DNA from: a virus | Length of the DNA: 40,127 nt | Strand: one strand, 5' to 3' | IMG/VR virus record: IMGVR_UViG_3300042386_000480 | Coordinates: 1-40,127 of that record | Shown here: one piece after another, positions 1 to 40,127 of the stretch | Position numbering within the stretch: position 1 is the first letter of the stretch | Layout: each line of letters starts with the position of its first letter | Notes under the pieces: model-generated | Seen by the model: the letters and a program-made list of their open reading frames with translations, nothing else | Told to the model about the DNA's origin: nothing | Database searches by the model: none | Made by a program: the position numbers and the translations under genes

Positions 1-76
1 AGTCTGCGGACCTCCAGGTTCTGATAGTAAACGGCATTATTTTTAAAATATTTGATCGTTACAGCACAGTTTCCGC

Positions 77-104
77 TTGACATATTCCGGTTTTCAGGTA
101 TACT
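77..104 (+). promoter_or_regulatory. early sigma70-type promoter
   Basis: A perfect -35 box TTGACA (77-82) and a -10 box TATACT (99-104) are separated by 16 bases. The site lies just upstream of the first gene of the window. The core GCTTGACA recurs at the promoters near 533 and 10814, and GCTTGACT near 4275, so this is one of a family of early promoters read by host RNA polymerase. The bases before it (1-76) show no gene I can support. Confidence 0.75.
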
Positions 105-128
105 GGTAATATAGTGATGGAGGGAATC

Positions 129-308
129 ATGGAAGTTTTCGCTGTAATATGGTTTACGGAGTATGAGGGAGAAGTTCTCATGGGAATCTTCTCTGACTAT
201 GTGAAGGCTCGCAAGTTTATGCTCGAGGACGGAAACGACAACTTGTATATTCGCAAGGTAGTAATGAACGAGATCTATATGTTCGGTGCTTGTGGGGAGG
301 AGATCTAA
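129..308 (+). CDS. small hypothetical early protein
   Basis: Encodes a 59-residue acidic protein beginning MEVFAVIWFTEYEGEVLMG. I do not recognise the family. Two upstream in-frame starts exist (GTG 114, ATG 117), but GGAGG at 119-123 sits five bases before ATG 129, which is why this start is chosen. Its stop codon overlaps the next start by one base (TAATG), indicating translational coupling in a four-gene early cluster behind the promoter at 77-104. No membrane segment or known motif is seen. Confidence 0.7.
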   Translation: MEVFAVIWFTEYEGEVLMGIFSDYVKARKFMLEDGNDNLYIRKVVMNEIYMFGACGEEI

Positions 309-457
309 TGACCAACGAGAGACCTAAGAAGATCATCAGCGGTTCTTACAACTACGTTCGCCGACTGACCAGAGAATGGGTTCATGCTGGCTACTCTATT
401 GTTAAGACTAAGCAGTGGAGTGATGGCAAGTGGACTATTACGCTGGAGAAGAAATGA
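308..457 (+). CDS. 49-residue basic hypothetical protein
   Basis: A short ORF beginning MTNERPKKIISGSYNYVRR and ending WTITLEKK. It overlaps the previous stop by one base and the next start by four (ATGA). GAGGAG at 297-302 is a good ribosome binding site. The protein is rich in Lys and Arg and has conserved-looking Trp residues. The ORF is supported by perfect tiling with its neighbours; no function is assigned. Confidence 0.6.
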   Translation: MTNERPKKIISGSYNYVRRLTREWVHAGYSIVKTKQWSDGKWTITLEKK

Positions 458-591
458 CAGAATCTCAAGCTGTGCTGTATCGGTCATTGATGATAGGGCA
501 GAAAAAAGGTATCGCCACCGAAAAGAATTTGCTTGACATTGCGAAGTTTTGGTGGTATGATGGGTATGAAGGGTTTAACACGGATCATTAG
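454..591 (+). CDS. 45-residue hypothetical protein
   Basis: Starts at the ATGA overlap with the previous gene, preceded by CTGGAGAAGAA as ribosome binding site. It begins MTESQAVLYRSLMIGQKKG and ends YEGFNTDH. The promoter at 533-561 lies inside its 3' half, and the stop codon is followed at once by GGAGACGAAG, the ribosome binding site of the next gene. No family is recognised. Confidence 0.55.
   Translation: MTESQAVLYRSLMIGQKKGIATEKNLLDIAKFWWYDGYEGFNTDH
533..561 (+). promoter_or_regulatory. early sigma70-type promoter inside a coding region
   Basis: TTGACA (533-538), a 17-base spacer and TATGAT (556-561). It sits inside the 454-591 gene and would transcribe the small membrane protein gene at 601. 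It shares GCTTGACA with the other early promoters in the window. Confidence 0.65.
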
Positions 592-600
592 GAGACGAAG

Positions 601-717
601 ATGGATTGTAGCGCATTCGGGACTGGTATTGCTCTGTTCGTGCTTGGGATCGCTTATGGAGTTTGGATCGAGTTGTATGTCGACATGGTGCGGTATCGGC
701 GGAAGTATTTTAAGTAA
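601..717 (+). CDS. small single-pass membrane protein
   Basis: A 38-residue protein beginning MDCSAFGTGIALFVLGIAYG, followed by a short basic tail (RYRRKYFK). One hydrophobic segment spans roughly residues 6-22, and the positive tail suggests an N-out/C-in inner-membrane orientation. GGAGACGAAG directly before the ATG is a strong ribosome binding site. It is the last gene before a 173-base gap. Small membrane peptides of this type are common early phage products, but the role here is unknown. Confidence 0.6.
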   Translation: MDCSAFGTGIALFVLGIAYGVWIELYVDMVRYRRKYFK

Positions 718-890
718 GTCGCACCTTTAGAAAAATAGACATTGGTCGTGCGGGGGACCCGGAGCTTAGTAAAATCTCCACACACCCCGACATGCCCTAA
801 AGGTTAACCACACGCCTTAAAGGTCATTCACATTCATCACGATGACTTTTAAAAAAATCCGCAAAAATATTTTTAGCCGGAGAAAGTTCG
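718..890 (+). other. non-coding gap with short repeats
   Basis: No supported ORF. Two adjacent 20-base imperfect direct repeats lie at 794-813 and 814-833 (15 of 20 identical, both carrying TAAAGGT). ACCTTTAG at 723-730 is the exact inverse of CTAAAGGT at 797-804. The end of the gap is A/T-rich (854-875). It may hold a regulatory or transcription-end structure; no clear T-tract terminator is seen. Confidence 0.35.
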
Positions 891-1190
891 ATGAGAACTA
901 AAGTAGTATATAATGGCGACTATGGTGGATATAGTATTCCCGAAGAAGTCCGTATCAAGTATAATGAGATTGCCGGAACGAATTATAAAAACTTCTGGAA
1001 TATGGAAGAGATTCCTCGTCACGATAAGCTATTGGTTCAGCTAGTCGAGGAGTTTCTACAGTCGGATAAGAAGGATCAGACAGATTTGGCTATTCTTGAG
1101 ATTGATAGTAACCGTTATATTATTAATGAGTATGATGGTTGGGAGTCTGTAGTAGAGCCTAATGATATTGACTGGATTGAGGTGGAATAA
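891..1190 (+). CDS. conserved phage hypothetical protein (YGGY/F family)
   Basis: A 99-residue acidic protein beginning MRTKVVYNGDYGGYSIPEE. From family knowledge, the N-terminal KVVYN-xx-YGGxS motif, a central RHD (residues 43-45) and a C-terminal IxEYDGWESV are the pattern of a widespread small phage and bacterial hypothetical family with no assigned biochemical role. The start has a good site (CCGGAGAAAG at 876-885). The gene opens a seven-gene run coupled by 1- to 20-base overlaps. Confidence 0.7.
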   Translation: MRTKVVYNGDYGGYSIPEEVRIKYNEIAGTNYKNFWNMEEIPRHDKLLVQLVEEFLQSDKKDQTDLAILEIDSNRYIINEYDGWESVVEPNDIDWIEVE

Positions 1191-1420
1191 TGGCACCAGC
1201 ACCGATTAAGTGTAAAAACACAGAACCTTATGTAGAGCGACCATTGGTAGCTGAGTTTACATGGTTAGTCTATAATAGAAACAATGGACATATCGTAGCA
1301 GCTACCTATGATGAGACTATGGCTAAGACTATTCTGTTAGGGATTGAGAATAACCCTATGACGTTTCTTGATAGCTATGGTATCACCGAAGTTTGGAAAG
1401 CGCCGGAGCCTATGGTATGA
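1190..1420 (+). CDS. hypothetical protein
   Basis: A 76-residue protein beginning MAPAPIKCKNTEPYVERPLV. It overlaps the upstream stop by one base (TAATG) and the downstream start by four (ATGA), so translation is probably coupled. The middle (EFTWLVYNRNNGHIVAATYD) looks like a small beta-rich domain. I recognise no family. Confidence 0.65.
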   Translation: MAPAPIKCKNTEPYVERPLVAEFTWLVYNRNNGHIVAATYDETMAKTILLGIENNPMTFLDSYGITEVWKAPEPMV

Positions 1421-1632
1421 GTGATATTGATACGATTGTTCAGGATCTAAAAGACGCTCAATGGAAATCTAATGATGAAATTGAACGTCTGCAAAGATAT
1501 GAGGAGTTAGTTCAATTCATCGCTAATGATTATCATGAATTGTCACACGACAAGGCAATGTGGCAGCGGGATGATTGGAAGAAGCGTTGTAAGAAGCTGA
1601 TTGAGGAAGATCATGCACAATCTAGCAATTGA
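1417..1632 (+). CDS. small helical hypothetical protein
   Basis: A 71-residue protein, MSDIDTIVQDLKDAQW onwards, rich in Glu, Asp and Lys and predicted to be almost entirely helical, with coiled-coil-like spacing around residues 15-60. A longer in-frame reading exists from 1393, but the ATGA overlap at 1417 with CCGGAG upstream is the more likely start. The function is unknown; similar short helical proteins in phages often have nucleic-acid or host-protein binding roles, but nothing here proves it. Confidence 0.65.
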   Translation: MSDIDTIVQDLKDAQWKSNDEIERLQRYEELVQFIANDYHELSHDKAMWQRDDWKKRCKKLIEEDHAQSSN

Positions 1633-1888
1633 AACTAGGCGAGTGGTAACAGCTAACTTCTCTGCTGATCAGTGGGGTCTGCTCACATATTCTTTTCCTC
1701 GTGATGAGATTGAGAATGTTGCTGATGCTCTCAATAATGCTCTTCAAGATTATGTCAATAATGACTATACTAAAAAGGAAACTCTTGAAGGTATGCATAA
1801 AGTTCTTTCTCAGTATTCTAATTATGGTGCCTTCGATTCAGAAGTTCGTGGCTTTCTTGATGTTGTGCTAGAGGAGATCTATAAGTGA
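1613..1888 (+). CDS. hypothetical protein
   Basis: A 91-residue protein starting MHNLAIETRRVVTANFSADQ. The start at 1613 is preferred over 1601 because GAGGAAG (1603-1609) sits just before it. It overlaps the previous gene by 20 bases and the next by four. Acidic and aromatic-rich, with no signal peptide or membrane segment and no recognised family. Confidence 0.65.
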   Translation: MHNLAIETRRVVTANFSADQWGLLTYSFPRDEIENVADALNNALQDYVNNDYTKKETLEGMHKVLSQYSNYGAFDSEVRGFLDVVLEEIYK

Positions 1889-2190
1889 AACCAGAGATTA
1901 AGATTTCAATGGAATGGGAAGGCTATGACAAGCTCTTCCTCGATATGCTTCTTGAAGGTTATGAAACAACCTACTGGGCGTATAAGGATGCTAAGAATGA
2001 TGTAGAAAGCGATCCTGTTCGTTATGCCTTTAAGGCTGAAGATGTCGCTGATTCATATAAAGTTCTTCGTGCTTTCGAAGTTCTTGCTGGCCACTATACT
2101 GCTCGGGATGAACATGTGCGGATGCTAAAGGATATCCGTGATCGTATGGACGCTAAAGCAAAGATTGCGAAAGGTATGTCAAATGGTTGA
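1885..2190 (+). CDS. hypothetical protein (GTG start)
   Basis: A 101-residue protein beginning MKPEIKISMEWEGYDKLFLD. Translation starts at GTG within a GTGA overlap with the preceding stop, with GAGGAGAT upstream. It is mainly helical and acidic at the N terminus with a basic end (RMDAKAKIAKG). No family is recognised. Confidence 0.65.
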   Translation: MKPEIKISMEWEGYDKLFLDMLLEGYETTYWAYKDAKNDVESDPVRYAFKAEDVADSYKVLRAFEVLAGHYTARDEHVRMLKDIRDRMDAKAKIAKGMSNG

Positions 2191-2377
2191 TTTTACTACT
2201 AAGACTAATGAAGAACTTGAAGCTGAATACGACCGTCTCTGGCGTCTCCATATGTATTATATGGCTGCTGAAGGTAATTGGTCTGCCGAAGCTAAAGAAC
2301 GTGGTGAGACTGAAAAAGAATATTGGGCTCTTATTACTGAAATGAAGAATCGTAATATGGAATTTGAAGCGTCGTGA
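2183..2377 (+). CDS. small helical hypothetical protein
   Basis: A 64-residue protein beginning MVDFTTKTNEELEAEYDRLW. The in-frame ATG at 2183, overlapping the previous stop by eight bases, is the natural start; the reading frame extends back to 2138 without a ribosome binding site. Aromatic- and Glu-rich, probably helical. It is the last gene before a 111-base gap with promoter-like features. Confidence 0.6.
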   Translation: MVDFTTKTNEELEAEYDRLWRLHMYYMAAEGNWSAEAKERGETEKEYWALITEMKNRNMEFEAS

Positions 2378-2412
2378 TTGGATTAAGGTATAACCGTAGA
2401 CCGTCTCTAGGA

Positions 2413-2462
2413 AATAAGAGGTTTACTCTTATTAAAAAATAGAGTATTATAGTTGATAAATA
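2413..2462 (+). promoter_or_regulatory. hairpin and possible promoters upstream of 2489 gene
   Basis: AATAAGAG (2413-2420) and CTCTTATT (2426-2433) form an 8-bp stem with a 5-base loop. TTTACT (2422-2427), a 17-base spacer and TATTAT (2445-2450) is a weak sigma70-type match overlapping the stem. GATAAATA at 2455-2462 resembles the late-promoter motif. Which element is used cannot be told from sequence; the hairpin could act as an operator. Confidence 0.35.
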
Positions 2463-2488
2463 AACTGTATTGCTCAAAGGAGAATAAT

Positions 2489-2725
2489 ATGGTTATTAAC
2501 GAAAAAGATATTGTTGCTCGTCTCGAGGCGTTGCATAAGTGGCAGGAAGATAATTCTGAAAGAGTGCACTCGGATTCATTCTTGGAAGGTTATAATTCCG
2601 CCGTCAATGCCGAAATTCTGTATCTTCATGAAATGCAGAATAGAACAGAAGCCGATCTAGTAGTTGCTCCTGTCGTAGAGGCTCCAGCACCAGTTGTAAA
2701 GACCGTCAAAAAGACTTCAAAATAA
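2489..2725 (+). CDS. hypothetical protein with Pro/Val/Ala tail
   Basis: A 78-residue protein beginning MVINEKDIVARLEALHKWQE. AAAGGAG at 2476-2482 fixes the start at 2489; upstream in-frame codons lack a site. The N-terminal two thirds look helical, and the last 25 residues form a low-complexity Val/Pro/Ala stretch ending in Lys (KTVKKTSK), typical of a flexible basic tail. Function unknown. It opens a new cluster of small genes. Confidence 0.65.
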   Translation: MVINEKDIVARLEALHKWQEDNSERVHSDSFLEGYNSAVNAEILYLHEMQNRTEADLVVAPVVEAPAPVVKTVKKTSK

Positions 2726-2741
2726 TATAGAGGATTTGTTT

Positions 2742-2993
2742 ATGAGTGAGAATTCTGTTCAAGAAGAAAGAAAGAAATATCTCGAACATATAGAATTGCT
2801 TCAGGAAGAAAATGCCTTCATGAAAAGGGTTCTGAAACACGTTTTTCCTGAAAAATCAGAAGCGTATTATCTTTGCGGCGAACATGGCGAAAAAAATGAG
2901 CTAGGACTGCCGGAAGAAGTTGTAATTTGTCCTGCATATGGTAAACTAGAGCTTGTGAAATACAAACGACAAGAAGGAGAACCTAATGGCTAA
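2742..2993 (+). CDS. hypothetical protein with N-terminal coiled coil
   Basis: An 83-residue protein beginning MSENSVQEERKKYLEHIELL. Residues 5-32 have heptad-like Leu/Ile spacing consistent with a coiled coil. The second half carries Cys residues near 45 and 63 (YYLCGEHGE, EVVICPAYG) that could bind metal, though only two are present. The ATG at 2742 follows AGAGGA. It overlaps the next gene by eight bases. Confidence 0.65.
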   Translation: MSENSVQEERKKYLEHIELLQEENAFMKRVLKHVFPEKSEAYYLCGEHGEKNELGLPEEVVICPAYGKLELVKYKRQEGEPNG

Positions 2994-3174
2994 GGAAAAG
3001 AAATACACTCAGTCGAAAGTTTTTGAGTTTAAGCCAGCGGAAAACATCACAGAAGCTGAAATTATCGAGTTAGCAGAACTAATTCGTATTGGCGTCAGTG
3101 GAGAAATTCTAGATAAAGCCTCCGCCGATCTTAAAAAGCACTTTTTTGAGGTAAAAGACAAAAAAGCGGCATAA
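2986..3174 (+). CDS. small hypothetical protein
   Basis: A 62-residue protein beginning MAKEKKYTQSKVFEFKPAEN. AAGGAG at 2975-2980 is a strong ribosome binding site. The middle (NITEAEIIELAELIRIGVSG) is a predicted amphipathic helix and both ends are Lys-rich. No family is recognised. It is coupled to the preceding gene through an eight-base overlap. Confidence 0.65.
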   Translation: MAKEKKYTQSKVFEFKPAENITEAEIIELAELIRIGVSGEILDKASADLKKHFFEVKDKKAA

Positions 3175-3190
3175 TAAAAGGATATATATT

Positions 3191-3343
3191 ATGAAGTTGA
3201 TTGCAGCTATTGTTTATATGTGTGTTTCAGGTGTTTGCACTGAGCAGCACGTGGAAATTGAGCCGAAGGCGTGTCATATTGGCACTCTTCATGGAAAAGT
3301 AATGGGCGCTGATGCAAAATTCGGCGTACGCTGTCAAGGATGA
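3191..3343 (+). CDS. small Cys-containing, possibly exported protein
   Basis: A 50-residue ORF beginning MKLIAAIVYMCVSGVCTEQH. The first 15 residues are hydrophobic after one Lys, compatible with a signal peptide or membrane anchor. Four cysteines (residues 11, 16, 27 and 48) suggest disulfides outside the cytoplasm. AAAGGA lies upstream and the stop overlaps the next start (ATGA). The following gene has the same architecture, which supports both as real. Function unknown. Confidence 0.55.
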   Translation: MKLIAAIVYMCVSGVCTEQHVEIEPKACHIGTLHGKVMGADAKFGVRCQG

Positions 3344-3573
3344 TCGAATATGTTCCAGTTATTCTTATCTGTAACTCTCTCCTATCTTCTATGGAATGTA
3401 AAGAAGGCGGCAGAGACACGACAATTGTTATGGGCGAAATGCAAAACACGCCGATGAGTTGTTTTCAAGAGGGTTATCAGCGAGTTTCCAAACTTGCCTT
3501 TGTCCCAAAAGAAGGCGATCATTATTACGTTAAGGTCAAATGTGTACCGAGGGATATGAGTCGTGAGCGCTGA
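3340..3573 (+). CDS. small Cys-containing, possibly exported protein
   Basis: A 77-residue protein beginning MIEYVPVILICNSLLSSMEC. It has a hydrophobic N terminus, then a polar domain with cysteines near 41 and 68. Together with the 3191 and 3921 genes it makes a group of short proteins with hydrophobic starts and paired cysteines, possibly distant paralogues (for example the C-x-ndp-x-C-type spacing), although similarity is too weak to prove. It is coupled to its upstream neighbour by ATGA. Confidence 0.55.
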   Translation: MIEYVPVILICNSLLSSMECKEGGRDTTIVMGEMQNTPMSCFQEGYQRVSKLAFVPKEGDHYYVKVKCVPRDMSRER

Positions 3574-3883
3574 TATTATATCTTTCCCAAAATCCCAGAA
3601 ACAGTTAGAAGTCGAAACAATGAAGAACTTTGTCGCCAAGGCAAAGACGGTCATTGCTCGTGGTATTGCCGAAGATATGAAGCGATATGACGTTCCTAAC
3701 GTTCTGGGCATTCCTGTCGAAGAACCAAAAACTCGCAAACAATATCAGGATATTTTAAAGCAGTTTCTCGAACCAGAAGATTATCAAGATATTCTTTGCG
3801 GGATTATGGATAAAGAACATTATGATGGTCTTGAGCGTCCTCTTCAAAAGATTGTTGATGCTTACTTTTCTTTCAAATCATAA
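3563..3883 (+). CDS. hypothetical protein (GTG start)
   Basis: A 106-residue protein beginning MSADIISFPKSQKQLEVETM. GTG at 3563 overlaps the preceding frame by 11 bases, with GAGGGAT upstream. The N-terminal ISFP-like segment followed by a charged helical body is seen in small cytoplasmic phage proteins. The C-terminal part (residues 60-100) is acidic and helical with repeated YQDIL. No enzyme motif is visible and no function is assigned. Confidence 0.65.
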   Translation: MSADIISFPKSQKQLEVETMKNFVAKAKTVIARGIAEDMKRYDVPNVLGIPVEEPKTRKQYQDILKQFLEPEDYQDILCGIMDKEHYDGLERPLQKIVDAYFSFKS

Positions 3884-3920
3884 CCAAAAGATCTCTGAAA
3901 AGAAAAGATACTTTCTCGAA

Positions 3921-4073
3921 ATGGTGTTTATATGGGTATACTTAATTATACCTTATATTGACGCAATATATATAACACCAGTTATGAAAGATTCTAGAAC
4001 TATATTGGAATTGCAGTGTCATAACGACCCTAAAAATTGTTGGATTCAAGTCAAGGATAAACGGCATGAATGA
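3921..4073 (+). CDS. small membrane or exported protein
   Basis: A 50-residue ORF beginning MVFIWVYLIIPYIDAIYITP, with a hydrophobic stretch over residues 2-18 and then a polar segment with two cysteines (LQCHNDPKNC). The longer open frame from 3822 overlaps the preceding gene and lacks a site, so 3921 is preferred; the ribosome binding site is weak. It resembles the 3191 and 3340 products in layout. It overlaps the next gene by eight bases. Confidence 0.45.
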   Translation: MVFIWVYLIIPYIDAIYITPVMKDSRTILELQCHNDPKNCWIQVKDKRHE

Positions 4074-4278
4074 ATGGCAGTATACTAACCAGTTTTTTCT
4101 CGAAGGTAAAGAGCATTATGTCTCTGGCGGTTCTATAAAGGACTGTCCCTACAACTATCTATCTGTAGATCAGAGTAACGAGAGGCTGGTGCAGTCAGAA
4201 CATTATCGTGAACGAGAGTGGTATGCTGGGTTCCATCAAGGTTTCCAGGATTCTCTCGAAGCTAAAAAGATCGCTTGA
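4066..4278 (+). CDS. small protein with Rmf-like pattern
   Basis: A 70-residue protein beginning MNEWQYTNQFFLEGKEHYVS. The pattern FxEGxxHYxxGGSxxDCPYNY...R(E)WYxGFxxGF echoes the short domain of ribosome modulation factor (G...CPY...W..G), which in bacteria dimerises 70S ribosomes. This is a pattern match by eye, not a proven homology. If real, the protein could act on host translation early in infection. It ends at the promoter that drives the DUF932 gene. Confidence 0.5.
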   Translation: MNEWQYTNQFFLEGKEHYVSGGSIKDCPYNYLSVDQSNERLVQSEHYREREWYAGFHQGFQDSLEAKKIA

Positions 4279-4303
4279 CTTTTTAAAAATATCGAGCTAT
4301 ACT
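4275..4303 (+). promoter_or_regulatory. early sigma70-type promoter
   Basis: TTGACT (4275-4280), a 17-base spacer and TATACT (4298-4303), upstream of the 4338 gene. Transcription would start near 4311, giving a short leader with GAAGGAGAAGT as ribosome binding site. Confidence 0.75.
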
Positions 4304-4337
4304 ATGTATATGATGGTTGATGTGAAGGAGAAGTAAT

Positions 4338-5315
4338 ATGGCTCATGAGATCGAATTCGTTGATGGCGTGGCTCAGATGGCTTACGCTGGCTCTGTTCCG
4401 TGGCATGGTCTTGGTGTTTCGGTTCCTGCCGATCTGACGCCCGATCAGATGCTCGAAGCTGCTGGTCTTAATTGGGAAGTCAAAAAGTTCCCGACTTTCG
4501 CTATTCTCGACGATAATGATCCGGATAGCGTTATCGAAACAAAGCAGTCGGCTCTTATTCGTATGAAGGATAAGAAGATGCTCGACGTTGTTTCGGACGA
4601 CTGGAACCCTGTCCAGAACGCCGAGGCATTTGAGTTCTTCAACGAATTCGTTATGGCTGGTGATATGGAGATGCATACTGCTGGATCTCTGAAGAATGGT
4701 CAGATCGTTTGGGGTTTGGCCAAGGTTAAGGAGTCGTTCGAACTCTTTAAGGGAGATCAGATTGACTCTTATCTGCTCTTCTCTAATTTCCACAAGTATG
4801 GCTTTAGCACTGACGTTCGTTTTACTCCGATCCGTGTTGTGTGTAATAACACTCTAACACTTTCTCTATCGTCGTCTGTGGAGCGTATGGTCAAGATTTC
4901 TCACCGTAAGCAGTTTAATCCTGCTAACGTGAAGGATATGCTTGGTATCGCCACCGACAAGCTCCAGAAGTATAAGGAGATGGCTCAGTTCCTTGGTTCT
5001 AAGAAGGCCAAGACCGAGTCGATCGTTGAATACTTCGAGCGTATCTTCCCGCTGGCTGGTGCTACTCCGGAAGATAAGGCGGAAGGTAAACGTTCGAAGA
5101 ATGCCAATATTGCTCTTGGTATTCTTGACACTCAGCCTGGTAGCGAATTCGCTCAGGGCAGCTGGTGGCAGCCGTTTAACGCTGTTACCTTTATGACTGA
5201 TCATGTTATGGGTCGTTCGGCTGACACTCGTATGCAGTCTGCTTGGTATGGTTACAACAAGGGTCTTAAGACTAAGGCTCTGGAACTCGCTGTTGAAATG
5301 GCAGCTGCTGCCTAA
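4338..5315 (+). CDS. DUF932 (phage/plasmid-like TIGR03299) protein
   Basis: A 325-residue protein with the family's opening, MAHEIEFVDGVAQMAYAGSV then PWHGLG. From family knowledge, DUF932 proteins are widespread on phages and plasmids, contain a conserved PWHxLG start and an internal RVVCNNTL motif (near residues 163-170 here), and have no settled biochemical function. Length and both motifs fit a full-length member. It has its own early promoter and AAGGAG site, and uses CGT codons for Arg almost exclusively, unlike the virion genes. The next gene follows after 12 bases. Confidence 0.85.
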   Translation: MAHEIEFVDGVAQMAYAGSVPWHGLGVSVPADLTPDQMLEAAGLNWEVKKFPTFAILDDNDPDSVIETKQSALIRMKDKKMLDVVSDDWNPVQNAEAFEFFNEFVMAGDMEMHTAGSLKNGQIVWGLAKVKESFELFKGDQIDSYLLFSNFHKYGFSTDVRFTPIRVVCNNTLTLSLSSSVERMVKISHRKQFNPANVKDMLGIATDKLQKYKEMAQFLGSKKAKTESIVEYFERIFPLAGATPEDKAEGKRSKNANIALGILDTQPGSEFAQGSWWQPFNAVTFMTDHVMGRSADTRMQSAWYGYNKGLKTKALELAVEMAAAA

Positions 5316-5327
5316 TCGGAGGATATA

Positions 5328-6461
5328 ATGGCTCGTCGTCCTGCTCTTATCAAACGTAAACCGAAGATTACTCGTGTAACGAAATCGGAGGCTTATCTTG
5401 TTAATAAGAAGTATATGGGCGACGAGCCTATCTACACAAAGCCTCTTACAAATATGGATTACATCAATGCACTGAATTGGTATAACGCCATGTGTTCCAA
5501 TTCAGAAGCCAAAGAGTATATTGTTACGTATCTTAAAAATTTGGGACGTGTTAATGACGCCAAGAAAATCAAATCTGTTCCTGATAGTCTTATACCTACT
5601 ACTGTTGCTTGGGTTTGTCGTCTCCTATCTAGAGGGTTTACGTTACCTACTGATACACAAGATTATATAAATGATCGTATCAAGGAAACATATAAATATA
5701 TTCAGGAGCCCAAGGAAGAAGATAGTAAGCCAGTAGTTTCCATTCAAGACCGCATGCGTGAGCGTGCCCATGACATTCTTGGCGAAATTGAGGGTATGAT
5801 AGACGATTACATCTACGACAAAGTAGAGTTTTCTATGTATGAATGGCTGCAGTCGAATAACATTCCTGCCGCTTACGCTACTTCTATCATCTCTAAATTT
5901 ACCCCAGTATTAGATGAATTGCTTGAGGCATATGAGGGTAAAGATGAACAACTCAAAGAGGGATATCGCCACCTCAAAAAAGCCGATCTCAAAAATTTGG
6001 TTTCTTTCTACAACACGCTTATCGAGGATGCGGAGAGATACTCTTCGAACACAAAGAAAGTTAAAAAGGCTCGCAAGCCAAGAACAGTGTCGGTCGAAAA
6101 GAAAATCAAAAATCTCAAGTACCAGAAAGAAGATCAAACTTACAAAATTGCTTCGGTATCTCCAGAGAAGATCATCGGCGCAATGGAACTCTGGACTTTC
6201 AATACAAAGTATAAAACGATTACGAAACTTCAGGCGATTGACCGTGGTGGCTTGCAAGTCAAAGGCACTAGCATTACGAACTATTGTGAGAATAACTCTA
6301 TTACCAGGTCTGTGGGACGGAAAGATCCAAATGAGTTTCTCAAGCGCATACTCGAGGGTGGCAAACTTGTCCTACGAAAAGTCTTTGATGAGATCAAGAC
6401 GGAGAAGCCTCTTGCGTATCGTATCAACGAAAACACAATTCTATTGAGGGTTATATCATGA
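5328..6461 (+). CDS. large basic protein of unknown function
   Basis: A 377-residue Lys/Arg-rich protein beginning MARRPALIKRKPKITRVTKS. It looks mostly helical (residues 45-240), with a very basic linker around 240-265 (NTKKVKKARKPR) and a compact C-terminal domain containing ITKLQAIDRGGLQVKGTSI and SVGRKDP. The basic character and linker suggest nucleic-acid binding. I suspect it is a conserved T4-like hypothetical but cannot name it. CGGAGG at 5317-5322 sets the start. It overlaps the next gene by four bases. Confidence 0.75.
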   Translation: MARRPALIKRKPKITRVTKSEAYLVNKKYMGDEPIYTKPLTNMDYINALNWYNAMCSNSEAKEYIVTYLKNLGRVNDAKKIKSVPDSLIPTTVAWVCRLLSRGFTLPTDTQDYINDRIKETYKYIQEPKEEDSKPVVSIQDRMRERAHDILGEIEGMIDDYIYDKVEFSMYEWLQSNNIPAAYATSIISKFTPVLDELLEAYEGKDEQLKEGYRHLKKADLKNLVSFYNTLIEDAERYSSNTKKVKKARKPRTVSVEKKIKNLKYQKEDQTYKIASVSPEKIIGAMELWTFNTKYKTITKLQAIDRGGLQVKGTSITNYCENNSITRSVGRKDPNEFLKRILEGGKLVLRKVFDEIKTEKPLAYRINENTILLRVIS

Positions 6462-6646
6462 ATGAGTTGAAGGATCAAAATGCACTTGACGTTAATATGC
6501 TAATCAAGTATGTTATGTGGTCTAGAGATAAGATTGCTGGAGGAGTTAGTAAGGAGAATGCCATCGAAGCTCTTTCTAGGTTGATTGATTATGATATTAA
6601 ATTGATGAAGTCTATATCAGGAGTGAATAATGATGAGCAGAACTAA
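6458..6646 (+). CDS. small hypothetical protein
   Basis: A 62-residue protein beginning MNELKDQNALDVNMLIKYVM, coupled by ATGA to the gene before and overlapping the next by 17 bases. Predicted helical and acidic. No family is recognised. A weak promoter-like pair lies inside it (TTGACG 6486-6491, TATGTT 6509-6514), but the -10 is poor. Confidence 0.65.
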   Translation: MNELKDQNALDVNMLIKYVMWSRDKIAGGVSKENAIEALSRLIDYDIKLMKSISGVNNDEQN

Positions 6647-6998
6647 AGAATGTTTGATCGCCATTTTCTTTTTTGTGCTTGGTTTTATGACCGTGCATAA
6701 TATGGCAAAGGCGGATGATGTTATCAAATGCTATCCCAATGCAGAGTTTATGAAGGTTATTGACGAGAAGGCTCTTGTTACACTATACAACGGTCTAATC
6801 GGTAATAAGATGCACGAAGTCATGATGACCAAAGACCGTCATATGTATATTGTTGAATATGATAAGGCGACAGATGGTAATGCTATGGCTGCAAAGCAGT
6901 ATTGTGTTACTGGTATTTTGAATGACGTTACATTTAATGATTCAGCAATCGAGTTTCTTTCTCAGTTGCTTGACAAGTATAAAGGACAAAAGACATGA
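6630..6998 (+). CDS. exported protein with signal peptide
   Basis: A 122-residue protein beginning MMSRTKECLIAIFFFVLGFM. Residues 1-29 form a typical signal peptide: basic n-region, a hydrophobic core (IAIFFFVLGF) and an alanine-rich end (NMAKADD) with cleavage likely after AKA. The mature part has two cysteines (YPN preceded by C, and YCVTG) that could pair in the periplasm. AGGAG upstream. Function unknown; periplasmic phage proteins can alter the envelope or block superinfection, which is only a guess here. Confidence 0.7.
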   Translation: MMSRTKECLIAIFFFVLGFMTVHNMAKADDVIKCYPNAEFMKVIDEKALVTLYNGLIGNKMHEVMMTKDRHMYIVEYDKATDGNAMAAKQYCVTGILNDVTFNDSAIEFLSQLLDKYKGQKT

Positions 6999-7282
6999 GT
7001 ATTCTTGGACCAGATGGCGCTATTGCTGCTAGTGGTTTGCCAACAGGTGGCTTGGTAAAAAAGAAGCCAATTACTGATATTCGTATGGTTATGTTTCCTA
7101 AGATGATGGTTCATCCGGAAACTAAACAGATGGTAATGGTTCCTATGCAGGATCTTCAGTATCGTCGTGAAGGTAATACAGAATGGTTTTCTGTGGCTAT
7201 TGAAGAAGTAGAAAAGCACGAATATAATCCGGAGAATAAGAATGAAAAAGATTTACATAGCAATAGCAATGGTGTTTCTTAG
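6995..7282 (+). CDS. hypothetical protein
   Basis: A 95-residue protein beginning MSILGPDGAIAASGLPTGGL, coupled by ATGA to the exported protein gene. The centre (RMVMFPKMMVHPETKQMVMV) is Met-rich. Gly-rich at the N terminus and acidic at the C terminus. The 3' end overlaps the lipoprotein gene by 41 bases. No family is recognised. Confidence 0.6.
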   Translation: MSILGPDGAIAASGLPTGGLVKKKPITDIRMVMFPKMMVHPETKQMVMVPMQDLQYRREGNTEWFSVAIEEVEKHEYNPENKNEKDLHSNSNGVS

Positions 7283-7370
7283 TTTTAGTATCGCTGGTTG
7301 TAATGTCAGTGATGAAGCTAAATTCTTCGAATGTCTCGCCAGAGACCGCACGTCAAATCCGTGCCATTAA
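7242..7370 (+). CDS. tiny lipoprotein
   Basis: A 42-residue product beginning MKKIYIAIAMVFLSFSIAGC. This is a clear lipoprotein signal with lipobox SIAGC, predicting acylation at Cys20 and a 23-residue mature peptide (CNVSDEAKFFECLARDRTSN then PCH). GGAGAATAAG precedes the start. Small phage lipoproteins may be outer-membrane spanins or exclusion proteins; here there is no partner Rz-type gene and no proline-rich mature region, so the role stays open. Confidence 0.65.
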   Translation: MKKIYIAIAMVFLSFSIAGCNVSDEAKFFECLARDRTSNPCH

Positions 7371-7437
7371 AGATAAAGAAATAGAAGCTCCTCATCCTTG
7401 GATAGAAGAGTTTGAAAATCAAATTTCAACAGAATAA
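7312..7437 (+). CDS. small ORF overlapping the lipoprotein gene
   Basis: A 41-residue reading beginning MKLNSSNVSPETARQIRAIK and ending EEFENQISTE, in another frame and overlapping the lipoprotein gene by 59 bases. There is no convincing ribosome binding site. The peptide reads like a genuine soluble protein (charged, PHPWIEEFE), so it could be translated by reinitiation or frameshift from the lipoprotein gene. Kept as a low-confidence gene. Confidence 0.35.
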   Translation: MKLNSSNVSPETARQIRAIKDKEIEAPHPWIEEFENQISTE

Positions 7438-7510
7438 ATAATTTGCTTAGAACGTTGAGAGGAACAGCATAGACGTTACGGACGTGGCTTCGATGCCACC
7501 ACCTCCACCA

Positions 7511-7640
7511 TAGATACATAGCCCAATGCTTCAAGGGTGTCCAGGATTAGTGGATAGCACCGTTGAAGGGAGACAGACAACGGAGGGGTTTCGCAAATCC
7601 ATGTGTCTGTAGAAAAGGGAAGCGACTGTGTATCTTTGAT
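7511..7640 (+). ncRNA. intervening segment of permuted tmRNA
   Basis: The segment between the CCA end (7510) and the mature 5' end (7641), expected to be removed by RNase P and other processing. It holds nested stems: ACAGACA (7573-7579) with TGTCTGT (7604-7610), and inside it GGGTTT (7586-7591) with AAATCC (7595-7600) around a CGC loop. Confidence 0.6.
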
Positions 7641-7703
7641 GGGGGTGAAAGGGATTCGACGGGCGTAGTAAGGGTTCAAGGAGTTCGAAAGCAACTCGTA
7701 GAT

Positions 7704-7751
7704 GCAAACGATAATGATGCATCATTTGGAGTTTATGCTCTAGCGGCATAA
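7704..7751 (+). other. tmRNA proteolysis tag reading frame
   Basis: From the GCA resume codon at 7704 the frame reads ANDNDASFGVYALAA and stops at TAA (7749-7751); the charged alanine adds one more Ala in front. The ANDN start and the ALAA end match the tag style of alphaproteobacterial tmRNAs, and the hydrophobic end is the known recognition signal for ClpXP-type proteases. Confidence 0.92.
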
Positions 7752-7824
7752 TCCATTGGGTTTGGCAACTGCACCTAGAAACAGAAGCATGTTGCATACA
7801 CACAACACACAAAGGAGTATTAAA

Positions 7825-8016
7825 ATGGATAAACAATCACCATACGAACTTAGATTTAATTTTCTAATTTCTGCAAGAGAATATTTGGAAGCAAAGTTTC
7901 ACGCTGATCTTGAATTATATGAACGAAAGATCAGCACAGCTGTGCCATCTTTTCCTACAAAAGATGAGATTTTCGAATTAGCTGAATCCTATAAACAATT
8001 TGTAGATAAGAAATAA
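7825..8016 (+). CDS. small conserved T4-like hypothetical protein
   Basis: A 63-residue protein beginning MDKQSPYELRFNFLISAREY, with AAAGGAG at 7811-7817 fixing the start. It reads like a family of short proteins in T4-like phages that open with SPYEIR-x-x-L and are mostly helical with charged ends; function unknown. It lies between the tmRNA and the terminator at 8031, so it may share a transcript with the tmRNA precursor. Confidence 0.65.
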   Translation: MDKQSPYELRFNFLISAREYLEAKFHADLELYERKISTAVPSFPTKDEIFELAESYKQFVDKK

Positions 8017-8030
8017 ATAATAAAGGTTCT

Positions 8031-8060
8031 GCAAGTCTCCTTTCAAAAGACTTGCTTTTT
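8031..8060 (+). terminator. rho-independent terminator
   Basis: GCAAGTCT (8031-8038) and AGACTTGC (8048-8055) form a perfect 8-bp stem with a 9-base loop, followed by five T (8056-8060). It ends the tmRNA and 7825 gene transcript. Its 3' arm contains most of the -35 box of the next promoter. Confidence 0.88.
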
Positions 8061-8080
8061 CATTCATGATGGGTTATAAT
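8052..8080 (+). promoter_or_regulatory. sigma70-type promoter for tRNA-Arg
   Basis: TTGCTT (8052-8057), a 17-base spacer and a consensus TATAAT (8075-8080). The predicted start falls a few bases before the tRNA at 8090, so it probably drives the tRNA and the genes after it. Confidence 0.75.
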
Positions 8081-8089
8081 ACTAATAAT

Positions 8090-8166
8090 GGCTCCGTAGC
8101 TCAGCTGGATAGAGCACAAAACTTCTAATTTTGGGGTCGTACGTTCGAATCGTACCGGAGTCGCCA
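8090..8166 (+). tRNA. tRNA-Arg (anticodon UCU)
   Basis: A 77-base cloverleaf with encoded CCA: acceptor GGCTCCG/CGGAGTC, D-arm GCTC/GAGC, anticodon stem CAAAA/TTTTG with loop CTTCTAA (anticodon TCT at 8124-8126), and T-arm GTACG-TTCGAAT-CGTAC. It reads AGA and AGG. AGA is the main arginine codon of the virion genes here, while the early genes use CGT, so this tRNA probably supports late protein synthesis. Confidence 0.95.
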
Positions 8167-8182
8167 TCCTTAGGAGAACTAA

Positions 8183-8293
8183 ATGTCAAGACACAATCAC
8201 TGGTTCTGGAATAGTTCTTTCGTTAATGCAATTCACCAAAATCTATTACGCTTAACTTCTTGGATCTGGAAGAAACAGAACCACAACCACTAG
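8183..8293 (+). CDS. 36-residue hypothetical protein
   Basis: A short ORF beginning MSRHNHWFWNSSFVNAIHQN, preceded by a strong TAGGAGAAC site (8171-8179). It is rich in His, Asn and Trp, with an unusual composition. It lies right after the tRNA and its stop codon overlaps the AGGA site of the next gene, so it could act as a coupled leader peptide. Confidence 0.45.
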   Translation: MSRHNHWFWNSSFVNAIHQNLLRLTSWIWKKQNHNH

Positions 8294-8301
8294 GATATAT
8301 T

Positions 8302-8706
8302 ATGAAAAGATTGTTGATTGTTCTCGCTGCAGTTTTCATTTCAACTTCAGCGTTTGCAGATTATCATGTTGTTGTTTCTAAACGTCATCAGTCTATGTCT
8401 GTTTACCAAGATGGAGAGTTGATCGAGCAGTGGCCAGTATCTACTGCTAGAAAGGGTTATTACACCCCAACAGGAACTTTTCATCCTTATTTTTATCATC
8501 TAATGCACTATTCAAAGAAGTATGACAATGCGCCGATGCCACACTCTATTTTCTTTTCTGGTGGATTTGCTATCCACGCTACTCCTCATACAGGTAATTT
8601 GGGGCGTCCTGCTTCTCATGGTTGCGTTCGGCTCCATCCTTCTAATGCTTCTACGCTCTATAATATGACCAAAGGCGAACCCACGACAATCACAATCAAG
8701 GATTAG
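8302..8706 (+). CDS. exported L,D-transpeptidase (YkuD domain)
   Basis: A 134-residue protein. Residues 1-19 (MKRLLIVLAAVFISTSAFA) are a classic signal peptide with an AFA cleavage site. The mature part is almost entirely a YkuD domain: GxTPTGTF-like segment near 53-60, His92 in AIHAT and the catalytic SHGCVRL with Cys108. Known family members form 3-3 peptidoglycan cross-links or attach proteins to peptidoglycan in the periplasm. The chain is short and lacks extra binding domains. The start at 8302 follows AGGATATATT; the frame runs back to 8260 without a site. It is unusual phage cargo, perhaps modifying the envelope during infection. Confidence 0.9.
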   Translation: MKRLLIVLAAVFISTSAFADYHVVVSKRHQSMSVYQDGELIEQWPVSTARKGYYTPTGTFHPYFYHLMHYSKKYDNAPMPHSIFFSGGFAIHATPHTGNLGRPASHGCVRLHPSNASTLYNMTKGEPTTITIKD

Positions 8707-8710
8707 TTCT

Positions 8711-8893
8711 ATGCATATTAAAGAGACTTATTCATATTCTCACGCCAGCACAGTAATGTGGTCATTACAACAGGAATTGAATAGAAGTAAGGCTCTACGA
8801 AGCAATGATACCCACATACAGGAGTATCTAGAACAAAGAATCGCTGAATTGAAAGAATATGAAAAACAATGCTTAAAAATTCAAACTTCGTAG
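8711..8893 (+). CDS. small helical hypothetical protein
   Basis: A 60-residue protein beginning MHIKETYSYSHASTVMWSLQ. The second half is strongly charged and helical (EYLEQRIAELKEYEKQ), consistent with a coiled coil. The ribosome binding site is weak. It overlaps the gp33-like gene by 25 bases. No family is recognised. Confidence 0.55.
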   Translation: MHIKETYSYSHASTVMWSLQQELNRSKALRSNDTHIQEYLEQRIAELKEYEKQCLKIQTS

Positions 8894-9087
8894 AAGAAGT
8901 AGAAAAGCTCTGTAGAGACAAGAATATAGAATATATTGACGCTGTTGTCTTTTGGTGCGAGAAGAATAATCTAGAAATTGAGACTGCAGCCTATTGGATC
9001 AAAAAAGATCCGGTAATGAGGTCTAAGATTCAGTTAGAAGCTGAAAATCTTAATGTTCTGAAGCGTGGAGCTCGCCTTCCCATATAA
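8869..9087 (+). CDS. 33: gp33-like late transcription co-activator
   Basis: A 72-residue protein. The central pattern (EEVEKL...YIDAVVFWCEKNNLEIETAAYWI...SKIQLEAENLNVL) parallels T4 gp33 (a MSYLEATTAFLEENSI...IIEKIQSEAIDENLL layout). In T4, gp33 links RNA polymerase core to the sliding clamp gp45 and, with gp55, activates TATAAATA late promoters. Here it is shorter than T4 gp33 (112 residues) and ends RGARLPI. Position near gp59 and gp32 also matches T4 gene order (59-33-32). Homology is judged by eye. Its stop codon lies inside a TATAAATA motif. Confidence 0.7.
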   Translation: MLKNSNFVEEVEKLCRDKNIEYIDAVVFWCEKNNLEIETAAYWIKKDPVMRSKIQLEAENLNVLKRGARLPI

Positions 9088-9090
9088 ATA
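9083..9090 (+). promoter_or_regulatory. T4-type late promoter motif
   Basis: An exact TATAAATA, the T4 late promoter -10 consensus, 28 bases before the ATG of the metallopeptidase gene, leaving room for a start site near 9101 and the GGAGG site. It overlaps the stop codon of the gp33-like gene. Confidence 0.6.
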
Positions 9091-9118
9091 CTAGGTTCAA
9101 CCATTGTTGGAGGCGTTT

Positions 9119-9670
9119 ATGCGTATACAGACAATCGGTCGACCATCGCACGTATCATTGGGGATAATCAAAAAAGCGATATATTTCTATGGTAAGTACT
9201 TAATCGGGGGCGGGAAACTATTTAATAACATCCGTTTGGTAGTAAAATTTGAGAAATTTACGAATGAAGACGGGGATTATGCTTATTGCGATTGGACAGA
9301 CGACAATAATAATTGCAGAGAGTTTCAAATAGGTATTGACCGTGCCCTTAGCAAGAAGGAGACTCTTCTTGCGCTCGCTCATGAGATGGTTCATTTAAAG
9401 CAATATGCAAAAGGTGAGATGAAAGACATTTGGCGTCCCGTACGGATGGTCAAATGGCAAGGTGAGAAGTATCTTCACGAAGAAATGGACTATTGGGAAT
9501 GTCCTTGGGAAATCGAGGCATATGGTCGTGAGAAGGGATTATACTTCAAGTTTTTGACTTATTTACAATATGGAGAGCCTGAGTCGTTATGTCGTCGTTC
9601 GAAGCATATAAAGATTACAACTCCAAAGAAACAACCTGAAATTCCTTCTTCAAATACTGGAGATGTTTGA
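9119..9670 (+). CDS. HExxH metallopeptidase-like protein
   Basis: A 183-residue protein beginning MRIQTIGRPSHVSLGIIKKA. It carries a zincin-type AHEMVHLKQY (His88, Glu89, His92) and a later PWEIEAYGRE segment that could supply the third zinc ligand (Glu131 or Glu133), resembling SprT/minigluzincin proteins known from T4-like phages. Substrate unknown. The start at 9119 follows TTGGAGG (9107-9113); a TTG at 9104 is in frame but lies in that site. It is probably read from the late promoter at 9083. Its last 21 bases overlap the opposing endonuclease gene. Confidence 0.75.
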   Translation: MRIQTIGRPSHVSLGIIKKAIYFYGKYLIGGGKLFNNIRLVVKFEKFTNEDGDYAYCDWTDDNNNCREFQIGIDRALSKKETLLALAHEMVHLKQYAKGEMKDIWRPVRMVKWQGEKYLHEEMDYWECPWEIEAYGREKGLYFKFLTYLQYGEPESLCRRSKHIKITTPKKQPEIPSSNTGDV

Positions 9671-10198
9671 TTTTTTAATCATTCCAGGAACCCAGTTTTT
9701 TGGCTTTTGATTTGGTAGACAACAAACACATTTGGTTTCTTCTTTATTTTTGAACCATCGTTTACCTTTTTTGGCTTGTGAGATTGCTTGTTTTCTGCTT
9801 TCCGAGGCTGGACCTATCTTTTTGCCAATTTTTCCTAATGATATTGCTCTTCTATCAGATTCCGGTCTCTTTTTACCTTTTTTGGAAATAGATATTGCTT
9901 TTTTATGAGATTCGCTTCTTATTTTTCCTGTGTGCAAAGGAGGGTTGTCTCCCCCTTCTAATTGATTTAGAAGTATGCCGCCAGATTGTTTTCTACCATA
10001 CCAACGAATCATTCTTCTTTCTATAGAAAGAGCTCCTATTTCGGTAAGATTTGTTTCTAAGAATACAATTTTGGATTTGTCTTTTGGGGTGGAAACATTG
10101 GTATGTTTGCAATAGGCTCTGTTACCTTTGCCTTTACCAATATAATATGGAAGATTTGTGGATTTGTTAATATAAGCGTAAACGTAATAAATATCCAT
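9650..10198 (-). CDS. GIY-YIG homing-type endonuclease with NUMOD repeats
   Basis: A 182-residue protein beginning MDIYYVYAYINKSTNLPYYI, the GIY-YIG nuclease core (VYAYIN...YYIGKGKGNRAY; Arg27 the likely catalytic Arg). The C-terminal half has three Lys-rich repeats (SESHKKAISISKKGKK, then SDRRAISLGKIGKK and SESRKQAISQAKKGKR) typical of nuclease-associated modular DNA-binding domains. The start at 10198 is preferred over 10255 because AGGAG lies eight bases before it. The gene is inverted relative to its neighbours and sits between the metallopeptidase and gp59, the usual pattern of a free-standing selfish endonuclease. Confidence 0.88.
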   Translation of the reverse strand: MDIYYVYAYINKSTNLPYYIGKGKGNRAYCKHTNVSTPKDKSKIVFLETNLTEIGALSIERRMIRWYGRKQSGGILLNQLEGGDNPPLHTGKIRSESHKKAISISKKGKKRPESDRRAISLGKIGKKIGPASESRKQAISQAKKGKRWFKNKEETKCVCCLPNQKPKNWVPGMIKKSNISSI

Positions 10199-10223
10199 GC
10201 TGATACTCCTGGTTAGTATTAGA

Positions 10224-10253
10224 GCCCATGGATGTTGACGCATCGCGATGGGC
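10224..10253. repeat. inverted repeat upstream of endonuclease gene
   Basis: GCCCAT (10224-10229) and ATGGGC (10248-10253) are inverted, with GATG/CATC (10231-10234, 10241-10244) inside. It lies in the divergent gap between the endonuclease and gp59 genes and could be an operator, a start-region hairpin or a remnant of the insertion site. Confidence 0.4.
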
Positions 10254-10272
10254 AATATTATTTAGGTGAAAC

Positions 10273-10848
10273 ATGACTGCTTTTGATGCTTTTAAAGATT
10301 ATATTGCTTTAAAAAATCATTTTAATAAACTAAATTATGATTATGTAAAATATAATGGAAAAACAAATACTTCATTAAATGCATTTGAGAAGCGTAAGGA
10401 TAAGGTGTTTTTTGAAAAACTATCTAAGATTGAAAATGTATGCGAGTTTCTTATTGCTAATCTTAGTGTTGATCCAAAACTCTGGATCCGTGAGCTCGCA
10501 TATTCAGAATCTGCTCAAGTAACATATCAAAACTGGAAGAAGCGTAACCAGTCCCTTACATACAATTTTAAAACAGATTTTAAGAAAATTCTAGAAGAAC
10601 CGAAGGGTCAGCAACATCCTGCTGCCTTACGGTTATTTCTGGCCAACGAGATCAGTTTAGAGTCTCTTTGTATTTTTGTTGAAATGACAAAGGCATTAAA
10701 GCAATGGGACGATAAACTTGAATACGACCCGATATGGGAAGATATCCGATTGAGGGTTGTGAAATATACTCCATTTATAAAGTATGATCGTGAAAAAATA
10801 AAGCAAGTAATGCTTGACATTATGAGTGATATGGAGTATACTAAATAA
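10273..10848 (+). CDS. 59: gp59-like helicase loader
   Basis: A 191-residue protein beginning MTAFDAFKDYIALKNHFNKL. It matches T4 gp59 (217 residues) in layout: N-terminal YxLxKxHF and YDYVKYNGK, then KRKDKVFFEKLS, ISLESLCIFVEM and a C-terminal KYTPFIKYD segment. In T4, gp59 loads helicase gp41 onto gp32-coated DNA at forks and D-loops. It is directly upstream of gp32, as in T4 where 59, 33 and 32 cluster. Arg is mostly CGT. The promoter of gp32 is embedded in its last 35 bases. Confidence 0.85.
   Translation: MTAFDAFKDYIALKNHFNKLNYDYVKYNGKTNTSLNAFEKRKDKVFFEKLSKIENVCEFLIANLSVDPKLWIRELAYSESAQVTYQNWKKRNQSLTYNFKTDFKKILEEPKGQQHPAALRLFLANEISLESLCIFVEMTKALKQWDDKLEYDPIWEDIRLRVVKYTPFIKYDREKIKQVMLDIMSDMEYTK
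10814..10842 (+). promoter_or_regulatory. sigma70-type promoter for gene 32
   Basis: TTGACA (10814-10819), a 17-base spacer and TATACT (10837-10842), inside the 3' end of gene 59. Transcription would begin near 10850 and give about 60 bases of leader before the gp32 ATG at 10909. Confidence 0.8.
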
Positions 10849-10908
10849 TGTTGGGTGATACAAATGCCCATCATACAATTGTTATACATCGTAATACGGA
10901 GATTATAC

Positions 10909-11811
10909 ATGGTAGATTTTAAGTCCCTCAAGGCAGCTTCAGGTAAGAAGTCTCTCGAATCCCTAACATCAGAACTCAATAAGCTATCAGGCGGCGAAGG
11001 CAAAGGTGCCGATGACCGTTTCTGGACGCCAACAGTCGACAAGGCTGGTAATGGTTATGCTGTTATTCGTTTCCTTCCTCCGCCAGCTGGCGAAGATGTT
11101 CCTTTCGTTCGTATCTTTGATCATGGTTTCCAGGGTCCAGGCGGATGGTATATCGAGAACTCGCTGACCACTCTTGGTAAGAGCGATCCAGTTTCTGAGT
11201 ATAATTCTAAGCTCTGGAACTCTGGTATTGAGGCTAACAAGGAAATTGCTCGTAAGCAGAAGCGTCGTCTTCACTTCATCAGCAATATTCAGGTTATCAG
11301 CGATCCAGGCAATCCTGCTAACGAGGGTAAGGTTTTCCTCTACAAGTATGGTAAGAAGATCTTCGACAAGCTAAAGGAGGCAATGGAGCCTCAGTTTGCT
11401 GACGAGGAAGCAATCAACCCATTCGATCTTTGGGCTGGCGCTCCATTCAAGCTGAAGATCCGACAGGTTGAAGGTTATCGTAACTATGATAAGTCAGAGT
11501 TTGGTAAGCCAGAGGCTCTGTCTGATGACGATAAGGTTCTGGAGCAGATCTGGAAGAGCGAACATTCTCTTCAGGAATTCCTAGATCCCAAGAACTTCAA
11601 GTCAGAAGAGGAGCTACGTGCTCGTCTAGCAAAGGTTCTTGCCGAGGATGCTCCTGCAACGAAGCGTAAGGCAGCTGAGAATACTGAAGTTCCATGGCAG
11701 GATGAAGAAACTGCTCCGACTTTTAAGGCGACTCATGCGCCGAAGTATTCTAGCGACGACGAAGATGACGATGAGTCATTGGAGTTTTTCAAGAAACTCG
11801 CTAACGACTAA
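10909..11811 (+). CDS. 32: gp32-like single-stranded DNA binding protein
   Basis: A 300-residue protein (T4 gp32: 301). N-terminal MVDFKSLKAASGKKSLESLT is the basic LAST-type cooperativity region. The core carries NEGKVFLYKYGKKIFDKL and a PFDLWAGAPFKLKIRQVEGYRNYDKS segment; the C terminus is acidic (SSDDEDDDES), the known docking tail for replication partners. The T4 zinc-binding cysteines are absent: the loop reads GGWYIENSLTTLGKSDPVSE, so this is a zinc-free variant. The start at 10909 follows ACGGAGA; the frame runs back to 10855 without a site. It has its own promoter and a strong terminator. Confidence 0.95.
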   Translation: MVDFKSLKAASGKKSLESLTSELNKLSGGEGKGADDRFWTPTVDKAGNGYAVIRFLPPPAGEDVPFVRIFDHGFQGPGGWYIENSLTTLGKSDPVSEYNSKLWNSGIEANKEIARKQKRRLHFISNIQVISDPGNPANEGKVFLYKYGKKIFDKLKEAMEPQFADEEAINPFDLWAGAPFKLKIRQVEGYRNYDKSEFGKPEALSDDDKVLEQIWKSEHSLQEFLDPKNFKSEEELRARLAKVLAEDAPATKRKAAENTEVPWQDEETAPTFKATHAPKYSSDDEDDDESLEFFKKLAND

Positions 11812-11819
11812 AATGAAGA

Positions 11820-11843
11820 GGGAGCCAAAAGGCTCCCTTTTTT
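11820..11843 (+). terminator. rho-independent terminator after gene 32
   Basis: GGGAGCC (11820-11826), loop AAAA, GGCTCCC (11831-11837), then six T (11838-11843). It separates gene 32 from the convergent minus-strand tail operon, whose last stop is at 11845. Confidence 0.92.
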
Positions 11844-11844
11844 A

Positions 11845-13860
11845 TTATCCTCTAGACATTCTAGGTTTAAACAAATTCATTTCTTCGTAATGATTGCCAC
11901 CAAGCATACCAGCCCAATCTGGCCACTCAATATCTCCTGGCATATTATAAGCAAATCCAGCTTGATTTGAATTATGCATTCTATTTGGTTCTGCATTGAC
12001 TTGTGGGGTGTGCGAAGAAACTTGAGCTTCTTGAACTGTTTGTTCAGTAGCTTGCGAAGTAACTGCAGCTTGGTTTAATGCTTGTGCGTTCAATGCTGGC
12101 ATCGATGGTGTTGATACTAATTCTGATTGTATAGTTGAGGCAATCATTGGTAGTAACATTCCTGCAATACCACCAATTCCTCCACCCATCATTCCTGGTA
12201 TCATACCCATCATTTGACCCATCATATTTGCGCCAGCTGGTGGGGCTGCAATTCCGGGAGATATAGGCGCTTGTGCTACTGGTTCAGCCGCCATAGGTGT
12301 AGCTGCAGGCGGAGCAGTAGATGCAGTAGATCCAGCGGCTGGAGTTGCTCCTTGCATCGCTCTTTGTTCTGGCGAACCTGCTATTTGATATGTGTCTGGA
12401 ACAGACTGCGCCCCACCTTTTGGAATTTCAGCATGTAGATGATTATTATGACCAGCAGCTGCATATGGTCCGCTTTCTCTCCAATAAACTTTATATCCTA
12501 GTCTAGTCAATTGTTCGGCTAGTTGATCAAACTTGGCTCCCATAACAGGATCCTTTGCTTCAACGTTACCTTCACCAAAATTGATATCAATTGCTCTGCC
12601 TTCATAATGCGCCTTACCTTTATGAACAGGTTTAACGCCGCCGAACTGCGGATGTTCAGAGATACGCATTCCCATTTTTTCTAGAGCATGACCAAGAGCA
12701 ACAACATCACCAGAAGGCAATGAAGCACTTACTTGTTCGCCATGTTTATGATCCTCATGAGCAGCGCCACTTACTGGACCATGACCGCCTTCTTTGCCTA
12801 TACGTTCTGTTCGAGGATCATTAGCAGAAGGAATTGCTTCAGGCGCTGACACTGGAGTAGCAGATGGGGTTGTTGTTGGCGTAGTTGTTTGTGGAGTGGT
12901 TGATATTTCAGGAGCCTTCATTTTAGAAGTATCAACGTTTATTCCTTGAAACTCTCCAATCCCAGCAGTCTTACGACCATACCATTGACCCCAACCTTTT
13001 TTCTTTGCTTCATCAAGAGCAAAATCTATTTGTTTCTGAAGAGAAGCAGCTGATCGATCTGTTGCTGGGTCAATACCTGTTGCAGCTTTAAACCTATCAC
13101 CAAGACCTTCTGGGCCACCAGTGCCTTTACCAACCAATAATTGGAATGGTCCATATGAAGGTTCTCTTTCCATACCCCATTTTTTGCCTGGAGCCGATGA
13201 TCTATATGTATTCAAACCTTCTGATTTAGCGATACCAACAGCTGTTTCAGGATCAATTCCACGTTGTATGGCAGACTTTCTGATCATGTCTGCCACATTT
13301 TGTCTGCTTAATCCAGATTGTTCGTATCCAGAACCGCTGCCTTCTTTTACTTCTTGTCTACCTAGACCTCCACCGCCCATAGCACCCAGAGCTGTCATTC
13401 CACCACCAGCTACAGCAGCTCCAACTCCCATTAATGCTAGTTGCTTAGCAAAATCTGTGCTTAGATTGGAAATACTTCCCAACAACCCACTGCTAGTATT
13501 ATTCATAATGTTACGGTTTAAAGATTCAATGTCACCGCTGAGAATACGAGTGTTTTTGGTAACATTGCTCATCTCGGTGCGCATAGAATTTTGTATTTCT
13601 AAAGACTCTCTGAATAGAGAATTTAGACTGTCAATTTTGTTACCAGTTTGCTGAGACTCAGAAACCATTTCCTCAAGCACATTATGAAGATCTGCGATAT
13701 CTTCTCTCTGTGCTTTGAAGGTTGTAGAAATATCTTTGACTATTCTGCTGAGATTAGCGTTGCTGGCATTGGCTGCTTGACGGAATTCGCCTGCAGTTTC
13801 AACTCCAGCATTTCTAATGCTTCTAGATATTACCGCTAATTCTTCTGCTTCTATGGCCAT
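11845..13860 (-). CDS. tape-measure-like tail protein with two peptidoglycan hydrolase-like domains
   Basis: A 671-residue protein. Residues 1-120 are helical and coiled-coil-like; about 125-165 is a hydrophobic Gly/Ala stretch (LMGVGAAVAGGGM). Residues about 185-300 resemble a lysozyme/transglycosylase (AKSEGLNTYRS with catalytic-type Glu, then SYGPFQLL). Residues about 380-480 resemble an M15-type peptidase: HYEGRAIDIN (His, Asp) and HNNHLHAEIP (His-x-His). A second Met/Gly-rich hydrophobic region follows near 550-590. Directly downstream of the gp26 frameshift pair, this is the place of a tape measure. The length fits a roughly 100 nm tail if about 1.5 angstrom per residue applies. It could instead be a hub lysin. 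Confidence 0.7.
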   Translation of the reverse strand: MAIEAEELAVISRSIRNAGVETAGEFRQAANASNANLSRIVKDISTTFKAQREDIADLHNVLEEMVSESQQTGNKIDSLNSLFRESLEIQNSMRTEMSNVTKNTRILSGDIESLNRNIMNNTSSGLLGSISNLSTDFAKQLALMGVGAAVAGGGMTALGAMGGGGLGRQEVKEGSGSGYEQSGLSRQNVADMIRKSAIQRGIDPETAVGIAKSEGLNTYRSSAPGKKWGMEREPSYGPFQLLVGKGTGGPEGLGDRFKAATGIDPATDRSAASLQKQIDFALDEAKKKGWGQWYGRKTAGIGEFQGINVDTSKMKAPEISTTPQTTTPTTTPSATPVSAPEAIPSANDPRTERIGKEGGHGPVSGAAHEDHKHGEQVSASLPSGDVVALGHALEKMGMRISEHPQFGGVKPVHKGKAHYEGRAIDINFGEGNVEAKDPVMGAKFDQLAEQLTRLGYKVYWRESGPYAAAGHNNHLHAEIPKGGAQSVPDTYQIAGSPEQRAMQGATPAAGSTASTAPPAATPMAAEPVAQAPISPGIAAPPAGANMMGQMMGMIPGMMGGGIGGIAGMLLPMIASTIQSELVSTPSMPALNAQALNQAAVTSQATEQTVQEAQVSSHTPQVNAEPNRMHNSNQAGFAYNMPGDIEWPDWAGMLGGNHYEEMNLFKPRMSRG

Positions 13861-13863
13861 TTG

Positions 13864-14046
13864 TTATCCGCTGCTTTTCTTTTTAGCTTCTTCTACTTCT
13901 TTTAAGTAGTTGACGAGCATTTGAACGTATATATCTCTTTCAAAGGGTATCATAGATTCTATTTCACTAATTGAATATTTATGGTGCTGAGCCAAAGAGA
14001 ATATAGTAGCAAAATAATTAGATAATGTACTATGACTCAGCGCCAC
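13864..14046 (-). CDS. -1 frameshift extension of gp26 (tail assembly chaperone-like)
   Basis: A 60-codon frame in the -1 register relative to gp26, overlapping its end by ten bases. It could start alone at GTG 14046 but there is no ribosome binding site (the upstream sequence is the T tract). Fusion through the slippery heptamer at 14055-14049 would make a 294-residue product: 233 gp26 residues, then YVALSHSTLSNYF onward. The tail (SISEIESMIPFERDIYVQML) is a short helical domain typical of the T part of tail assembly chaperones. It ends four bases before the tape-measure-like start. Confidence 0.7.
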   Translation of the reverse strand: MALSHSTLSNYFATIFSLAQHHKYSISEIESMIPFERDIYVQMLVNYLKEVEEAKKKSSG

Positions 14047-14055
14047 GTAAAAAAA
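13981..14055 (-). promoter_or_regulatory. programmed -1 frameshift signal
   Basis: On the minus strand, zero frame reads GA(T TTT TTT) ACG: a canonical X XXY YYZ heptamer at 14055-14049. Starting four bases later, GGCGCTGAGTC (14044-14034) pairs with GGCTCAGCACC (13993-13983) in 10 of 11 positions, one G.U included and one C/A mismatch; TG (14046-14045) can extend it. The loop is about 40 bases. If the base of the stem opens at the mismatch, the spacer becomes seven bases, an ordinary value. Confidence 0.78.
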
Positions 14056-14747
14056 TCGTTTAACGAAGACAATACAATTTCACGATCGTTCCCAAGTTCA
14101 TTTTGATAGATTATCTTGTATTCCATTCTAGGAACATTCAACAGGAAGTTCTGGACCTGTTCAAAGGTCTTGATATTCAGGTTTTCCAGGAACTCGTTCA
14201 GTTCTTCTCTCTTATAATCTTTGCATTCATAAATCTGATCTTCAAAATAAATGGAATCAATACATCTAATGATAAGTTCAAACATATAATCTTTTTCTAG
14301 ATTCAAGAAATCAGTATCATCATATAGCGACGCCGAAGGGTATTTCATTATAATACCTGACTGTGGCGTTATTTTTATCTTGTTATCCAACTTCTTTGGA
14401 TAATTGACCTTAACTTCGTCTAGATTGATGTCAAAGTCGTAAACCTTCTTATCCTCTGAATCTCTATAAGAAACTTTAACCACGTTGTCTACAGAAACCG
14501 AGCGGAGTTTTAAAAAGATAAACTCAAGGTCAAATAAAGCTAGTTTACCGACATCTAGTTTTGGATCAACGGAACAGTTATTAACTACCTGTTTAATAGC
14601 AGAAAGGATATCAGCTTGGTTATCGCTTTCCTTTGCCATTAATAATAACTTTTCTTCTTTGACCAAAAAGGGTCTAAACTGATAGTCCTTTTTCAAAGAA
14701 GGAACATTCACCTTATATACAGGGTAGTCAATTTTCGGTAATGACAT
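14037..14747 (-). CDS. 26: gp26-like baseplate hub assembly protein
   Basis: A 236-residue protein beginning MSLPKIDYPVYKVNVPSLKK. It matches the T4 baseplate gp26 family: N-terminal FRPFLVKEEKLLLMAKES, then IKQVVNNC and DLEFIFLKLRSVSV. T4 gp26 (208 residues) acts in hub assembly. Gene position just upstream of a tape-measure-like gene, together with the frameshift signal, suggests it is the main form of a tail assembly chaperone. The start follows GGAG at 14760-14757. Arg is mainly AGA, as in other virion genes. Confidence 0.85.
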   Translation of the reverse strand: MSLPKIDYPVYKVNVPSLKKDYQFRPFLVKEEKLLLMAKESDNQADILSAIKQVVNNCSVDPKLDVGKLALFDLEFIFLKLRSVSVDNVVKVSYRDSEDKKVYDFDINLDEVKVNYPKKLDNKIKITPQSGIIMKYPSASLYDDTDFLNLEKDYMFELIIRCIDSIYFEDQIYECKDYKREELNEFLENLNIKTFEQVQNFLLNVPRMEYKIIYQNELGNDREIVLSSLNDFFTWR

Positions 14748-14762
14748 TAATATACTCCATCA

Positions 14763-15428
14763 TTAATTTGTTATAGTGTCTCTCGCAGTTCCTGTTCTTA
14801 GATTGGTTCTTTGTTGAGAGTTGGTTGCTTGCACGGTAGAATTTTCTATAGTGTATTCAGTGTAAGCAATTGAAACGTTGATTTTCATAAGATTCGAATC
14901 GCCCCAAGAAAGAGGAAACTCTCTAATAGCTGTCGGAAAGGCGTCAAATAGATTAATCTTTTGGACTATATTGCCATAATGATCATATATGAAAATACAC
15001 ATGGTTGTTGCATAATTTTCTTTGTATTCTGCAGTATAGTTCGGGGCGGTATTGTTTGTTGATGATCCATTAAATTGGAAAATTGCTCTGGTCCACTGAT
15101 ACCAATATTGCCAGAATTCGCAATAATGATCGCCAAGCATTGATAAACTTACTTCTTGGAATTGGGCGTTTATTGGCATTTTCTGAGTTGGGCCAATACC
15201 GAAACGGTTTATGTCAGCCGTCATAATAGAAATACCAGGAGCTCTAACCTGGTCTATTCTGAATTCCATATTTTTGGCGATTTTATATATCGCTGTTGGT
15301 GTGCCTTGGTTACTAAGAACAGCGTTAGACAAAATTCTTGGGGTCTGTATCAGAACAGAAAATGAGTTATTATCTAGATAACCAAAGTCCCTTAAATTCG
15401 TTTGATAAGCGTTTATGTTAAATGGCAT
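14763..15428 (-). CDS. gp54/gp19-like tail tube initiator
   Basis: A 221-residue protein beginning MPFNINAYQTNLRDFGYLDN. Its layout, QVRAPGI...PINAQFQEVSLSMLGDHY...FWQYWYQW...IFIYDHYGNIVQKINLFDAFPTAI...LSWGDSNLMKINVSIAYTEY, is the tail-tube fold seen in T4 gp19 and gp54. The single-copy gene inside the baseplate cluster next to gp26 favours gp54 (the tube initiator above the hub) over the major tube protein gp19. T4 gp54 is longer (320 residues), so the call is tentative. Confidence 0.65.
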   Translation of the reverse strand: MPFNINAYQTNLRDFGYLDNNSFSVLIQTPRILSNAVLSNQGTPTAIYKIAKNMEFRIDQVRAPGISIMTADINRFGIGPTQKMPINAQFQEVSLSMLGDHYCEFWQYWYQWTRAIFQFNGSSTNNTAPNYTAEYKENYATTMCIFIYDHYGNIVQKINLFDAFPTAIREFPLSWGDSNLMKINVSIAYTEYTIENSTVQATNSQQRTNLRTGTARDTITN

Positions 15429-15436
15429 TTTTCGTC

Positions 15437-16012
15437 CTAGTAAGGTGGTGAACCAGCGTATCTTTTGTTACTGTTAACTTTCCATCTTTGAAGCGGTAAC
15501 ACAGCAGCCTTTTCCCAATCTGAAGGATCAACTTCATGGAAAGAACTTCTAACGTGCGAAAAAAGGTATCTTTTCACGCAGCCCTCAACGCCCTTTAATT
15601 GGTTTGAATAACCTCTTAGATATTCATAAGAGATACTCAACCTTTTATTCTTGTTGTATTTATTTTCATCTGTCAAATCGATAAGAGAATTCAAAATCTT
15701 AATTCTACCCAACGGAGGCAGATAATGTAGGTTTATACCTAGAAACCCATTCAGATACATTTCAACGGGCATAGTTAAAGGGAACATATCATAAAAAGGT
15801 AACTTGTCTTTATATTTTGGGTCATACATATAAAGGAACATGCCTCCGATAAAAGGCATAGAGGACTTTTTGAAGATTTTATTGGGATCGCCTTTTGTTT
15901 TATTGGCCTTCAAATCTTCAACAGAAGCCGAAAACCAATCTTGAGCCGTTGTTGATTTATCAGCTATCGCCCTAGAGCTGGCTTTGATAAGACTATTAAA
16001 AGTGTTTGGCAT
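15437..16012 (-). CDS. T4-like structural or packaging protein, possibly gp2
   Basis: A 191-residue protein. The core GGMFLYMYDPKYKDKLPFYD-MFPL is followed by GFLGINLHYLPP, a strongly conserved-looking pattern I associate with a T4-like virion family found next to gene 4. T4 order is 2-4-53, and this gene is adjacent to gp4, so the DNA end protector gp2 is the best guess; T4 gp2 is longer (274 residues). Its start overlaps the gp4 stop by one base (TAATG). The C terminus is basic. Confidence 0.5.
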   Translation of the reverse strand: MPNTFNSLIKASSRAIADKSTTAQDWFSASVEDLKANKTKGDPNKIFKKSSMPFIGGMFLYMYDPKYKDKLPFYDMFPLTMPVEMYLNGFLGINLHYLPPLGRIKILNSLIDLTDENKYNKNKRLSISYEYLRGYSNQLKGVEGCVKRYLFSHVRSSFHEVDPSDWEKAAVLPLQRWKVNSNKRYAGSPPY

Positions 16013-16458
16013 TAAAACATAAGTCCTAGTTCTTTTTCTGTGATGATAACAAATTCATAACCACGATCTTTACAGAATTCTCTTGCAGCTTTCCACTTAG
16101 CAGAATTTACACCCCAAGTCATAACCTCGTTCAAATACTTTCTAGACTTTTTTTTGGCCTCGGTAATTGTCGGCGGTAAAGTCTGAGCATAAGGTTTGAT
16201 TTCAACCACTATGGTTTTAGAGCCTTCTTTAGTTTTTCTCCTTACCACAAAATCAGGGTAATATCTATGAATCCGATTGTCCACCGGAGACCTGTAAGGA
16301 ATTATAGTTTCCTCGCTTTGCCACCATACGACATCTGGGTCTTTGTCTAATCTTGCCATATAGACAAATTCCCATCTACTTCTATAGACAATATTTGAAG
16401 TATCACCTTTGTATTTATTGGGGTTTAGTGGTTTAAAATAACCTTTAGTTGTCGCCAT
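16012..16458 (-). CDS. 4: gp4-like head completion nuclease
   Basis: A 148-residue protein beginning MATTKGYFKPLNPNKYKGDT. It has the T4 gp4 (gp50) layout: NIVYRSRWEFVYMARLDKDP, WWQSEETIIPYRSP and YYPDFVV...IVVEIKPYAQT. The PDF-x(n)-ExK arrangement (Asp near 71, Glu89, Lys91) is a PD-(D/E)xK nuclease signature. In T4 it acts in head completion before tail joining. It is the first gene of the leftward tail operon, reading away from the divergent promoter region. Confidence 0.9.
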   Translation of the reverse strand: MATTKGYFKPLNPNKYKGDTSNIVYRSRWEFVYMARLDKDPDVVWWQSEETIIPYRSPVDNRIHRYYPDFVVRRKTKEGSKTIVVEIKPYAQTLPPTITEAKKKSRKYLNEVMTWGVNSAKWKAAREFCKDRGYEFVIITEKELGLMF

Positions 16459-16470
16459 CTTGTTTCAGTT

Positions 16471-16499
16471 TAATAAATAAGGTAAAGTAATATTTATTA
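16471..16499. promoter_or_regulatory. divergent late promoter pair (inverted repeat)
   Basis: TAATAAATA (16471-16479) and TATTTATTA (16491-16499) are perfect inverted copies 11 bases apart in the 58-base gap between gp4 (minus) and gp48 (plus). Each contains AATAAATA, close to the T4 late TATAAATA, one per strand. Rightward transcripts would start near 16484-16490 and leftward near 16480-16486, so the two start sites would overlap. Confidence 0.6.
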
Positions 16500-16516
16500 C
16501 AAGATTAAGGGATACT

Positions 16517-17248
16517 ATGGCTCTTACACAGAACTTTCCGCAACCGCCCGGAAGATTTAACAGACAATCAAAAACTTTCCCTGAGGACTTGATTCAGTCT
16601 AATAGAGGGTTTTATACTAACATCAGCTTGGTGAATTATGAATACAGTTTGGTGTCAAGCGGTTTAGGAGCTATATCATATGGTGGTGGGTTCAAGCTGC
16701 CAATTCCAAGAAGATTAAACGATAATGAAGTTATCTTGTGGGAAGAGTGGAGTGCCACTAATGAAGTTGGCGGAATGGCTTCACAAGCTGCCGCACAATA
16801 CTTAGGTAATTTTGGTAGCGCCTTGCTTTCAGGTTTGAGCCTAGGAATGAAAGGCGGAGAAATAGCATCAGGTAGTGTTGTCAATCCTTTCATGTTTATG
16901 ATGTTCAAAAGACCCGGATTTAAAGAATTTACATTAAGTTGGACTTTGGCTCCAAACACAGAAAGCGAATCAGAGACTTTATTGAGTATAATAAAAGAAT
17001 GCAAGGCAGCTGCATTACCTAGTACCACTGGAATTTGGGGGCTACAGAAATACCCTAAGATTGCTTTGGTATCATTTAAGCCAGAGAAATATCTATTCAA
17101 ACTGAAGCCATGCGCCATCATATCAGTTCAAGTTGATTATAATGGATCAGGAACTCCATCTTTCTTTAGAAGTGGAGCACCAACAGTAATCAACCTTACA
17201 TTGCAGTTGAAAGAAATTCAGCTCTGGACTTCAGAAGAAATAACATAA
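16517..17248 (+). CDS. 48: gp48-like baseplate tail tube cap
   Basis: A 243-residue protein beginning MALTQNFPQPPGRFNRQSKT. The middle (NPFMFMMFKRPGFKEFTLSWTLAPNTESESETLLSIIKECKAAALP) and end (ISVQVDYNGSGTPSFFRSGAPTVINLTLQLKEIQLWT) match the T4 gp48 type, a tube-fold protein sitting between hub and tube that starts tail tube growth. T4 gp48 is larger (364 residues). First gene of the rightward late operon, 18 bases after the inverted promoter repeat. Confidence 0.82.
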   Translation: MALTQNFPQPPGRFNRQSKTFPEDLIQSNRGFYTNISLVNYEYSLVSSGLGAISYGGGFKLPIPRRLNDNEVILWEEWSATNEVGGMASQAAAQYLGNFGSALLSGLSLGMKGGEIASGSVVNPFMFMMFKRPGFKEFTLSWTLAPNTESESETLLSIIKECKAAALPSTTGIWGLQKYPKIALVSFKPEKYLFKLKPCAIISVQVDYNGSGTPSFFRSGAPTVINLTLQLKEIQLWTSEEIT

Positions 17249-17258
17249 AGAGTAAGAC

Positions 17259-18134
17259 ATGCCACAAAGATATTTCGACAAATTCCCTGTTATAACCTAT
17301 GCTAATAATCAAGCCATAGATATTACTAGGCGTGTTACTGTTTTAGACAAAATCGAAACAATTCCATTTGTTTATTATCCTTATGAAATTACCGACAATG
17401 AAAGAGCCGATCAGCTAAGTGCTAGATATTATGATGATCAATATAAAAGTTGGATCCTTTATATTGTAAACAAAATCGTTGACCCATATTATGAGTGGTA
17501 TTTACACGAAAGAGAAATGGTCGATTTCTTAGACAAGAAATATGGTTCTTATTATAACGCTCAATCTAAAATTAAACATTATGTTAATAATTGGGTAGAC
17601 GGAGATCAGCTGACAATTGGTGGATATAATGCATTGACTCCTGGCATGCAAAGATATTGGGAGCCTGTATTTGGTTCTAACGGAAGAACCATGTCATACA
17701 AGAGAAAACAGATTGATTGGAAAACTAATACCAACAAAATTGTTCAGTATACCGTCAGTAATACTTCTTTCATAAAAGATGAAATTTGTTATATAAATTT
17801 CAGTAACGAGAATTATGGAAGAGGACAGGTGTTGTCAGTTTCTAATAATAAAGTTTCTGTTTGTCATGTTAGCGGTATATTTGTTGATAACGATGATGTT
17901 TCCATAACTTCTAACAGTTATATTTATGGCTCTGAGAGTTCAGTAAATACTGTGTTTACATCTTCAAATGTAGTTTCTTCCAATATACCGGCAGAAGAAG
18001 AGGCGTATTGGAAAGCTGTTACTTACTTAGAATTTGAAGAAGATAAAAACGAATTTAATAAAACTATTAGAGTTCTTGATAACAGATTGAAGCAAGTAGC
18101 GGTTGATAACCTAACAGATTTATTGAAGGAATAA
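17259..18134 (+). CDS. 53: gp53-like baseplate wedge protein
   Basis: A 291-residue protein beginning MPQRYFDKFPVITYANNQAI. The pattern FDKFPVITY...ITRRVTVLDKIE...FVYYPYEITDNERADQLSARYYDDQYKSWILYIVNKIVDPYYEWYL is characteristic of T4 gp53 (196 residues), which clamps neighbouring wedges through a LysM-like domain. This copy has an extra 80-90 residue beta-rich C-terminal region before a final helix. It is spaced ten bases after gp48. Confidence 0.88.
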   Translation: MPQRYFDKFPVITYANNQAIDITRRVTVLDKIETIPFVYYPYEITDNERADQLSARYYDDQYKSWILYIVNKIVDPYYEWYLHEREMVDFLDKKYGSYYNAQSKIKHYVNNWVDGDQLTIGGYNALTPGMQRYWEPVFGSNGRTMSYKRKQIDWKTNTNKIVQYTVSNTSFIKDEICYINFSNENYGRGQVLSVSNNKVSVCHVSGIFVDNDDVSITSNSYIYGSESSVNTVFTSSNVVSSNIPAEEEAYWKAVTYLEFEEDKNEFNKTIRVLDNRLKQVAVDNLTDLLKE

Positions 18135-18135
18135 A

Positions 18136-19392
18136 ATGGCTGCAGGTGATATCAAAATATCCAACGTAAAAGTTGGTAATATGGAGCTAACCAAGGACAA
18201 GAAAGTTTCATTGGTTGGTTTCAACGTATATGAAGATATATTGAATCCTTACGGACCAGTTGGTGAAGTAAGAGTTATGGATGCTTCCGACGCATTAGGT
18301 CAAAACAGAATTAATGGTTCATACGATCAAGATGTCGAGATAAGATTTTCTGGAGATGATAACATTTTTAGTTCTGGCGGCGGCGGTAACTTCAAATTTA
18401 AAATGTTCCAGAATAAAAATCTAAATGATGAATCTTTAAACAACACTGGGTCTGGTCACAATAAACAATACGACATAAGATGTGTTTCTCCTGAATTTCT
18501 AAACGCTCAGGGTAATCATATCGAAAAGAGCTTTAAAGGTAAAACCAGTGAAGTAGTTGAGCATATACTCAAAGAAGGGTTTAAAACTAAAAGAAAAATA
18601 GATAAAGCTGACACCAAAGGAAATCGTAGAATCGTAATTCCTAAAATGCATCCTTTAGACGCTATAAAGAAAATGAATACAGAACATGTTTCTGAGAAAT
18701 ATGAATCTTCTACGTTTGCTTTATTCCAACAAGGGGACAGCGGGGGCGAACACAAATATGTGTTTAAGACTTTTGAAGAATTGTTTGAACAGTCACCTGT
18801 AGTTAAATTAAGACAAACTACAAATTTAAGTTTTTCTAAAGCAAATCAGCAAGACAGACAAAATTCTATCATGTGGTTTAAACCCTCTAAGAATTTTGAT
18901 GCTGGTCCTAGAGCCTTAGATAAGACTGAAGAATACGCTATAGATTTAACAAGTCATAAGGTTATTGCTACAAACACTCAAAAGCAGAACAAATTCAAAT
19001 TTGCTGATAGTCAGGGCGTATACGATCAGTCGCCTTCATATGCTAAGTCTTTGCCTGTTAGATACATACATGATAAGGCAAACAATAAAGATAAGCATAC
19101 AACTTCTGAGGCAAAAACAAAAAGGTCAGCATTTCTGGCCCACTTGGCACAGAACTCAGCTGAATTAGAAGTTTACTACAACCCTAAAATCACTTTAGGT
19201 TCTATGATTGAATTGGATATTCCTAAGAAAGCTAATAGTGATTGGGAAGAAGGCGAGTCGCAATTCAATGGTAAGTGTTTGGTTGTTGCTATAAGAACAA
19301 AGTATAGAGTTGCAGCCGAGCCGCCAAATTGCACAATGATATTAAGAGTTGTTAAGGCATCGTTCAAACGTGGCGGTGGAGGTCAAGGATAA
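18136..19392 (+). CDS. 27: gp27-like baseplate hub protein
   Basis: A 418-residue protein beginning MAAGDIKISNVKVGNMELTK. Layout and length match T4 gp27 (391) and the Mu gp44/VgrG N-terminal hub fold: an N-terminal beta domain (SLVGFNVYEDILNPYGPVGEVRVMDASD), a second tube-like domain with IRCVSPEFLNAQG and VVEHIL, and a C-terminal return of the first fold (NSAELEVYYNPKITLGSMIELDIP). The hub trimer carries the spike. The next gene, its OB-fold partner, overlaps by one base. Confidence 0.8.
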   Translation: MAAGDIKISNVKVGNMELTKDKKVSLVGFNVYEDILNPYGPVGEVRVMDASDALGQNRINGSYDQDVEIRFSGDDNIFSSGGGGNFKFKMFQNKNLNDESLNNTGSGHNKQYDIRCVSPEFLNAQGNHIEKSFKGKTSEVVEHILKEGFKTKRKIDKADTKGNRRIVIPKMHPLDAIKKMNTEHVSEKYESSTFALFQQGDSGGEHKYVFKTFEELFEQSPVVKLRQTTNLSFSKANQQDRQNSIMWFKPSKNFDAGPRALDKTEEYAIDLTSHKVIATNTQKQNKFKFADSQGVYDQSPSYAKSLPVRYIHDKANNKDKHTTSEAKTKRSAFLAHLAQNSAELEVYYNPKITLGSMIELDIPKKANSDWEEGESQFNGKCLVVAIRTKYRVAAEPPNCTMILRVVKASFKRGGGGQG

Positions 19393-19799
19393 TGTTTTAT
19401 ATTGCTGAAGTTAGAAATTTTGAAGAAGATCCGACTAGATCTGGACGTGTTAAGGTTAGAATATATAACGAACATAACGATGAACAATCAATTAAAGACG
19501 AAGAACTTCCATGGGCTATGGTTGTTCAACCAGTAACATCGGCTGCAACATCAAGAATTGGTGTTTCGCCTTCTGGTCTTAAAGTTGGTTCTAGAGTGTT
19601 GGTTACATATTTACCTCATGATACTGCTATGCAATATCCTATTGTTCTTGGGTCATTAGCACGTGGTGATATGCCAGAAGGTCATGATGATAGTAATGGC
19701 GGTGTTGGTCAACAAAGTCAAGAAGCCCAAAGAAATTCCGGTGGTAAAATTAGAAAACCTGGTATTGATAATCCTGCATGGACAAGGAAAAGTAATTAA
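19392..19799 (+). CDS. gp5-type OB-fold spike domain protein
   Basis: A 135-residue protein beginning MFYIAEVRNFEEDPTRSGRV. It contains only the OB-fold part of T4 gp5: EDPTRSGRVKVRIYNEHND, LPWAMVVQPVTSAATSRIG, GSRVLVTYLPHD and PIVLGSLARGD. In T4 this domain joins gp27 to the lysozyme and beta-helix; here both are missing from the chain, so the protein is a free adaptor. The TAATG overlaps on both sides couple it to the hub and the following gene. Confidence 0.85.
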   Translation: MFYIAEVRNFEEDPTRSGRVKVRIYNEHNDEQSIKDEELPWAMVVQPVTSAATSRIGVSPSGLKVGSRVLVTYLPHDTAMQYPIVLGSLARGDMPEGHDDSNGGVGQQSQEAQRNSGGKIRKPGIDNPAWTRKSN

Positions 19800-21268
19800 T
19801 GGCAGAAAAGGCTTTTGAAAATAACAATAAAACGGTCAGTCCTAATCATCAAACATTAGGCGGTCAAAAACCAAAGATTAATGCTGAGGTGAAATATGCA
19901 GATTCACCGGCAGTAAAACCAGACGAATCAAAAAGTTTATCAGACGCTAGAGATAAGTTTGCACCTAATGCAGACAAGCCAACTTCTGCAGCTGCTGAAA
20001 AAGGTCAAACTGACTTACCGCAATTAATGAAACAAATTGATCCTCAAGGTAAGGCTCAAGTTCTACCGCAAATGTATCCTCAGTTGATGCAGATGACTAA
20101 TATCCTTGGTATGGGCAGTGGAATGATGGGTGGTATGGGTTCTGGCGGTTCAGGTCAAAACACACCACAAGGTATTCTTGATAGCACCGATCCAGTGCCT
20201 GCAGGTATTATAACTGTAATAAATGATTCGTTTACTGGCGCTTTGGCTTTATTATCATTGAAGTATGGGTTCGAAAGAGTAATAGAAGTTTTCACAACCC
20301 TTTTGGACAATGGCGGTATTGATGAAGTCGATGACAGATTTCAAGAAATTGTTAAGAATTCTATAGCCAATCTAATTAAAGTTGCATTATATTATGGACC
20401 ATTGAATATTCCTGTATCGGTATACGATGAAACAATTTATGGCGATATTGTTCCAAGTCCTTTGATTGCAACAAGCGAAGTTCCTGACGGTTATATTAAA
20501 CAGTATTATCAAATTGCTCTTGACCCATATCCAGGTTATATAGAATGGTTGTCGCCAGACAAAACCGAAAAAGTTTATACCAGAAGAGAACCTGGAACAT
20601 TTGTGTATACCACGCCAAACGAAGAAACTTATTCTTTGTCTGAAATTGAAATAGCTACTGATCTGAAGCCATATATTTGGGTTCAGAATCCGCAGCCAAT
20701 ATTAACAATAGAAATATTGAATTATATATTAGCTAAACAAGTAGTAAACGTTGAAGATAATATAACAAACAACAATATGGGCAATAACGCTAATCAAAAC
20801 AACAGTAGTGGCGGGAGCATGGGAGGACAGTTACAGTCTCTTATGCAAATGCTTACTTCTCAGCAATTACCAAAATCTGTATTGAACCAAGGCGATATAC
20901 AAAAGACATTGAATCAATATACTAAAGATATGACTTTTAATAATCAGTTGTTTGAAATGGGTAATCAAGCCATGGGTGGTGGCGTCGGCGGCGCTCTAGG
21001 TTCATTAGGTAATATGGGTGGCATTTCAAATATCATGAGCGGATTTGGTTCTGGTGGTGGAGGTATTGGAGGAGTGCTTGGTAACATGGGTGGTGGTAAT
21101 CTACTCGGTAGTTTTGGTGGTTTTGGTGGCGGATCCGGCGGCGGTGGTGGTGGAGCTGGTAGTGGTTTCCCAGGAGCTTCTGGCGGCGGATATTATGCTG
21201 GTGGCGATGTAACTGAAACAGGCAAGAAAAATATTTCTCAGATGTTAACATTGTTAGGTGTAAGTTAA
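19799..21268 (+). CDS. Gly-rich hub- or spike-associated structural protein
   Basis: A 489-residue protein of unrecognised family between the OB-fold and beta-helix genes. Residues 1-90 are low complexity and polar. A folded core lies at about 120-310 (PAGIITVINDSFTGALALLS, then YGPLNIPVSVYDETIYGDIV and EWLSPDKTEKVYTRREPGTF). Residues about 320-470 are Asn/Gln- then Gly/Met-rich, with long GGG runs. It probably belongs to the virion hub, from its place alone. No hydrolase motif is visible. Confidence 0.65.
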   Translation: MAEKAFENNNKTVSPNHQTLGGQKPKINAEVKYADSPAVKPDESKSLSDARDKFAPNADKPTSAAAEKGQTDLPQLMKQIDPQGKAQVLPQMYPQLMQMTNILGMGSGMMGGMGSGGSGQNTPQGILDSTDPVPAGIITVINDSFTGALALLSLKYGFERVIEVFTTLLDNGGIDEVDDRFQEIVKNSIANLIKVALYYGPLNIPVSVYDETIYGDIVPSPLIATSEVPDGYIKQYYQIALDPYPGYIEWLSPDKTEKVYTRREPGTFVYTTPNEETYSLSEIEIATDLKPYIWVQNPQPILTIEILNYILAKQVVNVEDNITNNNMGNNANQNNSSGGSMGGQLQSLMQMLTSQQLPKSVLNQGDIQKTLNQYTKDMTFNNQLFEMGNQAMGGGVGGALGSLGNMGGISNIMSGFGSGGGGIGGVLGNMGGGNLLGSFGGFGGGSGGGGGGAGSGFPGASGGGYYAGGDVTETGKKNISQMLTLLGVS

Positions 21269-22086
21269 TGGTAGATCATAACAAAAAAGTTCCAAAATCA
21301 GCATTAGATGAGAATGACATTGAACCAAAGTATGGTTACGTTCATGGCGAATGGGACGCTCTTGGAGGACATCATCTAACATACCGCAATCCAGATGAAC
21401 ATGAAAAGTCGTATTCAGAATCATTGACCCCAAGCGGTAGTTATCAAATAACGCACCACGATCAAGATAAAAAAGAAATTCATACTTCAGTAAATCCCGG
21501 CGAACATAGAGGTTATGTTGGCGGTGGTAAGTCAGTTCAAGTAGATGGTCATTTTGATCACAATGGCGAAAAGACTGGTAGAATGGAACATGGCGATGAC
21601 TTTGGTCATGTTGCTGGTAAAAACTATTACAGAGGAACTGGTAAAAAAGAATTTAAGATGTCTGGAGATTCCAGATACAACGGTGTTCAGCAAGGTTCAG
21701 CGCCAGTTCATTGTAATGTTGATGCAGGAACCAATCGTCATAGAGTAAAGGGTGATAGATTTAACGCCACTGAAGGCGATTATGTATCTATGGGTGAAAA
21801 GAAAAAGATCGAAGTGTTCCAGAAAGACGTTTCGTTGTATGCTGGAGCCAATTACGACAACTATGTTAGCGAAAAAGGTAAAATAGAAACAGGTAGCACT
21901 ATGATGGTGCAGACTGGTTCAACAGCTACCATTAATTCCGCTTCAGATGCTTTTGTTAAGGCAGCAACTGATATTACAATAGATGCTGGATCTAAGGTAA
22001 CTATAAAGGTTGGTGGTTCTAGTATTGTTATAGAAAGCGGCACCATAACAATTAAATCTGCATCTATTAAGTTTGAGCAAGGTTAA
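21268..22086 (+). CDS. beta-helix spike protein (gp5 C-terminal type)
   Basis: A 272-residue protein. The last 75 residues are a short-period beta repeat (GSTMMVQTGSTATINSASDA, then ITIDAGSKVTIKVGGSSIVI and ESGTITIKSAS), the pattern of the triple-stranded beta-helix of T4 gp5 and VgrG spikes. The first 190 residues are His/Gly/Asp-rich (GHHLTYRNPDEHEKSY, ITHHDQDKKEIHTS). It forms the membrane-piercing needle that carries the PAAR tip encoded next. Confidence 0.8.
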   Translation: MVDHNKKVPKSALDENDIEPKYGYVHGEWDALGGHHLTYRNPDEHEKSYSESLTPSGSYQITHHDQDKKEIHTSVNPGEHRGYVGGGKSVQVDGHFDHNGEKTGRMEHGDDFGHVAGKNYYRGTGKKEFKMSGDSRYNGVQQGSAPVHCNVDAGTNRHRVKGDRFNATEGDYVSMGEKKKIEVFQKDVSLYAGANYDNYVSEKGKIETGSTMMVQTGSTATINSASDAFVKAATDITIDAGSKVTIKVGGSSIVIESGTITIKSASIKFEQG

Positions 22087-22093
22087 ATAGTAT

Positions 22094-22378
22094 ATGCAAG
22101 CACATAGACAAGATGACCAAAGATCTTGTGGGGCTACTACAGTGGTTAGTGGTCAGAGTTTTGTCACTATTGATAACAAATTATGGGCAGTAGAAAACGA
22201 TCAAAACACTCATGGGGCAGGTGGGTTAATCGCCAGTAAATCATATATTACAATTGGCGGTAAAAAAATAATAGTTGTGACTGATAGCGCCAATCCAGAT
22301 AATTTATGTCCAACGGCTGGAGGAGAACATTGTAATCCAAAGGCTTCATCCGGAAGTAGCTTAGTAGACGTAGGATAA
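22094..22378 (+). CDS. 5.4: PAAR-repeat spike tip protein
   Basis: A 94-residue protein beginning MQAHRQDDQRSCGATTVVSG. It is the size and pattern of PAAR/gp5.4 tips: CGATTVVSGQSFVTIDNKLWAVENDQNTHG, ITIGGKKIIVVTDSA and LCPTAGGEHC, with His and Cys positioned as metal ligands. Known members cap the spike with a metal-bound cone. It directly follows the beta-helix spike gene, as expected. Confidence 0.85.
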   Translation: MQAHRQDDQRSCGATTVVSGQSFVTIDNKLWAVENDQNTHGAGGLIASKSYITIGGKKIIVVTDSANPDNLCPTAGGEHCNPKASSGSSLVDVG

Positions 22379-22380
22379 AA

Positions 22381-22809
22381 ATGGCATTAACAAGAGCAGA
22401 CACCTTTACAGGTTCAAAAAAACAAATTGAATACTTTTCAGATTTTATGACAAGTTTTGCAAAAACACCAGTAGGCAATCAGTTAGCAAGAGTTACTAAC
22501 GAGCATGCTGTTATGCAATCTCTGAAAAATCTTATACGAACTAATCTAGGCGAAAGACTATTTCAGCCTACGGTTGGCTCTGATGTCATGGCAACTTTGT
22601 TCGAACTCAATACCGATGAAGCTAGAGATTCTTTGGAATTGTTTATAAACAACACAGTTGAAAACAATGAACCTAGAGTTAATCTTTTACAAACTATTGT
22701 AAATACTGATAACATTAATGAAAACCAAATAGAAATAACATTAATTTATAATCTAATAAATAATCCAACAGAGTTAACTCTTAACTTAGTACTAAAAAGA
22801 GTCCGATAA
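22381..22809 (+). CDS. 25: gp25-like baseplate wedge protein
   Basis: A 142-residue protein (T4 gp25: 132) with the GPW/gp25 pattern: a N-terminal segment, then NEHAVMQSLKNLIRTNLGERLFQPTVGSDV, LFELNTDEARDSLELFI and a C-terminal beta part (NQIEITLIYNLINNPTELTL). gp25 is the most conserved sheath-initiating wedge protein in contractile tails. Two bases separate its stop from the preceding gene and it abuts gp6. Confidence 0.93.
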   Translation: MALTRADTFTGSKKQIEYFSDFMTSFAKTPVGNQLARVTNEHAVMQSLKNLIRTNLGERLFQPTVGSDVMATLFELNTDEARDSLELFINNTVENNEPRVNLLQTIVNTDNINENQIEITLIYNLINNPTELTLNLVLKRVR

Positions 22810-24624
22810 ATGGCAAATAGTTCACTTAATCTATCGTCTTTAGACTTCGATACTCTTAAGAGTAATTTTAAAGAATTCCTTAAGACACAATCAGCATTCA
22901 AAGATTATAATTTTGACGGCTCAAACATCAACGTTCTACTTGATGTTATGTCATATAATTCATTTTTGAATTCATTCTATTTGAATATGGTTGCATCTGA
23001 GATGTTTTTGGACTCCGCTCAGAAAATCGATTCTGTTATTTCACACGCCAAAGAATTGAACTATATTCCAAGAAGCGCACATTGCGCTGTTGCTAATATT
23101 ACATTCACTGTAGAAACCACTGGTCTAACATCAAACAAATTAACTCTACCAAAAGGCACTAGATTTACTGGTTATAATTCCAATGGATCATATACCTTTG
23201 TTACCGATCTTTCACAGACATTTGTTTCTTCGAATAACACATATTTGGTTGATAACATCCAAGTAAACGAAGGAACATATTTCTCAGATTCTTTTGTTGT
23301 AGATTATGATATAGAAAATCAAAAATTCACATTATCTAATGAAAATGTTGATACATCAAGTTTAACAGTTTATGTTGCTGAAAATGGTTCTAATACAGAA
23401 TATACTTACGCTTCTACGCTTTTTGGTTTGAACGACATTTCTACAGTTTACTTTATTCAAGCTGTTGAAGGCGGGAAATATGAAATAAAGTTTGGCGATG
23501 GTTTATTTGGTAAGAAACCTATTAATGGTGCTTCTATCAACGTTGATTACATTGTAACAAATGGTTCAGACGGTAATGGCGTAGAAAATTTCGTATTATC
23601 TGATAACATTGGACCAGGTAATGGCGGCGAGGCCACTGCTTCAGATATTACAGTTATTACTAGTTCTATACAAGGTGCAAATCAAGAAAGCATTGAGAAT
23701 ATAAGATTTAATGCTCCAAGATATTATGCTACACAACAAAGAGCAGTTTCTGTAGATGACTATTATTCATTAGTACGTGCTGAGTTTGGTGGTGCGGTGG
23801 ACGACGTTATTATTTACGGCGGTCAAGACTTAGAACCAAAACTATATGGAAGAGTTATTGTATCTATTAAACCAACGGCATCAATAACTGCTTCGTCTTT
23901 ATTGAAAAATGATATTATCAATTATTTGCAAGATTATATAGCATTACCAAATAGAATTATAGTTACAGATCCTGAATATTTCTATATTGATGTTACTACA
24001 ACTGTTCAGTTTAATTCTAAACTAACAACAAAATATTCTACTGAAATTAAAAGTATGATTCTAGATGGAATAATAAATTTCAGTAAAGATCATTTGGAAA
24101 AATTTGGCAATGATTTTAGATATAGTAGATTCGTTACTCATATTGATTCGTTAGATCAAAGTATAACTAGTAACGATACACGTGTTAAAATCGTTAAAAG
24201 ATTAACTCCGAAATTACTATTTGCTACTTCTTTTGATATAAGATTTAATAATGGCGCCGAACAAGAAGGATATTATAATGGTGTCGCTTATCCTGACGAA
24301 AGAGTTTTGGGAAGCACATCGTTCTCATACGTAGACGAAGATGATAATATCTATCCTAATTGCTATTTGGAAGATGACGCTGTTGGAAATGTTATTGTTT
24401 ATACTTATTTGAAAGGCGTAAGAACAGTTCTTAAAGCTGATATAGGAACTATCGATTATAACACTGGTATGGTAACAATATCAAATCTTAAGACTGCAGA
24501 TTATGATGGGTATATAGAATTGTCTTTGACTACTAAGAATAAAGATATTATTGCATCAAAGAATGTTGTGCTTTTGATCGATCCAGTAGATGTTAATATA
24601 GAAATTATAGAAACAATAAAGTAA
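22810..24624 (+). CDS. 6: gp6-like baseplate wedge protein
   Basis: A 604-residue protein (T4 gp6: 660). Typical N terminus: LNLSSLDFDTLKSNFKEFLK, then FKDYNFDGSNINVLLDVMSYNSFLNSFYLNMVASEMFLDSAQ; later RAVSVDDYYSLVRAEFGGAV and IDVTTTVQFN. gp6 forms the ring of heterodimers at the baseplate rim and, with gp25 and gp53, the wedge core. Position after gp25 is the common order in this group. Confidence 0.92.
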   Translation: MANSSLNLSSLDFDTLKSNFKEFLKTQSAFKDYNFDGSNINVLLDVMSYNSFLNSFYLNMVASEMFLDSAQKIDSVISHAKELNYIPRSAHCAVANITFTVETTGLTSNKLTLPKGTRFTGYNSNGSYTFVTDLSQTFVSSNNTYLVDNIQVNEGTYFSDSFVVDYDIENQKFTLSNENVDTSSLTVYVAENGSNTEYTYASTLFGLNDISTVYFIQAVEGGKYEIKFGDGLFGKKPINGASINVDYIVTNGSDGNGVENFVLSDNIGPGNGGEATASDITVITSSIQGANQESIENIRFNAPRYYATQQRAVSVDDYYSLVRAEFGGAVDDVIIYGGQDLEPKLYGRVIVSIKPTASITASSLLKNDIINYLQDYIALPNRIIVTDPEYFYIDVTTTVQFNSKLTTKYSTEIKSMILDGIINFSKDHLEKFGNDFRYSRFVTHIDSLDQSITSNDTRVKIVKRLTPKLLFATSFDIRFNNGAEQEGYYNGVAYPDERVLGSTSFSYVDEDDNIYPNCYLEDDAVGNVIVYTYLKGVRTVLKADIGTIDYNTGMVTISNLKTADYDGYIELSLTTKNKDIIASKNVVLLIDPVDVNIEIIETIK

Positions 24625-24625
24625 A

Positions 24626-27600
24626 ATGGATTTAACAATAGAAAAAACAATCTCGAATTTTGTTCAAAATCAGTTCCCCCAATTCTACCAAGAAGAGGGT
24701 GAAAACTTCATTTTGTTCGTAAAGACTTACTTTGAGTGGATGGAACAAGAAGGCCAGCCAATTAAAGAAGCTAGAGAATTATTTGAATATAGAGATATTG
24801 ACACCACCATTGAAAGATTTCTGGAGTATTTTCAGAAAAAATATCTTTATGGCATTCCGTTTAATATCATTGCTAATAAAAGATTTCTATTAAAACATAT
24901 TCTAGATGTTTATCGTTCTAAGGGAACTATACAAGGTTATAAACTATTATTTAAATTGGTTTATAACGAAAACGTAGATATTTACTTACCAGGCCAAGAT
25001 GTTTTAAGAGTTTCTGACGGTAAATGGGTTGAACCAAAATACCTAGAAATAACTTGGAGTCCTGTATTAGAGGATCTGATTGGTAAAACAATATACGGCA
25101 TTTCTTCTCATACTACAGCAGTAGTTGAAAGAATTGTAAAAGAACATTTCAACAAAAATGAAATATATGTTATGTATATTAACCATGTTGCTCCAAAAGG
25201 CGGAGACTTCATCGTTGCTGAAAAAATAGTTGATGAGAGATATAAAACAGATTCTAATTTGATTGGTCTATCCCCAACAATTCTAGGCTCTCTTGATAGA
25301 TTAGATGTTTTCAACAGTGGAAATTCATTTAACGTTGGTGACATTTTAAAAATAGCATATAAAGATCCAGATACTAATGAAGTTGATTCGTTCGGCGATC
25401 AAGGATTAATAGTTGTTACATCCTTGTTTCGTGGTTATGGTTCTCTTAACTTTAATATTAAGAACGGTGGGTTTGGCTTTGCTGCTAATGCTGCCATCTT
25501 CTTGTATAAAAATATATTAGATCAAACAGGTCAGGGTGCTAGTTTTAATATTAAATTGGCTGACGTAAAGTCTTTGACATATAATACTGATTTATTTTTA
25601 GATTATCAAGACCTTCAATTAAACGAAATTTATGGGTTCTACAAATACCCAAACGCTAATGCTTCTTCCACCTTAGATGAGTGTTTTAGTTATGAAACTA
25701 ATAGTTTCGGAAGAATTGCAGCCCTTACAAACGTTTTGGCTGGTAACGGATATATTGCGCCCGCAAACGTATTCGTTAGATCAACTTTTATGTCTAAAAA
25801 TATTCCAGGTAAATTGACTTGGTATAATAGCAACGATTTTGTTAATGCGTATTCCAGTCAAGTATATGTCAATACTTCTTATATTTCTAGTAATGTAATT
25901 CTTATACCTAATGCTTTAAAACATTATGACGCTAATGCTTATGTTGATTATATTGTTCCAGCAGGTAATACAGCAATAACCGGATTGACAGCAAATACTA
26001 GATATTATGTAAAAACAACTAACTCAATTGGTATTACATTGAGCGCAACACAGGGCGGCGCTGAATTAAGTATTACTACTGCTGTTGCTGCTAATACTAC
26101 AGAAAGACATTCGTTTATAACAAAGGCTTTAACAAGAAGTTTTTATGCAAATACTACTTCAGTAAATAATTCAGCCTATTCTATTCTGTTAACAAATGCC
26201 AATACATATTTTTACCCAGACGATTACGTTTATTACCTAGTTCCTAGCGGAAATACAGGTATAATTGGTCTCACACCAAATTCTTTTTATTACGTTGAAA
26301 GTTCTAATTCTACTGCAATAACATTAAGCGATACATTTACTGGTAACTCAGATCCTATTGAAATATCAACTAGTGTTATATTAGCTGGTGAAACTCATTA
26401 CTTATTAAACGATACTTTACGTAACACTTATCCATACGTTAATGGATTTATAACATCAGTTTATGCTAATACTACATCGATTAATAATACTAGTTATGCG
26501 TTCAAAATAGCAAATGCTGATTTGTATTTTGCAGTCAACGATAGAGTATATTACGACGTTCCGGCTGGTAATACAGCCATAGCTAATCTATCAGCAAATT
26601 CTGTGCTTTATATTAAGACTACCAATTCATCAGCTATTACTTTAAGTAATTCAGCTGGTGGTCCGGTAATTCAAATATATACAGGGTCTTCTGTTGCTGC
26701 AGAAAAACATTTTATCAAAACAGCCAAATTCAGTAAATATTTTGCCAACGACGATATTATCTATCTTCAAGCAAATAGCTCAAATGCAAACACTTTAGAG
26801 TTGGCTGTTATCAGAAACATAATAAGCGATGTTTCAATACAATTGTATGGTTTCACAAATAATAGTTCTACTTCTAGTTCTTTGTATGGTAGATCTGTTG
26901 TTATTATGCCAGCGCAGTTTGACGATTCTGAATATTCTGGTAGAAATAAGACAACTGGTAGTTCTGATATTTTCAGTATTCTATCTTACACATATAGTAC
27001 TTTAGATTACACTAATCTAGCTAATATTATGAAAAGACTAGATGGCACAATTAATGGCATAAATGATAATATTGAAGCTCTGAACTCTAGTGGTAATAAT
27101 ATCGTAGAAAAAGTTACTGCTATTAATTCCGGAAAGGGTTACGTTGAGGGTGAATCTGTTCATGCTTATCGTTATGGAATTCTACAAGTCCCAACAGTTG
27201 TTAAAGCTGGTAGAGGATATGTTAACGGTGATACCATTGTTTTCACTGGAGGCGTTACAGAAAACCCAGCAAGAGGTTCTATTCTAACAAATTCTCAAGG
27301 CAATGTTGTTTCAGTTAATACTTCTGAAGGCGCTTGGTATGGCGGCGTTGGTTATAATTCATTACCTGAAATGACAATCAGATCCGTGAACAGCGCAGCA
27401 AACGGCGCTATTCTATCTACCAAATATATACCATTCGACACAGCTAATGAAATTAGAGGACTAGTAAGAAAAGGTGGTATTGGTAGAGGTATTGGTTATT
27501 GGGCTACAACTGACAGTCTTTTGAATTCTGATAAAGTCATCCAAGATAGCTATTTTTATCAAGATTATTCTTATGAAATAAGAACTGGTTTAAGTTTAGA

Positions 27601-27946
27601 AACATATAAAGATATTTTCTATTCAACATTCCATACAGCTGGATCTGCTCTATTCGGAAGATATGAGCTTCAGCCGTTTGTTCTACCCAGCGCAATAGAA
27701 CTGAATTATGACGCTGTTGCAAATACTTCTTGGCCTCTTTATATAACCTGTGATATTTTAGATCACAGGGTCAGCGCTGATGTTTATTACGAGGAACTAC
27801 CAAACGGCACTACTTTACCAGGTGTAATTTTGACCGTGGACCAATATGTGTTCGCTAACAATTATTTTGGGGCTGATATAAATACAACATATTCAGACAA
27901 CAGAACAATAACTTCCGATAGAATATCAGAAGATTTACCATCTTAA
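24626..27946 (+). CDS. large baseplate wedge protein, gp7-like candidate
   Basis: A 1106-residue protein (T4 gp7: 1032) beginning MDLTIEKTISNFVQNQFPQF. Residues 1-120 hold the conserved YRSKGTIQGYKLLFKLVYNEN pattern of T4-like wedge proteins. Three related beta domains of about 90 residues start near 413, 506 and 612 (xYANTTSxNN...V(P)AGNTAIxxLxxNxxYYxKTTNSxxITLS). A C-terminal part has repeated GYVEG and GYVNGD motifs and a helical AGSALFGRYEL segment. Location after gp6 and size suggest gp7, but the sequence is too diverged for certainty. Confidence 0.65.
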   Translation: MDLTIEKTISNFVQNQFPQFYQEEGENFILFVKTYFEWMEQEGQPIKEARELFEYRDIDTTIERFLEYFQKKYLYGIPFNIIANKRFLLKHILDVYRSKGTIQGYKLLFKLVYNENVDIYLPGQDVLRVSDGKWVEPKYLEITWSPVLEDLIGKTIYGISSHTTAVVERIVKEHFNKNEIYVMYINHVAPKGGDFIVAEKIVDERYKTDSNLIGLSPTILGSLDRLDVFNSGNSFNVGDILKIAYKDPDTNEVDSFGDQGLIVVTSLFRGYGSLNFNIKNGGFGFAANAAIFLYKNILDQTGQGASFNIKLADVKSLTYNTDLFLDYQDLQLNEIYGFYKYPNANASSTLDECFSYETNSFGRIAALTNVLAGNGYIAPANVFVRSTFMSKNIPGKLTWYNSNDFVNAYSSQVYVNTSYISSNVILIPNALKHYDANAYVDYIVPAGNTAITGLTANTRYYVKTTNSIGITLSATQGGAELSITTAVAANTTERHSFITKALTRSFYANTTSVNNSAYSILLTNANTYFYPDDYVYYLVPSGNTGIIGLTPNSFYYVESSNSTAITLSDTFTGNSDPIEISTSVILAGETHYLLNDTLRNTYPYVNGFITSVYANTTSINNTSYAFKIANADLYFAVNDRVYYDVPAGNTAIANLSANSVLYIKTTNSSAITLSNSAGGPVIQIYTGSSVAAEKHFIKTAKFSKYFANDDIIYLQANSSNANTLELAVIRNIISDVSIQLYGFTNNSSTSSSLYGRSVVIMPAQFDDSEYSGRNKTTGSSDIFSILSYTYSTLDYTNLANIMKRLDGTINGINDNIEALNSSGNNIVEKVTAINSGKGYVEGESVHAYRYGILQVPTVVKAGRGYVNGDTIVFTGGVTENPARGSILTNSQGNVVSVNTSEGAWYGGVGYNSLPEMTIRSVNSAANGAILSTKYIPFDTANEIRGLVRKGGIGRGIGYWATTDSLLNSDKVIQDSYFYQDYSYEIRTGLSLETYKDIFYSTFHTAGSALFGRYELQPFVLPSAIELNYDAVANTSWPLYITCDILDHRVSADVYYEELPNGTTLPGVILTVDQYVFANNYFGADINTTYSDNRTITSDRISEDLPS

Positions 27947-27967
27947 TTTAGTCATAGGGGATTTAAA

Positions 27968-28552
27968 TTGGCAAGACAAGTAGTTAACGTGGGAAGTAGC
28001 CCAAATGATGGAACTGGCACTCCACTTAGAGATGCTATGGTTATCATCAATGATAACTTTTTAGAACTTTATACCAATCCGGTTGTTAATACAGCGATCA
28101 CAGTCGGTAACTCTTCAGTAAATACTGTAGTTAATTCGACCTCTTTGGTATTTGGAAACAATTCCTCTACCATAAGAATCGGAAATACTTCTATAAATGC
28201 TGTTGCCAACAGTTCCGGGTTTTTCACAGGCAATGGAACGGTGACAGCAAATTCTATAAGTGTTACATCTAATACAGTAAATATTGGTTCTTATACAGCT
28301 GCAGCCAATGGTTACACATATCTGCCTAATGGGTTCAAAATGAATTTTGGGTATGTGCTTGCTAACTCTGCTGTTGGAAACGCTACATTTGCGAATGCAT
28401 TCACTACAGGTCCATACGTTGTTACAGCAACATCTAATATAGCTGCAGCAACTTATGAAGCTGCTGTTATTGCAACTAATACGAGTGTTGCTGTTATCAG
28501 AACATCAAACGCAACTTTGTCTAATGTATATTACATTGCTATAGGAAGATAA
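27968..28552 (+). CDS. short tail fibre with receptor-binding-type tip (TTG start)
   Basis: A 194-residue protein beginning MARQVVNVGSSPNDGTGTPL, the common N terminus of virion-attached fibre proteins (RxAxxxINDNFxELY). The middle is an Asn/Thr/Ser-rich repeat; the last 75 residues (GYTYLPNGFKMNFGYVLANS ... YYIAIGR) match the C-terminal tip domain of phage fibres related to gp53-like tips (GYQKLPSG...YWIAIG). The TTG start follows AGGGG with a 7-base spacer. Confidence 0.72.
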   Translation: MARQVVNVGSSPNDGTGTPLRDAMVIINDNFLELYTNPVVNTAITVGNSSVNTVVNSTSLVFGNNSSTIRIGNTSINAVANSSGFFTGNGTVTANSISVTSNTVNIGSYTAAANGYTYLPNGFKMNFGYVLANSAVGNATFANAFTTGPYVVTATSNIAAATYEAAVIATNTSVAVIRTSNATLSNVYYIAIGR

Positions 28553-28561
28553 GGTATTTAA

Positions 28562-30097
28562 ATGTCTGGAGTATTACAACCTTTTTATAGAAAGGCTCTA
28601 ATAGATGAAATGCTTGATAATGTTAAATCAAACACTTCATATTATTACGCTGTCGCTTCTAATCCTATAGAAAGAGTTGGACCGCTTTCTAACACTACTG
28701 CTGACGATTATAACACCCAATTTGAATCAGATTGGTTAATGTTGTTTGGTAAAAAATTAATAATATCAAATTTTGCACCTTTGATAGATAATAATATTTG
28801 GGCCAATGGTGTTGTTTATAGAATGTATGATAACAACGATGCAAATCTATATTCTAATAATAAATTTTATGTAATATCCACTCCAGATTATACTGGCGGT
28901 TCTTATGACATTTATAAATGCATCGATAATGCTAACAATTCCCCTTCTACTGTAAAACCTTCTATACCACAAGTAACTTCTTTCGAAACATCTGATGGAT
29001 ATGTTTGGAAATACATCACCTCTGTTCCATATAGAGTTTATAAGATGTTTTCTACAAACGATTATGCTCCAGTATATGCAAATAGTGTAACTTCTTTATA
29101 TGCTAATGTTTACTGTGGTGTAGAAAAAGTAGTTATATCAAACGCTGGTTCTGGATATTCCACTTATCATGATGGAATCATTCTTTCTGCCAATAGTACT
29201 GTTGTTCAGGTTGGTAACACTGCAAGTAATGCTTCTGGGTTTTATACTAATAGTGCAATTTATATCTATAATACTACAGCAACTACTTCTCAGATATTCC
29301 AGATTTCAAACTATGTTTCTAATAGCGTAGGTAAATGGGTATACTTAGAAGGCGAGGCTAATACAACCAATATCGTCCCAGAAGCAACACAATATAAAAT
29401 TTCCCCAAGAGTTGTGTTTGTTACTGATGGAGGCACACAACCTTCCGCTTATAGTTTAGTAAATACTTCCACTAATTCTATCAGCGATATTGTAATGCTT
29501 GATATTGGCGCTGATGTTTCTTGGGCTAATGTATATATTACATCTTCTGTTGGTTCTGGTGTTAATGTTTATGCTATTGTTCCTCCTCCAGGAGGACATG
29601 GTTCCGACCCAGTTTCAGAACTAAATGTAAAAGCATTAGGTATCAATTTTCATTTTGCTAATAGTGAGGTAAGCACTATTCCTGATAATATCTTGTATAA
29701 CAAGGTTGGTATAATTAAAAATCCATATGGACTATATGCTAACGGTGCCAAAAGTAATGTTGCCTATACCTCTGCAACATTTAGTCAAACTTTAGACGCA
29801 AATCTATTGAATCCGGTCTCGTTCACTGTTGGAGATAGAGTTTATGGAAACACTAGTAATGCTTATGGCATCGTAGCCTTTGCCAATACGTCAAGAATAA
29901 AGGTCGTAGGCGACAAAACTTTCACAAACGGGGAATATGTTTTATCTAGCGATTCTTCTATAAGCTCTGAGATAGACATTATTGATAATGGCTCTATTTA
30001 CGCCAAAGACATAAAACCGTTATACGTCCAAGATATAAATAACGTAAATAGATCCAATTCTCAAACAGAATCTTTTAAGCTGGTTATTGAGATTTAA
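28562..30097 (+). CDS. 8: gp8-like baseplate wedge protein
   Basis: A 511-residue protein beginning MSGVLQPFYRKALIDEMLDN. The gp8 pattern is visible: SYYYAVASNPIERVG, YDIYKCIDNANNSPSTVKPS and FETSDGYVWKYITSVPYRVY. T4 gp8 (334 residues) is a wedge dimer; longer forms occur in T4-like phages of other hosts. The C-terminal 250 residues are beta-rich, with a SNAGSGY motif and VSFTVGDRVYGNTSNAYGIV near residue 420, probably a small decoration domain. Confidence 0.82.
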   Translation: MSGVLQPFYRKALIDEMLDNVKSNTSYYYAVASNPIERVGPLSNTTADDYNTQFESDWLMLFGKKLIISNFAPLIDNNIWANGVVYRMYDNNDANLYSNNKFYVISTPDYTGGSYDIYKCIDNANNSPSTVKPSIPQVTSFETSDGYVWKYITSVPYRVYKMFSTNDYAPVYANSVTSLYANVYCGVEKVVISNAGSGYSTYHDGIILSANSTVVQVGNTASNASGFYTNSAIYIYNTTATTSQIFQISNYVSNSVGKWVYLEGEANTTNIVPEATQYKISPRVVFVTDGGTQPSAYSLVNTSTNSISDIVMLDIGADVSWANVYITSSVGSGVNVYAIVPPPGGHGSDPVSELNVKALGINFHFANSEVSTIPDNILYNKVGIIKNPYGLYANGAKSNVAYTSATFSQTLDANLLNPVSFTVGDRVYGNTSNAYGIVAFANTSRIKVVGDKTFTNGEYVLSSDSSISSEIDIIDNGSIYAKDIKPLYVQDINNVNRSNSQTESFKLVIEI

Positions 30098-30112
30098 TAA
30101 CAGGAACTTATA

Positions 30113-33100
30113 ATGCCATTAAAGACTGATTTTAACGTAGCTCCATATTACGACGATTATAATGTAGATAAAAATTATCATCGTATTATGTTTCGTCCTT
30201 CTGTTGCTGTTCAAGCGAGAGAATTGACACAACTACAGACTATTTTACAGAATCAGATTGAAACATTTGGTAGCTGGGCTTGGAGAAGCGGAGACGTCGT
30301 TAAAGGTTGTACTGTAACAGATCTTCCAAAAGTTCCTTATATTCGTCTAATGGATTTTGCTTCAAACGGTTCTGCTAATACAGCAACCCTAGACGTTACA
30401 GAATATATCAATGCGATTGCAACCAGTGTTACAAGTAATTTGACCGCCAAGGTTCTTTATGCTAATGCTGGTTTTTCTAGCAATTATCCAGACAATAATA
30501 TCCTTTATCTAAAGTATCTTGATACTGGCGAAGGCGGAGAGACTGTATTCTCTAATGGAGAACTTCTTACTTTTCATCAGGTTACACCGCAAGGTAATGT
30601 TTCTCTTGCTAATGTATATACTTGGGCAAACGTTCTTACTGACACATATACTTCTGGCGAGGCTCATGGTATTACTTGCAGTAATGGTATTATCTTTATT
30701 AATGGTTTCTTTATTAAAGTTCCTGAAGAAACTTTTGGCCTAGTTAACAACTTCAATACATACGCTTCTAATAACGTAGTTGGTTTCACTCTAGTGGAAC
30801 AAATTGTTACTGAAACCCAAGATACTAGTCTGCTAGACAACGCTCTTGGTTATCCTAATGAAAATGCGCCTGGAGCTCATAGATTAAAACTGGTTCCAAA
30901 ACTAGTTTCTCTATCACAAGAACAAGCATCATTAACTGAAGATTTTAACCCTATTGCTTTCTACAATTATGGATCTTTGGTTGCCAAAGTAAATCCATCA
31001 GTCAATGTTTATTCTATTGTTGGTGATATTCTAGCCACTAGAACATACGAAGAATCAGGTAACTATATTGTTAAAAACTTTACCATTGATACGCTAACAT
31101 CAGTTCTTGGAAACGAAATTGCTCCATCAAGTTCTAATAATGTTCTTGCCAGAGTAAGCCCCGGCATAGGATATGCTCAGGGTAACAGAGTTGAGCTATT
31201 AAAATCTGCTCATATTAATATGCGCCGTGGTGTTGACACTACCGTTAACAAATCACAGATAATAAGTTTCAATTATGGTAGCTTCTTTGCTCTTAAAGAA
31301 GTTGCAGGAACATTTTTGACAGACAAAGCACAGACAGTAAAATTATATTCTGCCGCTCAACAAGCTGTCACAAACAGAACCTATTCTTCAGTATCACCAG
31401 CTGGAACATACATTGGGACAGCTAAAGCTAGATGTTTCACATATAATGCAGGCGTTGTTGGTTCTGCTTCTGCAGAATATTTGTTACATGTATTTGATGT
31501 TCAGCTATTGAGCGGATACAGCATCAATCAGATCAAATCAATATATTACGATGGAACTAATAAGGCTGTTGGCGACGTTGTCTCTAATGGCACTGTTGAT
31601 TCTCAGAATAAGATGCAACTTTATAGTTTCGGCGTTCCTGGTATTAAGAACCTAAGAGACGCTGGAAATAATATCAACACTGATTACACATATAGAACCA
31701 CAAACTCTTCATGTCAAATGTTGAGTACTGGTCTGATTGTTGTTAGAGCTCCTGGTTCTCAGGCTGGTGGTTCTGACATATTAACATACGGTTCAAATAC
31801 AACTCTATCCGATTCTTCTGCTTCTGAAATTGTTGTTACATTCTCAGCTAATGCAGATTCTTCTGCGCTAACTGGTAATGTAACAGTATATAATACCTCA
31901 ACAAACGTTGTTGGTTCTAGCACTACCTTTACTACAAACTTCAAGCCAGGAGATAATATTAGAGTTGGTGCCAGTGATGTAAGAACTGTAACAAGTGTAA
32001 CTAATGCTACATTCCTTAACGTTGATGCTGCATTCGGTGCAAATGCTGCTGGTCAAACTTATTACAAGAGATATCCAAAGGGCAAAGTTCTTCAGATTGC
32101 AAGATCAACTGTTGGTCCAAACGCATACGTTACTGTAACAAATACAACTTCTTTCAATGTTTACTCTGGCGAATTCCCAAGCGCCACAGTAGGCGTAGAA
32201 GTTTCGTTCAATATGCAGAGAACTGTTGCTAACCCAGCCTCAAAGGCCATACGTAAAAATAGATACGTAAAGATAAACACTGCAACAAATCCAAAGGGCC
32301 CATGGTGCCTTGGTTACAGCGACGTTCATAGAGTTCGTAAAATTTACGGTTCAGCAACTACTAGCTTTACAAACGCTAATGGTATCATTGCTGTAGATCT
32401 AACATCCAATTTCAGTTATGATACAGGTCAGCAAGACACTCATTACGGTCTAGCTTATATTTACGCTAAATCTAGTTATAGTCAGTCTAGCTACCCATAT
32501 CTATTGGTCGAACTTGATTATTTTGCTGCTAACACTTCGGCTGGCGTTGGATTCTTCACTGTTGAATCTTATCCCGTTGACGATGCTAATACAGCTAATA
32601 CAAGCGCCATCCAAACTAAAGACATTCCGCTTTATGTGGCTTCTACTGGTTCTAGAATTTATCTAAGAGATGTTGTAGATTTCAGAACACCTTGTGCTAT
32701 CACAGCTAACGATACTGGTATTATCACAAACCTATCAAACGCTGCATTGATTAATACTGCGGTTTCTTATGCAACTTTGAATCCTTCTTCAACAGTTTCT
32801 CTTAATATACCAATTGATGGGTTGAATTTCCCAACATATGGTAAGAATCTAGAAGCTGACTATACCATGTATTTGCCAAGAAAAGATCTGTTGTTAATGA
32901 CACCAGAAAACACTTTGAAAGTAAAGGAAGGCGTATCAAGTATCAGCCCACAGACTCCGTTGTATCCAGAAAATGCAATGGCTTTGGCTGTATTAAATGT
33001 TCCTGCTTATCCTTCTCTTTCTGGTGACCAGATTGATGAATTCCAGTCAATCAATCAGAACGCTGTAAATCTAATTAGAGATACTTCTACTGCTGTAACC

Positions 33101-34000
33101 AGTAGCCTTGTAACTAATCGCAGATATACCATGAAGGATATTGGCACCCTAGATAACAGAATTACAAATCTAGAGTATTATGCACAGCTTTCTCTATTAG
33201 AAAAAAAGGCCAAGGATCTAACTGTAACAGATAGTTATGGTCTTGATAGATTCAAAAATGGTATCTTCGTTGATCCGTTTACTGATTTCGGTCTAAGTGA
33301 TGTATCTAATCCAGAATTTGCTATTGCAATTGATTCTGATATTGGTGTAGCAAGACCAAGAATCACAAGAGAAATTGTTAATATTCGTTTCAATTCTGCA
33401 GCTTCTTCAAATGTTGTTCAAACTGGTAGATTGATAACACTTCAGTATGATTCTGTGTCATTCATATCACAAAGATTTGCAACCAAATATCGTTCTTCTG
33501 CATTAGTTGCATACGCTTGGAACGGTCAGGCGCAATTAATACCTTCATATGATAATAACATTGACACCAACCAAACAGCGTCAGTTAATATGACAGTTGA
33601 TATGACTGCACCATGGAGAGAATTCGCTGCAAGTCCTTTCGGCACTCTATGGGGTGATTGGAGAACTAGAACAGACGTTTCTAGAACCACGGTAATCACA
33701 GGAACTGCATCAAGTCTAGTTTATGATTCTTGGGGTAGATTAGTAAGCTCAACGCCAATTATTGGACCATCAACAACTACTACTTCTTGGAGTACAGGAG
33801 ACACTCAAACAGTTCAAAGCTCAGTTGCAGCAACAGCGCAACAAAGTTTGACCGAAGCACAAAGAGTTTCAGGAACAATAGGTTTGACTGCCGCAAGTAA
33901 TACTACTACTGTCACCACAACAGTTGATGCAACTAGAAATCGTTTGCTACAGTTTATAGCTGGTGGCGTAAGCTTGTCTAACCTCTTGTCGTTGCTTTGA
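30113..34000 (+). CDS. large virion protein of the DUF4815 type
   Basis: A 1295-residue protein beginning MPLKTDFNVAPYYDDYNVDK then HRIMFRPSVAVQARELTQLQTILQNQIE, the recognised N-terminal pattern of DUF4815 phage structural proteins, found beside gp8 in T4-like phages and thought to form the baseplate rim or fibre base. A beta domain near 588-660 (TGNVTVYNTSTNVVGSSTTF) is shared with the next gene. A helical segment (LDNRITNLEYYAQLSLLEKK) lies near 1010-1040. It ends with a Thr/Ser-rich tail. Confidence 0.75.
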   Translation: MPLKTDFNVAPYYDDYNVDKNYHRIMFRPSVAVQARELTQLQTILQNQIETFGSWAWRSGDVVKGCTVTDLPKVPYIRLMDFASNGSANTATLDVTEYINAIATSVTSNLTAKVLYANAGFSSNYPDNNILYLKYLDTGEGGETVFSNGELLTFHQVTPQGNVSLANVYTWANVLTDTYTSGEAHGITCSNGIIFINGFFIKVPEETFGLVNNFNTYASNNVVGFTLVEQIVTETQDTSLLDNALGYPNENAPGAHRLKLVPKLVSLSQEQASLTEDFNPIAFYNYGSLVAKVNPSVNVYSIVGDILATRTYEESGNYIVKNFTIDTLTSVLGNEIAPSSSNNVLARVSPGIGYAQGNRVELLKSAHINMRRGVDTTVNKSQIISFNYGSFFALKEVAGTFLTDKAQTVKLYSAAQQAVTNRTYSSVSPAGTYIGTAKARCFTYNAGVVGSASAEYLLHVFDVQLLSGYSINQIKSIYYDGTNKAVGDVVSNGTVDSQNKMQLYSFGVPGIKNLRDAGNNINTDYTYRTTNSSCQMLSTGLIVVRAPGSQAGGSDILTYGSNTTLSDSSASEIVVTFSANADSSALTGNVTVYNTSTNVVGSSTTFTTNFKPGDNIRVGASDVRTVTSVTNATFLNVDAAFGANAAGQTYYKRYPKGKVLQIARSTVGPNAYVTVTNTTSFNVYSGEFPSATVGVEVSFNMQRTVANPASKAIRKNRYVKINTATNPKGPWCLGYSDVHRVRKIYGSATTSFTNANGIIAVDLTSNFSYDTGQQDTHYGLAYIYAKSSYSQSSYPYLLVELDYFAANTSAGVGFFTVESYPVDDANTANTSAIQTKDIPLYVASTGSRIYLRDVVDFRTPCAITANDTGIITNLSNAALINTAVSYATLNPSSTVSLNIPIDGLNFPTYGKNLEADYTMYLPRKDLLLMTPENTLKVKEGVSSISPQTPLYPENAMALAVLNVPAYPSLSGDQIDEFQSINQNAVNLIRDTSTAVTSSLVTNRRYTMKDIGTLDNRITNLEYYAQLSLLEKKAKDLTVTDSYGLDRFKNGIFVDPFTDFGLSDVSNPEFAIAIDSDIGVARPRITREIVNIRFNSAASSNVVQTGRLITLQYDSVSFISQRFATKYRSSALVAYAWNGQAQLIPSYDNNIDTNQTASVNMTVDMTAPWREFAASPFGTLWGDWRTRTDVSRTTVITGTASSLVYDSWGRLVSSTPIIGPSTTTTSWSTGDTQTVQSSVAATAQQSLTEAQRVSGTIGLTAASNTTTVTTTVDATRNRLLQFIAGGVSLSNLLSLL

Positions 34001-34016
34001 TAAATAACTATAAATA
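33999..34016 (+). promoter_or_regulatory. tandem late promoter motifs
   Basis: GATAAATA (33999-34006) and an exact TATAAATA (34009-34016) lie in the 39-base gap before the next large virion gene, 24 bases or more upstream of its TTG start. AGGAG follows at 34026-34030. Confidence 0.55.
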
Positions 34017-34039
34017 ATGATTATTAGGAGAAATTTAAA

Positions 34040-36775
34040 TTGGCAGCAGTAAATACAACATCTACTACAACAACAGTAACTAATACCAGAGATGGTACTC
34101 AGATTACTGTTACGCCTCAGACTGATCTTCAACAGGTAGGTAATTTTGTTACTTCTGTTTCCAATCAACCATTTATCGCCAATAGAATTGTTTCATTCGT
34201 CGCATACAATATGCGCCCTAATCAGAGATTGCATTTTTTCTTTGATAGTATTAATGTTGATGCTTATTGCGCTCCAGCGCAGAGAACAGGCAGCACAGCT
34301 AATACATACCAGATACCATTAAATGCTGCAGATTATACAATTGTACCAAAGGGCGGTAATTGGGGAGATGCAATCTATTCTGATAAATGGGGTAGAGTAG
34401 CAGGACAGTTCAATATTCCTGCAGGTAAATTCAAAACAGGAGATAGAGCGTTCCAAATAGCAGACGTAGACAGTTTGGCTTTGGGTAATGATGCTCTCAC
34501 TTCTTTGGCTTCTGTGGTATTCACCGCTTCTAACTTGAGCGTGACCAAACAAGCTACCACTTTAACAACTGTGACTCCGGATTTAGGTTTTGTTCCTGTA
34601 ACACAAACCGTAGTTCAGAGTAATACAGTAACATCACAAACTAATATTCTAGATGTCGTTACTATTCTGCCTCCTCCGCCACCTCCACCTCCTCCAATTT
34701 GGTTGTTCTTTTTAGAACCGTTAGCGCAGGCGTTGACAATTAATACTCCAAATGGAGAAGCAGGAATATACGCCACAGCTCTAAGACTTTTCTTCAAACA
34801 AAAATCACAGATAAGAGAAAATGGTGTAACAGTATATCTTTGTGAAACTGAAAATGGATACCCAAATGGCGATGTGATCTTACCATTTTCCAAAGTTCAT
34901 AAAAGTTACGATGAAATAAACATTAGCGCAGATGCTACAAATCCGACTACATTTACTTTTCAATCTCCAGTTTTTTTGATGAATGGCAAAACATATGCTT
35001 TCGTGGTAAGACCTGACGCAAACGACCCAGATTATCATGTATGGACTTGTAATCTCGGAGACGTTGATATTGAAACTGGTTATCAAGTGTACAGTCAGCC
35101 CGTAGTGGGGACAGCTTTTTATGGCGCCACCGAAAAACAATGGACTGCTCTTCAGGAAGAATACGTAAAGTTCAATTTATATAGAGCAAATTTTAAGACC
35201 AATGAAGGTCAGGCTGTATTCTACAACAGTAATAACGAATATGTTTCGGTATATAACGTAGGTTACGTCAATACTAGTGCAAGTATCATTTCCGGAGATG
35301 TCGTATTCAAATCAACAAATTCAACATCAAATGCTACTGGTGGAACGGTCAATACTAGTGTTTATGCTACAATCAATTATTATGATGCTGTTAAGAACAT
35401 TCTATATTGCGATTCTTCTACTGGTAATTTTAGCGGTAACTCTTATGTTCAGATTCATAGATTTAGTAACACAACGATTTCAAGCCCAAATAACACAACT
35501 CTGATTGCATACGCTAATAGTGGCACATTATACAATCCAGTAGTAGACGCTGTTGTTCCACAGTTGGCATTTATTACCCCTGCAGGAACAACTTTGGACC
35601 TCTATTATAGAGGTACAAGTAATACATACTCGGTTGATACTTTGGACAACAGAGTAACTCCTGGTTATGAATCTGAATTCTACGACAGAGAAAGAATAGT
35701 TGCTAGTAGATCAAACGAAATTACTAGCATGAGTGGCGCTAAATCGTTCACTTATAAAGCTAGAATGGTCAGTGATAGTGCTTTCCTTTCTCCTGCTATT
35801 GACACTGTCAGAGATCAGCAGTTAGTAATTAAAAATGAAATTGATCCGGTCAATTTCCAATACGACGAATTCTTTAATTCTGGTGATGCGAAATCAAAAT
35901 ATGTATCAAAGGTTGTCAGCCTTGCTGCAGGTCAAGATGCAGAGGACATTCAAGTTGTTCTAACTGCGTTCAGACCAGTTGGTTCAGAAGTAGAAGTTTG
36001 GGTCAAGTTCCTTAATGGCGAAGATCCAGAACCAATTTCTCAGAAAACATGGACTCCTTTGATCAATAGTTCTTTGGATTATTATTCAGATCCAAGTAAC
36101 CCAAGCGATTTTAAAGAATATACATTTACAACCTCTTCAAACTATCCTGCTCTTAAAATGACAGGAACAGTAACATGCAATACTGCTTGCACAACAGTCG
36201 TTGGCACAAGCACTCTATTTACAACTGAGTTGAGTCCTGGTTGGTTTATGTATGCTATACCAAATGACACTACTATTAACACTATTTACAGCAGAAAGAT
36301 TATTAGTATAACTAGCAATACTAATCTAACTCTAGAATCAGCACCTAGTTCTAATGCTACTGCGCAGACTGCTTATTTGGCTTTCCCTCCGACTACAGCT
36401 TTCATGTCTAGACAAAACGTCACTCAATTAACAGGTAATGTTACTGTATCGACAACCAATAACGCTGTTATCGGAAACGGAACAACTTTCATTACAGACT
36501 TTAGACCTGGAAATATTGTTCAAGTCGCCAACGATTCGCAGATAATTGTTTCTGTTGCTAATAACACATATTTGACTGTAGGAACTCCATGGAGTTCAAA
36601 CGCTTCTGGGGCTAATGTTTATTTCGAGAGTCCTTTAGGGTTGACTTATTCTAGTTTGGACGGTAAGACATATACTTCGTTCAAACAATTCCAAATTAAA
36701 ATCGTTCTCAAATCAAATGATAGCTCAAAAGTGCCTATTATCGATGATTTAAGAGCTCTAGCATTACAGATGTAA
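34040..36775 (+). CDS. large virion protein, companion of the DUF4815 protein (TTG start)
   Basis: A 911-residue protein beginning MAAVNTTSTTTTVTNTRDGT. Residues about 50-90 (QPFIANRIVSFVAYNMRPNQ, RLHFFFDSINVDAYC) resemble a segment found in long DUF4815-type proteins, suggesting the two genes are parts of one ancestral chain. An LPP-type polyproline run (nine Pro, near 212-220) links to a beta domain. Two copies of a TGxVTVxxxxxxVVGxGTxF domain begin near 707 and 797. The TTG start follows AGGAG and the same ATTTAAATTGGCA context as the 27968 gene. Confidence 0.65.
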   Translation: MAAVNTTSTTTTVTNTRDGTQITVTPQTDLQQVGNFVTSVSNQPFIANRIVSFVAYNMRPNQRLHFFFDSINVDAYCAPAQRTGSTANTYQIPLNAADYTIVPKGGNWGDAIYSDKWGRVAGQFNIPAGKFKTGDRAFQIADVDSLALGNDALTSLASVVFTASNLSVTKQATTLTTVTPDLGFVPVTQTVVQSNTVTSQTNILDVVTILPPPPPPPPPIWLFFLEPLAQALTINTPNGEAGIYATALRLFFKQKSQIRENGVTVYLCETENGYPNGDVILPFSKVHKSYDEINISADATNPTTFTFQSPVFLMNGKTYAFVVRPDANDPDYHVWTCNLGDVDIETGYQVYSQPVVGTAFYGATEKQWTALQEEYVKFNLYRANFKTNEGQAVFYNSNNEYVSVYNVGYVNTSASIISGDVVFKSTNSTSNATGGTVNTSVYATINYYDAVKNILYCDSSTGNFSGNSYVQIHRFSNTTISSPNNTTLIAYANSGTLYNPVVDAVVPQLAFITPAGTTLDLYYRGTSNTYSVDTLDNRVTPGYESEFYDRERIVASRSNEITSMSGAKSFTYKARMVSDSAFLSPAIDTVRDQQLVIKNEIDPVNFQYDEFFNSGDAKSKYVSKVVSLAAGQDAEDIQVVLTAFRPVGSEVEVWVKFLNGEDPEPISQKTWTPLINSSLDYYSDPSNPSDFKEYTFTTSSNYPALKMTGTVTCNTACTTVVGTSTLFTTELSPGWFMYAIPNDTTINTIYSRKIISITSNTNLTLESAPSSNATAQTAYLAFPPTTAFMSRQNVTQLTGNVTVSTTNNAVIGNGTTFITDFRPGNIVQVANDSQIIVSVANNTYLTVGTPWSSNASGANVYFESPLGLTYSSLDGKTYTSFKQFQIKIVLKSNDSSKVPIIDDLRALALQM

Positions 36776-36778
36776 AAA

Positions 36779-36994
36779 ATGGAAAATAAATATTATAAAA
36801 CAGATTTCGAAGGAATCGTTAAAGACCCAACCAGCGGGGCTATACTTAATGTCGATAATCAAAAACTTTCTGCGTATAAAAAACAAAAACAGATGTTTAT
36901 AGACGGTATGAAGAACTCAGAAAGAATTCAAAAGGTGGAACAAGATTTAGAAGAGATAAAGAATATGCTCGGCCAACTCTTAAAAAGAAGTTAA
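36779..36994 (+). CDS. small coiled-coil protein
   Basis: A 71-residue protein beginning MENKYYKTDFEGIVKDPTSG. The first half has a KDPTSGAILNVD motif seen in short T4-like hypothetical proteins; residues 32-70 form a charged helix with heptad spacing (RIQKVEQDLEEIKNMLGQLL). It is probably a virion or assembly peptide. The gap to the previous stop is three bases and no strong ribosome binding site is seen, so it is likely translated by reinitiation. Confidence 0.65.
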   Translation: MENKYYKTDFEGIVKDPTSGAILNVDNQKLSAYKKQKQMFIDGMKNSERIQKVEQDLEEIKNMLGQLLKRS

Positions 36995-36997
36995 TAA

Positions 36998-39900
36998 ATG
37001 ACAGTAAATATTTCCAATGTAGGAACAAATAACACTTTTGATTTCTGGCGTAATAGAACCAATGAACTGGCTTACACTTTCTCAGTGTTGGCCGTTACAG
37101 CAAATGGTTCTAATGCGGCAGCTGGTAATGCAGCTATTACTGGTAAATTTACTGCTGATTCTTTGGTTATTAACACCACAGCACATGTTAATAATTCTTT
37201 ATTGATTGGTAATAACAGTGTAGATATTTACAACTTTACATATGTTAACACTTCGGCGATTTCTATTGGTAATTCTACAGTAAATTCTTATTTGGACTCT
37301 GAATCTCTAAACACTTATGCTGTTTATGTCGGTTCTAATGTCGTTGTTAATACCAACCAACTATACATAACTCATACTGGTGCCGCCACAACCAATCTAA
37401 TAGCTAACAGCACTACATTACTTTTCAGATCTAACACTACTGTCAATACAATAGCCAATTCTACTCTATTGCAGATTACAAATGGCGCTGCATTAGCTGT
37501 AATGAATTATAATTCTCTTTCAATTGGCAATTCTTTAGTAAATAGCACTTCTATTTCAATGGTCGGTTCTAACAGCCTTTTTGCTAATACACAGGCTGTG
37601 ACCGTTGGTGCAAATGTGTTTATGAACACATCAACTATTGTTATCGGTAATACAACAACAAACGTATTATCTAATTCTAGTTCAATTCTTGTTGGTAATA
37701 CAACCATAAACACTTTTGCTAATTCTTCGTTAGTGAAGGTTGCAAATTCTACTATTTCAGCTAATATCACCCCAGTAAGTTTTGCTGTAGGGACTTCCCT
37801 AGTCAACAGCACAATTATTACAACTGGCGCTGGTGGTTTAGTTGCTAATACTTCTGCTATTACAGTTGGTTCAAACGTTGTAGCAAACACTTCTCAATTC
37901 TATGTTGCAGTTGCAACTTCTAATGTCGTAGTAAACGCTATAGCTGTTGACGTTGGTAACAGCACCGTAAATGCGTTGTCTAATGCTACTTTAATAAGAA
38001 TTGCTAATTCTACTGGTTCAGCTAACCTAAATCCAATCAGCTTAACTATCGGAACTTCACTAGTTAATAGCACTATTATTACTACTGGGGCTAACGGTAT
38101 AACTGCCAACACCAGTGCAGTAAAAATTGCAGCCAATATTCAGATCAATACCTCTTCATACTTTGTTGGTAACGCCAGCGTTTATTCTGATCAAAGCATA
38201 AATCGATTCACTATTGCTAATAATTCCGGATCAGCTAACCTAGATCCAATTGGTTTGATTGTTGGCACTTCTGTCGTTAATAGCACTGTGATTACTACTG
38301 GTGCTAATGGCATAACTGCTAATACCAGTGTTGTTAAGGTGGCTGCCAATATCCAGATTAACACAACAACATATTTTGTTGGTAACACTACTGCTAATTC
38401 TATCTTGGATGCAAACAGTGTTACTATCGCTAATAGCGTTGGGTCAATTCATCTAGATCCTGTTAGCTTAACAGTAGGAACTTCGGTTGTCAATAGCACT
38501 GTAATTACTACTGGGGCTAACGGTATAACTGCCAACACTAGCGTTGTTAAAGTTGCTGCTAATATTCAGATTAATACATCTTCATACTTCGTTGGTAACA
38601 CCACTGTTTATTCAGACCAGAGCATTAATCGCCTTATTATGGCTAATAATTCTGGTTCAGCTAATCTAGACCCAATCAGCCTAACTGTTGGAACTTCATT
38701 AGTTAATAGCACTGTAATCACAACAGGCGCTGGTGGATTTACTGCCAATACAACTGCGCTTCAAGTTACATCTTCAACAATCGGAAATACTTCTGGCTTC
38801 TGGACAACAGGAACAGTTAATGCTGCGGTGCACAGTGTTGGAACTAGCACAATTGCTAACTCTAGCGGCGTTTATACCACAACTGTTAACGCTTCTTCGT
38901 TTACTGCAGGTAATGTGACAATAGGAACTGGTGGTAGCGTTCAGAACGTAACTACTGTATTCCTAGGTAATAACACTATTAACACCGTTGTCACATCTGC
39001 TGGCTTGAACGTCAATGGTTCTGCAACAATAGCTAACTCTACTGGTGTTTATACCGGAACTGCTAATGCTGCTTCGTTTACTACCGGAACTGTAACAACT
39101 GGTGCGGGTGCATCGCTACTTAATGGTACAACACTCCTAATCGGTAACAATACAATCAATACTGTTGTTACTTCTGCTGGTTTGAATGTCAACGGTTCAG
39201 CAACTGTTGCTAACTCATCCGGAGTTTATACACCAACTGTTAATGCAGCTAGCCACACAGTCGGAACTTCTACAATAGCAAATTCATCTGGTGTTTACAC
39301 CAGCGTTGTAAACGGTTCTTCTATTACTGTTGGAACTTCTACAATTGCTAATGCTACTGGCGTTTATACTGGAATAGTCAATGGTTCTTCTGTTACTGTT
39401 GGTTCTTCTTTTATTGCTAACACTACTGGTGCTTATCACACTGGTTTGATGAACGCAGCTGCGCACACTGTAGGAACTTCCACTGTTGCTAATGCTACTG
39501 GTGTTTATACCACAACTGTAAATGCAGCGGCACACACAGTTGGAACTTCCACTGTTGCTAATGCTACTGGTGTTTACACTACAACTGTAAACGCTGCTAG
39601 CCATACTGTCGGAACCTCAACAATAGCCAATTCCACTGGTGTTTATACCGGAGTTGTCAATGGTTCTTCTCATACTGTTGGTTCTTCTTTTGTCGCTAAC
39701 GCCACTACCATAAATCACACTGGTGTTATGACTATTGGCGGAAACGCTCAATTCAACGGTACTTATGCTAATGTGGCTGGTAAGCTAAACGTTCTTGGCG
39801 ATCTACAGGTTTCTGGTAATCTAACATATGCTGGTGTATCTTCCGCTGACGTTGTCCCAGCAACAAATGACACTTATAGTCTAGGTAACACATCATATAG

Positions 39901-40127
39901 ATGGGCTGTCCTTTGGGTTACTAATGCAAACGTAACTCAGAGCGCCATTTTTGGTAATACAATAACTGTTGGCGGTTCTTCGGTTGTCAATTCTTCCGGT
40001 GCTTATGTTACTAATATTAATGCAGCTAGCCATACTGTTGGAACGTCAACCATTGCTAACTCTACTGGTGTTTATACTGGTATTGTTAACGCCACATCAT
40101 TGAATATCGGAACTTCGTTTACTGCTA
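36998..40127 (+). CDS. repetitive tail fibre-like protein (partial, runs off the window)
   Basis: An open frame from ATG 36998 to the window end, at least 1043 codons without a stop. It begins MTVNISNVGTNNTFDFWRNR, then NELAYTFS. It is almost wholly Asn/Thr/Ser/Val/Gly/Ala. Residues about 265-565 hold four related units, the last three exactly 213 bp each. Residues about 748-910 hold a 23-residue repeat (VNAASHTVGTSTIANSTGVY and variants). A DTYSLGNTSYRWAVLW motif near 958 is a common fibre module. Predicted to form a long trimeric beta-structured fibre. The start lacks a strong ribosome binding site. Confidence 0.82.
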   Translation, partial: MTVNISNVGTNNTFDFWRNRTNELAYTFSVLAVTANGSNAAAGNAAITGKFTADSLVINTTAHVNNSLLIGNNSVDIYNFTYVNTSAISIGNSTVNSYLDSESLNTYAVYVGSNVVVNTNQLYITHTGAATTNLIANSTTLLFRSNTTVNTIANSTLLQITNGAALAVMNYNSLSIGNSLVNSTSISMVGSNSLFANTQAVTVGANVFMNTSTIVIGNTTTNVLSNSSSILVGNTTINTFANSSLVKVANSTISANITPVSFAVGTSLVNSTIITTGAGGLVANTSAITVGSNVVANTSQFYVAVATSNVVVNAIAVDVGNSTVNALSNATLIRIANSTGSANLNPISLTIGTSLVNSTIITTGANGITANTSAVKIAANIQINTSSYFVGNASVYSDQSINRFTIANNSGSANLDPIGLIVGTSVVNSTVITTGANGITANTSVVKVAANIQINTTTYFVGNTTANSILDANSVTIANSVGSIHLDPVSLTVGTSVVNSTVITTGANGITANTSVVKVAANIQINTSSYFVGNTTVYSDQSINRLIMANNSGSANLDPISLTVGTSLVNSTVITTGAGGFTANTTALQVTSSTIGNTSGFWTTGTVNAAVHSVGTSTIANSSGVYTTTVNASSFTAGNVTIGTGGSVQNVTTVFLGNNTINTVVTSAGLNVNGSATIANSTGVYTGTANAASFTTGTVTTGAGASLLNGTTLLIGNNTINTVVTSAGLNVNGSATVANSSGVYTPTVNAASHTVGTSTIANSSGVYTSVVNGSSITVGTSTIANATGVYTGIVNGSSVTVGSSFIANTTGAYHTGLMNAAAHTVGTSTVANATGVYTTTVNAAAHTVGTSTVANATGVYTTTVNAASHTVGTSTIANSTGVYTGVVNGSSHTVGSSFVANATTINHTGVMTIGGNAQFNGTYANVAGKLNVLGDLQVSGNLTYAGVSSADVVPATNDTYSLGNTSYRWAVLWVTNANVTQSAIFGNTITVGGSSVVNSSGAYVTNINAASHTVGTSTIANSTGVYTGIVNATSLNIGTSFTA
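37790..38689 (+). repeat. 213-bp tandem repeats in the fibre gene
   Basis: Units start at 38051, 38264 and 38477 (exactly 213 bp, 71 residues each: GTSxVNSTxITTGANGITAN...GSANLDPIxLxV). A longer, diverged first unit starts at 37790 (87 residues) and a partial one follows at 38690. Confidence 0.88.
39239..39725 (+). repeat. 69-bp tandem repeats in the fibre gene
   Basis: Units start at 39239, 39308, 39377, 39449 (after one 72-bp unit), 39518, 39587 and 39656, and a further copy lies near 40012 after an unrelated insert. Each encodes a 23-residue unit of the form V-N-A/G-A/S-S/A-H-T-V-G-T-S-T-I/V-A-N-A/S-T-G-V-Y-T. Confidence 0.88.

Follow-up and report, generated by a model that had tools for sequence, protein, structure and literature searches.

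The tail assembly chaperones of phage lambda, gpG and gpGT, are a short and a long protein; the short domain binds the tape measure, while tail tube subunits are recruited through the C-terminal domain (PMC5009743). A 2016 review calls the underlying G-T frameshift widely conserved in long-tailed phages, 'except T4' (PMC5009743). The T4 proteins gp26 and gp51 have been assigned to hub assembly (PMC3004832). For T4-like phages, the tail assembly chaperones were identified by Vladimirov, Gautam & Davidson (Virology 2022;566:9-15), a study cited by PMC10885494 and PMC12846349. As this work is cited, some T4-like phages replace frameshifting by a pair of genes, one short and one a long fusion (PMC10885494), while poly-T slippery sequences in the TAC-N genes of T4-like phages are also credited to it (PMC12846349); by its title and the citing papers, the system consists of a short TAC-N and a long TAC-NC form. 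Vandenendeviridae phage Adele carries a conserved poly-T -1 slip site (motif GTTTTT) at the end of its TAC-N gene, and its -1 frame stays open over a long stretch ahead of the tape measure gene (PMC12846349).

The locus analyzed here is located on a viral DNA of 40,127 nucleotides (IMG/VR record IMGVR_UViG_3300042386_000480, positions 1 to 40,127), and this whole stretch is referred to as the window. One gene appears to be responsible for both a 236-aa short and a 294-aa long tail assembly chaperone, through -1 ribosomal frameshifting on the heptamer T TTT TTT (Table 1); we estimate the probability of this reading at about 0.93. A programmed -1 frameshift joining gp26 to a small C-terminal domain had been proposed in a sequence-only reading of the same DNA, and is supported by the anatomy of the site, its conservation, the covariation of a downstream stem and the homology with gp26 and gp51. 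The individual elements named in that reading, i.e. T TTT TTT in the zero frame near the gp26 stop, an 11-bp imperfect stem starting four bases later, and a 60-codon -1 frame that lacks a ribosome binding site and ends directly before a tape-measure-like gene, were all located. As in lambda gpG/gpGT, the proposed -1 slip falls close to where the short gene ends, the tape measure gene follows and the tail tube gene precedes, and the C-terminal domain belongs to the long form only. The slippery sequence of gpG/gpGT differs from T TTT TTT. The studied phage furthermore possesses a downstream stem that is conserved and covaries. The likeness to Adele is one of arrangement and concerns both the poly-T slip site and the open -1 frame, with T TTT TTT here versus GTTTTT there. 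A two-form frameshifted chaperone is already known in kind, also from relatives of T4. Vladimirov, Gautam and Davidson are said to have found frameshifting to be a conserved trait of several T4-like groups, with T4 itself relying on genes 26 and 51.

Table 1 Features of the putative chaperone locus (window coordinates)
Feature	Position	Strand	Evidence or remark
Tail tube gene, adjoining the chaperone gene on its upstream side	15428-14763	minus	phrog_45, E 4.3e-21; PF23849, E 1.1e-10
gp26-like gene, putative short form of the tail assembly chaperone (TAC-N), 236 aa	14747-14037	minus	PF12322; phrog_150; predicted fold
Slippery heptamer T TTT TTT, proposed -1 slip site	14055-14049	minus	invariant in relatives
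-1 frame, gp51-type C-terminal domain (TAC-C), 63 codons counted from the heptamer, followed by a stop	14055-13864	minus	phrog_634
Arms of the full 11-position stem	14044-14034 (GGCGCTGAGTC) with 13993-13983 (GGCTCAGCACC)	minus	one C.A mismatch, one U.G pair
Conserved 9-bp core of the stem, 5' arm	14041-14033	minus	pairing across relatives
Conserved 9-bp core of the stem, 3' arm	13994-13986	minus	38-nt loop between the core arms
UGA stop of the short form, inside the 5' arm of the stem	14039-14037	minus	TTT TTT ACG TGG CGC TGA
Tape-measure-like gene, 671 aa, downstream	13860-11845	minus	phrog_9483 (tape measure), E 0.0014; tblastn

The gp26-like gene is preceded by a GGAG Shine-Dalgarno sequence. 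Its product matches Pfam family PF12322 (T4_baseplate, E 1.1e-53), so that the core is present in the short form, and PHROG family phrog_150 ('baseplate hub', E 3e-57). The fold predicted for gp26 modelled alone is confident (mean pLDDT 90.7), and model-versus-model comparison matched it to models of T4-type gp26 and 'baseplate hub assembly chaperone' proteins. Compared to PDB structures, the tail assembly chaperone of HK97 (2ob9) was among the top matches and the only chaperone among the PDB fold matches listed, at an insignificant E value of 1.1 and a probability of 0.47; no listed PDB match was significant. The likeness of this gp26 to lambda gpG is one of arrangement, with the HK97 match as no more than a suggestion of a shared fold or ancestry. 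A sequence search of the PDB with a gp26 profile yielded no chaperone and nothing else of relevance, and NCBIfam provided no useful names. The earlier proposal that gp26 is the short form of a tail assembly chaperone is nevertheless well served by the combination of a conserved heptamer, a gp51-type domain in the -1 frame, and tail tube and tape-measure-like genes as neighbours.

The last codons of gp26 read GAT TTT TTT ACG TGG CGC TGA. The heptamer has the X XXY YYZ pattern in the correct zero frame (GA/T TTT TTT/ACG), i.e. in the phase that a tandem -1 slip requires; between the last TTT and the stop lie three sense codons. The window's main genes, 9,019 codons in all, contain two in-frame T TTT TTY sites, of which only the heptamer site is near a stop. 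The other site, T TTT TTC at codon 65 of a 911-codon gene (34040-36775), is without sign of programming.

Relatives of gp26 were collected from 80 IMG/VR loci. Together with the window these provided 44 distinct slip regions with gp26 identities of about 53-94 %; L028 and L029 were left out of scoring, as their contigs end there. T TTT TTT was invariant in all 44 regions (the window plus close and mid-range relatives), and the distance from the heptamer to the stop codon was identical throughout. All 88 Phe codons at the slip site are TTT, while elsewhere in the same gp26 genes TTT accounts for 355 of 565 Phe codons (63 %) and TTC for the other 210. Second and third scans, with gp26 of a Synechococcus phage and of a Sinorhizobium phage as queries, yielded 88 further scorable distinct sites from distant T4-type lineages; a Vibrio phage gp26 query retrieved no relatives among the viral contigs. 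At these distant sites T TTT TTC (80 sites) or T TTT TTT (7 sites) was found in 87 of 88 cases. The lone exception is L154, a marine viral contig in which the gp26 frame is broken at codon 87, either by a sequencing error or because the gene is defective. Furthermore, 14 out of 14 public records, from phages of cyanobacteria, rhizobia, Vibrio, Aeromonas, Cronobacter and Ochrobactrum and from one marine single-cell contig, have T TTT TTC, TTT or TTG at the homologous place, and the C-terminal domain in the -1 frame. Conservation of the heptamer and of an open -1 frame, which had been put forward as a check on the frameshift proposal, was thus found in near and distant relatives. A lost -1 frame or a heptamer broken by synonymous changes, named in the sequence-only reading as evidence that would speak against it, was not encountered at any of the 44 + 88 sites; the gp26 frame of L154 is already broken upstream.

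The -1 frame, which reads FFYVALSHSTLSNYFATIFSLAQHHKYSISEIESMIPFERDIYVQMLVNYLKEVEEAKKKSSG, begins with FFYVALSH and ends with KKKSSG. It matches phrog_634 ('baseplate hub assembly catalyst', gp51) with an E value of 6.9e-25, and also matches the C-terminal end of phrog_150. Residues 1-231 of gp26 followed by the -1 frame would constitute the 294-aa long form (TAC-NC), with the junction NDFF/YVALSH, and in the studied phage the gp51-type C-terminal domain is confined to this long form. A tblastn search with the C-terminal domain retrieved 583 phage records. The frame stops at 13864, three bases short of the start codon (ATG, 13860) of the following gene. Its length was dropped as evidence: 16 % of window positions are open for at least 58 codons, so that length means little and it is the conservation that carries weight. 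In the 44 slip regions the -1 frame is open for 54-59 codons beyond the gp26 stop.

The -1 frame could alternatively be a separate small gene, 'gp51', that is read on its own, by re-initiation or translational coupling following the gp26 stop. Most public cyanophage records indeed annotate a separate CDS, 'baseplate hub assembly catalyst', and the GTG at 14046, from which the frame counts 60 codons, is close to the gp26 stop and could serve as a start. No Shine-Dalgarno sequence is present at this GTG, however (preceding sequence TTTTTTTAC), and a start codon is not conserved, with 22 of the 44 slip regions lacking ATG, GTG or TTG in the first 20 codons of the -1 frame. Conservation of the protein product begins exactly at the heptamer (FFY) rather than at any start codon. 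In 23 of the 44 regions a TGA in the -1 frame directly adjoins the heptamer, and in those the conserved frame can therefore only be reached at or after the slip site. Independent translation would also have no need of T TTT TTY, which is kept almost everywhere, and the homologous domain of T4 is fused in frame to a gp26-like core. Translation as a separate gene is considered very improbable for these reasons.

Downstream of the heptamer, the 11-position imperfect stem begins after 4 nt and its conserved 9-bp core after 7 nt, inside the range of 5-9 nt for a downstream stimulatory structure. The 74 nt following the heptamer fold at -22.2 kcal/mol (z = -4.85 versus dinucleotide shuffles). Among 43 distinct aligned sequences 93.3 % of the cells of the core are paired, compared to 19-40 % for slid versions of the same pairing. 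Changes on both sides were observed in 5 of the 9 core pairs, and cells with both sides changed number 27 against 4.6 +/- 5.0 after shuffling, counts that are inflated by the relatedness of the sequences. Covariation is largest at two adjacent pairs (AU/GC/GU and CG/UG/UA). Codon-level checks were made because the stem arms also encode protein in the -1 frame. Of 42 Val, Ile, Ala and Thr codons of the 3' arm that lie opposite the stop, 37 have T as their third base, compared to 173 of 425 such codons elsewhere (p = 1.6e-9, an optimistic value given that the sequences are related). When synonymous codons of the 3' arm are shuffled the pairing drops, and 25 of 2000 permutations come up to the observed level; the excess is small but real, and the test is a weak one because the codons are nearly fixed. 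The relatives with a UAA stop (L033, L037 and L046) retain a stem whose register has moved; L033, for example, pairs GCGCUAAAC with GUUUAGCGC. Some other lineages (L220, L222 and L248) have a comparable stem at the homologous position. A conserved stem was also sought in cyanophages and was not found in general, many of their sites being without significant structure, so that the stem may be a lineage-specific stimulator. The conservation expected for the stem in the earlier proposal hence holds in the studied lineage, where the predicted structure is well supported by pairing and covariation, but the stem is not universal among T4-type phages.

Another way to obtain a long form would be slippage of RNA polymerase on the T run, which would add one base to some mRNAs and allow the long form to be made by ordinary translation. 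A homopolymer of seven Ts is available for this here, and two relatives, L027 and L051, have a run of eight. Most distant relatives, with T TTT TTC, offer a run of six Ts only. Six Ts is a short run for polymerase slippage. What has been conserved is the X XXY YYZ pattern and its phase and not the length of the run, and a covarying stem 7 nt downstream fits a stimulator acting on the ribosome; polymerase slippage is likewise considered very improbable. With ribosomal frameshifting as the preferred reading, the majority of ribosomes would read gp26 up to the UGA and release the short chaperone. A minority would pause before the 9-11 bp stem, where the tRNA-Phe molecules in the P- and A-site would slip back one base on T TTT TTT. 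Having thereby escaped the UGA, these ribosomes would read on in the -1 frame and produce the long form with its gp51-type domain. We infer both that this slippage takes place on the ribosome and that it concerns a minority of ribosomes. By analogy with lambda gpG/gpGT, the short form might coat the tape measure and the C-terminal domain might recruit tail tube subunits.

We found no text in which a covarying stem spanning the short form's stop is described, and the burial of this codon in the stem may be a new detail. Compared to the system of Vladimirov, Gautam & Davidson, as far as title and citing papers portray it, the studied lineage displays T TTT TTT together with a covarying stem over the stop codon. 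It could be speculated that such a stem, with the stop in its 5' arm, couples frameshifting to termination and sets the ratio of short to long form by pausing the ribosome and delaying access to the stop, a suggestion that is tentative and on balance doubtful. The covarying stem in any case provides a clean target for studying how the short-to-long ratio is set.

The product of 11845-13860 is designated tape-measure-like on the basis of similarity. The protein has a coiled-coil-like N-terminus and a glycine-rich hydrophobic stretch, and in tblastn its residues 174-307 and 384-482 match annotated phage tape measure or injection proteins. The same two regions resemble cell-wall-degrading domains. 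Its length appears of the right order for a tape measure, given that T4 tape measure gp29 has 590 aa. The resulting order of tail tube gene, chaperone gene and tape-measure-like gene is the standard one around tail assembly chaperone genes. Elsewhere in the window, two genes of the baseplate cluster (19799-21265 and 21268-22083) have no PHROG family match.

It might be argued that both forms are made as proposed but act in assembly of the baseplate hub and not as chaperones of the tape measure. Such a role would agree with the classification of T4 gp26 and gp51 as hub assembly proteins (PMC3004832) and with the family names, which read 'baseplate hub'. The order of the genes and the design with a short and a long form, however, match tail assembly chaperones, and gp51 is absent from the T4 particle, as is the case for tail assembly chaperones. 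An exclusive role in the hub thus seems unlikely. Both views may even be one and the same, because the T4 tape measure gp29 is a component of the hub (PMC3004832).

T4 gp26 and gp51 (L081:3803-5229) each match the whole of PF12322 and are therefore paralogues; gp51 consists of the PF12322 core (residues 1-201) with the phrog_634 domain in frame. Because gp26 and gp51 share PF12322 and gp51 adds this domain, T4 has its short and long form as two genes, located on opposite strands. T4 gp26 thus corresponds to the short form, and T4 gp51 carries the core plus the same C-terminal domain as the long form. T4 needs no frameshift with its two separate genes, whereas the studied phage has one gene and a -1 frame. 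The link between a T4 hub-assembly protein and the tail assembly chaperones, also drawn in the sequence-only reading, is supported by these comparisons and had, as conveyed by the citing papers, already been published (Vladimirov et al. 2022, via PMC10885494 and PMC12846349). For a lineage distant from T4, the present data support the view that many T4-type phages have gp26 and gp51 as one frameshifted chaperone gene, with T4 as the exception.

In the cyanophage records L082, L083, L089, L094, L255 and L256 the -1 domain is annotated on its own, from starts that differ between records, or a gap follows gp26; none of these records contains a joined CDS annotation. The free-standing or missing 'gp51' annotations in public cyanophage records should become joined CDS features.
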